Assembly (NCBI GenBank): GCA_034687125.1
Contig: JAQGBZ010000006.1
Coordinates: 310,001 to 374,000 of the forward strand
Reading direction: 5' to 3'
Length of the DNA stretch: 64,000 nucleotides
Source: Neelides folsomi
Lineage: Eukaryota > Arthropoda > Collembola > Neelipleona > Neelidae
How positions within the stretch are numbered: position 1 is the first letter of the stretch; the number at the start of each line of letters is the position of its first letter. Shown piece after piece: positions 1 to 64,000 of the stretch. The notes under the pieces were generated by a model that saw only the letters and a list, made by a program, of their open reading frames with translations, searched no databases and was not told where the DNA came from. A program made the position numbers and the translations under genes.

Positions 1-3000
1 TTTTACATTCACTTACAATCGTGGATACGGAGACTGCAAAAATCCCGTTTCTCATGTGGACTCATGCAGCGATCCTTCAAAGCTTCTTTTTAAATACCAA
101 GCTTGCCCGGATGTTCTCAAGACCGAAAGCACAGGTAAAATAAATCAAACTCTTTTAGACATCTTCTTCCCAAAGTTGTGGAAATAATCGAAATGACTCC
201 ATTAAGATTTTAATGTCCATTTCCCTTAAAATTTTAAGGTAAAATTATTCAATGAGATTTTTCAAACTTTTATTCCTCGTATTCTTTTACTTGATGTTGA
301 AGTTGTTGAATCCCAGGAAAGTTTTTTTTAATACATGACTTCATATGGTTTATGTAGTTTGGAATTTAATTCTCTGTGCGTGAGGTTAAAAGAAAATATT
401 GAGCCAACTTTCACGACTTTCATGAACACTCGGCATTTGGAGTTGGAAAAAAATGAAGATGAGAAAGAGAAAGGGCGTTGGCTCCAATAGGTTACAATTA
501 TGGGCGTAGAACTTCAATTCATTTCTTAAGAATCAAAAGAAGTGATTAAGCGGAGGTGAGGGGTCTGGAAGCACTTGTGCGTGGTGAATCGAACAATTGT
601 ACTTTTGTCATTCATCTTCCAAGGTGGGCCAAATGTGTGTGTGCTGTGGGGGAGGATCGCCCTTCCCTAATTTCGGTCCTGGCCATGTAAGGGCCCTTGG
701 AGGGAAATCCACAAGTTCCCTTTACCATTTACATGAATAGGAAAATATGATAAATAAATAATGTTTGTTAATTTAGAGATGGCCAAAGGGGGATGGGGGT
801 TTTTGTCGTAGGGGGAAGGAAATTGGTTGGTTGTACTTCCGCAGCCGCTTGGTTCTTCGGCCCTTTGGCCGGGAGGAGTGTAATGTGAGGCTCTTGGGGA
901 AACAAATGGTGACTTGGCACGGAAGGCGGCTATCAGAATTTCAGAATCCACCGAGGGCCGCCGGGTCGTCGATCAGGGCGGTGTGACGGCCCGCCACACC
1001 CCCTCCCTCAATTACCCACCTCACTTTCCATCACACTCACCCCCAGAGACATTTTTCACCGTGTTATATTTATATACCGCCCGGTATATTCACATCTTCA
1101 TATTTGACACGACATCAACTCCCATTTCAAACAACCCAAATAAACGATCGTCCAATTCTTACTTTATATAAATTATAGAATTTGGCCAAAGGTCTCTATG
1201 AATCTAACGAATTGGCTACATCCACCTATGCCTATTTACAAACATAACTTATGAAATATTGTAGTATTTAACATAACATACGTAATCTAATATTCATTTT
1301 GTACGATATATGTATGGTACATAATATGTAAAAAATATTCATATGAGGCTCAAACATGCATTTACAAGTATTTGAAATCTCACCATTAGTTCAGATTTGT
1401 CTGATATCAAATGATGTAATTGTGCAACATAAGTATACACTTGTAGTGCAATGCGTAGTAATTTATACTTGATAAGAATCATAAACCCTAAACTATATTT
1501 AAAAATGCTATATTTAAGATATATGAAACTACAGATATACAAATATGTATAACTATGCGTAGCTTAATTATATGAATTTGTATTGAAGTGTGAATTTATC
1601 CTTTGATTTGCAGAAGAGGAGCTTGAGTGTTTGGGTAATTGGCGTGAGGGTTCGTATCAATATCTCGTGGGGCGAATTCATCACCGGCTCAGCACGCCAT
1701 CATCTGAAGATGCGTTCAGGTGCTTTGTTTTCGAAAAGATGAAATCGAGAGATTCGACCGGAGTGATTGGATACAAAGTGGCTCAATCCGGAGATGCCAC
1801 CTGCTCCGGTGTTTCAAATCCAACTGAAGGAGCAAAGACGCTCATTCTACAAAAAGGTTAATATAAACAAAGCCTTTATTAAATCCACTCTTTATAATTC
1901 TACACAACTCTATACAATTTGCTATATTTTACATAATATACATTTCTAGATCTTATACTTATTTTTGTACTTTATTGATCTTATAGCGGAAAGTACAGGA
2001 CCAAGATGCAAATTTCCATCCTGGCTCAGCTCAGCCCATTGGCACAGTCTTGATGGGCACATGTCAGTTAAATTACATCATAAGAACATGACCATCCACG
2101 TGGGAGAAAACCCAAGCGACCGAAGAGAACTCCGCTTCCCTTCTTCATCCCTCAGAAAAACGTATTTCAACGGAGGGACGCGAATGGCCTGTTTGTCCCG
2201 TTCCGACGTGTCTGATCGACACACATCAATCTTGGTCTACCACTCTGATGGCTGCAAACATCAACGAGTTTGTCTTCAGTTATTCAAGCGGGATCGGCAT
2301 GTTGTGGAAATTCAAGTGAGGGCCGTTCCGCTCGGACCCGCGTCGCTCGAGAGCGGGGATTTCGAATGCGGGTCGGGAATCGAGGCAAATGATTCGTTTG
2401 AGACTCTCGTCACCTCCGTCTCGGCTTCTGACTTGACATCGAGCCGATGCCCGTACCTGGGGAAATATTCCGCGACAGGTCTGACGCAAGAAGGCCGGGA
2501 GCCAAGAGACGTCTGTGGTGGGAGCAATGGAGCGGCAGAACTCAATTCCCTAGTTGTGGGATGCGGAGATCGAGCAACTATGGAATTCCCATCCATGTGT
2601 ACAACCTCACAACCTGTCACTTGTAAATAGCCATTATAATTAAATGATCATTTGAGCGATTATTAGAAAATTGGCAAAATTGAGAATAATTTTTAAGTTC
2701 AATTTTATTTAATTTTTAGCATATTTGTGCCACGGAAGTTGGGAAGAGGAAGGGAAAGGATTCCTTATTGCATCGCCGGTCTCTCGAACTTCCACCGGCC
2801 CGAGACGTTTCTGTTTCATTTACAGTCAGACAGACACAGGCCTGCGGGTGTCAGCGAGCAGTCACACGTGTCATCGAAATTTCTCACCAGGGCTCCAGGG
2901 CTCCTGGGCCTTCAACCTCACCGTTGATGGTAACAAAAATGAGCTTTTGATTTCTTTTACATATTAGGATCCTCCATGACTCAAGTTGATAAATTTGTCG

Positions 3001-3213
3001 TTATATGCTTCAATTCACATGATGACATTAAATCTGATATGAAACGGAGATCCTCGACGTTTGAATAAATGAAATCATCTTTTTCCAGGTCGATGTGCAG
3101 AAGCGATGACGGCGGGTGCTGGGAATCTTTTTAAATGGGATGAAAGAATTTTGACTCTCTTTGTGATTCTCCTTCTCAAGAAATTGGCCTCCTTTTACTG
3201 CTTGACGGTCTAG
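1..3213 (+). CDS. Secreted/GPI-anchored Cys-rich protein, DUF7042-7045 family (5' partial)
   Basis: Exons 2-134, 1614-1856, 1987-2622, 2720-2929 and 3089-3213 join in phase (1,1,1,1) into 448 visible residues ending at TAG 3211-3213; the 5' end lies outside the window. The first exon begins with an FTYNRGYGDC motif followed by paired cysteines, and the next carries ELECLGNW and a DAFRCFVFE stretch. This order of Cys-rich blocks is what I recognise from the arthropod extracellular family annotated as DUF7042/7043/7044/7045. The last exon encodes a small-residue stretch (TAGAGN) followed by a hydrophobic tail (LFVILLL), which fits a GPI-attachment signal. Molecular function is unknown for the family. 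The exon at 1987-2622 would read into an in-frame stop at 2628-2630 if the donor at 2623 were not used; splicing to 2720 restores the Cys-rich reading frame. Family call by recall; exon structure is seen directly. Confidence 0.75.
135..1613 (+). other. Long intron 1 of the DUF704x gene with a G+C-rich island
   Basis: The donor at 135 and acceptor ending at 1613 bound a 1.48-kb intron. Its middle (about 540-1050) is clearly richer in G and C than the flanks and contains runs such as GGGCCGCCGGGTCGTCG. No reading frame in it continues the host gene, and exon 1 joins directly to the exon at 1614 in the family's expected order. It could be an intronic promoter or enhancer. No gene is supported. 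Confidence 0.5.
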
Positions 3214-5069
3214 TCGATCCCCTGGGTGGAACAATCAACATGTCCAAATACTTTAATACATACATTAATTAAAAGAGTATTTACAAATACTTTATGTTCA
3301 AGTCAGAGGAATTTTCATTTCTATGAAGAAGACTGTGAGTTGAGGAGGGACGGAGGAAATGGAAAATGGAAACTCATTTTATTAAATAAATTAGAGATAT
3401 TTAGGATATAATTGCATTAGGGTTCTTATACTTAAATTAAATTATAAGGTTACTTATATGTAATTATATTTATACAGTCAATTATGTTTAATTCTTTTAT
3501 TTCATACAAATGTGATTTCGAAAGATTGTTGTACATTAAGTGTAAATATTAAAATATCGAAAGTAATGAAAAAAAATCCCTTATTTTAATTCTTGTAAAA
3601 ATTAGGATAATACTCCTAAGTACTTCTTATAAATATTTGTATCATTATTTGTAATATACTTTTAGATCCCTTAAATAAAATATTGCTAATATAAATCTAT
3701 GAATCTATGTATTATATTGAATTAAGAAGATGGGTAAATTACGAGTATTGTGTGCTTTAATTTTGATTTTTGCTAAAGTTTTAATATTATTCTTTATAAT
3801 CTAAAGTATTTTAGTATAAGTTAAATAATAATGTATTTTTTAAATTAAATAGATACATAAGCATAAGTGTTTTAATATTAAGGATATAATTTAATCAATT
3901 ATTTATTCAAATAAATAATAAAGAACATTACAAAGAAATGTTGTAAATAAACATAATAATAATATTTATGAATCGCTCATTAATTTACTCCTCGTGTATT
4001 CAGTATTACTTATTACAATTGAGTAAGTTAATTTATTTAAAAATTATTTGTACAAAAAAGAGTTTTGATATTTGCTTTTTTCACATGGATGATGAACTTT
4101 ATCTTAAAGCATGCCATAAATCTTTTCTGTAAGAATAGATATAAAATGTACATGGACAAAAAACTATCTACTTATACAGATAAATGGTTCAGCTATTATT
4201 ATATAATACGTAAAGCTACAATTTAATAGCATATTAAAGATAATTCTAATTACCATTAAAGTGTACATAATGCAACTAAATGGAAGAAAATAAAATTTAT
4301 GTTTTTTCTTAATACACCTTGCACACCTTTTTCCCATAAAATAAAGCATTAGACATAAAAAATAAGTGAAATAAGTAAGAACCGACAAAGAACTTGAAAA
4401 GCGGGGCAAGATCCATTTGCATTATTAATGAAATCATATCTCAAAAAATTCTCATGGGAGGTTGTGAATTACATTTAGCGTCTTCCCTTCTATCCAATAT
4501 TGATGAGCGACATAATCTTGGTATTGTTTACCAACTTGATCAAATTGAATTCGCCGAATGAGCTCCTATGCTATTGAAAGGGGGTAAAGTAATTTTGGAA
4601 GAAAATACAGATAATTCATTTCCTTTCTCATTTCCTCATTTCCCATGTAGGCTTTTCATTATTTTCTTTATGACTATCTCAAGGAGTCAAAAGACTCTTA
4701 ATAAGGAAATGAAACCATCAAATAACTAAAAAGAATGGCAAAATTAATGGAAACTCAAATTGGGATTGCGTTTGGTATAAATTCGATATAACAAGAAGGG
4801 TTCTATTCAAAAGACGTAAATTGTTAATTTACTTTATTTATTAATTTATCTAAGGACAATGATTTCATGACTTTTCTATTAAAAAGTTTATAATTCATTT
4901 TTATCAATTGATAAAAAACTTAAATTGTTTATATCTTTTAATTTCTCGTTAATACTTTTATGAAAAATATTTGTGAATTATTTGTTAAATTAACGAATAG
5001 AAAAAATAAGTGAAAATTAATGAGAAATGCATTTAATTTTTATTAAAGGACGTCTTTAGATTTAAAATA
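3214..5069. other. A+T-rich spacer between convergent genes
   Basis: This stretch separates the 3' end of the plus-strand DUF704x gene from the 3' end of the minus-strand lipase. It holds both 3' untranslated regions. It is almost uniformly A+T-rich, with stops in all frames. No exon, RNA gene or repeat was recognised. Confidence 0.6.
5039..5044 (-). terminator. Poly(A) signal of the lipase gene
   Basis: Canonical AATAAA on the minus strand, 26 bases past the lipase stop codon (5072-5070). No other canonical signal lies closer. Confidence 0.6.
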
Positions 5070-7591
5070 TTAAAATTTTGTCATGAAGTCGATGGCTGTG
5101 TTGTACAACAAAGGATTGATATCAATTGCCCAAAGGAAATCCTGAAATAATGAAGTTTAATTAACTATTTAACATAAATCGAACTTTTTAGCAAACCACC
5201 GGGACCACAGAACTATAAAGTGAATTTCAAAATATTTATTTATTTACCAAATGATTAAATTTTGGGAGCGGCACTTTATATTTCCTCACAAGATTTGGAA
5301 GTTGGTCAGCAAGACGGAAAACGTCCTAAATGTAAATAAGTGTTTATTTTATGTTTACTTCCAATATACAATTATTTTTAAAAATGCTTACAGATTGAGC
5401 TGCAAGCCAATCATTCGTGCTCCAATAAAGAGCAACAGGAGCCGTGATTTTGGAAAGGTCGTAATTTGGTGGATTTGGAGCTCCATAATAATCCTGGTTA
5501 TTTTTTCCGTGGTCGAATTGTCTAAAGTAACCGCTAGTCATTTCCTGAGCATAGTGAACCAAGGTGTGAGTTGAAGCACCGGCTGGAGTGTGGCCCAATA
5601 TGACGGGTAACATTGTCTAAAAGATCCAATTAGTCAAGTTCAATTCAGAATAGGAGAAAATGTACAAACTTACTCTGTTCAGTTGTTCGGAATCAAAACC
5701 GCAGATGAGGAACACAACACTTGCACAAACTCCTTGAATTGGACTGTTCTCCTTACAAATCGTCGCTCCAAGGAATTCCATCAAAGCTGTGCTTGGCAGA
5801 AACTCGTAAAGTCCCATCATGTTCAATAACCACTTTAACCAAAATTGAAAATCATTTAATTTTGATTATTCATTTGGATAATAAAGATGAAGTCATGAAA
5901 TTAATTAAATCCCCACCTCGACTTGGTTCGCAAAAGGAGCAATGAGACGAAGAGGACTCACAAGATTTTCCATGAAAGCAACTGGAGCTAAGGCGCTCAT
6001 CAGAAAGATTTTATCATTGTACTCGCTACAATTTACAAACATGTTAATTTTTTAAGTAATTAAAAATTTTTTCATGTTTTTTGGTTATTACGGATTTTCC
6101 TGCATTGAAACGAAAAATTGTGTGGTTCCCATGCTGTGTCCATAATAAAATAATTTCTCTTGTTTGGTAACTTCTAAAGCATAATCAATCACATCTGGAA
6201 GATCTTTATGGCCCATTTCATGCCAACTATAAAAAATATAAATTGGTTAAAAATTAAGTTAATTTAAATATATAGATTAGCTACCCACGTGTACCTCCTT
6301 GTGCGTATTAACAAAAAATTGATTAAGATAGTAATTAATGGTGTTAAAGAAAAATACACAAAAACAAGATTTCATACATAATACATAAATCATTTTAAAT
6401 ATACGTAACATTGTTAATGCAGCTGTGGCGTATTTCGTCTTGGGAAATTAACGGAATGAGCAAATATTGGATATGAATGATTAGATAAAGATACAAAATA
6501 GCCGAGTGTAACTTTACCAGTTAATCGATAATTAATAATATATGTGGAGTAGTTAATTGATTACAGTCCTGAGTGTCAATTTGCCAAACACAACTGTTAA
6601 TCTCACACGTTTGAACACTTATTGGATTTACCTCCAGAACCAAAATTCTTTATCTTTTGGCTCATGACTGATATGACGCCGAGAATAGTAATTTCCCCTT
6701 GAATTTCCCATCCAAACGTCGTAACCTTCATCGGCCAATCTGTAAGCTAATGAAAAAGTAATTATAAAAGAAATGAAATACTTATTACTCAAAAGGATTT
6801 ATGCATTTTTATTTGAAATGAATTTCTCACCAAGAGCTTTGTCAGTTGGACTCATAATCCAATCTGCTGAAGAGCAAAGAAGCCCATGCTGAAGCCAAGC
6901 GACTCTTTTGCCTTCACTTGGTGGAGAATTTCTTCCGTATGGAATTCGATGAACTTGGAGAATATATCCATCTTTGGTTGTGATGTCGTGAACTTCAACG
7001 GGATATCCATATTTTTCAATAAGTTCTGGCTACAATTTTATAAGAAAAATTTATTCATTTAGATATATTTTAAGCTAATTAATTTCATTAATTGTTTAAA
7101 TAACTCCAATTAACCACAATTTTAATCAACAATTATAATTATTTGGGGCATAACTGAACAATATTGACCTACCATCTATCTGTGATTATTACAATTATAA
7201 AGTTTCTAATATCAACAGAAGATGGCGAAAAAGATTTTTTTATAAGATGCCCCAAATAATAATTACAGCAATCCAATTTGCAATACATGCTGAAGTATGT
7301 AAGTTATGAAAATATGAAGTTCTAAAAAGTTTAATAATTTAATAAAGTAAGTACTTTAAAAAATTAGTGAGTAAATAATAATTGATTTTATAAATGAGTT
7401 AATAATTAACTAAAGGTAGATCTTACAACGTCGAGGTAAATGTCTGGATTCCTTGCATCTGCACCGAAAGACTCTTCAAGTTGCTGTTGCAATTCAGGAG
7501 TGACTCTTGTGTTTTTTGGCCATTCACTCCTTGGAACGAGAACTCCATAGGAGAGAGCGACGATGAGGGAAAAGACGAAGATGATCTTCAT
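5070..7591 (-). CDS. Acid/gastric-type lipase (lipase 3-like), complete
   Basis: Nine coding exons on the minus strand (7591-7427, 7029-6831, 6746-6632, 6226-6092, 6025-5917, 5832-5674, 5616-5392, 5325-5248, 5141-5070) join to 419 codons, 418 aa, the usual length of the animal acid lipase family (partial AB-hydrolase lipase plus AB-hydrolase 1). Residues 1-16 ([16 protein letters not shown]) form a signal peptide, so the enzyme is secreted or lysosomal. The GHSMG nucleophile elbow puts the catalytic serine at residue 191. The acid is Asp363 in STNDW and the histidine is His394 in FNHLDF, so the triad is complete. WLQHG and MGNSRG blocks typical of the family precede it. The likely role is hydrolysis of triacylglycerol or cholesteryl ester, for instance in the gut. 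The ATG at 7591 is chosen because it starts the signal peptide; a GTG just before it is ignored. Intron 1 carries a MITE. Confidence 0.93.
7138..7259. mobile_element. Short non-autonomous element (MITE), copy 1, in lipase intron 1
   Basis: About 122 bp with near-perfect terminal inverted repeats: left ATTATTTGGGGCAT, right ATGCCCCAAATAA, flanked on both sides by TA (TAA on both sides at this copy). A related element with the same termini lies at 12859-12977. There is no coding capacity. The TA target-site duplication suggests mobilisation by a Tc1/mariner-type transposase; TAA would also fit PIF/Harbinger. Confidence 0.7.
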
Positions 7592-8664
7592 CACTTTCTA
7601 AATTAGATGAAAATGAAAAGAATTATATTCGAAATAGTTTTGATATTATTTTATTTTTACTCAATTCTTGTTTTAATGCAAGTTATAGCATACCACTTTT
7701 AAATAGCAGCTTGATTAAATTTCAAATGATTGATTGGCTATTTGGGAATTACCATTACTTTTATAATCAATTTAACTCTTACCACTTATAAAAGATTAAA
7801 ATAAAAAATCACAAGCCATTAGTGCTAAAAAGGTAGCAATAATTATCGAACATCATTGAAAAATACATTCAGCATATTTATTAATTTGCGAAATCAATGT
7901 CAATATCAAGTTTATCGTGACAAGTTAATTCAATTAGCTTTTACCTAGGATTAGAGTGAATTTGATTAAATAATAACGTGAACTAACTCAATATTGTGGA
8001 TGCTTTCCAACCTAATACTTATCTAATGGTAAAACTAGTGAAGATGTAGTGAGGAATAAGAAGACTTTGGTTTGGTTTAAGTGTAACAAACAGACGACGA
8101 AGTTTATTCAATGAAAACTTAAGGAGCTCAAAGGAGCACCTTCGTCTTTGCAGGTCGGTGAGATACTTTTTATCTGTCAATTCTCCAGGAGTCTCCCAAA
8201 CCATCGTCCGGTCGACTCCTGCCCTTGTTAGTTTATCGGTCTATCTGCCATGTATATGACCTACTTGTAATTTACACATTTAGGTAGATCATTCACATAA
8301 TCTATCTTGAGTATTCCACAATATCTTTTTTCTATTTTAATATTTTGCAATATAAATGTAAGAGTAAATTATACAATTGACATTGCAGCATGCTCAATCT
8401 TTTAAGAGGAGGACCAAATGGATGTAATGAGGTTAAGACCCTTGAATCTTTTGATTTGATGATACTTTTAAGCTAAATTGTATGAGCCCTAAAAGTTTTA
8501 TTTGCTTCAATTGAGTACTTTAATTTGCAAAAGTTCAAATTTATTTTTACTGAATGTCGATAGAGAACAATGAAAATATATTTTACAATTATTGAATGAT
8601 TGATAAACTATACAAAATTCCAAGTATCAATGAAATTTACAAAGTGGTAAAGAAGTCAAGTCAC
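7592..8664. other. Spacer: lipase promoter region and NHL-gene 3' region
   Basis: This holds the upstream region of the lipase and the 3' end of the NHL gene, both on the minus strand. An AG just before the lipase ATG (at about 7600) could end a 5'-UTR intron. A weak TATA-like TATTTAAAAG on the minus strand lies near 7697-7706. A minus-strand AATAAA at 8545-8540 is a plausible poly(A) signal for the NHL gene. Nothing else was recognised. Confidence 0.4.
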
Positions 8665-10064
8665 TTAGAAGATACGGATCCGTCCGTTGCAGTCAATAAG
8701 AGCGGCGTAGCGTCCGAATGTGGCCACGTCCAAAGGAGATTCGATTTTCATCCCGTTGCTCATCACCTCCATCACGACCAAAGGAGTTCCGTCAGAGTTG
8801 AAGATCTTCACGGCGTTGTTCCGTGTGTCGACGACGTAGAGTTTCCCATCCTGGTTCACACTGAGCCCGGAAGGTCGGTAGAATTGGTGGCGGAGGATTC
8901 CCATAGTGCCCGGCTTCTTTCCAAGGTCCCCCGGGATCCGGAAGACTGAGTGAAGGTTGAAGTCGCTCATGTAGAGCCATTCCCCTTAAATATAAATATT
9001 TACATTAGCTTTTTACATTTGGATCTAACATATTAGTATAGAGAAAACTGACCTGTGGGATCAAAGGCGAGTCCTCGTGGGTGATCGAACCAAATGCCCG
9101 AACTCTCGTTGGAGAGAATGGCCTTGAACTTGAAGTCCTGAGAGAATAGTTGAAGCCGGCGGTTCCGAGAGTCCGCAATGACGAAGTTTCCATTGGGAGA
9201 GACAGCGATTCCCCATGGGTAGTAAAATTGACCCTCCTTCTTTCCTCTCAGTCCGACAGAATCGAGGAAGATTCCCTCCGGGGTGAACGCCTGGATTCGA
9301 TGGTTGTCCTTGTCCACTACCAGAATCCGGTTGTTTCGAGTGTCCCATCCAAGTCCAGTCGGTCGGTTGAATTGGCCCTCCTTCTCTCCGGGCTTTCCAA
9401 ACTTCCTCACAAATTCCCCGTCCGGGGCGTAAACCAAAACTTGGTGGAGTTCCCGATCAGCTACGTAGACCTGAATTAAAATAAAATTTAGTTAATCAAA
9501 GCTAATTAAATTCAATTCAAATTAAAGGTGGAAAAGAAAAGAGAGAAATGGAGAAAAGCTTACATGCTCGTTTGTAGGATTGACTGCAATTCCCCACGGC
9601 TTCTTCATGGTGAAGAGTCCCCCTTCCCGAGCTTCAATGTCCCAAGTGATGATGACTTTGGGCTGAGCGGGGTATTCTTTTGGGGTGAGGACGAAATCCT
9701 TCCATGGGTTCTTTGGCTCCTTCGGTGGGAATTCAAACGGCGGGGCCTCGAGGTCAGGTGAGGGGGTGGCGCTGCCATAGGCCGAATCGCATTCCTCCAA
9801 ATTGTCCACATCCTTCGTGACCCCAAAATCTCCCCAAAGGCTATCACAATTTGCCTTGAAAAGCAAAAGGAAAATTAGAAAGCCATCAAACCATTCATAT
9901 TGCATCTGATTCCTAATCATCGATCATCATCGTACCCAAAGCTCCTCCGAGGTTTTATCCTTAACGATCCATTTCCGAGGAGGGGATAAGAGTTTGAAAG
10001 GCAATTGGGTCAACATCTCATCCATCGAAGGGAATTGGTAGGCATCCATCGTCATTCCTTCCAT
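8665..10064 (-). CDS. Stand-alone NHL-repeat (six-bladed propeller) protein
   Basis: Four minus-strand exons (10064-9936, 9854-9564, 9470-9053, 8984-8665) give 385 aa. From about residue 125 to the C-terminus there are six NHL-type blades with the signature PxGIAV/PxGL...V.D..N.R(I/L)..F, for example GIAVSPNGNFVIADSRNRRL and GLSVNQDGKLYVVDTRNNAV. The first 120 residues are acidic/Pro-rich (PPFEFPPKEPKNPW) with no signal peptide. Blade wording resembles the NHL domains of TRIM/LIN-41/NHL-1-type proteins, which bind RNA or protein, but no RING, B-box, coiled coil or filamin domain is encoded. The start is the first ATG after the predicted transcription start; an in-frame TGA lies upstream, which excludes a longer protein from the same exon. 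A cytosolic adaptor role is only inference. Confidence 0.82.
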
Positions 10065-10144
10065 AAGACCTTCCTTCAGCGTTTCGTCCTTCAGAGTTTC
10101 GCCCTTCTGGTGGGTTGTTGTTCCTTCTTGTCCAGCGGGTCAAT

Positions 10145-10177
10145 TGAGCTCCGCTCAGACGGAAAATTCCTTTTATA
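10145..10177 (-). promoter_or_regulatory. TATA box and initiator of the NHL gene
   Basis: On the minus strand TATAAAAGG runs from 10177 to 10169, and an initiator-like TCAATT lies with its A at 10145, 32 bases downstream, the standard arthropod TATA-Inr spacing. The 5' UTR that follows (about 80 bases) is free of ATG until the predicted start at 10064. It contains a short repeated GAAACNCTGAAGGA unit. Confidence 0.65.
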
Positions 10178-10520
10178 CCCAAAAGGGTAGAAAATCGGCC
10201 TATCAACACTGATGCCCCAAAGGGGAAGCCTTACGTAATTGGCTCTTACCCCATGGGAGGGAATGTGGGGAAGGGAAGGGCCCGGAAGTACCTAAACCCA
10301 AACCAGCCACTCCTTGCGCTTCCAATTTATTTTAAGACTCTCCAAGTACCCTGGACATTTTACTAATAGACATTTAGTTAAACGTTTAAACACAATACTT
10401 AATACTACATAGGCAGAAATAAAACTAATATCTTTAAATGCAACTAATTTCAATTATTCTGTTTTAAATTATCTATGTAATCGGCCATTAAATAAAATTC
10501 AAAGTCTCAGAAACATTATT

Positions 10521-10526
10521 TTTATT
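10521..10526 (-). terminator. Poly(A) signal of the Na-K-Cl cotransporter
   Basis: Canonical AATAAA on the minus strand, 58 bases past the stop codon at 10586-10584. Confidence 0.55.
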
Positions 10527-10583
10527 AAACGTAAAATATTACGGAATTTATATTGATTAGTATTGGTAATATGTAAACATTAT

Positions 10584-13500
10584 TTAAGAGTAGAAAGTAA
10601 GAACAGGAGTTTGATTTCCTCTGACGTACAAGACAGGACAAGTGATGTCCTTTGTCATTGTTTCCAACCACGCCATGTAAAGTGGAGCTGAGACGGAGCC
10701 TTTCCTTGGAACTGGCAGAGTCCTTTAAAAAGAAAATTTAATTAAACGAAATTTTAAATTTTAATTAATTATTATTCAATCTCATTAATGAAATTGTTCA
10801 AAATTGATAATTTAATATTCAACTCTTACATGAATAAAAAGCTAGCATTTTTGGAATGTTGAGCAACGGACTCTCTAATTCTCATATGGTAATTTGTTTT
10901 AGCACGAAGAAGTCTCAGTTCTCTTTCAGTAATTCCATCTTCATCTTCGTCCCCGTCTTTGGCCAAGAAGGGTTCAATCAAGGCGTCGAAATCAGCTTGA
11001 GTGGAATCCTTAGCTTTCTCGACGACGTCAGGAACCATGATCAAATCTCCTACTTGGATTCGGAATTTTGAGAGCATACTTGCCATTCTAATTTAATAAA
11101 TTAATTTTAATAAAAAATTAAATGGATCTTATTTTGAAAGTACATTGAACCCTTTTAATATAATATTATGAAATTAATAATTTTAGTGTTTCACTTTTAG
11201 TGTTTTAAATTGTGATTATTTTTTCCTTACTTTTTTTGTTCACTCTCAAGTTCATCTTTTTTGGCAGAAATTGTGAATATCCTCAAATGACATTCAGAAA
11301 AGAGTGATCTTTGGCTTATAATGTACGGGACGAGAACTGTCAATCCACCGTCGTCGAAAAGCCACCAAACGTCAATTGTTCCAGGTCGGAAACTCGTCGT
11401 GAATTGTGTCAAATTTTCCATTGTTTTCACGTCAAGGGTTTGTCCCCCTCGTCCTTTATAAGAAATCTTTTTCTCTTCTACTTTCTTGGCTTCTTTTTTA
11501 TCCTGTTTCGTCATTTTCGGTTTTTTCTCTCCTTCCGTATCTCCTATTAAGATAAAACAATGCCAAATTAAAAAAGAATTTACTTTGTACATTATTTGAT
11601 GTATGTAAGTATTGTGAATATTATTTATCTTTATAAATTATTATATTATATTATTATATTATTGAATACCTTGAGGCATCATTGAATTTGATCTAACAAT
11701 TAAAGATTTATTGGTTAGAAGTTCATTTAGTGAATGGGATCCATCTTCTTCGACCATTGAGGAATAATCCAACCCTTCTCGTACACGAAGAATTCCAATA
11801 GACAAATGCATGTTCAAGCACTCGCTGTAAGAAAATTCAGATTAAATTATAACATTTATTTTTATAACTAAATACATAAAAGGAATGACGTGATCTAATC
11901 GTTAAATTGTTGAGAATTTGAATTAAATATAAATATACTGAATAACGTTGACGTATTCCCAAAGATCGTTATTTCCCAACTCCCAATCCGACTTGTATCC
12001 CATTAGAACCATATTGGGTCTCAATCGTCCAAGACCAACCAGCTGCATAATTGATCGACAACCATCACCCAAAGCATCTTCTTCAACAACGGAATAAAAT
12101 CCTTTGATTTTATGTTTAGCAAGCCAAGTATAGGCTTCTTTACGAAGTGCATTTCGAACCCCTTGGCTATACTCTCCCTATATGATAAACGAGTTATTTG
12201 TATATTTTAATTGAATATTACTTTAAATTGACTTAAGTTTATTAAGAGAGTCAAACCTCTAAAACATGACCGCACACGATAAGTGACATGTCTTTGGTAA
12301 TAAGACGACCAAAATCCATAAGCGGGGTTCGACTACTAGGAAACCCGCTAAGAATAAGTAGTTGAGGTCGATAAGTTTTTACCTAATAAATTCAATAGTG
12401 AAAATTTTATATATGTATTAATATTAGTTACTTGATCTATTCTGAAATAAAATTATATTATTACATGTTCTTCCACTTTAGCAAGGTCTTGAACAGATTT
12501 GAGCGCTGTATTGTACTTTTGCATTTGGAACGAAGATCCCCAATTGACTGGCGGTGCTTTGTAAGTTACGTACAAATACAATGTGATACTCACACCTTAA
12601 AACAACCATTATTAAAATCTTATAAATTTTATTAAATAAATAAGTAATATATGATAATTTAAATGGCGACTATCAATTGAGAATAAGTGTCTTAATCATA
12701 AATACTTACCGACTGTTATGAGAGCCGTGACCCAGTTCAATAAAAACATTGTCACAACTAAAATAATGGATAAAATATCAATTAGCAAAATACACATTTC
12801 ATTATTGTTAATTATTGAGTTATTTCAATTTGTCGTTAGATATTTGCTCTTCAAATTAATTATTTGGGGCATTATGGCACTTTCTGTGTCTACATCCATG
12901 AGTATTTAATACAATTATATAGTTTACAATTATCACAGTAGGTGAAAAGAAAAATCTTTTCAGAGTGCCCCAAATAATATAATGATGCAAATCATGTAAA
13001 TGATTTTATAATTTAAGATCTTTTAGCTTGATTTTTTACTTACTGCAAAGTAAACTTCCACCTAAACTGACCCAAGCACTGTAATACTTGAATGATGGAC
13101 GCCACCCTGGTGATTTAGTAATACTGGCGTGGAAAACGGAAAAGTTAATCAAGCAATATGCAGACAAGAAGAAGTTGGATAAAAGTGGAGCGATCACGTT
13201 TAACTTGGCTATAAATTTTAATAAAAACCGTCAATTTTATTCATGTTATAAATGTTTAAATAAAAATGTGCTTTACCAATGAGCAGACATCCCACAGCTA
13301 TGGAAAAGACAAGAATATAACCCCTAACGGGATCATTGTTGGCTCCGTAGCCTTTAGAAAATATGTGAATGTATGGATATAACCTGTCCTTAGCCAAAGC
13401 CTATTAAAAATATAAAAAATACAATAAAAAATATAATGCAGATTATGAATTATTATTTTATTATTCATTGGTATGAATTAAAGCCATATAAATAATCCCA

Positions 13501-16386
13501 TACTTGTAAGACTCTTGGAGCTCCAACAAGACTTGCAATAGCAGAAGAAAGAGTTGCAGCAAAACATCCCATGTAAATTAAAGGACCCCATCCGGATATC
13601 AATTCCATAATCTACAAAAATAAATTAATTGAATTTAATAAAAAATAATTATTTATCGATTTAATTTATTTAAATTATTTAAATATTAAAAATTTTAATG
13701 AGATTAAAAAATGTTGATTAAATTACTTGAGCATTATTTAATAATCCCCAATCACATTCTCTGTTATCACAATTATTGTATTCGATTAGCCCTTCGCAAT
13801 ATGCATGAGATGAATTGGCTCTGCATTCCATGGTTTGAAGGTAACTTGTAACGTTTCCATCTGCTTCTCGGTAAACGGTTCCTCCGATCATGAAGGTGTA
13901 AATGATATAAGAAACATAAGTTATTGTTATAGCTAAAAGTGTTCCTTTTGGAATGGCTGAACTTGGATCTTTCAAATCTCCAGACTATTGAAACAGATGT
14001 TTAAAATTATTTAAACTTTTAGTAAATTATCGAATCAAACTACTCAAATTGAATATTAAGTTAAATTTTATGTTAATCATTTGCCAAATTTGCGCCTGCT
14101 ACAATTCCAGTAACAGATGGGAAAAATACTCCAAAGACTGAGAAGAAGTCTTGAGGAGAATTATCATCTCCAAATCCAAATTTATACCCAGAATTGAAAT
14201 TTTCTTTGAATATTTCTCCTGAAAATATAAAATTCATTAAACATCGATACTTCATAATCCTAATATTTAATCAACAATTTATTTATTTATTCATTAAAAA
14301 TAAACTTTTTGTGTGAATTCTTATATGGTTAAAATTCTTATCTTACCGTCATATCCTGAAAATCCTTTGGCACTCTCTTCATCATTTTGTGGGCCCATGA
14401 AACTTCCTATTACAACGTCAATTTGAGCAGCAATCAAAACAAATAGCAAGAACATTTGAGTCTACAAGATTAAAATAAAAATAAGATAATACATAATATT
14501 TCTCAAACCTGATTACATATTATTAGGTAATTATAATTATATACAAAACATACCCTTGTAACCCAATCCATTCCAACAAAGGCCTAAAAAGAAAATTATA
14601 ATTAATAACCATAATTAAGTTTTCTGGATTTGTATTATAAAACATAATGACTACAAAGACATTTATACTAGAGTAAACAGATATTAGAGTAAAATATAAC
14701 AATAAATATTAAAATATCAATACTGTATCTTATTTGATTATAAATATTTAATAATACCAAAATTAAGATGCATATGACAGTGCCAACTCCAACTACTCTA
14801 ATTGAATTTAAGCCACCGTCGAGAATTGGCCCAACTTCATATTGTTTGAAAAGATCGTTCACGGATTCACAAAAACCAACAACGTGGAGAGACACAGCGA
14901 TTGAATTTGCCAGAGTGAACATCAAACCAATTGCGGCTCCAAATGCTGGGCCAAGTGATCTTGAAGTCATATAATAAATTCCGCCTAAAGTATTATAAAT
15001 AAAGACAATTTTATTTATTAGGATTAGAAAATATTATTATATTATACTCGAAAATTATTATTTAATTAACCTCCTTTTACAACTCCGTTTGTTGAAACTG
15101 CAGAAAGGGAAAAACCAGTGATGAAAGTTACAAGATTTGCCATACTGATGATAATCAATCCTTGCCCTTTATTCAATTTTACATGTAAAAAACTTATAAA
15201 AACGTTAATTTTGAGAATTAAATTCATTTATAACTTACAAACTCCAGCTTGACCCACGATCCAAGTTAACCGAAGGAACAACATGACTCCCCTTATAATA
15301 AAATTTAATTGTTATATTACAAACATTTCAATATTAATTAAAAGATACCACAAGAGCCGCATGGTTATTTATTTTAGAATTAATTATGATTTTCTTTGTA
15401 AAAATTAAATACCAAATGTTCAAAAGACATCTCATCTAAAAATAAATAAATGCAAATTTAATAACTGAACAATCATTTTGTTTGACTAACTAAGTATAGT
15501 TTATTATGGGTATGGATCTAATAAGGAAAAATATTTATGTAATTAATATAAAACTTACAAGAACTCCTTCGAGCCATGAAAACTTGATGACTTTTCCTTT
15601 AAGTTCCACAGCTTCTTCTTTTGGAATTTCTGGTGGCTAAAGATAAAAATCAGTAAAAATTAATTTAATCCATTTTAATTTTATGTAAATAATAATCACT
15701 GATTGACTGGTTCATTCCGGTTTGTTACGCCAATTGATTTACGAATGACGTTTCGCATAAATACTCGGGTTAAGGCTAGAGTTGTAAAGATAAAAGATAT
15801 CCTACACCTTAGTGGCTTTGTTCCCATTCAAACTTAATAGCCAAAACCTCAAATAGATTACAAAATTGACCCTATTATATAATAAAAATAAGATCTTGCA
15901 AACAAATGGATTAAAGTATTTTATACATCTAAAATCCTAACCTACGTTTAACCCCAGCCGGTTGTTAAAAAATAGAATAATATTAAAAATGTGAACCTTC
16001 TCTTGAACATCTTTGTCATGCAAATCTTCAATGGTTGGACGTTGAGAAACTCCGTTGCCGACCATTTCTTGATAATTGTCCAAATTTGGCAAAGCATCTG
16101 AAGTAATTTGAGCAAATGACTTGATGAATCTTGGATCATAGGTATCATATTCCCAAGCTGATATTTTCCTATTTCTTCTCCCAACTGAAGATCTTCTTCT
16201 CCTCCCAATTCCTTGTTCTTCTTCTCCCACATTAAGACGAAACACTTTGAATCGTCCTTCGGTGGTTTCTTCAGGTGGTTCTGGTTCTGGCACTGTTGGT
16301 TGAGGTGGCGGCGGTGGTGGAGGTGTTTGAGTCTCCGCGTCCAACTCAACTTCTTCATCATTTATTAGGATTTCAATATTAGGCAT
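10584..16386 (-). CDS. NKCC: Na-K-Cl cotransporter (SLC12 family), complete, 21 coding exons
   Basis: Exons 16386-15997, 15636-15559, 15435-15413, 15291-15239, 15166-15071, 14984-14758, 14583-14554, 14461-14347, 14218-14085, 13984-13727, 13611-13504, 13400-13277, 13208-13044, 12757-12710, 12595-12465, 12382-12257, 12177-11939, 11824-11670, 11543-11231, 11087-10830 and 10722-10584 join in phase to 1069 aa, the usual length. The cytosolic N-terminus has a Pro7 run (22-28), an RFKV motif at 45-48 (the RFxV dock for SPAK/OSR1 kinases) and a regulatory-threonine block ITSDALP (Thr95). The membrane domain shows [36 protein letters not shown] and [14 protein letters not shown]. The large extracellular loop in exon 10 has five cysteines and N-x-S/T sites. 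The long cytosolic C-terminus ends in the family terminus [11 protein letters not shown]. It electroneutrally imports Na, K and 2 Cl for volume and ion balance. Exons 3 (23 nt) and 7 (30 nt) are microexons. The intron after exon 9 appears to be GC-AG. Confidence 0.95.
12859..12977. mobile_element. MITE copy 2, in a cotransporter intron
   Basis: About 119 bp with the same inverted termini as the element at 7138-7259: left ATTATTTGGGGCAT, right GTGCCCCAAATAA, flanked by TA. The interior is diverged but keeps related blocks (for example TACAATTAT and a CACAGTAGGT that matches the other copy in reverse complement). It lies in the intron between exons 13 and 14 of the cotransporter and carries no gene. 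Confidence 0.7.
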
Positions 16387-19300
16387 TTTGAAATTATTTC
16401 AAGATAGCTATTAAAGACTATAAATTCGACTAATTTTTTTTCTAAATTGGATTTTATTAACGATTAAAGGAATTATTAAATGGATAGTTAAGAAATTGGT
16501 GCTATCAGATGTGTCAATCGTTTCTTGAATTATCAATTTTAGTTTGAAAATTGGAGCGTTAAAATGAACGTCCAACTTCCACACGCTCAGCCCCGAAGTG
16601 ATTCATTGAGAAATGTTGTATGGGAATAAAAAGACCTTCTTGTCAAATTTCATTGTTCTCTTTGAAGGATTATTGATTTTATTAGCTAATTATTATAAAA
16701 TCTACAAATTTGAGTGGATTAGATAAACAAATCTCTAATCTAACATACATTGAACTAAAAGGCCCGAAAAGGAATATAAAAAGTAATGCGAAGCAATTCA
16801 ATTTTTTAACTAGTAAACACATTACATTATTAAACTTACTGATATATTATTTTATACATATAGCTCATATAGGGTAATTAGTATTTCTAATACTTATGTG
16901 TAACATTTTTTATTATTGTTTTGCTTGCTTAATCAAATTATACGATGTACAAAATGAACTTTATGTTTATTAAAAAGCTATTAAATAATCTAACAAAAAC
17001 CTAACCAAAAATCTGTTATATTTTGCATATCATTTTATTAAATATGTTAAAGGGCCATTCGAGCAACAAACCAAATCTTTGTTAATTTTTATATACTCTA
17101 GTTATAGTTAATCATGATTATGATAGTCAATTGTAATACAACTCATCTTGTAATGTGTCAATGGTCAATAGTCAATTACTAATGAATGGTTTTAGATTGA
17201 ATTTTTTACCAGATGAACTCAATCGGATTTGTACATAATATTATATCATTCATTAATCATAATTCATTATCTTGTAATAATAATTATTATCACGCAATTC
17301 ATTAGGAACGTTATCATAATGATTGAAAAATATGCGAAGAATTTTAAAATTCCAGGCTTCTGGTGAACGATATGATTATTTGCAACTGTGAGATATTGAA
17401 CACAAGAATTTAAACAAGAATTAACCCGTTAACAATTTCTAGTATTCATTAAATTTTTGGATTTAATATTATTTTATATGATATAGATCGATTGTTAATT
17501 GTACGAGTATAATATTTGGTATTGGGATTTGGGATAATACTATGTATCTGTAATTCTATTTAATATTTAAATAATTTTATACAAGAATTAAAATGATAGA
17601 CACAGAACATTGTAACTCAAGATTACCTTCAATTTTCCCTAAAACTGCCAATGAATGGGCGAGTAATAAAAATGTTATGCATTTTTCATCCAATTTTATC
17701 TATTTTCTATTTATCTTTAGCGAGTTTAGGTGTTTGTAAAGCAGATGTTCATAAACTCTGGAAAATATCTTTGAGATTTTTTCTCATATTATGATTATTT
17801 GATTATCTAAAACTTTGTATGATATGTATATAATAAAGTTTAGATTAATAGCATTTATGAATAAAAAGTATGAATGAAGTGTTTCAATGTTAGCAATAAA
17901 GCGATTGAACTTTATTGGGTCTTTACTGCGAATGTAAAGTGATTTAACGTCTTTAATTCTTAAAGACTTATTTTTCTAACACAGGATAAATTACAACTTG
18001 TGTAACCAATACCATACTTATCAGTAGGTGCAAATATTGAAAATTAAATTAGATTATTTATTAGAAATGATTTTCATCAGTAAAAATAAATTTTAAGCAA
18101 TGAAAGAATGTGTGTGAATTAATAAATTAATGTTAGTTATATTTAGTGATTGGGATGCCAAACACAGCAGGAATTATTTACTTTAATTGTTTTATTATTA
18201 TTACACTGTAAATTGCAAATACATACTTATTGTGTTCTATAGGTTATACCATAAATTACATACATACTAATACATAGGTACTTTCAATAAAAATGTGTAC
18301 TTGTACGTAAATGAAAAAGATAGTACATAAATCGATTTTGAATAAAATAATTGTTATTACAAGATTAGCTTTTACAATCATTAATCGATTACTTTGTAAT
18401 GCTTATTAAAAATGACAAATATGTCAGGTTTTACATAATTGGCCTATACTCATTCATATTTAGTTCATAAATATCTAAAGAGTTAACACGTTACATAAAT
18501 TCATAGATTCACTTTCGTTTTAATTACACTTGAGTTCCAAGTATTAATCAAATCAAATGTTAATCACTCATTTAATCTCGTTATTATTCGATTTATTAGA
18601 AATGACCTATCTTATAAAATAACTCTAATATTAACCATAATTTTGTAGTATATTGTATGATATAATCTCATCCAATTGGTATTTTTTTAATTCAACAATA
18701 TTCGGAATTTCCACCAATTGATTTATCAAGCCACAAACATAACAAGATTTAAAAGCATTTTTGATTTATGAATTCATCAGACGTAAAAGAATTTATAAAA
18801 TTCATCCAATGCTTCATTGTGCTATTGTGAATGAGGATAAGGTGAGTTTGGGAGTAATGTCCAAGTCCTCTTCATCAACGAGATTAAAAAATGGTGAAAT
18901 TTCTCCTTGTTCTGGAGAAACTCAAGGCTAAACATCATTTGGATGTCTCATCTACCTGACAAGTCAAGTTTTCTTTCTTATTTTTCTCACCTCCGACCGG
19001 GAATCTTTTGATGGAAATAATAATTCACTTCGTGTCCTCGACTCGTCTTCTTTTAATGGGCCCACCTCGAATCTCTCCAACACCTCCCAGTTGGCAAAAT
19101 AAGTAATGTTGAACGGGAGCGACTGTGAAGGTTTCTTAAGTGAGTCATGTCGCCCAACACCTGAACCATCTCAATTAATATTATCCATCTTACATTTTAC
19201 ATCTATTGGACATGTATTCCCTGGGACATGAATTGTACAAAGAACTCGTTTTTAAACTCAACCTGGGTCAGGGGATTCCTCTGGGGACAACTCGCTTCTT

Positions 19301-19407
19301 GGAATTAAATTTAATACTCAAACCCACAGTTCTTGCCCCCAGTCCGCATTCTTCGTCCCGACCTTCCGCACTTGAAAAATCCAATCTTGACCTCTCACAT
19401 CTTAATC
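16387..19407. other. Upstream region of the cotransporter and of the small secreted-protein gene
   Basis: Three kilobases of A+T-rich DNA between divergent genes. The cotransporter ATG at 16386 sits in a good CAAAATG context, with several possible splice acceptors (TTAG, ATAG) within 60 bases upstream, so its 5' UTR may be spliced to a distant promoter. From about 18830 to 19400 the DNA is less A+T-rich and contains the first exon and presumably the promoter of the gene at 19408. No other exon was supported. Confidence 0.45.
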
Positions 19408-19888
19408 ATGTAAATACGTAGGGGAATTTCATCTAATTATTTTAAATTCATTCAATTTAAATATTAATAAAATTAAAAATTGGATTTTCAGGTGGAAATT
19501 CGCAGTTTTGTTGACTTTTGCCGTTGGAGCGTATGGAGCCTGCACAAATTATTACAACAATCCTCCATCGAGGGTTGTTCAGAGCAGCAGTCCACAAAGG
19601 GTTTACACAACCTACGAGTCAAATTCTTATCCAGTAAGACAAAGTGGCGGCTATGAAACGGTTCGGGAAACTTATGTGCCAAGAGAGGAAACCGTCGTGT
19701 ACAGACAACCCCAACAATCTTCAACGGTTGTGAGGGAATATTACTCCGATGGAACTCCTTACAACCCGGGTTCTTCTCATTCTTCTTCTTCTTACACTCC
19801 ACAACGGGTTTATTCCTCTGGCACGAGATGCGCAAGAAATGAACATTATTCGGATACCCAAAAGAGATGCGTCACTTACAATTATTAA
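19408..19888 (+). CDS. Small secreted Tyr/Ser/Arg-rich protein with split start codon
   Basis: The coding sequence is AT (19408-19409) joined to G...TAA (19492-19888), so the ATG itself is interrupted by an 82-base intron (donor CAT|GTAAAT, acceptor TTTTCAG). Reading from that ATG gives a classic signal peptide, MWKFAVLLTFAVGAYG, then a 116-residue mature chain, 132 aa in total. Without this splice no signal peptide is obtained, which is the main support for the model. The mature part is low-complexity, rich in Tyr, Ser, Thr, Arg and Val (repeats of the type RVYTTYES, VREYYSDG, RVYSSGT) and has three cysteines, two of them in a C-terminal RCARNEHYSDTQKRC block. It resembles cuticle or secreted matrix proteins in composition, but I recognise no named domain. 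A poly(A) signal follows at 19907. Confidence 0.75.
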
Positions 19889-19906
19889 ACATTTTTAAAT
19901 TAATGA

Positions 19907-19912
19907 AATAAA
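19907..19912 (+). terminator. Poly(A) signal of the small secreted-protein gene
   Basis: Canonical AATAAA 19 bases after the stop codon at 19886-19888. Confidence 0.6.
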
Positions 19913-22734
19913 AAATCATTTTCAAAAGTTGCGAGATTCTAACTGCTTTTTATCAATGAAGTTCATTATTGTATTATATGGCTAATTATTTTAAAATTAA
20001 AATTATTAATTAGCTCCTTTATTCATATTTAGATTTTTGCATTAAATAAACGATCATTTGATAATGGAGATATTGGGTGCTTTGTTACAATTTACAATTA
20101 TTTAAGTATTTAATTGCATTTACTGATGTTCAATATTTACTTTGTCATCGAGCGCAATGCAAATAGTGAGAGTCAATTGGGAATCAATAAGAGATTAAAT
20201 AACAGTATTGACACAAATAGGAAGGTTAATAATTGTAAATCAATCAATTGTCACCCACATTGACAACTTGTGAATGAAAAGCTGAGAGAAGAATTGTCAA
20301 CTTTCGGCATTGCCCCAAATCTCTCTCACCTATTTCCCTACTTCTCATCATCCAACTCTCTCATTAGATCAATTTGCAATTTTGCGAACTTTGCGAACTT
20401 TGCCAATTTGTTGTTCTTGCCGTTAAACGCTCCTATTTTCTCTTACGATCTTCAAATAACGATTAATCACCTAATATGCTCCTTTGACTATTTATCTTTG
20501 ATAATTCCTCATGAGAATAAATTCACAAGTGTAAGATAATTATTGTAAAACTACTGTTAATACCTGACAAAATACCTGGTACAAACTTGTGAATATCTGT
20601 AAGTACTTGTAAATAACTGGTAAATCAGGTTAATTCTGGGTTGAAACTGGATTAATCCCAGCTAATTCATTTAGTACTATCAGTGTATAAATCATAATAG
20701 CTAACTCTTAGTAATTGTACATTGATGAATTTATCAGAGTTTTAATTATGATGATAATTATTGATAATGATGAAAAATGGAGGAATATTTTGGAAATATT
20801 TATTTGTATTTTAAAGTAAAATGGACGAAAATTGGTGTGAAGATTTTGCGGAAGTGCGAGAGTTTGTGGTAAGAGGAATTTAGTGGGACGAAGGGGAGAA
20901 GAAAGGAATTCGATGGAAGTGTTGGGTGTTGGGGAGAATGTTCCTGCCCACCTGCCCGGATCAAGAACGGGAACCAGAGGCTCTTCTCCCCTTTTCCCTC
21001 CAAATACTCTTTCCCTCACAATTCCCGAGTTTTCACTCACCCGGCATTCCACTTCACACAGCTGAGGCCCCCAGATCGATCCGAAACCACAAAAGCATTT
21101 CATTTATATAGTACAAATAAACTTTTAAGCTCCTTATACCAAAACTACGCATTGAAAAACCCATATGAAATAATAAACATAAAAACAATAAATGCATAAC
21201 GATCATAATATTATTTTGTCATGTAAAAATGAATAAATTACATTGGAGTGTTTGTGACTTGAATGGGTGAATGGGTGGGAATTAACAATGGTTATAGAAA
21301 AAGTAAATTGAAGGAGATTTGAGTCATGCTGTGTCTAATTGGCGAGGGTTTAGGACCAAGTGTGCGAAATTTCCTTCCTCGCCAAATCATAATGAAATGT
21401 AACGAAGAGGAATTTGCGAGAGGGGAAGAGCGAAGCAAGTCGGAGGTTCTTTGTAAGTCAGGCGACTGTACAAGCTGAGAGCTTCCACTCCGCCCGCCCT
21501 CAGACTTTGCAAATTCACAATTCGCGAATCTCTGTGAGAGATCTTTATTGTGCTATATATAATATAAGGCAATAGGATAGGGCTAAGCGTCGACAGAGAA
21601 TTTTCCTCTCTGCTCTCTTTTCCGCAACAGTGGTTTACATTGAGAATAAGCCACCTTTACTTTTTATCTATTGCAATGCAAGTAATGTAATGTATACCTA
21701 GGTGCATCGAATGGGTCTACCATATCCTTGTAATTACCAGGAATAAGTAAAAGTATAAAGAAGGTTCATGAGTTTAGGAGTCATATAATCCAGGCGAAGA
21801 GATTGCTACTTGAAACCGCAATACAACATTCACAAGTCTGCAATTTCACACTTCCAATCTTTATGAGCTTCTAGAAAAAAAGTGGTTTATTGTTTTATAT
21901 CTTATTTATTTCAGGATTGTGAAAAAGGTGTCATATTACAAGAATAAAATTTTTTATGTTATACATATTTAGCTAAATATAAAATTTAGGGATTGAAAAA
22001 TCTTCCCTAAGGTCAAAATCCCTACAAAAAATATCCATATAGGAGGAAGCATACATGTATAAGTCATAGGTGTGGGTTAGAATCCCGATATTGAAAATCT
22101 CTCCAAGCTGAAATATCTACTGGTGAATAATCACAACATATACTCTTAATACATATTTAACAATACCACTTGGGTATTATACATATCTCAACATTAATGT
22201 TATAATAGCATTAAATTAAGCAAATTACGAGGAAGCGTGTAAAAATTGTACGTGTGCGCATAGATATACCGTGTACTATATGTTAGATGTGCAATTTCCC
22301 AGAGCAGACGATAAGGACCTTATGACCGCTTCCCTCTACTTGTTCTTTCATAGGTCAAATTCAAATAAACGTGAACAATTAATATTAAAACTAAATGTAA
22401 GGCGGATATTAGTAAAAACATCAAAATACAAAAATTGATATAATTAACCCTAATATAATATACAATGTAATGGATGGGTAATATTTGCTTAAATGTATTC
22501 TATAGTTAAGATATTTTAATTTTCTTCCTAAATGGTGTAATCCCTACAATAGATTCATAATCTTTGTCTCGTTATTTGTAAAGTGCACTACAATTAGATA
22601 TCAACTAATTGTAATTGTAAGTGATTGTGATTAAACAAGTGATTATTCTTATTCACTAATCGATATTTTTAACTATCAAGTAGGGATTTATAATAAAAGA
22701 GAGCGTGAACTGTATGGAAATTTTTGTCGGAATT
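19913..22734. other. Intergenic region with two G+C-richer islands
   Basis: About 2.8 kb. Two islands, roughly 20870-21100 and 21350-21610, are richer in G+C than their surroundings. On the minus strand a TATATAAA box lies at about 21104-21112, followed by a short open segment ending at a good donor (CCGG|GTGAGTG, about 21042). A second TATA-like run (CTATATATAATATAAG) is at about 21552. These look like promoters with a first exon, possibly a 5'-UTR exon of the cotransporter about 5 kb downstream on the same strand. That link is inference. The remainder shows nothing. Confidence 0.35.
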
Positions 22735-23234
22735 TTAACTGGATTGCTTTATTTTATTCTTTCGTTTTTTAGCTTTTGATTTTGTTTCATAGTTGTCACT
22801 TGGCTGAGATTGAGAACAAGCATCTGTAGTGGAATTCTCAGGGAAATGGATTGATTCAAGTTCTGCTAATAAAGCAGCTCTTTCTTCCTTCTTTTTCCTC
22901 CGATCAACGACAAGTTCAAGTTTTTTCCTTTGTTTTTTCGTAAGAATCCTTCCGACGGGGTCTTTGACGATTTTCATTGTTTTCCGTTTGGTCGAAGGGA
23001 GTATAAGAGGATTCGACTCATCATAGGTTCCGACTTGTTCAGCCACCTTAAAAATTTACAATTTGCCACATTAATAAAAATCCCCATTTCAGTTAAGTAA
23101 GTTTTACCATATTCCGTAAATAAATAATTTAATTGCAATATTATTTAACTTACTTCAGGAGTTTCAACTTTTGAAATTTTAACTTCCACTGGATTTCTTC
23201 CTTTCACATTAAATCTCTTCTTGTACTTCCCCAT
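22735..23234 (-). CDS. Free-standing N-terminal domain of DHX37-type RNA helicase
   Basis: Two minus-strand exons (23234-23154 and 23046-22735) give 130 aa. It starts MGKYKKRFNVKGRNP and continues with SNPLILPSTKRK, LTKKQRKKLE and a KKKEERAALLAELESI helix. This is the order and wording of the N-terminus of DHX37/Dhr1, the DEAH helicase of small-subunit ribosome assembly. The helicase core (about 1000 more residues in the family) is absent. The frame stops after a Lys-rich KAKKRKNKIKQSS tail, and I see no DEAH exons downstream on this strand. Two overlapping minus-strand AATAAA hexamers (22758-22748) lie inside the last codons, so the transcript may end right after the stop. It is either a truncated duplicate or a split-off gene. 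A donor-like CCA|GTTAAA at the stop leaves a small chance of an unseen exon. A nucleolar location is inferred. Confidence 0.65.
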
Positions 23235-23676
23235 TGTTCAATTATGACAAAGAAAATGAAATAGAACTTTGTAGTTTGTCAAAATTTATAATTAATAAAA
23301 TAAATAAATGTTTGGGAATTAAGCTTAGGCTAAAATTAATGTTTGATTATAAATGAGAAATGGGAAATAGAATAGCGAAATGAGAAAAATTCGCACATTA
23401 TATTCAAAAATCCCTCTTGTGAAGGATTGTTCTAATAGGCGAATGGAAGTTTAGGAATCTCGGAGGAGACTTCGAATCAGTTTTAATCTTATTTGTCCAA
23501 ATCTGTCACTTTCCATATTTCAATTACTTCTTAATATTTCTTACCTTCAGATTACAATTTAACTGAAATATAGTTGGATAGGATTAAATTGACCATGATT
23601 GTTTTAAAAATATTTTGAGTTAAACTTTTCGATAAAATGATCGGAGTCTTCGATTTGTGTGATTAATTTATTAAAG
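23235..23676. promoter_or_regulatory. Divergent promoter region
   Basis: Only 442 bases separate the start codons of the minus-strand DHX37-N gene and the plus-strand golgin gene, so both must be transcribed from this interval. No clear TATA box was found for either gene. The arrangement suggests a shared bidirectional promoter of housekeeping type. Confidence 0.5.
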
Positions 23677-26437
23677 ATGGAACCGATTTCTAAAGAACAG
23701 CGGTTGGCTCTTGCAAAGAAAAAGGCTAAATATTTTAAATTAATGAACAATTATCAAACTAAAATTATTTATAATCATTGTTTAATTTTGTGGATTAAAA
23801 AAGATTAGACTTTACATAACTATTATTTAATTTTCAAATTATTGGAATAATTGAAATTTTATTTGTTATTTTAGCTGGAAGATTACAAGAACAGAAACCA
23901 AAAATTAGAAAGTCCAAATCCAAGTCCATTAAACAACGTCCGTTTCCATTCAACTCCTTTTGACGATCCTACAAATGGAGTTCATGGAATTGAAAGTCAA
24001 AACCATCCAAACGACAGTCTTTCAAGGTCCAACATTTCTACAACGGAGTCTGAGAACCAAGGACTTGAAGGAGACAAATTCTACAATGACCAACCAAAAT
24101 TCAGAAAAAAACAAGAAAAAATCTGTGACATTTTTAGCCGAACTTCTCCATCACCTTTCGAAATCTTCAATGACAGTTTGAGTTTCGGGCTTGAAACCCA
24201 AATTTCGGACAATCCGATTCCTCCTCAAAACCAACAACCGGAAATTCACCCAAAACCTATTCAATATAATATGGCTGAAGTAACCCAAGACTCACTTTCT
24301 GAGACAATAACCAAAATCATTTCTCCCCAAGAACCTGAGAAATCTGAAGGTGTAAATGGAATCGGGAAGAAAGATTCGGGGATTCAAATTGTTGTTGAGA
24401 AAATTTCAGTCGAGACTCAAACAAGAGAGAGAAGAGAACCGAAAAGGGACAGTTCGGATATTGTTGAGTTATTGGAACTTCAGCTTAGCGAGTCGAAGAG
24501 AGACAATCATCGGCTGATTGGAAGAGAATGCGAACTTGTGAGCCAACTTGAAGACACTGAAAGAATTATTCAAGGGCTGAGAAGAGAAATATCAGGAGTG
24601 AAGGAAGTGACGAAAAAAGAATTTCAGCCCAAACTCTCTAAATTAATCGAAGAGAACGAGAAATTGAAAATTGATTTAACTGCAAAGGAAAAACAATTCA
24701 AAGAGATGGAAAGCGCTTTCATTCTTGTGGTAAGAATTACGATAAAAAATATAATTCCTTCATTTTCCTATTAACTTTATGATTAAATTATATGATTTTT
24801 AATTCGTTTAGAGTAACGCAAAGATGGATTTGGCCACTCAGCTTGATAATGAACGAGAAATATTTAAAAGTTCGACATCTGGAAATGAAATTCAATTCAA
24901 GTAATTTATTATCTACTTTATTCAACTAGTCATATTTATTTACCAATAAGAATTTAAGACCAAATCACTTTTAAAATAAACCTATCTGGTTTTTAATTTT
25001 TATCATATAATTTTATTAAATTAAACCTTTAATTTATTAGGAAAGAAATCGAAGAATTGAGGGCTGAAAATACAAAGCTTGCGAATAACCTCAAATACGC
25101 TGATGACATAAGAAGGCATTTAGAAATCCAAAATAAAAAACTCCGGGAGGAATTTCACGTGGTAATTATAATTCGATCTGGACATTTTTCAAAACTAACT
25201 TAAACTTATGATTATTTATTTAAGTCTTCAATTATTTTAAAATTTATTTGACAAATTAACAACATTATGGATACAAACGACAATTATTCAAAATGTTAGT
25301 ATAAAACAATTTTAGCTGAAAACTTTTCTTAAAAAGTAATAATGACTTTTATTGTTCTTCACAGGCAACTAATTCCAATGAAGGTGAAGACGTGTCAGCC
25401 ATTAGTCCAAGCCACCATTCCGAAGTCGACCACGTCCATCATGAAGGTTGTAAAGGAGAACCACACACACATGATCATCAAGAAGCTAAACATGAAGGAG
25501 AAAATTGTGAACATAACCATTCAACACATGATCATCATGGACACGATCATCATGGACACGATCATCATGACCATGATCACTCTGGACATGATCACCATGA
25601 GCATGATCACTCTGGACATGACCACTCTGGACATGATCATCACGATGGACATGAAAACCATCATCATGACCATGACCATCATGATCATGAGCATGGAGAC
25701 TCTTCTGGCCAAAAGAGGGAAAATAGCATGTCCGAAATGGAAAAGACACTCAAGCGACTTCAATGGGAAAATGAGAATTTCAGAACCGAACTTCAAAAGT
25801 TGATTGAAGCTGACAAGAAATTGAGTGTGATTGCATCAGAGGCAACTTTAGTCAAAGAAAGAAATGAGTTCCTTGAAAATGAGCTCAATCGACTTGAACA
25901 TCTTGTCATTCAACTTCAAGGAGAAAACGACACAATTGGTAAGTTATTTAATAGTTTTAATATACATACTAACAATAAGTACTTTAATCTACTATACATA
26001 TCAGTACTGACCTTATTGGCACAATTTTAGTAATAAGGAACAACACCCTTCCATCTACTAATATATAAAGTTTATTTTCTTTTAAAGATTTATTTTTTAA
26101 TTATTTAGGCGACTACGTCACCTTATACCAAGCTCAACGTCTTGCCCTCAAAGAGCGAGCAAAAGAGAAGGACGACGAAGTGGCTCGGATTTGCTGTGAA
26201 CGTGAAGAACTTCTTCGTAAACTTTCATCGCTTCATCTTCTGCTCAAGGGAGTTCCAAACCGCGGGGAGGAATGGGAAGAAAATATAACAGAAATTCTTT
26301 CATTGCTCGACCAGTTAAAAGAAGAGAAGGAGAAGCCAAGGGAGGAAGAAATCCAAACATCACCAGAGCCGCCAAAGTCCGTTCCAAAAGAAGTGACGCC
26401 TTGTACTCATTGTTCTGGGAAACTTCTTAATGTCTAA
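23677..26437 (+). CDS. GOLGA2: Golgin GM130 homologue with a histidine-rich insert
   Basis: Exons 23677-23724, 23875-24729, 24812-24900, 25041-25161, 25365-25938 and 26109-26437 join to 671 aa. The N-terminus (MEPISKEQRLALAKKK-LEDYK) matches the short basic p115-binding head of GM130. Residues ~150-370 and ~490-620 are Glu/Lys/Leu-rich coiled coil. Near the end, DYVTLYQAQRLALKERAKEK is the conserved golgin-A2 block. GM130 tethers vesicles at the cis-Golgi and binds GRASP65 through its C-terminus; here the chain ends in GKLLNV, a hydrophobic terminus. Between the coiled coils, residues ~388-485 form a His/Asp/Gly-rich segment with about 41 histidines, which I do not know from other GM130 proteins. 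The chain is shorter than vertebrate GM130 (about 1000 aa). The intron after codon 16 must use a GC donor (AAAAAG|GCTAAA) to stay in frame. Confidence 0.85.
25410..25704 (+). repeat. His/Asp-rich imperfect repeat within the golgin exon
   Basis: Degenerate in-frame repetition of CAT/CAC GAT/GAC GGA codons, encoding units such as GHDHH, DHDHSGHDHH and EHDHSGHDH. Synonymous codons alternate, so the DNA repeat is looser than the peptide repeat. It spans about residues 388-485 of the golgin. Such tracts in other proteins, for example ZIP and CDF transporters, bind zinc or other transition metals. Confidence 0.8.
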
Positions 26438-28403
26438 CTTTCATTATTCATCACGTGTTGGTTATTTTACTTATTTTACTTTTATAAAATCTATCAAGCA
26501 CAAGTGAAATGAATTTATTAAAATTATTAATATTACACATGGTAGTTAAATAGCTAAAATGGATATATTTATACGGTATAAATTATATCCATTATATACG
26601 TAATACACAGTACATTATACCATAAATATTTATGTACTTACAATTAGCTAAAAAAGTAAACTTATTGGTATTGTTAATGTAAGTGGTTATTGTGAACACA
26701 ATTTGTTCAGCGCTTTTTAATTTATTTAGCGAAATTTTAAATCGTTTGTGCTTTTACTAATCAAATAATAAATAGCTTTATAAATATTCTATATTATGTA
26801 GCATGCATGGTATATTTCGATAATCAGAAAAAATTTTAAAATTCTAATCATCTTAAATGGTTCTATTATAAATCGTTTTTACAATATTTACATAAAGTTC
26901 TAGTTTATTATATTAACATATTTATTCACCGTGTATAATAAAAGTAGTAAAATTTATGAATAAAAATTGTCAATCTTCAAAGCCCCAAATCATTAATAAC
27001 ATTTTTTGCATTTTTGATGATTTATGAGTTTTTTGGAAAATGCATTTAGTTTGTATACAAATTGAAAAACGAGGCATTCTAATTCAATTCCAAATATACA
27101 GGAGGTTACAAAAAGGTCAAAAAGGAAAAATGATGTGATGGGATTCATAAAATTGTGAGATATGAGGCACGAAAAAATATAATATTTGTGTATAAATTCA
27201 AGGCATCTTGACTGGCATTTGACACATTCGGACATGAAGTCTTGACATTTCTCCTCAACTTTATTAAACACGACGTGACATGGGGAGGAAAAATGAATGA
27301 ATTTTCATGTCGAGTCTTCTTTTCTTTACATGTTAACTCAAATTGACACGTTTTCCCATCAACTATTGTATAACTTTTCAAATAATTCAATTTTAACATT
27401 CAATCAATTTTAAATCATTTTCATTCAAGGTTCAATTAGATACATAAATATTCATAAAGGTTTACTTAATTAATTTGTAGTTTTATAAGGTTTGGAATTA
27501 TTAAGTCCTTATTATAAATCTATAAGAGTTCTGAACAATCAGATGAATAAATTAATTTTGTAAATTAATACAAAAAATATTTAAACATTTAACGTGCCGT
27601 CATACATAGTAATATTTTGCGTTTTTTATCTTTTGATGTGTTATCATAATATGTTATCAAATGAATTAATGGATCCAATAAAGAACTTTAACGCTTATTA
27701 ATCTACTCTAGCTACATTATTAATTACTATTTATATTGTGAGCCATCATGCTTCTATTAATTTAACCAACATTTTTTAATCTGCGGTCGTTTTAATCACG
27801 CTCAAGCAGCCCGCATATAACAATATTAGGATTAGTCCTTATATTTATTGTCTTTCCTCATCCTTATATTAATTACATAGAACAAAAAATAGGACACTGG
27901 AAAAACAAAATTCGACCCCAAAATAAATGTCTCTTATATTATACAATTTTATAAGTCATTATTACTATGTGTGGCTTAAAAAACTAACAAGACAAATAAT
28001 CAATAATAGTAAAATGCAAATAGTTATGTTAGTTAAGTATAGGTAATAATGTAAAATGTAAATATTGCTCATGTATGATTAACAGTCATTAGTTTTTATA
28101 TTTGGAAAAGTTCATCGCAATTTAAATGAACTCTGTCTGTTGCATGTACATCCCCATAATCTGGTTAAAGACCTAAAGTAACGAAGAGTCTCTTTTGGGT
28201 CTACAATAACTACGAAGGTAAAAGTGAATGGAAAGTTGCATAAAATTGAGGCTCGGGGTAGTTGGAAATTATTTAATCCAAATCACTTTCACGAAGAGCA
28301 TCAGTTAACTTTTAGACTTCTTCCACATCTCTCCAGTTTAATTTCATTCTTTATTAAATTCAAATGTGGTTGTAAAATCTAATTGAACCAACGAGGTGGA
28401 AAA
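26438..28403. other. Intergenic A+T-rich region
   Basis: Two kilobases between the golgin stop codon and the first candidate NOX5 exon. No canonical AATAAA was found immediately after the golgin stop; an ATTAAA variant lies near 26518. No exon, RNA gene or repeat was recognised. Confidence 0.5.
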
Positions 28404-28694
28404 ATGAAGGAAGGCGATAAAGAGAAAAGTAAGGAGGAATACGATGAGATTCCCGGAGTTCCAGAAGGGAGAGAAGAAGGGAGGAGGAAAAGTTACGGAA
28501 TTCAAGATCGATCCCAATTAGACAAAATACCTGAAGAGGAAAATGTGCCAGAACGAGGAGAACGACGAAGGAGCAGCGGGACGGAAATGATCCGACAAGG
28601 AACGAGGGCGTTTAAAAAAATCACAAGGGTTTTAAGTCATGTTTATCCTCATCCGAGAATCCTCACTTACAAGTTGGAAGGAATCACTGAAAAT
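28404..28694 (+). CDS. Candidate alternative first coding exon (A) of the NADPH oxidase
   Basis: An ATG at 28404, preceded by an in-frame TAA, opens 97 codons that end in phase 0 at a good donor (GAAAAT|GTAAGA). The peptide is acidic then basic (EEGRRKSYG, ERGERRRSSGTEMIRQ, FKKITRVLSH). The RRRSSG block resembles a basophilic kinase site. Its phase and its end (GITEN) match the ends of the EF-hand exons upstream of the shared NOX5 exon at 36411, so it can splice there in place of the exon at 33721, giving about 1138 aa. It could instead belong to a separate unrecognised transcript. The exon looks real; the assignment to NOX5 is inference. Confidence 0.45.
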
Positions 28695-31600
28695 GTAAGA
28701 AGAAAATTTAAACAATATTTCCTAAAAGATAATTTTTAAATTCATAATTAATCGGATTTTAGATAAACTTTGATATAGATCAAAGAAAAAAGGTAACTTA
28801 ATTATATTTAGCATATTACTTATGGTACGGATGGTACATGTATGAATTTGTATGAAATTATGTATTTGTACTTTATTTCTCATAATAAATTGTACCAACA
28901 CAAAAGCGTATGCATAGGTTAAGTTGTGGTAATATTGGTTATTAAACGGTAATAACCTGTGAGGCAATTTCGCTTTAAAAAATAATTCGGGAATTAATTG
29001 GGAGACCTCCGGCGAGAAATATTGGGAGGGCCAATTAGTAAAATTAATTGGCTCGACTTCTCTTTGTTCCATCATTAGCATGCAAGAGTGTTATAATATT
29101 AGTGCGTATTTGGCATGCCGCAATTTCTTTATGGCAATTTCGTCCTCACCTTCCCCAATTATTTTTTAACGCAAACAGTAGCCATTTAGCATTGGGGCAG
29201 TAATAAGCCGTTACCGTTAAATACTTGCCACTGAAAGAATCCTCATTAAGCGTTAAAACGAGAGAATCAGATTATTATAATATAATTAAGAGTTGATCAT
29301 ACACATATGTACACACACACACACGTAATAATATGTAAATATAAGATATATAAATTATAATGTTGATGCTTATGAATAGAAATTAGCAGTGTGCTCCCAT
29401 AGATGATTTTTTTCTATCTTATTTTCATCATCTTCCATATTGAACTTATTGATGCTACAGGTAAAAGTAATTTCATAAGTGTTACTTTGCAAAACTTTCA
29501 ATCTGCGTGTTTGTTCGGTCAATTAGGGATTTATTGTTTATAATGAAAACGTGAGTTCGAAATTATTTTCTATTTAACCCTGCATTTGCATCATATTTTG
29601 TGAGGGTGATTGGACTGGCAATTTTTTATTTTCTTTTTTAATTCTTAGAAGATAAACAGGTAAAATGAATTAGTAAATACAAGAGACGATTTCTGTGTAA
29701 AGACAAATGGATTTCTGTACCGTTAATAAAAGAGAAGTTTATATAGCGAAATACAATTAACGTTTGGGTAGTGAGAAGAAAATGTTCGGTTATAATTTAA
29801 TATAACGCGAACGAGTTGAGGTACAAAATTAAAATTATTAGTTGATGAATTGTCTACATACACGTGTGTAGTAAAGTTGGTTGGAGGGGATGACCTCCAT
29901 GTTGTTCATTTTATATTCTAAATCCTTCACATGGCCATTTTTTCATAATTGAACCTGTCAATTACTCTCTGAGTTTCGACAACTAAATAGCATCCAAAGA
30001 CATGATTTAAATCCAAGTGAATTATCGAAGTTTACGAGATCGCAATTGCACATAATAAATAGCAACAATGCTTTAAAATTAAAATTGGATCATAAACTTA
30101 TCGTTAGGAAAATAATCAGCTAAAATCCATTTTGCATTTCATGTTATTACAGACCCTGTTAATAAATTTCACTTTAATCACAATATTATGGAGTTTGTAT
30201 AAATAAAATATGTACTTATATTGTATTGTTAAAATTTTGAAAAAAAAAACCTTTTATAATTAACACTAAATTCCAAATATTCCACAGAATACTTTCTTTG
30301 TCTTATAGCTTTTTTCGCCATTAAACTGTAGGTTAATGTTTAAAAAATTATTATATAAAAAATAATAAAGTAATTAAATGGCAATGAAAGTTTAAATGAA
30401 TCCACATTTGGTTCTTGTGCAATAAAAGGGAATATTGGAGGAAGGGAAGAAAGGGTTGAATAAATATTTTGGTAAAATTAACATAAAGTAAAGTCGAATG
30501 TGAAGATTCGCTCTCTCCTTCACTTGAGAGGAAAATGGGGCTCATTCTTTGATCATTTTATTGAACAGCCAATACAATGATTCCACTTGGCAAAATTAAT
30601 TTACAACTCTTAACTAAACATCAAATATTTTTAATGGCTCACTTGACCGAATTCCTCAATATATTTATCCAACTGTGAAGAAGTTCCATAAGATTCCAAG
30701 CTACAAAAGATACACTTTGTATTAATTCATATTTGTAAATAGGGAAATCCTACCAAACCTCTTTGGACTCCCCTTCAATTGGACAATTGTATAAATTCCG
30801 ACTTACACCCTTTTTTCATTTGTATTATAATTAGCTTGTAAAATAAATTAAAATGAAGTGTAACGAGTTTTCCTTATAGCCAATACATTCAATATGGTAC
30901 ATCGGCAATTGCATGTTCGTTAATATGTTAAATAGATAACAAGCTTACATATTTAATAATTGACTTGTACTACCCTACCACTTGTATGACTCAACATTGT
31001 ATTCGGAACCATTGATTTGTATTTAGAATCTTTGAGTTTAATGGAATTGGTTAAAAAAACGATTAAGATGTTGATGAGTTTGAAGATTGATATGAAGAAT
31101 AATTTCTTTGAATTTGGAGTAGTTGCATTGACGTCTTGGCCCCCATGCCGCTTTCCTTTGGCCACCTTCATCACCCATTGTTTCAACTCTTAGAATCATC
31201 CTATTCTTTTATATGGAAATCTCTAATTTCTTTATATGGATTTTTCCTCAGTTTCAAATTCATGTACAGATCCAATTGCCGCAATTTTCCTTTCAGATCT
31301 AAGAATTTATAAATGGGTTAATTTATAAATTGGTTGTTTACATTGAAAGGTAAACAGCATTTGAATATGAAATTTCAACAAGATCAAGTATTTGTTTTGC
31401 TAATAATTCCTCCACCAATTCCTTATGACTTTCAAACTATTGGCAAATTGTTATCTAAATTGAGTCATTAAAATGGTTCATGTCATGGGTTTTATGTAAT
31501 TATTCAGTCAAAGTTCAAAATCCAGGGTATTTGGAAGCGAAAGTTGCCTGGAGGTCCACGTGGGAGTAATTACACTCACATGAAACATTTCATTTCCCTT

Positions 31601-33720
31601 TAACATATTCCAATGACCCGAGAAGGTTTCAAAGTCTCAATCTCTCAATGCTCACCTTCTCCAAATTACGGGCTGATTGGGTGTTGTAAATCAACCAGGG
31701 CAGAAATTGCCGGTCTCGCAGATCCATCAGCTTCTCCTCACGAACCAAAAATCTCAATAATATTTATGCAAAAACAAGATCTATCCCCTTCAATTGGCCA
31801 AATGTGTAATGAGGTTAAAACTTTGATCATGCCTTCGGTCCCATTGTACTTCATTCAACCTCTCCCTGACCATCCACAATATCATTTACAAAATAAATAG
31901 AGATCGAACTCCGTCTCCTTCATTTGACTCTTTAATTCAAAAGTAAACTTATGAGTTCTTTTCCCCATCAATGGGTGTAATGAATAATGCGGAATCGTGG
32001 TTGGAAAGTCTCGTGCGTTGATCATCTTACTCATAAACTCATAACAGAGTCAGAAAGATCATTGCCAGATCACTCATATTTTAATCAACGGCTTTCTACC
32101 TATGAACTGATACAATGAAGTCATTTTTGATAATAGAGCATAACGTTCCATTATTCTGGCTAAATATTTAATTTCCTTTTAATCTCACAATGAGCTCATT
32201 AAATACCTGGGAATTGATTTGTGGCTCAATACTGTGACGCCTTTTGGTAATTAGTTGAAACCAAATCTCAGACTCGAGGTTGATCGCTCAATGCAGGTTT
32301 ATGCCCTCAACTTTGTTTTTTGTTGATCAACATTTTAATATTTTGCATATGATTTTATATTCTTCTTTTTCTAATATTCATACTGTACAGGGTGGGCCAT
32401 TAATTGTGCTCTTTTATTTTAATCCATACTAACTTTAAGATGTTTAATGATTAATAACCATTAAAATGGCCTTTATATAATTTTTGTGTTTTATGCTATA
32501 TAAGTTATATAAATGCTAATTGTACTATAATTCAGTTAATCAATAAAAAGATATTTCTAATTTAAGTAAAACGTAATAATGGCCCGCCCTGTATCTGTAA
32601 AGGGATCAGAGCTTGGTTTAATGTGCGTCAGTCATAAATATAGTAGGTAATAATTCCCAAAATTTACTTTTTAATGCCGTCTTTTAAATTTTTTTCATTA
32701 CATGAGATAATAATATTTCTAAATTTTAGAACATAGAATTGGTTTATGTTATAAAAAAACTCTATAATCCTAAAAAAAATTTATAACTACCAATTATAAA
32801 CAAGAAAATATTTTGTTACAGTTTAAACTTTTATTTATTATTACTATTTAACTATTTGTAATACATTTCTGAATACTGAATATGCGATTAAGTCTTCTCA
32901 AGAACAATGTTTAAAATTGAATAATGCATAAAACAAATATTTTTTTAGAATTTTAATTGTTCCTATTTACAAGGAAGAAAAGTACTGTGAAGTGGTGTGA
33001 AGAGAGTGAAGACATTAATTAATAATCTTCATTGTCAGTTATTGACAATGAAATGTATGGGGATTTCGGGAGTTCAATAGAAGCGTCATTCCTAATGTAT
33101 TCAAATGTGCATAAATGTTTATCTATTCGCCATTTGCTCATGATTTGAGTAACCAATTTTGTTTCATTAATTTCTTGGAAGGATGGGCACAAATACATAA
33201 TATAGATACAAAATTGCTACGTTATATAATATACATCCTTCTCGGTTTGTTAACTTTGCTTATCCACCTGTAAACTTAAAGATTCTTTACTCTATGGATT
33301 CTGTACAAAAAATTGGCATAAAGTTCAATGTTACACACACCCTTTCTACCTGTATGACCAATATAGCCAAAATTTGAATCTCCTATTATTTAGTATGACC
33401 ATTGCTAATCGTAGAGCCTAAGATTAATACATTGTCTAACCTTCCGATTTTTTGCACGGAAATTTTATGCTTATAATAGCCACAGGATCAATTCGCGCTA
33501 GCTTCATTCACTCCCACTTACCACGACGCAACACATCAGATAAATCATATTCAAATTGCAACTTCAGCCCAGATTTAAATCTCCCAACATAGCAAAAAAT
33601 CCCATAAATTTTTTTAAAATAAAATCTTAAAATACAATTTTAAACTAAAATCAATATTAGTTCTTTGTGGTGAAATAACCAATAAAAATTATTTTTTAAT
33701 AAGTTTAATAATTTAACTCA
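28695..33720 (+). other. Region between alternative NOX5 first exons
   Basis: Five kilobases of mainly A+T-rich DNA that would be intronic for isoform A and promoter-proximal for isoform B. It contains an (AC)n microsatellite near 29313-29325 and the mariner-like MITE at 32386-32593. Open frames here (for example 31613-31900) have no splice context or recognisable similarity. No further exon is supported. Confidence 0.4.
32386..32593. mobile_element. Mariner-like MITE in the NOX5 5' region
   Basis: A ~204-bp element bounded by inverted termini CAGGGTGGGCCATTAAT and, in reverse, CAGGGCGGGCCATTATTAC, with TA immediately outside both ends. Termini of the form TACAGGGTG... are typical of invertebrate mariner-family elements. 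No transposase remains; the interior is A+T-rich and non-coding. It lies between the two candidate first exons of NOX5. Confidence 0.78.
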
Positions 33721-36700
33721 ATGGGATCACAAGGAATAAATATATTGAAACTTAATCCCGGAAATGTATCAGAATTGAAAACTGAAACCACCAATCCGAA
33801 CAATAGGATTCAAATTACAGTGAGTGACGCAAGTGAGAATGGAAGAGATTCAAGCTATACAAATCATTCTTATATTGACACCGAGATCCCGGATACAATT
33901 CACCCGGAAGAAAATTCGGGTAATAGTGAGGTGAAAAAAGACAAGTTTTCCTTCGTACTGAAGAAATTGTCACCTGAAAAGGAATTTGAAATCGAGAGTT
34001 GTAAGCGATCGAGTTTGAAGTGCATCAGGAGGCTTTTGTGCAAACATGAAGAGAATGGGAAGATCAAGATTAACTCTTTCGTCTCTTTGTTCCTATCAAA
34101 TGTATGGGGGAATCTTTATTTTATTACATTCATCATATTCGTCATTCTTTTTGATGACGTCTCACTTTTAATGACCAATCAGTTTATGTAACAAAAAGCG
34201 ATTGTATTGAATTTCCTTTTTTTTCTTATCACATTCACATTTATTCTACAGTTTTTTTTCAATGTACGTACTAAAGTACTAAATATTCAATATATTCAAT
34301 ATTTAAGGAATATTAAATATCGCTACGTGTAATAAATACATCTATTTTATTTAGGCTTTTTGAATCCTCATTAATTCCAGATATAGCCTATTATGAATAT
34401 TGATTGAGCAAATCTTCATAACGTGATCAAATTGCCATTAAAATTTAAATCACAATGACTTCAACATTATTATACATAAGATAAATATCTGTACACTGTA
34501 CCATACATATTATATATTATGTATAATATATCAGTGGTATACTCTATAAAATTATTTTCCAAAAAAGCCTTTAAAATTTCCTTTGAATTATTTTCCTTAT
34601 AAAATTTATGACTCATCCTGAAATAACTTTTTTATAAATACAAGAAAGGGATATTGTTGCATTATTGTTTATCCAAGTTTTATTGACCATGCAAACCTTC
34701 AATCAGAAAAAGAAAAAGGAATGGTAATTTATTAAGATTGAAAGTGCATTTTAACTACGTGAAGAATTTTGAATTATTATCCAAATTGAAGAAGTGTTTG
34801 GGAAAGGAAACCCTCAGGGGGAAGCGAAGTATGTATTTAAATAAAACACATAATCACTTTATCCCTTAAAATTCCAACAATAATAATTACACGGGACGGA
34901 GCTTGACACTGTGGAAATGGATTTACAAGACCTTGGATTTTCATCTTTGTTCTCAAATCTTTAACTCTCTCGTGATAGATAATAAAATGGGGAACTGATA
35001 CTTAAATCTTTGTGTAGTGATGTCTAGCACGTTTTCACTATTTCATTTGGGCATTTAAAGAATTTAAACACGGAGAGAAAAACCCCAAAGAAGTTCCCTC
35101 CAGGACATTTGAGGATTTTGAGTACCTCATAGAAAAAATGTCAAATTTATATTTAAAAAAATGGTTAAAAATTATGCATACTAAATTCTCAATGCATCAT
35201 GTGCTCGAAGTAAAACCTGATTTATTGACTACTTATGCGCAAACTTGGATATTAAAATGATAAGTGGAAATCTTCATTTAATCGGCTATAGGATCTAAAA
35301 GTCAAAGGATAGTTTTTAAGCTCTTTTGGTTCATTGTTACAATTCCATGTTGGATCCTTTTCTCTTTCGTGATTTAATATTAATAAAAATTCAAAGCCTA
35401 ATGTTTTAAAAGGAAAAGGGTTTATGGGGAAAAGAAAAACTTTAATGGAACCGTCAATGAGGAAATGAATTATGGGACAAAGGGAGAATAATTGATGGAG
35501 ATTACGAGAAACCGTAAATACGTCCCAAGATTATTATTATGATTTGAAAGGAAAATATTGGATGAACAAATATATACATTTTATAAATATACCAAGAGTT
35601 CTAAAAAATACGTGAAATAACACTGTAGATAAAAAATGATCTAAATATGAATGTTTTATAAATACTTAAATTCTACATATAAAAGTTATACACTGTAGAT
35701 ACATATATATACATAATATGGTATATTTATTATAGTTAGTTTACCTATACACTAAAAACCATATATTGCACCTATATTGCATGATATTGGAAAGAGAAAG
35801 AGATGAAGAAAAAAAAGTTTGGATGTGTACGAAGGAAATTAAATGAAAATAAAATCTTATGTTTACGAGTTCCTTTCAAGGGCCCAACTCCATTTTTCAC
35901 TCATAAATTAAATCAAATGTGACTCGTTGCTCTCTGTAGCCCCTTACGACGTCTCGACGGCTTTTCACCATCAATAATAATCCTAATATTTCCCCTATAT
36001 TCTTTATTTATCACACATGAAAAAAGATGATTGGGGTCCTTTAAGACTCATACTAAACCTTTATGTCTTTCAACTTTTCCATATAATTTGAGAACATTTG
36101 CGCACTGCATTCACTCCAATGTATAATTCATATCTAGATATTGTAAGTAATATATCCAATTTGAGTGCAGCCTTTTTACCATATAACTCTTCCATCTTTA
36201 TTAAATATTACGATTTGGAACATTCTCAACACAAAAAGATGGGATTGATACACAAACATTTTCGCACATTCGTTTATATTTGCACTCTTGTTTATATTTG
36301 CTTGGAAGGAGGTAGTGTGTGCATAAGCAATATAAAATAAGCTGGTCGTAATGATCCGAGATGTTAATTGATTTAATAGATGGCCAATTTGAATGCAATT
36401 TTATTTTTAGGAACTTCTCGAGAAACTCTACGACCTCTTCAACTATGATGGGCGAGATGGGATCGACCAAGTCGAATGGATTGAGCTCCTCAAAGGACGA
36501 CTTAACAAGTAAAGTATTTATTCTTCCTGTTAGTTCTTCTTTTTCTCAATTAACAATATTTAATATAATTATGACCATAATAATAATTAAATTTCATATG
36601 GTGCAAATACAGTAAGTGCCGACTGGATTTTAGCATAATTTTAATATTAATAAATCATTCACAATTAGGAATATTGTTCACACATGGGAAATTTTACAAT

Positions 36701-39700
36701 TAATTAAAAAAAAATTAAGAGGAGTATGAATGCAAAAATAATGATGACAAAGTGGAATATTAATGGGTTGTTGTTATAATCTTCATTTTTTGCTATTTTA
36801 TAAGATGTTGAAAAAATTAATTTATTGCTCATACGAGGGTCATTGATAAGTAAATCCAATTTGTTGGGAATAATAGAAATTGGATGTTAAAGGCTTTGAA
36901 AGATCATTTGACCGTTTTGGTATAAAAGAAATTAATTAGAGGTTGTAAAGCGACCAAGTGGGATTTAAACAGGGGATAAAAAGGGAGTGGGACTGTGTGA
37001 GAAAATACGGAATAATCTTTAGAACTAAAGATGAAGGAACAAGATTGTGGTGAAGGAATCCTCCATAGACATAATATGGAAAATAAAGTGTTTGTAAAGG
37101 AGTGTGATGAAGAAGCATAGGTTTGTATTCCTCAACCACAGGAGATGTTTAATGTATTTCTCTGGATCATGGGTGATCTCCAAGACAGGTTTGTGACGTC
37201 GAGGCCAATGAAATAAGAATTCATTAGAAAGAGAGAGAAAAACGATGGGCATAAAATAAATAAAAAGATTCAGACTCCTCAACAACTCCCTTCTGGAGCA
37301 TCACTAACGAATGAGAGTCAATGAAGAATTGTTCATTTTTAATTATTCCTCTTTTCTATTGTTTTAGAAGATTTAATTAAATAACCTTCCCGGCATTTCA
37401 CAACGTCCCGATTATTTATATTTATTTATTTGGTGGAGTTTAATCAATCTAATCAGATTACAGTTGATAAAAAAAGTTTGTTTGCCAACTACGAGATTTT
37501 CTAAGTCGTTTGTTCAACTTCTGTGTTTGGGACAAAGTTGGGGAAAAGTTGTTATTTGGAAATGAGGGAAATTCGATCCAGTTGAAATTTAACCATTTTC
37601 TCTTTCATATTCCTCAACATGAAGGGATGAGAAGGAGATTGATTTCGTGGAAGTGGTGGAAAGCATTGCCTATGTCGTGTGTGGAGACTCCGATGTCAAC
37701 TTCAATTCTTTTTCAACCATCTTCAGAACAAAGAATGTGAGGGCCAATTTTTAATTAAAAAACTAATCACATTAAAATTCCTTTAATTATTAATTAAAAT
37801 TTACAATTCATCTCATTAGAATTTATTCTCATTAATTCTAACTTTAACTCAAACATTAAGATCTAATTTTAAGTACCTATACAATTTATACAGATTTTAT
37901 GTATCTTTTTAAACAAACATTAAGAAAGTACCATATACCCAGCTGATCTGTGATATTTAAAGGATCAATAATGTAAAAAAGTATTATGTTGTAAAAAATT
38001 GATTGGATTACTAACCCTAATGTCTTTACATTTTCTTTACATATAAAACGTGTATTCATAAGAATATGTAAAGTTGAGAATTAAACTATCTGTACAGGTA
38101 TTTGTATTAGACAATTGAAGATTGAATTAATAGAATAATAGTAAATGTGATAAATAAAAAGTGTAAAATCATTAATGCGAATTGAAAAATATGTCTCGTG
38201 TATCTCATTAATGGATCTTATATTGAATACATGTTTGTAGGTTCTGAACAAGTTGTTCCGCCTCATCGACCGTGAGAGCTGCGGAGTTGTGTCCGTAGAA
38301 CAAGTGATGGACTTCATCTCTCAGCTTAGCAGTGCAAGGTTAACCCGTATTAATATTCCTCCACTTCCTACCAATAGACCAAGAGACGTTCCTTTTTTGC
38401 TCCAACTCAAAAAATGGCGAGGAGGAGCCGGCAGGGCAAAATACACAAAATTTTCGCCCCTCATTCATCAAATTCCTTTACCTGTGATCAAAATATCATT
38501 TCCTTAATTTTAATTACCTTCCTATTCAAACCCCTTCTTTTTGCTACTGTTGACTATAATGTACTTATGAATCTTAAAAGAATGATTAAATTAGGATGAT
38601 TATTTAAGAACAACGAATGATTAAATTAGAATGATTATTTAAGAAAAACTTTTGTGGAAAGAATAGGTCGAGTAGCCGGCTGACAAAAGAGAACATTAAA
38701 TGGCTTGAGAAACTTTTTCGCCAATCTGTTGGAGATGGAAGGGAAATTCGGAAAGAAGACTTTGGGAGAATTATCCAAACCAAAAATGTAATGTAATTAA
38801 TGGATCGAAATTAATTGAGTTTACTAATAGAATGAAATGCTTATGGTGAAATTTAGCAATTTTTCACTGATCGAGTTTTCGACATTTTTGATCGCGATAA
38901 TTCTGGCTCAATTTCATTATCCGAATTCCTTGATGCCATGCACCAATTTGCAAGTCAAGATCCTGATGACAAAATTCGGTTTTTATTCAAAGTCTATGAT
39001 GTGGATGGGGATGGGCAAATTCAGGAAGAAGAGCTCGAAGAAGTTATGAGAGCTTGCATGGAAGAAAATGGGATGAAATTTTCTGATGATCAAATCCGTA
39101 TGATCAATATTTTAAAAATTATATTTATCACATATCTCATAAATTTATCATAGTTCGGCTTCTTGCTCCAAGGCATTCATAATTACCTTTACCAATTAGA
39201 CGAGTTGACCAAGGCGCTTTTTGAAGACGCTGACACAGAAGGGCGTGGCGCTCTTACATACGACGCTCTCAAAGCCCAACTTGAAAAACATGCCGGACTC
39301 AGTGAGAACATGTCAATCAGGTATTTTTTATCCCAATGTGTCATTTTTTCAATAAGCACTTATCTGGTATTTGTGATTATTTACTATATTTTAATTTTAT
39401 AATAACAGTATTGAGAGATGGCTGGTTCCACCCAAACCAAAACACGAGAACTTTTCTCTCATTACAAAGATCCGTCAGTTGAAGCCGCATCAGTTTTCTC
39501 TGAGATATGTGAGGAACAATTATGTCTACTTGATCTGGCTGGCTGGAATCATCATTACCAACATTGTCTTATTCTCCACTCGGTTCTATGCCCGTTATAG
39601 TGAAAATCCGAGACAATCTTGGTACTTTATTGTGGCAAAATCATGTGGTAAATTTATTTGATTTTTTGGATAATTCTTCTACCTTTAATTTATTAGCTTT

Positions 39701-42700
39701 AAATTTAAATAGAATAAGTTTTTAAAAAAATTCAATTCAATTTAATAACAATTAAGTTTTAATAGTTTTTTGATTTCTATCCTCGATCTTTTTTCATCAA
39801 TAGGTCAATGTTTGAACTTCAATGCAACATTTATCGTAGTGGCAATGCTCAGAGGAACTTTAACGTTTCTTCGGTCTCATGGAGCAAGTTCTTATGTCCC
39901 AATTGACTATCATATTTACTTCCATAAACTTACAGGATGGCTCATTTTCATATTCGGTTGGGGCCATGCAGTAATGCATATGACAAATATTGGTAACTGA
40001 TATTTATAATATTACTTACAAAATCTTTCAAATTTAAAAAGCATTGAAGTGATATAAAAATATTGTATTTGGTGTAATATTTAATTATGTTCTGATTGAA
40101 TTGATCTTTATTTAAGGTATTGGATTCCAACATGAGTTTCAAGTGCCTCAATATGATGTGAATCCATCGAATTACACATTTGTGGAGATTCTATATGATT
40201 ATCACGCAAGTGACGGAAGTGAAGGAGCAATTCGACTTCGTGGAGATGTCCCAACTCCACTTGGTCTGGTTCCGGGCTATGCATTCAACACGGGCGTCTT
40301 TCTTATTTTAATTCTTACCATAATGGCTTTCTGTTCCCTTCCTTTCGTTCGTCGTGGTGGATGCTTTGAGGTATTTTATTATTTTTATTAAAGAACACCT
40401 CAAAAAACATGATGCCTATTTAACTTTAATTGTGAGCAAGCTAAAATTATATTAAAGTGCAAACTTGGAGCACAATTATCTAATATTATTGAACAGAATA
40501 AATTGAATAACTTAAATATTTATTAATATTATGAAAGGTTTTTTACTGGACACATCTCCTCTACACTTTCTTTTGGATTCTCCTCATCATCCACGCTCCA
40601 AATTATTGGAAATGGTTTGTTGTGCCCGGACTCATATTCATCATTGAACAAGTTTGAACATATTTAATACTTAAATATTTACCAATAGCTATTTCCTATT
40701 GCCTATTATACATCACTAATTATTCTAAATAATCATTACAGATATTAAGATATTATCATTGGAGAGTTGGACATGGAAAAACGAACATTAGTTCGGGGAT
40801 GCTTCTTCCGTCCAAAGTGACACATTTGATTATTAAACGACCTCCTAACTTTGAATTTCATCCCGGTGACTATGTCTTTGCCAGAATTCCCGAAATTGCT
40901 AAATATGAATGGCATCCATTTACAATATCCTCTGCCCCCGAACAATCAGGTTTAACAATTAATTTAACTATTAATTTAACTATATAAGATGAAATTATTT
41001 TTCAGTAATGTGTTACTCATGACCGGTTAATGGAAATATTATTTTCTAATTATTATTCTTTTATATTACGTAATAGATGTTATTTGGCTTCATATCCGTG
41101 CTGTCGGACAATGGACAAATAGACTTTATGAGTATTTTGAAAACGAACAAGAAAAAATGAGATTAAGCCCAGGTCCTAATGGAGGTGAATTTAGAGCTCG
41201 TTCGGAAACATTTATAACCGCTGATCGTCCAAAAATGTACGATTTAATTTAATACAGTATTGTATTAAGAGAATTGATATGTTTAAGTCCTGCAAAAAAA
41301 CCTATTATTTATTATGCTACTTAAATGTATTTTATTTTTAAATTAGGAATTATTCAATGGCTGATGAGGTAAAAGGAGTGAAAAGAACCTCTCATTTAAG
41401 TTTAATGGCTTCCTCATCCGGAAATTCTAATTCTGTTAAAGGTTCTTTCATTCTTTCATTTAATTTCAACGAGTTTTAAAGTCATTTTAACAAACATTTA
41501 ATTATATTAGATATTACAAGTTCAGGAGAAACATTGAACGAAACATGTGCAATAATAAAAGGAGAGCCAATTCCTCTTCGATTCACCCATCCCAAACTCA
41601 CCGAAGCCATAAGCTTACCGAATGTTACTAAGCGCGAAAGGGATCTCAAGTGCGTATTTTAATTAATCGAATACTCCCCTTAAATTATGAAAATTTTAAT
41701 TATGTTCAAAATAATGACAATTTTCACAATACAAATTGTACACTGCTTACAAATTGTATAAGAACAAAATTAATTTATATTGTTTTTATAGCCTGAGAGA
41801 TACCCCAATGAACAGATCCCATTCAGTGAAGGATGTTGAAAGCAAACCCACACGGATGCCAAATGACAGACCAAATTCCGCCGCTTTTAGCTCAAGATAC
41901 ATGCGGAACAAACCGACAGTCATCGCTCTCAAAACTCCTTCTTCGGAAGAATTGGACCAAATGCGATCGCTGATCCCGAAAGGAAAAGAAGAGTGCCAAT
42001 TTGAAAAATGTTTAGGATTTGACATGGAGGCCGTAGGTGAAAGCAGAGGAGGGTCATTCAGAGCTTTAGGGGAAGGGACGAACATATCATTGGATAATTT
42101 AGGACCGCCGTTGGAAGTAAATTCAAATTTCTCACTTCCAATTCATTAATCATTCAAGTTTTATCCAACTTTGTTAATTGAAATTTGTTAATAGATATTT
42201 GTTGATGGTCCGTATGGAGCTCCGTCCAGCCATATTTTTCGAGCTCAGCATGCTGTTTTGATTGCAACTGGAATTGGCGTTACTCCTTTTGCATCAATTC
42301 TCCAGTCCATTATGCAAAGGTATCTCGCGTCGAGGAACCAATGTCCAAATTGTAGCCATACTTGGTGTGCCGAACTTCCTCAATCAGTCCTCAACCTCAA
42401 AAAGGTTCAAATATCAAATTTTCATTTATGGCCAATGTTAATAAATTAACATTTTCAAAATAATTGAAAGTTCAATAAGTTATTGGTTATAGTTAAAGAG
42501 GTCTTCATTCACTATTTTCCAGGTTGATTTCTTCTGGATTAATCGCGATCAAAGAAGCTTTGAATGGTTTGTCCACCTTCTTTCTCAACTTGAAATTGAA
42601 CAAGCGGAACTCGGCGGTGCGATGGAACGTTTCCTGGACATGCACATGTACATAACTTCGGCACTCCAGAGGAATGACATGAAGGCAGTTGGCCTTCAAC

Positions 42701-43201
42701 TTGCTCTCGACCTTCTCCACGAAAAGGTCAATATTATGAATTATGTTTTGACATTTTATTTTATTATGAAAATCGTGTTTTTACACATTTTCATGATAAA
42801 GCAAACAGATTAATAAAAGAATGGTTGCTGCAAACCTTTAACTTTTATTTTGAACCTAATAATTAATTTAATAAAAAATTTTTAATAATAAAAACGACTT
42901 TTATTTATATTTAAAGGAGAAGCGTGATTTAATTACTGGCTTAAAAACACGAACTAATGCTGGTCGACCAAATTGGCATAAGGTACGAAAAATTGATTTT
43001 AATTGATTGCTTCAAATCATAAGATTATAATGCCAGAAGAGTATAAAGTGATGTTTGATTTGATTTCAGATCTTCGAACAACTTAATAAGCAACAGAAAG
43101 GAAAAATCACTGTGTTTTACTGCGGCCCACCCGCCCTTGCCAGAACACTCAAGATCAAATGTGATGAATTTGGATTTTCATTTAGAAAAGAACTTTTCTA
43201 A
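33721..43201 (+). CDS. NOX5: Calcium-regulated NADPH oxidase, NOX5 class, complete (isoform B)
   Basis: Twenty exons: 33721-34101, 36411-36508, 37625-37736, 38241-38338, 38667-38787, 38857-39097, 39200-39320, 39409-39647, 39804-39992, 40117-40370, 40538-40651, 40742-40949, 41077-41236, 41347-41441, 41511-41649, 41792-42116, 42195-42404, 42523-42726, 42917-42982, 43070-43201; 1168 aa. The enzyme passes electrons from NADPH across a membrane to oxygen, making superoxide. The N-terminal half has about eight EF-hand-like units; loops at 282-293 (DRDNSGSISLSE) and 318-329 (DVDGDGQIQEEE) are canonical. Haem ligands are His511/His525 and His624/His637, with 13- and 12-residue spacing. FAD binds at HPFTISS (714-720). 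NADPH motifs are DGPYG (969), ATGIGVTP (989) and YCGPP (1142); the C-terminal Phe1168 is present. About 200 residues of low-complexity regulatory sequence separate the FAD and NADPH parts, longer than in typical NOX enzymes. The ATG at 33721 has an in-frame TAA upstream. An alternative first exon lies at 28404. Confidence 0.93.
34102..36410 (+). other. Long intron of NOX5
   Basis: The donor AAAT|GTATGG at 34102 and acceptor TTTTTAG at 36410 bound a 2.3-kb A+T-rich intron. No exon in the correct phase or mobile element was seen. Shorter NOX5 introns (34-1100 bases apart) follow. Confidence 0.5.
38580..38649 (+). repeat. 35-bp tandem duplication in a NOX5 intron
   Basis: Two adjacent 35-base units, 38580-38614 and 38615-38649, each beginning GAATGATTAAATTAG and differing at only two positions. 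The second unit ends shortly before the acceptor of the exon at 38667. Confidence 0.85.
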
Positions 43202-46200
43202 ACCTTTGGATAAAAACTGTATTACACTTTACAATTTTCGAATCTAAAACCTTCATAATTTATAAAATATTTTCTATATATCGCTATTAAAAAGAAATTG
43301 AGTTATTTGGATGATATTCAGAATGAGTCTGCGGTTTATGAGCAATAGGAGTGCATGAGTACATGTGAGTGAATTTTTATAAATACGTATAAGGACCATA
43401 AAGCTATTCAACTTCTAAGCTTGACAATTTTTAATACTTCATAATTAATAGAATATTTGCACTTCTAATGAATCAATCTTTAAATTATTTAACTTCAATT
43501 TCTAATTTTTAACTATGATTATAACTTTATATAACAAAGCAATGGGATTCCAACTGAACGAAAATGTATTTGTATTATAAGCTTCACTGACCAATCAATT
43601 TAATAAAAACAGTTATAACAAAAACTAGTTATTATTTTGCAGCCTAGCGAAGAATGCACTCAAAGGGGAGCATAAGGTGTAAACGGCACCATAATGCCCT
43701 TTTTATTTGCGTCCCCTCAAGATGTTGATTGAAGGTGAAGTGGAATGAACCATAATCGGGCAAATGTATCAAGGCAGATACAGGTAAAAGTCGGAGGGCT
43801 CATCGTTTGAGATGGCAGTTGCCGAAGGTTGTCTTGAGCCTCGTAATTACCATCGGAGAGTGTGTGTGTGTGTCTGTGTGCTCCTGTTCCACCCGCATCT
43901 GTCGTGCCCACCTGCCTCGCCCTTCATTTGCACCTGCTGCCCCACACACCTGTTGTTCCCTTGACCACTGGCCCTACCAGATGTGGACTGTGGCACGAGC
44001 GAAGGACGACCGCCCCGAGGCAGTCTTGGCGCCAGGGGACTTTGGAATCTCAACTTATCCCCAACTTCTTCCTCCAACAATCTTTCTCATAAGTTGGGAA
44101 AATAAATTATTCAGACTTCTTTTACCTTCCCCATATTGACTCTCGTGACTCTTCCCTTACAAACACTCTCTTGCATATACTTTACATAAAACCACCCATT
44201 ATGATATTGATATATCAAATCCCCTTTTTCAAACTCGTTTTAAAACTTAAATCCATATATCTCCGTGTCTTATGCACACGCATCTAAAGTATTCTTATAA
44301 GTAAATGCAACTTTCCATTTACTCCCCATGTTACGCCATTACAATTCCCCAAAATAAAGATATGGATGCAAATGACTTTTTTGATACATTTATAAAATGA
44401 AGTTTAATGTCGTTTGAGTCTGGCCATTGTTCGGTTTATCACAATGATAGGAAAAGTTAGTAGTTAAATGTAAAGATACATGGGAAGGATTGAGAAATTT
44501 TAATTAGTTTTTTTCATTGATTCCGTGATTCATTGATTGCTTTTATGATCGTGTTATAAATTTTAGATCATAAAAAGCAATGAAGGATTTTATTATTACA
44601 CACTCATATACTATACAATAGTAAAGGCCATTGAATCCATAAGTGGCACTATAAGCTCGCGAATAAAATTTGGCATTGTGGACAACCGTTGAAGGGAAAA
44701 CAGTGGAGAAAAAAGAGCTGTGGAGAGTTCCTGAGGAAATTGCCTCAATTTTCCAAGTCCAATTTTAAAAACTTTTATTTACTTTCTCGTCCTGCCAAGA
44801 CATTGGCTTTGACTCTTTTTCCTTTTTAGATTAAAATCATGTGGAATAATAAATAATTCGGGGGGAGGGGGAGCACAAAGTCCCTTGTTTTCCAATCGCA
44901 CATTAAAGGAATCTCCGGCCGTTGATGGGAGGGAATTGAGGGGAATGACACTCCTGCCTAATCGCCTCTCACAAAGCCTCATGAAATGAGATGCAAAAAG
45001 AACTTCCTATATTTGACAACCCATCCGTGACAAATAGACCAAAGAGAGCCGGAGGGGTACACAATCTCCTATTCCAACAATCAATCCACATTCGCCTTCT
45101 TCTTATTACACACTCTGTGTATAATCCATCTTAACCGTGTGATTATGATTATTGGAGTTGTTGGATGGAGTGGAGCCAATAGGAAATTAAATCCTTTTTA
45201 TTTTCCTATCGAGAGCTTAAAAGGCGAAAATGGTTCTTTATCAAATGTTCCACCTTCCTCATTGTCAGAACGAGATATTCAAATTCCAATGGTTATTAAA
45301 TGTTGTGGAAAGCGTCATTTAATCATTTTCTCCAACACTAATACAAATTACATATAAGCACTTAATTCTTTCAAAACCTATGTCAAATTGCAAATACCTT
45401 TTGGCATATTTCTTGATGAACTTCAAACTTCTTATACTTAAAAATGTTCATATAAAAATGTTCTTATAAAAATGTTCTTTTAAAATGTTCCCATAAAAAT
45501 GTTTCTCATTGTAATACATGAATTCACCACAATGGGATAAGAGAGAGAGAATAATCCAATCATTTTTGTTTTGGAAAGTAAATAATTCGAAATGGAGGAA
45601 TAATGAGAAGAAAAATAAATAATTTGCACATTAATTTCAAAACCACAATATAATTGCCTACATTTACAAGTCTGGGGATCTCTCAATGCTAACAATAGTA
45701 GAAAGCCATAAATCTCCGTGTGATGCAAATGAATACGAATGTAATTCCTTCGGTCAGAGCCTCGTAAATTGAACAATAATGAATCAAAGTTGGAGATTGG
45801 AGAATTGAATATGCAAATGAGATGAGAATCAATTAACTCGTCATTCACAATGAAGAAAATGAAGAATGAAAATGCGAATTCTCCATACAACTCTTTTCTC
45901 AACTAAATATATTATTTATGAAGAGTTCGGAGAACAACGTTGGTTTCCTTATAACTTTTTCGAAAAAAAAATGGTTCGAATCACATTTGCGAAGAATTTT
46001 CCCTTTAAATCAATTTCATTCCCCATTCAATCTTTTCATCACTGTCCCTTTCATCTTCTTTTGGTCGGTGAGTAAACGGAGGTTGGGCTACAGTTAAATG
46101 GAGAATGCATCAAAGGAGCATTAAAGGAGGAAAAAATAAATAAATCTTTTACATAACACACCAACTTTTCATTAATTTAATATGGGAAGTTAAGACGGGA

Positions 46201-49200
46201 GTTTTATAATATAAAAAGTAACTATGTAATAAATTGTACAGCTTTGATAGGCGACGTGAAAAATTAAACTTTATCGATTGAAGAAACAGTTTTATGAAGT
46301 TTAGTATGAAGGCTTAAAGAGAGAAAAAGTTGCCATTTTTGTATTAAAAGAAGAAATATAGGAGGGCCGTGTGGGATGGGGAACTGAGAGCCGCTATAGA
46401 CATTTCACATAATATACAAAACGATCGATTTCCCTCTTTCAACTTCAACTCTCTCAAAATATTTAAGGAGATTATAGGAAAATTAATAATCTACACCCTG
46501 AAAAAAATGTTGGCTATTTTTCCTTTTAAATGGAGGAAAAAATGTTGTAAAGGGCCGTTGAGTTTAATTATAATATATAAAAAGAATTTTGGATTTTGAG
46601 TTTGCTCGTAATATGAGTTGAACATTTATTAATATATTTATTATGTATGTTGGCCGAATTAGTTCCTTGAAAAAAGAAGCCGACGAGGCCCAGAAGGGAA
46701 ATATAAGAGATTAGAATTATATTATTAAATGTATGAGAGTAAATTGGGCTTGCGTATCGATTCTTGTAAACTCAATGTTGTACAATGTGTATAGTTATAA
46801 TAGGAACGTAATGTTGAAGATTTTTTCCCTCAAAGTCTCTCTGAGCATTGAGAATAAAAAGGGCATTCCATATATAACGAAGAGAAAGGAGGAATAAATC
46901 ATTTTTATTATTGCGAGTGTAGGGAAATTAAAGTTTTATTGAAAAATTAATAATCCGTCCGTATAAAAGAAAGTTTCTTTTTGAAATTATATAGTAGGAG
47001 AGAGAAGATGAGAAAAAGTTAAAATCCTTTTCATAACAGTTCCTTCTTCTATTCCATTCCATGTTCTTTTTCCTCCTTTTCCCAACCATTATACGAGGAA
47101 AAGAAAACCTATTAATCTCAACTCACAATCATATTATATTTCCTAACTCCTTCTATGTGGATAAAAGAGGAATAACGGAGCTCAATAAATCCTAATCAAT
47201 CTAAATGTATTTTATGATGGAAAACGTTTCTTTACAATAATAAAAAATTTTATTGCAAAAATCTTTTTGTATAATGTAAAATCAAAAGGGTTGGAGGCGA
47301 CGCCATGTATTAATCTCATATATAGACACTGTCACAAAATCAATCATTTTATTAATTAAAACGAATGGACCATAAATGAAATATTTCAAATCCTGAACAT
47401 TGAAATGATCAATATTGATCATATACTAAATACATATAAAATATCTACCATATATAATACAATAGAATCTATTCCATTAGTGATTCTATCATATAAATTT
47501 TACAATCGACCAAAGGGCAAACAAAAAACAAACAAAAATTAATTAAAATTCTCATATTTAACTTTTTTGAATGAAACAAATTTTTGAATGTTATAAATAA
47601 ATAACCCTATTAAGTAACATATCAGAAGGAGCACGAAGAATGTTTTACTGTTTTAATAAACTTTTATTTTAATTATAGAATTTAAATAATAAATTTTCTT
47701 CGCTTGTAAAACTAAGTGAAAATGAGTTGATGGGGAATTGGGAATGTAAAATCGCCTTCAGAATGTTTTTCAATGAGAATCACGAGGCTTAAAAAAAGAA
47801 TTTTAAAGGCTCGTGTTGATGGGGGGAGAGGCCCGGCGTGTAATTAAAATGGCAATTAATTGTGGAGGAGAGTTGGAAGGGATGAGACAGCAAAATATTT
47901 TCCCTTTCCTTTTTTCCCTTTAACTTGAAGACTTTCGAGTCTTCCCCTCCACCTCCCTCAAACTCCCAATGTCTTTTGTCCAATAATAAAAAGTAATAAA
48001 GTAAAGTTAACTCCTTGGCTCGTGTTAAAATATGATCATATAGATCTCCCATTAAATGCATCCTTAATATTCATATACCAGGAGGTGCATTGGGCCGTGA
48101 CCGCAAAAAGGAACGAGTTCCTTCTCCGATATAAATGAATAAAGTGAATATTGTAATGTAAGAATGTAAGAATGACCATCCAACCATCCAGCCCTACTTT
48201 AATTTAAGCTCTATGTGGATTGGTTCCAATTTAATTTTCATCTCTTGCCACTCACGACGACGCTCAAAATGACTTTAAACCTCAACGACCATCCATATAG
48301 CATTCTATGTAATATTGCAGTAATTCTAAATCCAATACATTGTGCAAAACTCCAATATTCAAATCCAATGGTAATGGAATGTCACGTATAAAGGATGTAA
48401 TATTTATTTAGTTATATAGTGAAAATGTATATATTAGCTTAGCTCATTGGAGCCGCATCATTGACGCAACCTCTTCAACTAATTCATTATTATTATTGAT
48501 ATACATACAATGCACACAGGGGCTGGTAATACAAAAATCCATATTAATAACACTAATAAATGAGAATTGAAAGTTTCAACTCTCATATAATTAAAAATGA
48601 TTAATTGAGAGCATTCTCCTATAAATCAAGATTACGAAACGGAGTTTAATATCCAAACTTTTATAAATTATTAAATTATATATGAGGCATTTGTTATTTA
48701 GTGGAAAAATAAATCTTTTGAATGCGTCCGTTAATAAGTAATTGGACTTGAAGAAAATTATCCCCAGAACATTCCTCCACCATTGGAAAGAGAAGTAATA
48801 TAAGAGAAATTAGGAGAATTGAGACATGAGAGTGAAGGGGCGCGTGCGGATTTAAAAAGAGAAACATTCAACATGGACGTTCCTCATTTAATACGAACAA
48901 CTTGTATCTCTGTATTTATGGGGGAACAAAGTTGTAAGACGTGAGGTACGAGTTCTGACAATTTAAGGAAGAGATAACATCATAACAAAAATACCCATTG
49001 GATACTTACAATATTACTTTTATAGCGAACCACTTTACATTGACTTTGTCCCTATGAAAATGAGATTTTTGTGAGGGGGTTGGTGAGGGATGTGAAAGTG
49101 AGGCATTAAATGTTATAAAAGCAATTCGGGCCTCCCTCACCCAACTCACACTCACTTCCTCATAAATCCTCATTATTGATAATATGAAATCCTACTTGGG

Positions 49201-50490
49201 TTGTTGGGGAATTAAAAAGAGTCAAAAACAGTCGCCACCTTTTACATAAAATGACGCGAGGGTTCTTCTTCAAAGTCTCATAACCTTCAACACCCGGGGC
49301 ATTTCGTTCCCTATATCCACCAAACCCAATTTCTGCATAAGTCAAAGAAGTTTGAGAAAATTGTAAAATGGGGAACTCATGAGATTCAAAATGTTGGCTC
49401 AACACGCGAGTTTCTCCCCTCGTAAAATGAGAACTCATACATTAAACATGCACAATACACACACACACATTCATCCATACATTATATGTAAGCATATACG
49501 TATACATACATTCCATAAATACTTGATGTAAAAGTTGAAGAGAATGAAAAGGGGTTTAAAAGGAAGAAGAGGGGAAAAGTTGGTGAAGAAAACCTCCCTG
49601 GTTGCTCTTAAGACTTTTTCAACTTTTTAGCAAACTTCATGATCATTTCTTTCTAATATTTTCAAATGAGTATTCAAATTCCGTCTTTTCCATAATTTCC
49701 ATCATAATGTAATGGGGGTTTATAGGCATTTTCTCCCAAACTTTTCACCTTCGATGTTAATCGGTCAAATAGCCAAACTTCTCATTTAAGATTTCTTCTT
49801 AGTGAAGTGAACAAAAAAGATTTTTGTCTTCCCGCACGCGAAACTCGTAACATTGTAATTAGAGTTAATCAATGAGCAAATGGTCCTTTCAATCTTCACA
49901 TTACTTTATCTTTCCCATTTGACAATTCACAACCACGAAGGGAACCCAAAAAACTTTTAATGGGACAACCAACATATTTGACATATTGTAATTTTCCCCA
50001 AACTGATATTATTTTTCCTCGTTAGAGGAATAAGAAAACACAAAGGGAAAAAAGTCACATTTAAATTGTGACGTAGAGCACAAACTGCTTCTCTCCCTCC
50101 TTTGTTCCCCTCTACCATCTTTTAAAAACGGGAAGTTTGGAAATGGAGAAAAATGGCGTATATTACATCCGATCGATACAAAAGTTTTGAAATGAAAACA
50201 CTATTGAAATGAAACCCATTGAGGATTTGCATACAAAAGACCTTTGAGCATTATGATTATACAAGGACATCATTTCCTTTATGTCCCTTCCCCAAGATGA
50301 ATCCTCCAATCCCAATCGGCCATCTCGAACATGGCGAAGGATTAATTGGAATGAAAACCCAACTAATTGGTTTGACTCCTTAATTGATAAATTATAGGAA
50401 TTATTAAATCCCCTTTCCATTGTGTGCATTTCACTCTCAGCCCCTCAGGAGATGACATTATGAGTTGTTTGAAGAATTGATCAACTCATA
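43202..50490. other. Gene-poor region after NOX5
   Basis: The 3' region of NOX5 has no canonical AATAAA close by; an ATTAAA variant lies at 43286. A G+C-rich island with a (GT)n run occupies about 43660-44080, and its open frames are low-complexity and unconvincing. A 14-bp tandem repeat lies at 45444-45503 and an (AC)n microsatellite at about 49453-49467. The rest is A+T-rich with long purine- or pyrimidine-biased runs. No supported exon. Confidence 0.4.
45444..45503 (+). repeat. 14-bp tandem repeat
   Basis: About four and a half copies of a unit of the form ATGTTCNNATAAAA in a row, with small length variation (13-14 bases). Confidence 0.75.
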
Positions 50491-50496
50491 GCTCTT

Positions 50497-50706
50497 TTAT
50501 GTACACTGTAAGTATCTGTAAGCCATGGGCCCCGGGTGCGTGGTGGAATGCCATGGGTGCTGGTGTAGTGTGTGTATCGTAGAGGGATCGTCCCGGGCCG
50601 AGTGGTGGTGGTGTTCGTACCAGGAATCCATCGGAGCAGGAGAGTTGTAGTCGAGAGTGTGTGTAGTAAAAGGATCGTTGTTTGGGACGAAAGAGGAGGG
50701 GAACAT
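50497..50706 (-). CDS. Orphan coding-like first exon, His/Tyr/Pro-rich
   Basis: In a G+C-rich island the minus strand reads from an ATG at 50706 in a good context (CAAAATG) through 69 codons: MFPSSFVPNNDPF, then MDSWYEHHHHSARDD, a His/Trp/Thr stretch and MAYRYLQ. Composition is like the N-terminal segments of developmental transcription factors. Possible donors are GTGTAC/GTACAT around 50506-50503, just before the frame stop at 50499-50497. No second exon was found downstream on the minus strand. A CACGTG E-box lies at 50807-50812 upstream. Other frames of the island are also open because of its base composition, so the call rests on context and composition only. Confidence 0.3.
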   Translation of the reverse strand: MFPSSFVPNNDPFTTHTLDYNSPAPMDSWYEHHHHSARDDPSTIHTLHQHPWHSTTHPGPMAYRYLQCT

Positions 50707-50709
50707 TTT

Positions 50710-53700
50710 GGGCTCCCCTTCCTCTCTCTCAAAGACTCGCCCTCTCCTCTCCTCAGGCCCCAGTCGAATCCCAAATTTCAACCGGCACACTCACATCTCC
50801 CGTCACCACGTGACACAAATAATACCCGTCAATATTCAATCATCATTAAGAATCAAAACTGTTCAAACTGTTCAAGTACTCATAAACTCCAGTGAACATA
50901 CATTTTAATTATTATTAGATCAAAGTTAATTAAAGTGTGACATTTGTCAATTTTAACATTTTTAATTAATAAAACAATTCTGAGTTTTATTAACTGGTGG
51001 AATTGGGAGCTAAAGGAGCATTGGCTTTAACTTAAATTGTTTACACAACCTTCTCCCTCAAGTTGTTTATATAGGTGAACACGAGAGGATAGTATCGAAT
51101 GACAATTCGGCATCAGACACGTGAAGAGGAAAGAGAGGAAGAAAAAGTTTAGTGGGAGGATCTTAAAGCCGTTCCACCACGCGTCCACAAATTTATTCAT
51201 AGCAAAATATTCCTCACGTGTGGAGGGCTCACGTTGAACATTTTAATCGTTTTCTGCTAGTTTGGACCTTGGCAGAGGGAAAGACTTGATTGAGTCATCG
51301 TGGGATTAATTAAATATTTGCAAACTTATTTGACTCGAATGATCAATTGAGTGTGAAGCAAGTGGAGGATCATTCAAGTTGTATTGCAGTCCTCGTGGAG
51401 ATCTCTGAGGGACTTGAGAGAGGGGAGGAAGAAAAAGGAGGAATCGCTTCGGAGGAATAACATCTCGCCGGGCCATTTCCATTATGTGATGGGGGTCGGA
51501 ACCGGTGCTGGAGTCTGTTGTGTACGAGGGATCTCTCTATAGGAATCTCCACCACACTCACTTTTCTTCTCCATAGCCCTCGTCGAAAAAGAAAGACTCC
51601 GACCATGTTTTATGTAAGAGAGATACAATTCCTACTATCTATCTTATTTATCATATCCCCCTCTGATATTAGGGACGATACATACATACATAAGGTTATG
51701 CATTTAATACTAAAATGTATAATATCTATGTATCATACTGGCTTTACTATTATTCGAATTCATTTCCCATTATTTAATAACAACACGATCTCACGATCTC
51801 GGCTGTATTTAAACCCTTCTATCCATTTTTTCAACTCTCCCTCATTTTCCTAAACTGACAGACAAGAAAAATATACAATGTTCATACAAGTATTATATCC
51901 TTTATGAACCAATGTTCCCTGTGCAATTTGTTTGATAGATATGAAAACCCCATTGTTAAAATAAATATAATTATGAACATTTGAGCACATTGAGAGTGTT
52001 AATATAATTTATAAAGATCATTAAATTTTATATAAATCGTTCAAGACATTAACAGCTTACATAATCGTTTATGTAATTATTTATAAATGTTTGAATATGG
52101 TTTAAGGTTTCAAACGACTGGTATTTTTAAATGCTCCGATTATGCGATCATCAATTTTATGATATGAATTTTTTGAGGTTAAATGATGACAGAGTTTGAG
52201 TTTAAATGATGCCATTTATTAGGAAGCAATCAAGAGTTGAATTGGAGTAATAAGTTGCAAAGTTTGTGGGGAGAGTCTGTACGGAGTGAAAAAGAAATGG
52301 ACATCTATAGGGCCATCAACTACCTCTTTATATTGATCTCTGGAGGAAGAGAACCAACTTCACTCTCAATCTCCCTCCATACTCAAAGTTGAACCTTCTC
52401 TTTTCAATCCAAGAGTAAATCCCGAAACCCACCGGCTCATCTTTATTATATTCCTCCCAAAATTGTGAAACTTTTTTTAAACATTCTTTACACATTCGGG
52501 AAAAAAGGTCTTCATCTTCCATTTCCAATTTACCAATATGAAGGGAAGTTGTTAATTTGCCTAATATGATTTAATATGATTTCATAATGTCATTTTCTCC
52601 CTCATGAAATTGTAAGATCCACTTGAAGGGTTTTTAATAACTCGGGAGTTGTAAGGACATAAGGACATATTATATGCTTTTTATACATAAGTGGTTCGTA
52701 TGGGAGAAATGGAAGTTAAATGGGAATTTCAGAGTCGTTCTTGCTGTTACACTTGCAATTTTCTCTAAAGAATAATCAATAAGGTGATATTGCGTGAGGA
52801 ATTTTTTAAATGAGAATTTTTACCTAATGCGCATTTTTGTAATACGAAGTGTTCCCCCTTCTCAAGTTATGAGACTTATGACTTTTTTTTATATTGTAGC
52901 ACAGGAGTGTTGGAGGCTATTTTACAAAAAGAGTTTATGATATGAGATAAATAAGGAGTTGAAATTAAAGTAATGTGACACGTTCCCCTTATTTATGGAT
53001 CGTATACATGTAATATAATTTTCAATATTTATCCCTTCTTTTCTTATATACAATTCCTCTACTTTCTTAAATTAGAAAGCTCTCGTCCTTATAATGGAGG
53101 ACAAAAACGAGGGATTAAAGTTAAATAACATCATGGTGACTATATACCTAATACATAATATATTTCACTTAAGTATATCAAGAGGAATCTTAAATCTTTA
53201 TAAATACAAACCCTCTGTAGAATATCACAAGAATATCTCTTTCATCTTCACTTATAAACCCAATATATCATCCCGAAAGAATTTTATGTGTAATGTTGAC
53301 GTTTAATAATATTAAAAATGTCAGTTGAGTTTGTTCAGTACATTATTATTATAAATATTTATATTGAAACTTCCTTCCATAACGTCCATTCCCCAACAGA
53401 AGGAAATGATGCGTTTTAAAAGCATTGTTACATAAATATCACATTGAACATCTTTCTATCTCTCTAATATTATATGGTATATATTTAGGATATAAATTGA
53501 TAGTTGGGACAAAAGGGGTTGTAATCTATTAAATACATGAAAGCATGTGCTTTTGTAATAGTAAAGTGTTTTTCAATAAGTGTATGATGTATAAAATACA
53601 AATTGCATCAGGGTGTTTAAAAATGGACATTTAAAGAAGATTGGCGGCCGGACAGGCGGATGGTGAGAATTGGTGTAAGAGATAGGGCATTGCATTATTA

Positions 53701-56700
53701 AATAACTCTGGTCCCTCCCCATACAGAGATGAGGGAAATGAACAGGTGAGGGTTGAGGAAAAAGGAAGGGAATTCGGGAAGGGACCATCATTTCCACCAG
53801 AAAAGGTTACATCTATTCTGAAGAAGATGGTGAAGGTAAAGGGGGAGAGCCGAAGGGCCTTTTTGCTCCTTCTACCCTTTCTTTTCCTCTGCCCTGTTCA
53901 TCTCCCTTACTGGCCATTGTTGGGTCCAAAGGGCCTGGCCGCCCCTCAACAATCCGATTAAACTTTCCCTCCAACCAAATTAATACGCCAACAACGGAGT
54001 TGTAGCAGAGTGTAGTAGATAAATATATTTTTCTAATTAAATATCGATCCTATTCAAATGTATGGAGAAATCCTTTCTCTTTCGCCCCATTAATTAAATT
54101 GAGGACTGTTCGGCTAAATTCATCACTTCTCCCCTCTGCTTTGAAATCTGGATAGAACATTTGAATCTTCCTATGATGAACTCAATTTCATATACGAAAC
54201 ATTAACATCCTATCTTAATAAAAGAAAACGGGCTTTTAATCACATGTGTCTATGTCACACATATATGTATTGGTTATACCAACTTGGTATACTTAAAGAG
54301 TACATGTGTGTGCATATAAGGATATAATAAATAAATTGTATATATTATTGAAAGTACATTCTCAAATGGACAATGATGAAAGGAACATCATAAATCATGT
54401 AATTCAATTTGCATTATTGGAATATTCAAAGTTGACTGGAAAAAGATAAAAAATTAGAAAAAATGGTTATTAGTGAAGGAGAAGCGGAAATGTCTATTTT
54501 TCTACCCATTTTACAAGTTGGGAAAAATAAAAATGTCATTAATTCATTGTATTAGTAGAATTTCCTGAATTGAAAATTAAGCAACTTGCACACGTCGTGG
54601 TTCATTTTTCAATTTACCAAACTTTGTGTGTTTGTGGAGTTGTATAGGACAAGGCATATCTTAATAACTCTGTTGTCATCCGGATGTTTTAACGTAACAG
54701 GTTTGGAAAGTTGAGTTGAATATTTATACACACTTTTGTGTTGTAATTGAAAGATTTATGTTGGACAAAGTTGAACGTTGAGTACACAGAGTCGTTGTAC
54801 GTGGTTCAATATTAAAATATTTTACACAATTTCCTCTTTGTTTCTCCTCAAACATGAGAGATCCAATGTGGGAAAATGAGAAATGATTTTTGTCCTGAAC
54901 AATATTGTGTTATGTATGGCGTGACGGTGATGTGACATTTGAGGAATTTAACTCTCATCAATAATTTGTTTCCACAAGTTTAATTGGAACTTTGAGAATT
55001 TCCACAATGGAGCTTTCCACGCAGATGTGGTGAGGAGAGTTTTAAAATTGTTGGGCCGCTGTGTAGAGGAACCAAAATGGTTTTATAAGGATCGTGATAA
55101 GGAGAAAAATATATAGATTTCCCCTTTAATCTTATAAAGGAAACAAGGAAGGAATATCAAAAGAAAAGGAAACTTTCTGTTTGATTCTTCCAATATAATA
55201 ATATGAACCAAAGAAGAAAAAAGGCTCAGATTTTGTTAGAAATGATCACAATTCCATCGATTTCAAAGTTTTATAAAACATAAAAATGAATTTTTTTCAC
55301 TTTTCCCTTTTTCATTTAAAGTAAAGAATGAATTTTTTCCCTTTTGAATATTCAGACATTTATTTTTCCTCCTCGGTCTTGCTGGTGTATGTTATGTGTA
55401 TTCTGACCAAAGTGAGTTTTCCTTTTTAAAAGGGGTCCCAACACGAGTTTTTGTCTTATAACTTTGAAGCTGGAGGGCAACACGGAAAATACTGTTAAAT
55501 TACTCCACGAGCTCAATTTATACACATGTAAGTATACGACGAACCTTAATTTATATAAACTCTCACGGCCCTTGCTCTATACTTAAACCAGAGATCTGGA
55601 AGATATAGAGATTTTGAACTTTAATATATCCATTCCAATTGGTGGACCTGTTACAAATATAAATACATATAAATTCATATAATTCCTCTTAAAACACTTT
55701 ATTTTATAGTGGGAGAGAATATTTACTAATAGCTCAAATTAAAGGTATGCCTATAGTTGGGAAATAAAGATCTGCATTTAATACATGGTTGCATAAGTCA
55801 GGGTTTTGGGAGGCAAACCAAGTTATAGCCATTTTCTATGTAGCTCCGTTCTATGGCCCTACTATCATGTTATATGTAAAATAGATAGACACAATTTTAA
55901 AGTTTACGACGTCAATTTCTCTAATCTCATCTACAATTTATTCTCCTCTATAGAAAAGTTTGAGTTTGAAGGCAGTACGTGTTAAAACCAGGATGAAAAC
56001 ACACAAAACTTTTTTCCTTTACCCAAAACTCAAAAAGTAAAATGACGAGTCTTTGTTAGCATGATTTTTCTCCATATTATTTTAATATATTTTGAAAACA
56101 AGAGTTTTGGAGGGAAATTTTCGCCCCAAAATAATCCATGCAGAGAAAGGGTAATTTATGGATAAAAAAATCTCCATTTAGCTCTTTATACAGTTAAAAG
56201 GGACCAAAGGAGTTGTGAATAAAAACGGGGGGAAGTATAAAGTATGAAAAGTGTAAATAGTTATGGTTTGAGTTTTCTATATAAGTGGAAGTTCCGGAAC
56301 TTCAGGAGCCCCCATTTACATATAAATGGAAAAAAAGGAGGAATTTGAACCAACTCGAGAGAGGAACTTGGAAATCAAAGGAATTGAATCTTCCTCCTAT
56401 TACTTATAATACTTATAAACTTATAACCATATCACAAGAACAACTCCTAAGAATATTATGATTCCCTACAAGTTTGAGAACATTAAATGGCATAGAGTTA
56501 ATAGCATTAGTTACTTTTACTTCTTCCTTTCCATTACTCTCCCCTGTTCGATGATGTGGATGAGATTCAGATGAGATTTTTATTTGGGATGTTAATGGCC
56601 CTAATCTAAATTACATTGTCAGATTATTCTTTGACTTATGTCCCATTCATCCTCGCTCCCCTCCTTTTAATATTAAATCTCTCATCTCCCTTTGACTCTT

Positions 56701-58160
56701 TCGGCCCTTTCTTCTTCCCAATTTCCAATATTCCAAAACAGTTCTGTAAATAAGGACAAAAACCACCCAGGCTATATATTTAAAACATAAAAGACTTGAT
56801 AAATTATCTAACAAAGATAGACTCAATATATCTACAATGTAATATTGCATAATACAAATACCCATAAGATAAATTTTCTCTATTATTTTGTTTACCATTC
56901 CTCCTGTTATTTTGTGTCTGTATTTATGTAATTTATTTAGGTAAGATATACTTAGGTATGTATACTACGATATATAATTTTGTATGCTATTGAAATTCTA
57001 CAGAATGTATTTTGTATTTATGATTTCGTGGATTATTCATTGGATTATACAACGACTCCATTTTAACATGAAATTGATCGCGAGTCAATAAATTTTGAAT
57101 GGGGGAGCGGAGGGGATTTGATTATTAAATTATTAAATTATCGAACATTTGTGAATTATACTAATGGGGAAAAGTTCAAAGCATAAAGTTAATATAATTT
57201 ATATACTTATGTTGTCTAAATTGTATAATTTGTGAGTCCCAAAGTCAATGAGACGAATGGGAGAAGAAAAGGGGTGAAAGTTGTATAAGTTTAAAATGGG
57301 TTGTTCCCTTATAACACCGAGAGTCCATGAAACCCATTCCGTCTCTCAATGTATTCCAAAGGGATGGATTTAATCTTCTTTTCCAGACGATGAGGTTCTG
57401 ATCCCCCTTTGAATTCCGGTGTAATTGATTCTTCATTCGTCACCCTTTCGACTCCCAACGAATTACGCCGGAAGGTTTCATTACGTCTGTTTTTTATAGC
57501 TTTCAAAAACATCCAGTTAGTTTTATATTAAATTGTTTTATTAAAAATTTAATACCGAATATATTAGAAGTTACATATTTGGCCATAGTTAAGAATATTG
57601 AAGTCCAGTAAAAGTTGTATGACATTAAATATTGAATATTTAAAAGCATTCCTAACTTTTTGCAAACCCCATCAATGCATTTCCATCTCATAAAATGGTC
57701 TATTCAAATGGAATTAAGAGGATTTGAGACACCTTGAGTGAAAAACATAAAAATGGATCTCTTGGCTCATCCATTATTCATACGAGAGCCCCTTGGAGTA
57801 ACGAAGGAGAGAACCCCGTGAACATTCTAATAAAATGAATTTTAACTCAACCCCTTACATACTTTTTCTTATTAGCTATTTATTAAGATAAAAAGTATTT
57901 CTTATATCAACTCTGTGAGTTTTAACTCATTAACAATGTATTTTAGTTAAAACATGAAATAACTTTTATTTTTAAAATTCAATTTAATTTAATGCAGAGC
58001 ACGTTATTCAATGGAATCAACAACAAATCTTTTTTTAATTATATGAAGCAATTACAGATATATGGTACTTATAACATATAACACTATGATAAATATTTAT
58101 ATTGAAAAACTCATTAAAAGCTTTTTCAATTTATGTTAATATAAATTCATCCGAATCAAC
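50710..58160. other. Gene-poor region with G+C-rich islands upstream of TOX
   Basis: The islands at about 51090-51610 and 53620-53960 are richer in G+C than the background and are separated by A+T-rich DNA with no frames showing recognisable domains. A minus-strand frame at 52328-52528 has protein-like composition but no start, splice or similarity support. The region is probably part of a long TOX 5' intron or its regulatory domain; that is inference. Confidence 0.35.
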
Positions 58161-58388
58161 ATTTTTTCAATTAAATATATTTTTATTCAATTAAGTTAAC
58201 TTTTATCCAATTAAATTTATTTTTATTCAATTAATTTTATTTTTATTCGATTAAGTAAACTTGTATTTGAGTGATTAAGTTAACTTTTATGCATTAAAGT
58301 TTATATTTATTCAATTAAATTTACATTTATTCAATTAAAATTATGTTTATTTAATTATGTTTAAACAATTTATTCAATTAAAGTTATA
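58161..58388 (+). repeat. 20-bp A+T-rich minisatellite
   Basis: Eleven consecutive units of the form TTTTATTCAATTAANTTTAT. Nine keep an exact 20-base period (58161, 58181, 58201, 58221, 58241 and so on) and two are expanded to 24 bases (58261 and 58345). Divergence between units indicates an old array. Confidence 0.85.
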
Positions 58389-61213
58389 TGGAATGAAAAG
58401 TCAACATGTTTTTGTAAGAGGGACATTTGGGGTGAACAAAAGGAATCTAATATGTTTAGGCAATATTATATCAACAGCTTTCTACATGACAGGACGGGAG
58501 ATTTGAGAGTGAAATACGTCGTTAAAGACAGAAACACCGGCGGTGTGTGTGTATGTGTGGATCTGTCTCTTGTTGACTCTTGTCGAAGGGAGAGAAGACG
58601 GAGGAAATCGCTGAGTTTTCCCATTCAGTGGAAGGAAAGAGAATTTAATTTGAGGGCCTCCAAACAGGAGAATCAAGGAGAGGAGATGAAAGGGAAATGG
58701 AATTGTAGGGGAGAGGAAAAGATAAATAATAAATACACATCTCCTACTTTCCACAATTACCAATGGCCACACCATAAGACTTTCCCCTTTGTGCCAAAGA
58801 TTTCAAACATTTGAAGGTTTGGAACATTTGATAGAAAGCAAGAGCAAGTATGGCAAGTTGTGCTCTGTGAGTGGGTGAGTGATGGCATGGGGCTGTTTTG
58901 AGGAAATCCTTCCCCCTCTGCCGAGGGAATAAATGATGTGGATCAATTAAAACTTTGGAGGAATGGGCGAGTAAAGAGAGAATAAATTTGAGAAAAAAGC
59001 AATTTAACAATATGAAAGTTGAAGATGAAAGGGGCTCCCCATGGTAATAGGATTGAAATTCTAATTTCGGCAGATAAAAGTTTGGGCACAAGGCCCCCCC
59101 TCCTTCCTCACCACTCCTCCCGGTCGATAGCAATCAATTTCGTAAAATTCAATTATTCTCCCAAAAACTTTCCTCCCCTCCGCCGGGAAAAAATCTGACT
59201 AATTGGAAAATGTTTTTAAACTTTCCTCTAAACCCCCTTCCTACTTTTCCTCTTAATAAGGAAGGAGAAACAATAAATGAGATTCCTCCAAAGTCCTCCA
59301 AAACACATATGAATTAAAATCGGGACCCGATGAGGGAAACGCACTTCAAAACTGAATAGTTTTACAATTTAAAATTCCAAGATTCCTAAATGGTTGGGAA
59401 ATGTTTTGGGCCTTCTTCCCAAATCCTTTCATCTTCCTTTATTTCCCTCTCTTTTCATCTCCTTTACAAGGAGGGAGCATCATAATACATTAGTTTGATA
59501 TATGGAGCCCTCCGCCATCAATATTATTTATTTTTCCCACATAGCCCTTCGTCATAATGCCTTATTTATTCGCTTTTATATTCACCGAGTATTTATATTG
59601 GCAAACTGGTAGTCGATTTTATAGGACGATCATGCTTTCATAAATTACTTTAATATAGGGCCTTTTATGGAGGTTGATAAGGATGGAAAGTAATAATAGT
59701 GATTGTCGTATAGAACCAAGTTTACTTTAATTTAAATCCTTTGTTTACTTTAACTTACCAATTTTGGAGTAATGTTGAGAGTAAACTCGAGCGAGTGGTA
59801 TATATTTATACAATTTAAATGCCATCATTAAAATATTGATTGATTCCCTCTGTTTGCATCTAATTTAAAATTAATGATGAAATTCCAATTTTAATTCAAA
59901 CCCAACGTCAAAACTTGCCTTGTGTTTCCCAACAATAACAATTAATTACAAAAACAATTATGTAAAAGTCCAAGACATATCATTTAATTAGTTCAAATAT
60001 TTTGCAATAACTCTTGATAAAACATTTATCTAAATTAATAAATATTTAAACCCATAATGTAATATTTTCATGTTCAATTTTACATATTTCCCTCATTTTA
60101 TATTCTTTAGTAATAACATGCAAATTTCCTTAATCTTGTATAATTTAAAATATAAATTATTGCAATTTAATGAATTTACATCTCGGCTCATATAAACCTC
60201 ACTACTTTTTCTCCTAATTACTTTATGATGACTTTCCCTTTGAAAAGTTTACAATTTAACTTCAAAAGAAACCTTCCCATAATTCTCTCATAACTTGTCG
60301 ACTCAAAGGAAGTGGAGTTAAGAATTAAAAGACAAACAAAAAGTGAAGAGATGAGAGATAATGAAGGGAGGAAGATATATCAAAAGCTCTATATATAAAT
60401 TCCATATAAGTATTTAGTTATCTCCTTATATCCCATGTTAGAGATTTATATTATTTAGAGTGTAACTGTGTAAGAAAGACTTAAAGTATGTATGAAAAGA
60501 GTAAATGGGTCTTTCACTTATACAGATTACCGATTCCTTAATATAAGAATGTCTTCCGAATGTCTTCTAGCGTATTTTTACTTTCCCCATCAAATAAACG
60601 CTCCGAGGGTCTTTAAGGCTCATAAACGTCAAAGCCTCATATTTATTTGGAAGGGAGTTCCTCTGTAGCAGAAATAGGGAAAATGTTCCCAAACACATAG
60701 GTTGAAGTTGTTGGGCGAATTGGGTATTTAGAAGTCTTTTGGACATTTCTCCTCCTTTTCCAAATAACGTTGAACTTGAGATTGGGGGAGTGTGAAGGAA
60801 GAACAACTTTATCTTTTAATTATAAATGGGGAAGGGCAAAGCGGAAGATTCCAGCGGATTCTAATGAGCAACTTCTCTCTTAAAAACCTCCCAAACATAC
60901 ACTTTAACTATTACTTTCCACTTGGAGAAATAATAGAGAAGGAAAAAACCAAATCGATGAAAAGAGCCCAAGTGGAAAATGAAGAATTAACGTTTGCATT
61001 TCCCGTTTTAACCACCAAACTTTCCTTTCTCAATTCCAGATTTATCATTTTAATTAACTTTTCAATAATTAAGGATATTTAAGCCGTTTCATTAATTTCC
61101 CTCCTTTCCCCTCATGCCAGTAATGTTTACTTTCAATTAAATTTTACGAGTTTAATAAAAGTACAATAACCAAGTTCAGATTATTTATATTAATTGTGTA
61201 TTTTTTTTTTCAG
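58389..61213. other. Non-coding region before the TOX exons
   Basis: A G+C-richer stretch with a (GT)n run lies at about 58490-59160. Its open frames on both strands are low-complexity. The remainder is A+T-rich and ends in a pyrimidine tract (T10) and CAG acceptor for the TOX exon at 61214. No first coding exon for TOX could be fixed here. Confidence 0.4.
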
Positions 61214-62082
61214 GGATCAGGCGGTGACAATTATGGAGCCTTGGGGCTCAATGGTCAAAATCACCAGTACAACGTGTCAGACCAGGTAATTTCAACTCTT
61301 CTAGTTGTTCAATTATTTAATTTCCAACTTGATAAATTCACTTTATATTTATTCAGCTAATTAAATTTAATGCGGTAATTAGTAAATGGTAAATAAAATA
61401 CAAGCAATCTAATGTGCTAAACTAATCTCTAGACATTCCACACTCCCAACTTTGGTGATGAAGAGTTTGAGATTCCTCCAATAAGCTTACCCCAGCAGCA
61501 GCAAGGATCCCATGCTCAACAAAATAACCATCAATACTCATACCAGCCCGTGAGCATTTATTTGACACTCTTCTAATTTATTAACCGCTCCCTTCAATCT
61601 TCCCCCATTCCTCACTCATCTTCCCAAATCCATTCCAAATAAAAGTTAATGAGCAATTAAAAATGTAATTCCTACCCAAACGCGTTAATAATTGATTACA
61701 ATTTGACAGATGGGGGATGGGAACGTGGGGCAGCATGGCGGGAACCATAACCATTATAATTCATATGAACCTTCCCAACAGCATTTTAGTGATTCAAATC
61801 CTCTCCAGACAATCCATCAGTGAGTCTCAATTAATACAATTAGTCGCCAGCTTGTTAGTAAAGTCAATATTAAAACTTGTCTTTGATGAAAATAGTGCAA
61901 ATTATTGCTCGAGTCCTCCAACTTACACAAACCTGAGTCCCCCCAAAGGACAACAACTCCAACAACAACAGCAGCAGCAACAACAACAACAGCAACAACA
62001 ACAACAGCAACACCAACAACAGCAACAACAACGTTTGGGTCCCGTGTCTCTCGACGACGACCCCGACGACACCTGCAACCAG
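61214..62082 (+). CDS. TOX: TOX-family HMG-box factor, internal exons (partial at both ends)
   Basis: Four exons, 61214-61285, 61433-61549, 61710-61819 and 61896-62082, join in phase (0,0,2,0) to 158 residues. The second exon carries FHTPNFGDEEFEIPPISL, the hallmark N-terminal block of TOX/TOX3/TOX4 proteins, and the preceding GGDNY...Q exon matches the position of the TOX4 N-terminal exon. The third is His/Asn/Gln-rich. The fourth ends with a polyglutamine tract (17 Gln, a His, 6 Gln) followed by an acidic LDDDPDDTCNQ. The HMG box that binds DNA should lie in exons beyond 64000, and the first coding exon is not identified (a very short one is expected). The protein would be a nuclear chromatin or transcription regulator. 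Confidence 0.82.
61957..62031 (+). repeat. CAA/CAG polyglutamine tract
   Basis: Mixed CAA and CAG codons encode 17 glutamines, one histidine and 6 more glutamines in the fourth TOX exon. The mixture of codons makes the tract less prone to slippage than pure CAG. The antisense poly-Leu/Val and poly-Cys frames are shadows. Confidence 0.9.
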
Positions 62083-64000
62083 GTGAGGGAATTCGGGCAA
62101 ATCTTCTTCTCCCTCTGAGAGAGTGAATGAATAAAAAGGAAAGGAGCTCTCCGGTCCTCCTCCTGAATATTTGATTCAATTTCTTCTTCCTCCGAAGGAA
62201 AAAGCAAATAAGTCATTTCTATGCAGAAATCGTTTTCTATTATGAATTCAGACTCTCCCCCTTTCTATAGGAGTCTTCATATTAGGAGAATAGAGTCATA
62301 AGAGAAACTCCACGTGTTTATACCCTTTCGTCTATGGTCCCTTCTTTGGAGGTCTATGTGGACCAAATGTGTATCTTATATGTAGCTGAAACTGAAAGAG
62401 GAAACTTTTTAAAAGGGGGAAAACTTTTTATTCTCCTCCCTCCTTTTGGCTCCCTTCTATATCCAACCAAACTTCCCGGAGAAAATGAGATTCTCCGGGA
62501 GAAAAGAAATGAAAGCAGTAAATGGCTTGTAAAAATAATAACATTGCATGAAATAAAAGGGGAATTTCTTCCATTCCCATCCATACATTACACCCATTAC
62601 AGACATACTCCGCAAGCAAAAGTATATGAGAATAGATCGGCGTATATGATCCTATTATTTATGTGGAATTTCTTATAATCTATACAGGTCTATTGTAAGA
62701 CTGTAATGGGAATATATTTAACATACAGGACTGATGGTTTAATAAATATATGACAATGGCCAATATTTCATATATGATCTATATATCCATCCAGATTGTA
62801 TAGCCATTTGAAAGAGTCAAAGTCTGTTTCCAAATATTATTATGCATTTACAAGAAAACACATTAGATTTCAAATTCACTAAATTCCGTATATATTAAAA
62901 AACATTAGCAAATTGTAATAATATATAACAAGAATAACGACCTATATACTCATTCATATTAAATATGTACTTGTAACTTACTTATTAATATTTGAATATG
63001 CTATATCAGTAGGGAGATGAATGAGAAATTGTATATTGAATAGGTATGGGTGATGTATAGGAGTTGAAACGAGGAGCGAAGGAGGAGCGAAAGAATCCTT
63101 TTTACTTTGTTTGTTTTTATACCTTTTTATTATGGAATATAAAAGATGGGGGAAAGTGGATGAAATGAAAAACAAATTTATTCTGAAAACTCGGGAGTTC
63201 CTCTCTAAAGTGTTCTTCTCCCTTTATAATATTACACAATCTATACATACTTTACCCTACGTATTATAAGACTTCATTCTTAAAGGAGAAAATAAGAAGG
63301 AATTGCTGGTGAATTGGAGATATGGTTTTAAAAGACATTTTCCCATATGAGCCTTTTACATTACGAGGGGAGTTCTATACTCAAAATGGTCCTCAATGGA
63401 GAGGGGCTCTTGTAATACAAAATTTTGTAAAAGCCACTTACTTCCTTAACTTGAATTTATTTACTTACTCTCGACAAAGGAGGAAGATGAAATGTGAATC
63501 CTCATTATAAATACAAAAAATACTCTTTTTAACCAAAAAACGTCTCTTCTGCTTGATGAGTCTTTAAGTTATTTTAAAAACAAAAAAGCTATTCAACCAG
63601 ACTCAGATTCCCTTTGTGTATAATTTCATTTACTTTATAAATACTAATCCAAATATCATGTAAACTTAATAGTTAAGTATCATATGTCTAATAAAGTTAT
63701 ATAATTAATAATGTATGTATACTGATAGCACTATAAAGGAAATATCAATATTTTCTCTGTATGAGTATTATTTCATTGAGTATAGCCCTTTAAAAGTTTT
63801 TAAATAGAAAATATTCTTGGCATTATTTCATTAAAACAATATGACCCTTTGTAAATCAACTTTTGACTAAATAATGAATTTATATGAAAACTCTTTATTC
63901 GAAAGGACAAAGTTGAGAGGAAGCGAAAGGCAATTAAGAGACACTCAAATTAAAAAAATCTAAACTTTTTTTATAAAATGCTAAACTTATATTAAAAACT
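62083..64000 (+). other. TOX intron running out of the window
   Basis: It starts at a good donor (CAG|GTGAGG). The remaining 1.9 kb is A+T-rich and has no further exon in phase 0 with TOX or HMG-box similarity. Nothing else was recognised. Confidence 0.5.

Follow-up and report, generated by a model that had tools for sequence, protein, structure and literature searches.

What is a run of 95 residues, 41 of them histidine, doing in a homologue of the golgin GM130? The question is raised by a stretch of 64,000 nucleotides of Neelides folsomi DNA (hereafter the window, C6:310001-374000, in an assembly of 75.1 Mb and 840 contigs), where such a tract lies between two coiled-coil regions. The first-pass annotation, made from the letters of this DNA, had proposed that the tract might make Golgi tethering sensitive to zinc or buffer the zinc of the Golgi. 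The evidence on the gene, on the composition and growth of the tract and on the C-terminus of the protein points to a probable hinge in the case of the tract and to the last residues of the protein as a better candidate for zinc-sensitive tethering.

Gene model and family assignment

The gene was modelled with six exons at 23677-26437 on the forward strand and encodes a protein of 671 residues. Exon 1 (23677-23724, MEPISKEQRLALAKKK) is uncertain, as the join of the lysine-rich N-terminus to exon 2 requires a GC donor (AAG followed by gctaaa), and this is the weak point of the model. Exon 2 (23875-24729), placed by its open frame and GT-AG borders, exon 3 (24812-24900), exon 4 (25041-25161), exon 5 (25365-25938) and exon 6 (26109-26437) have GT-AG borders throughout, those of exon 5 being an acceptor that ends in cttcacag and a donor that begins with gtaagtta. 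The first coiled-coil region, in exons 2-4, was judged by sequence alone; the histidine tract and the beginning of the second coiled-coil region both lie in exon 5, the remaining golgin coiled coil and the C-terminus in exon 6. The N-terminus reads MEPISKEQRLALAKKKLEDYKNRNQ and gave no profile match; it may resemble the lysine-rich p115-binding segment of vertebrate GM130.

The assignment to GM130, already made by the first-pass annotation, is borne out by a match to the Pfam family GOLGA2L5 at aa 533-621 (E = 2.5e-18; 66.7 bits, the cut-off being 29.2), which extends over exons 5 and 6 and is C-terminal to the tract. When the best candidates of a six-frame search of the whole 75.1-Mb assembly were scored with this family, a single match was obtained, at 26105-26284 in this same gene. 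Transporter domains (PF02535 and PF01545) were absent among the Pfam families matching the protein up to E = 1, and a sequence search of the PDB with the full protein returned three weak hits (E values of 0.014, 0.82 and 0.97), none of them a golgin. Adjoining the gene on the opposite strand is an open frame at 22735-23055 (minus strand) without a Pfam match, which looks like the N-terminal portion of a helicase of the DHX37 type.

Extent and composition of the histidine tract

The tract covers aa 387-481 (25410-25694, forward strand), and its 41 histidines are accompanied by 15 aspartates, 10 glutamates and 9 glycines; outside it, the translation holds 10 histidines in 577 positions (the stop symbol counted). 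The slightly longer interval 25410-25706 translates into 99 residues, again with 41 histidines, in agreement with the count and the coordinates given by the first-pass annotation, and its placing of the tract in one exon ahead of the C-terminal coiled coil also holds, given that the entire tract lies within the single open frame 25320-26030 and the modelled exon 25365-25938, with the GOLGA2L5 match downstream.

It could be argued that the segment is removed by splicing from some or all transcripts, leaving a protein without the tract, and exon 5 does contain one GTRA donor-like site at 25384 followed by four YAG sites downstream. However, the frame is open through the whole tract, and its G+C content of 43.5% is like that of the exons (33.7-45.6%) and far above that of the five modelled introns (14.7-21.8%), which makes the tract unlike a retained intron. 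We hold such a removal to be extremely improbable.

The order of residues within the tract is not random, as is evident from an excess of HDH, with 13 occurrences where 5000 shuffles of the tract's own residues average 2.7 and never reach 13, and from a deficit of HHH, which occurs once against a shuffle mean of 7.1. No enrichment over the shuffles was found for HxH (P 0.08) or HxxH (P 0.24), and HxxxH and HH were less frequent than in the shuffles; on these counts the idea of a designed metal site was dropped. A PDB sequence search with the tract gave zero matches up to E = 10. The antisense strand has an open frame at 25486-25749 (minus strand) that mirrors the repeat, with 12 histidines in 40 residues.

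Other histidine-rich stretches of the genome

Used as a query against its own assembly, the tract found itself and one further match (E = 0.8). A DNA pattern coding for HDHDH occurs at 33 places in the assembly, against 8 for the reversed control; two of the 33 lie inside the tract, and the other 31 are covered by 29 fetched loci. Four of these 29 loci have, in some open frame on either strand, at least 15 histidines in 40 residues (19, 17, 16 and 15), and the remaining 25 have at most 12, compared with 21 in the densest 40-residue stretch of the GM130 tract. The second densest stretch examined, with 19 in 40, belongs to L057 (G000:C342:25250-26250, minus strand), in an open frame of 333 aa (GDHHGSHHGSHHGGHH...).

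Zinc transporters were represented by a sample of 31 ZIP/CDF loci (L004-L034; two more ZIP matches yielded no locus), seven of which, from three gene places, have at least 10 histidines in 40, the maximum being 16. The ZIP gene on contig C30 of the same genome reaches 13 in 40, against 21 in the GM130 tract, and lends substance to the likeness to ZIP and CDF loops that the tract had been credited with at the outset. The GM130 tract is the densest among the loci examined, yet the genome has other histidine-rich stretches. Orthologues were also sought, as a long shot for stray animal DNA, among viral contigs, where none of 20 pattern matches was a relative by tblastn, and among prokaryote genome contigs, where none of 133 pattern matches was a relative.

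Repeat structure and origin of the tract

Tandem Repeats Finder identified a tandem repeat at 25526-25642 (forward strand) with two periods, one of 15 bp (7.8 copies) and one of 45 bp (2.6 copies). Duplication was tested by permuting synonymous codons among positions that share an amino acid. Surplus 12-mers number 38 in the tract DNA, compared with an average of 14.6 over 2000 such permutations (P 0.004), and the longest self-match of the tract DNA measures 25 bases, compared with 17.3 in 400 permutations (P 0.035). At a lag of five codons, which out of the 30 lags scanned is the one predicted from the 15-bp repeat period, the same codon is used in 30 of 38 equal residues, where a fraction of 0.60 was expected (P 0.0055), and the repeat core alone gives 20 of 26 at this lag (P 0.044). 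The 15-bp register therefore persists at silent positions, which shows that the tract grew by tandem duplication. In the mechanism that we propose, a unit some 15 bp long that codes for xHDH(H/S) would have been duplicated in tandem, with its HDH core kept.

Within eight contiguous units (aa 425-464), all three third-position columns of the HDH codons vary and none of the six first- and second-position columns does; in the two flanking codons of the same units, all six columns vary. The restriction of change in HDH to third positions weakly suggests selection on the peptide, in line with duplication and later retention of HDH by selection, and the constraint is suggestive only, because the run of units was chosen where HDH recurs and the test is thus partly conditioned. 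A pN/pS of 0.17 between repeat units (28 pairs among 8 units) was set aside, since the units had been picked by a motif containing HDH, which forces pN = 0 there. The first-pass annotation had taken the alternation of synonymous codons as a sign of selection on the peptide rather than of recent slippage, an argument that survives in part: the synonymous codons keep the register of the 15-bp duplication, which speaks against it, and the HDH codons vary at third positions only, which speaks for it.

Such a pattern of growth raises the alternative that the tract is neutral, the region between the coils tolerating any flexible sequence, a 15-bp unit having expanded by chance and the histidines having no particular role. 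The register visible at silent positions is what chance expansion would leave behind, other repeat-driven runs exist in the genome, for example the glutamine tract encoded at 61950-62032, and the four histidine-dense loci among the 29 with HDHDH fit as well. Neutral growth accounts less readily for HDH codons that change at third positions only, for the opening stretch (aa 387-424) of the tract, which is not repetitive and is likewise rich in histidine, and for the histidine-rich region reported at the same place in Drosophila, going by the accessible text of that report (PMC10272413). On balance, we judge neutral growth to be a rather unlikely explanation.

Metal binding, charge and condensation

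A dense array of HDH, amounting to about 164 histidines if the protein is a tetramer, might loosely bind cytosolic zinc or copper. In addition, the modelled charge of the tract depends on pH and on the pKa assumed for histidine: with a pKa of 6.5 it is -16.3 at pH 7.2 and +8.5 at pH 6.0, with a pKa of 7.0 it is -7.3 and +14.6, and with a pKa of 6.0 it is -20.7 and -2.2, i.e., still negative at pH 6.0. Given such binding and a strong charge change between pH 7.2 and 6, the tract could make bending or self-association dependent on metal or pH; a response of the tract to either is a plausible, chemically feasible proposal.

A more specific claim is that the tract serves as a cytosolic sensor or buffer of zinc or copper, so that metal on the tract alters tethering, as was proposed initially. 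Its composition and its HDH pattern resemble the ZIP loops of the same genome, and the 13 occurrences of HDH against 2.7 expected point in this direction, whereas the ligand spacings HxH and HxxH show no excess over the shuffles. As a peripheral protein, GM130 sits on the cytosolic side of the Golgi, and this location counts against the other half of the initial proposal, since it makes the buffering of zinc inside the Golgi unlikely. That the tract exists as a cytosolic sensor or buffer seems to us unlikely.

According to the available portion of one study, GM130 is a homotetramer with flexible linkers and forms liquid condensates by a mechanism that is unclear (PMC7160038). A low-complexity stretch of histidine and aspartate in such a tetramer could add weak multivalent contacts and strengthen the condensates, a possibility in keeping with the predicted lack of structure in the tract (AlphaFold, see below) and with the condensates formed by GM130 and other golgins, as described in the accessible parts of two reports (PMC7160038; PMC7589415). 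Mammalian GM130, however, phase-separates although it is neither low-complexity nor disordered, as far as the text available from the former goes (PMC7160038), so that such a tract is not needed for condensation. We regard a role of this kind as improbable.

A probable histidine-rich hinge with a precedent in Drosophila

The GM130 of Drosophila (dGM130, 795 aa) is described, in the part of the publication that was available, as having two coiled-coil regions (113-520 and 636-729), two golgin domains (274-498 and 605-725) and a histidine-rich region near aa 550, which lies between the coiled-coil regions and is interpreted as a hinge; the proline stretch that forms the hinge of rat GM130 is said there to be absent from dGM130, and several His-Pro motifs to occur in the histidine-rich region (PMC10272413). 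According to the first-pass annotation, no such tract occurs in known GM130 proteins, a statement that this published region contradicts.

The Neelides tract has a similar setting. Its end at aa 481 is separated by 52 residues from the start of the golgin match at aa 533, and the corresponding positions in Drosophila, as given in the accessible text, are about 550 and 605 (PMC10272413). When exon 5 alone was submitted to AlphaFold without an alignment, residues 1-123 were predicted to be unstructured (block pLDDT 47-60) and one helix was predicted at residues 124-190 (block pLDDT 80-98), equivalent to aa 495-561. As in a hinge of the Drosophila type, a histidine-rich tract that is not a coil and is predicted to be disordered (aa 387-481) precedes the predicted helix and the golgin match. 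With one proline in its 95 residues and no HP motif, it shares with the Drosophila region only the place and the histidine content.

We contend that the tract is probably an expanded, disordered, histidine-rich hinge joining the first and second coiled-coil regions, possibly one that binds metal or is sensitive to pH. Lying in the position of the Drosophila histidine-rich region and of the rat proline hinge, it would be a flexible joint that lets the rod bend; judging by these parallels, the Neelides GM130 may use it as a hinge and may answer to metal or pH through it. Zinc or acidity might then influence the function of the tether, and a histidine-rich hinge of this kind would be a second, very dense example beside that of Drosophila, usable for work on bending, metal binding and condensates.

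The C-terminal tail and GRASP

A different part of the protein recalls a known zinc site. In the accessible text of its structural description, Golgin-45 ends in CCNHCQGELIAL, the last 11 residues being CNHCQGELIAL (chain PDB 5h3j_B); Cys393 and Cys396, together with His18 and Cys103 of GRASP55, make up a zinc finger-like site, the last residues fill the PDZ1 groove of GRASP55, and in the vertebrate pair of GM130 and GRASP65 the zinc site is reportedly not formed (PMC6660245). The last 11 residues of the Neelides protein, CTHCSGKLLNV (26402-26434, forward strand), align without gaps with the Golgin-45 tail up to the final residue and likewise consist of CxxC and seven residues whose end would serve as a PDZ ligand (CTHC-SGKLLNV). 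The KLLNV end, with hydrophobic residues in the final and third-last positions, is nearer to the tail of Golgin-45 than to KITVI, that of GM130.

This agreement stands out against other tails. The BLOSUM62 score over 11 residues is 38, against 18 for the best of 3774 other open-frame tails, and extending the comparison to 14 residues gives 34 for the Neelides tail and 27 for the best other tail, these null tails being mechanical open frames from the window and the loci, not a proteome. None of 100000 shuffles of the protein's own 30-residue tail reached a score of 38. Over 21 residues the score drops to 25, and upstream of the first cysteine there is no stretch like TRYENITF. No match was obtained when the 21-aa tail of Golgin-45 was searched in the assembly, a search without a positive control; the protein's own 30-aa tail found itself alone in the assembly and nothing in the PDB up to E = 10.

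The genome gave two GRASP matches, neighbouring exons on one strand, and in this GRASP gene (G000:C503) His18 and Cys103 are aligned with the GRASP2 chains of the PDB. GRASP65 also has His18 and Cys103, so their presence permits a zinc site but is no proof of it. In the literature on GM130, Golgin-45, GRASP and zinc, no description of a zinc tail on GM130 was found, which is weak evidence of absence as subscription papers were mostly outside the coverage. On the strength of this resemblance, the C-terminus at 26402-26434, about which the first-pass annotation was silent, is a better candidate for zinc-sensitive tethering than the tract.

It can be speculated that the Neelides GM130 combines two metal-responsive elements, the CTHC tail locking GRASP through zinc and the histidine hinge gathering cytosolic zinc or copper nearby, with the result that cytosolic metal would govern stacking and tethering and GM130 alone would do the zinc-bridged job of vertebrate Golgin-45; we consider this combined scheme quite doubtful. 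Zinc has been called a molecular glue of the Golgi cisternae that binds GRASP55 and Golgin-45, in the available part of a review (PMC13234162). A Cys-His tail of this kind on GM130, beside a GRASP bearing the partner residues, would suggest a zinc bridge common to more golgins than is seen in the vertebrate pair.

Other features of the window

The glutamine tract mentioned above belongs to an open frame at 61696-62115 (forward strand), where it is long and contains a CAA/CAG repeat of 15-bp period at 61950-62032. An A+T-rich tandem repeat of about 230 bp with periods of 20, 40 and 84 bp is located at 58158-58389. Further open frames match DUF7043 (1950-2630, forward strand), NHL repeats (9033-9491, minus strand) and SLC12 (11227-11637, minus strand).

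Comparison with known systems

With the loops of ZIP and CDF transporters, the tract shares the alternation of histidine with aspartate, glycine and serine; it differs in belonging to a GM130 homologue without a transporter domain and in being denser, with 21 against at most 16 histidines in 40. Rat and human GM130 have the same C-terminal golgin coiled coil (GOLGA2L5) and a hinge between coiled coils, but that of the rat is rich in proline, according to the accessible text (PMC10272413), where the tract of the Neelides homologue is rich in histidine. Golgin-45 is resembled in the end of the form CxHCxGxL-hydrophobic-x-hydrophobic, which is in register, and in that the Neelides genome encodes a GRASP that has His18 and Cys103, as measured against PDB 5h3j and the available text of its description (PMC6660245); the body of the Neelides protein, however, is that of a GM130-type golgin (GOLGA2L5), and the likeness to TRYENITF upstream of the cysteines is missing. 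The tail of human GM130 (PDB 4rey chain B), in turn, differs in having no CxHC seven residues before its end.

The Drosophila dGM130 belongs to the same family and also carries its histidine-rich stretch between the two coiled-coil regions, some 50 residues before the C-terminal golgin domain; its His-Pro motifs set it apart from the HDH and GHDHH units and the single proline found here, a comparison that follows the description in the accessible part of the paper (PMC10272413). As a kind, the tract has a precedent in Drosophila, and what is new is a matter of degree, namely its density and its HDH pattern.
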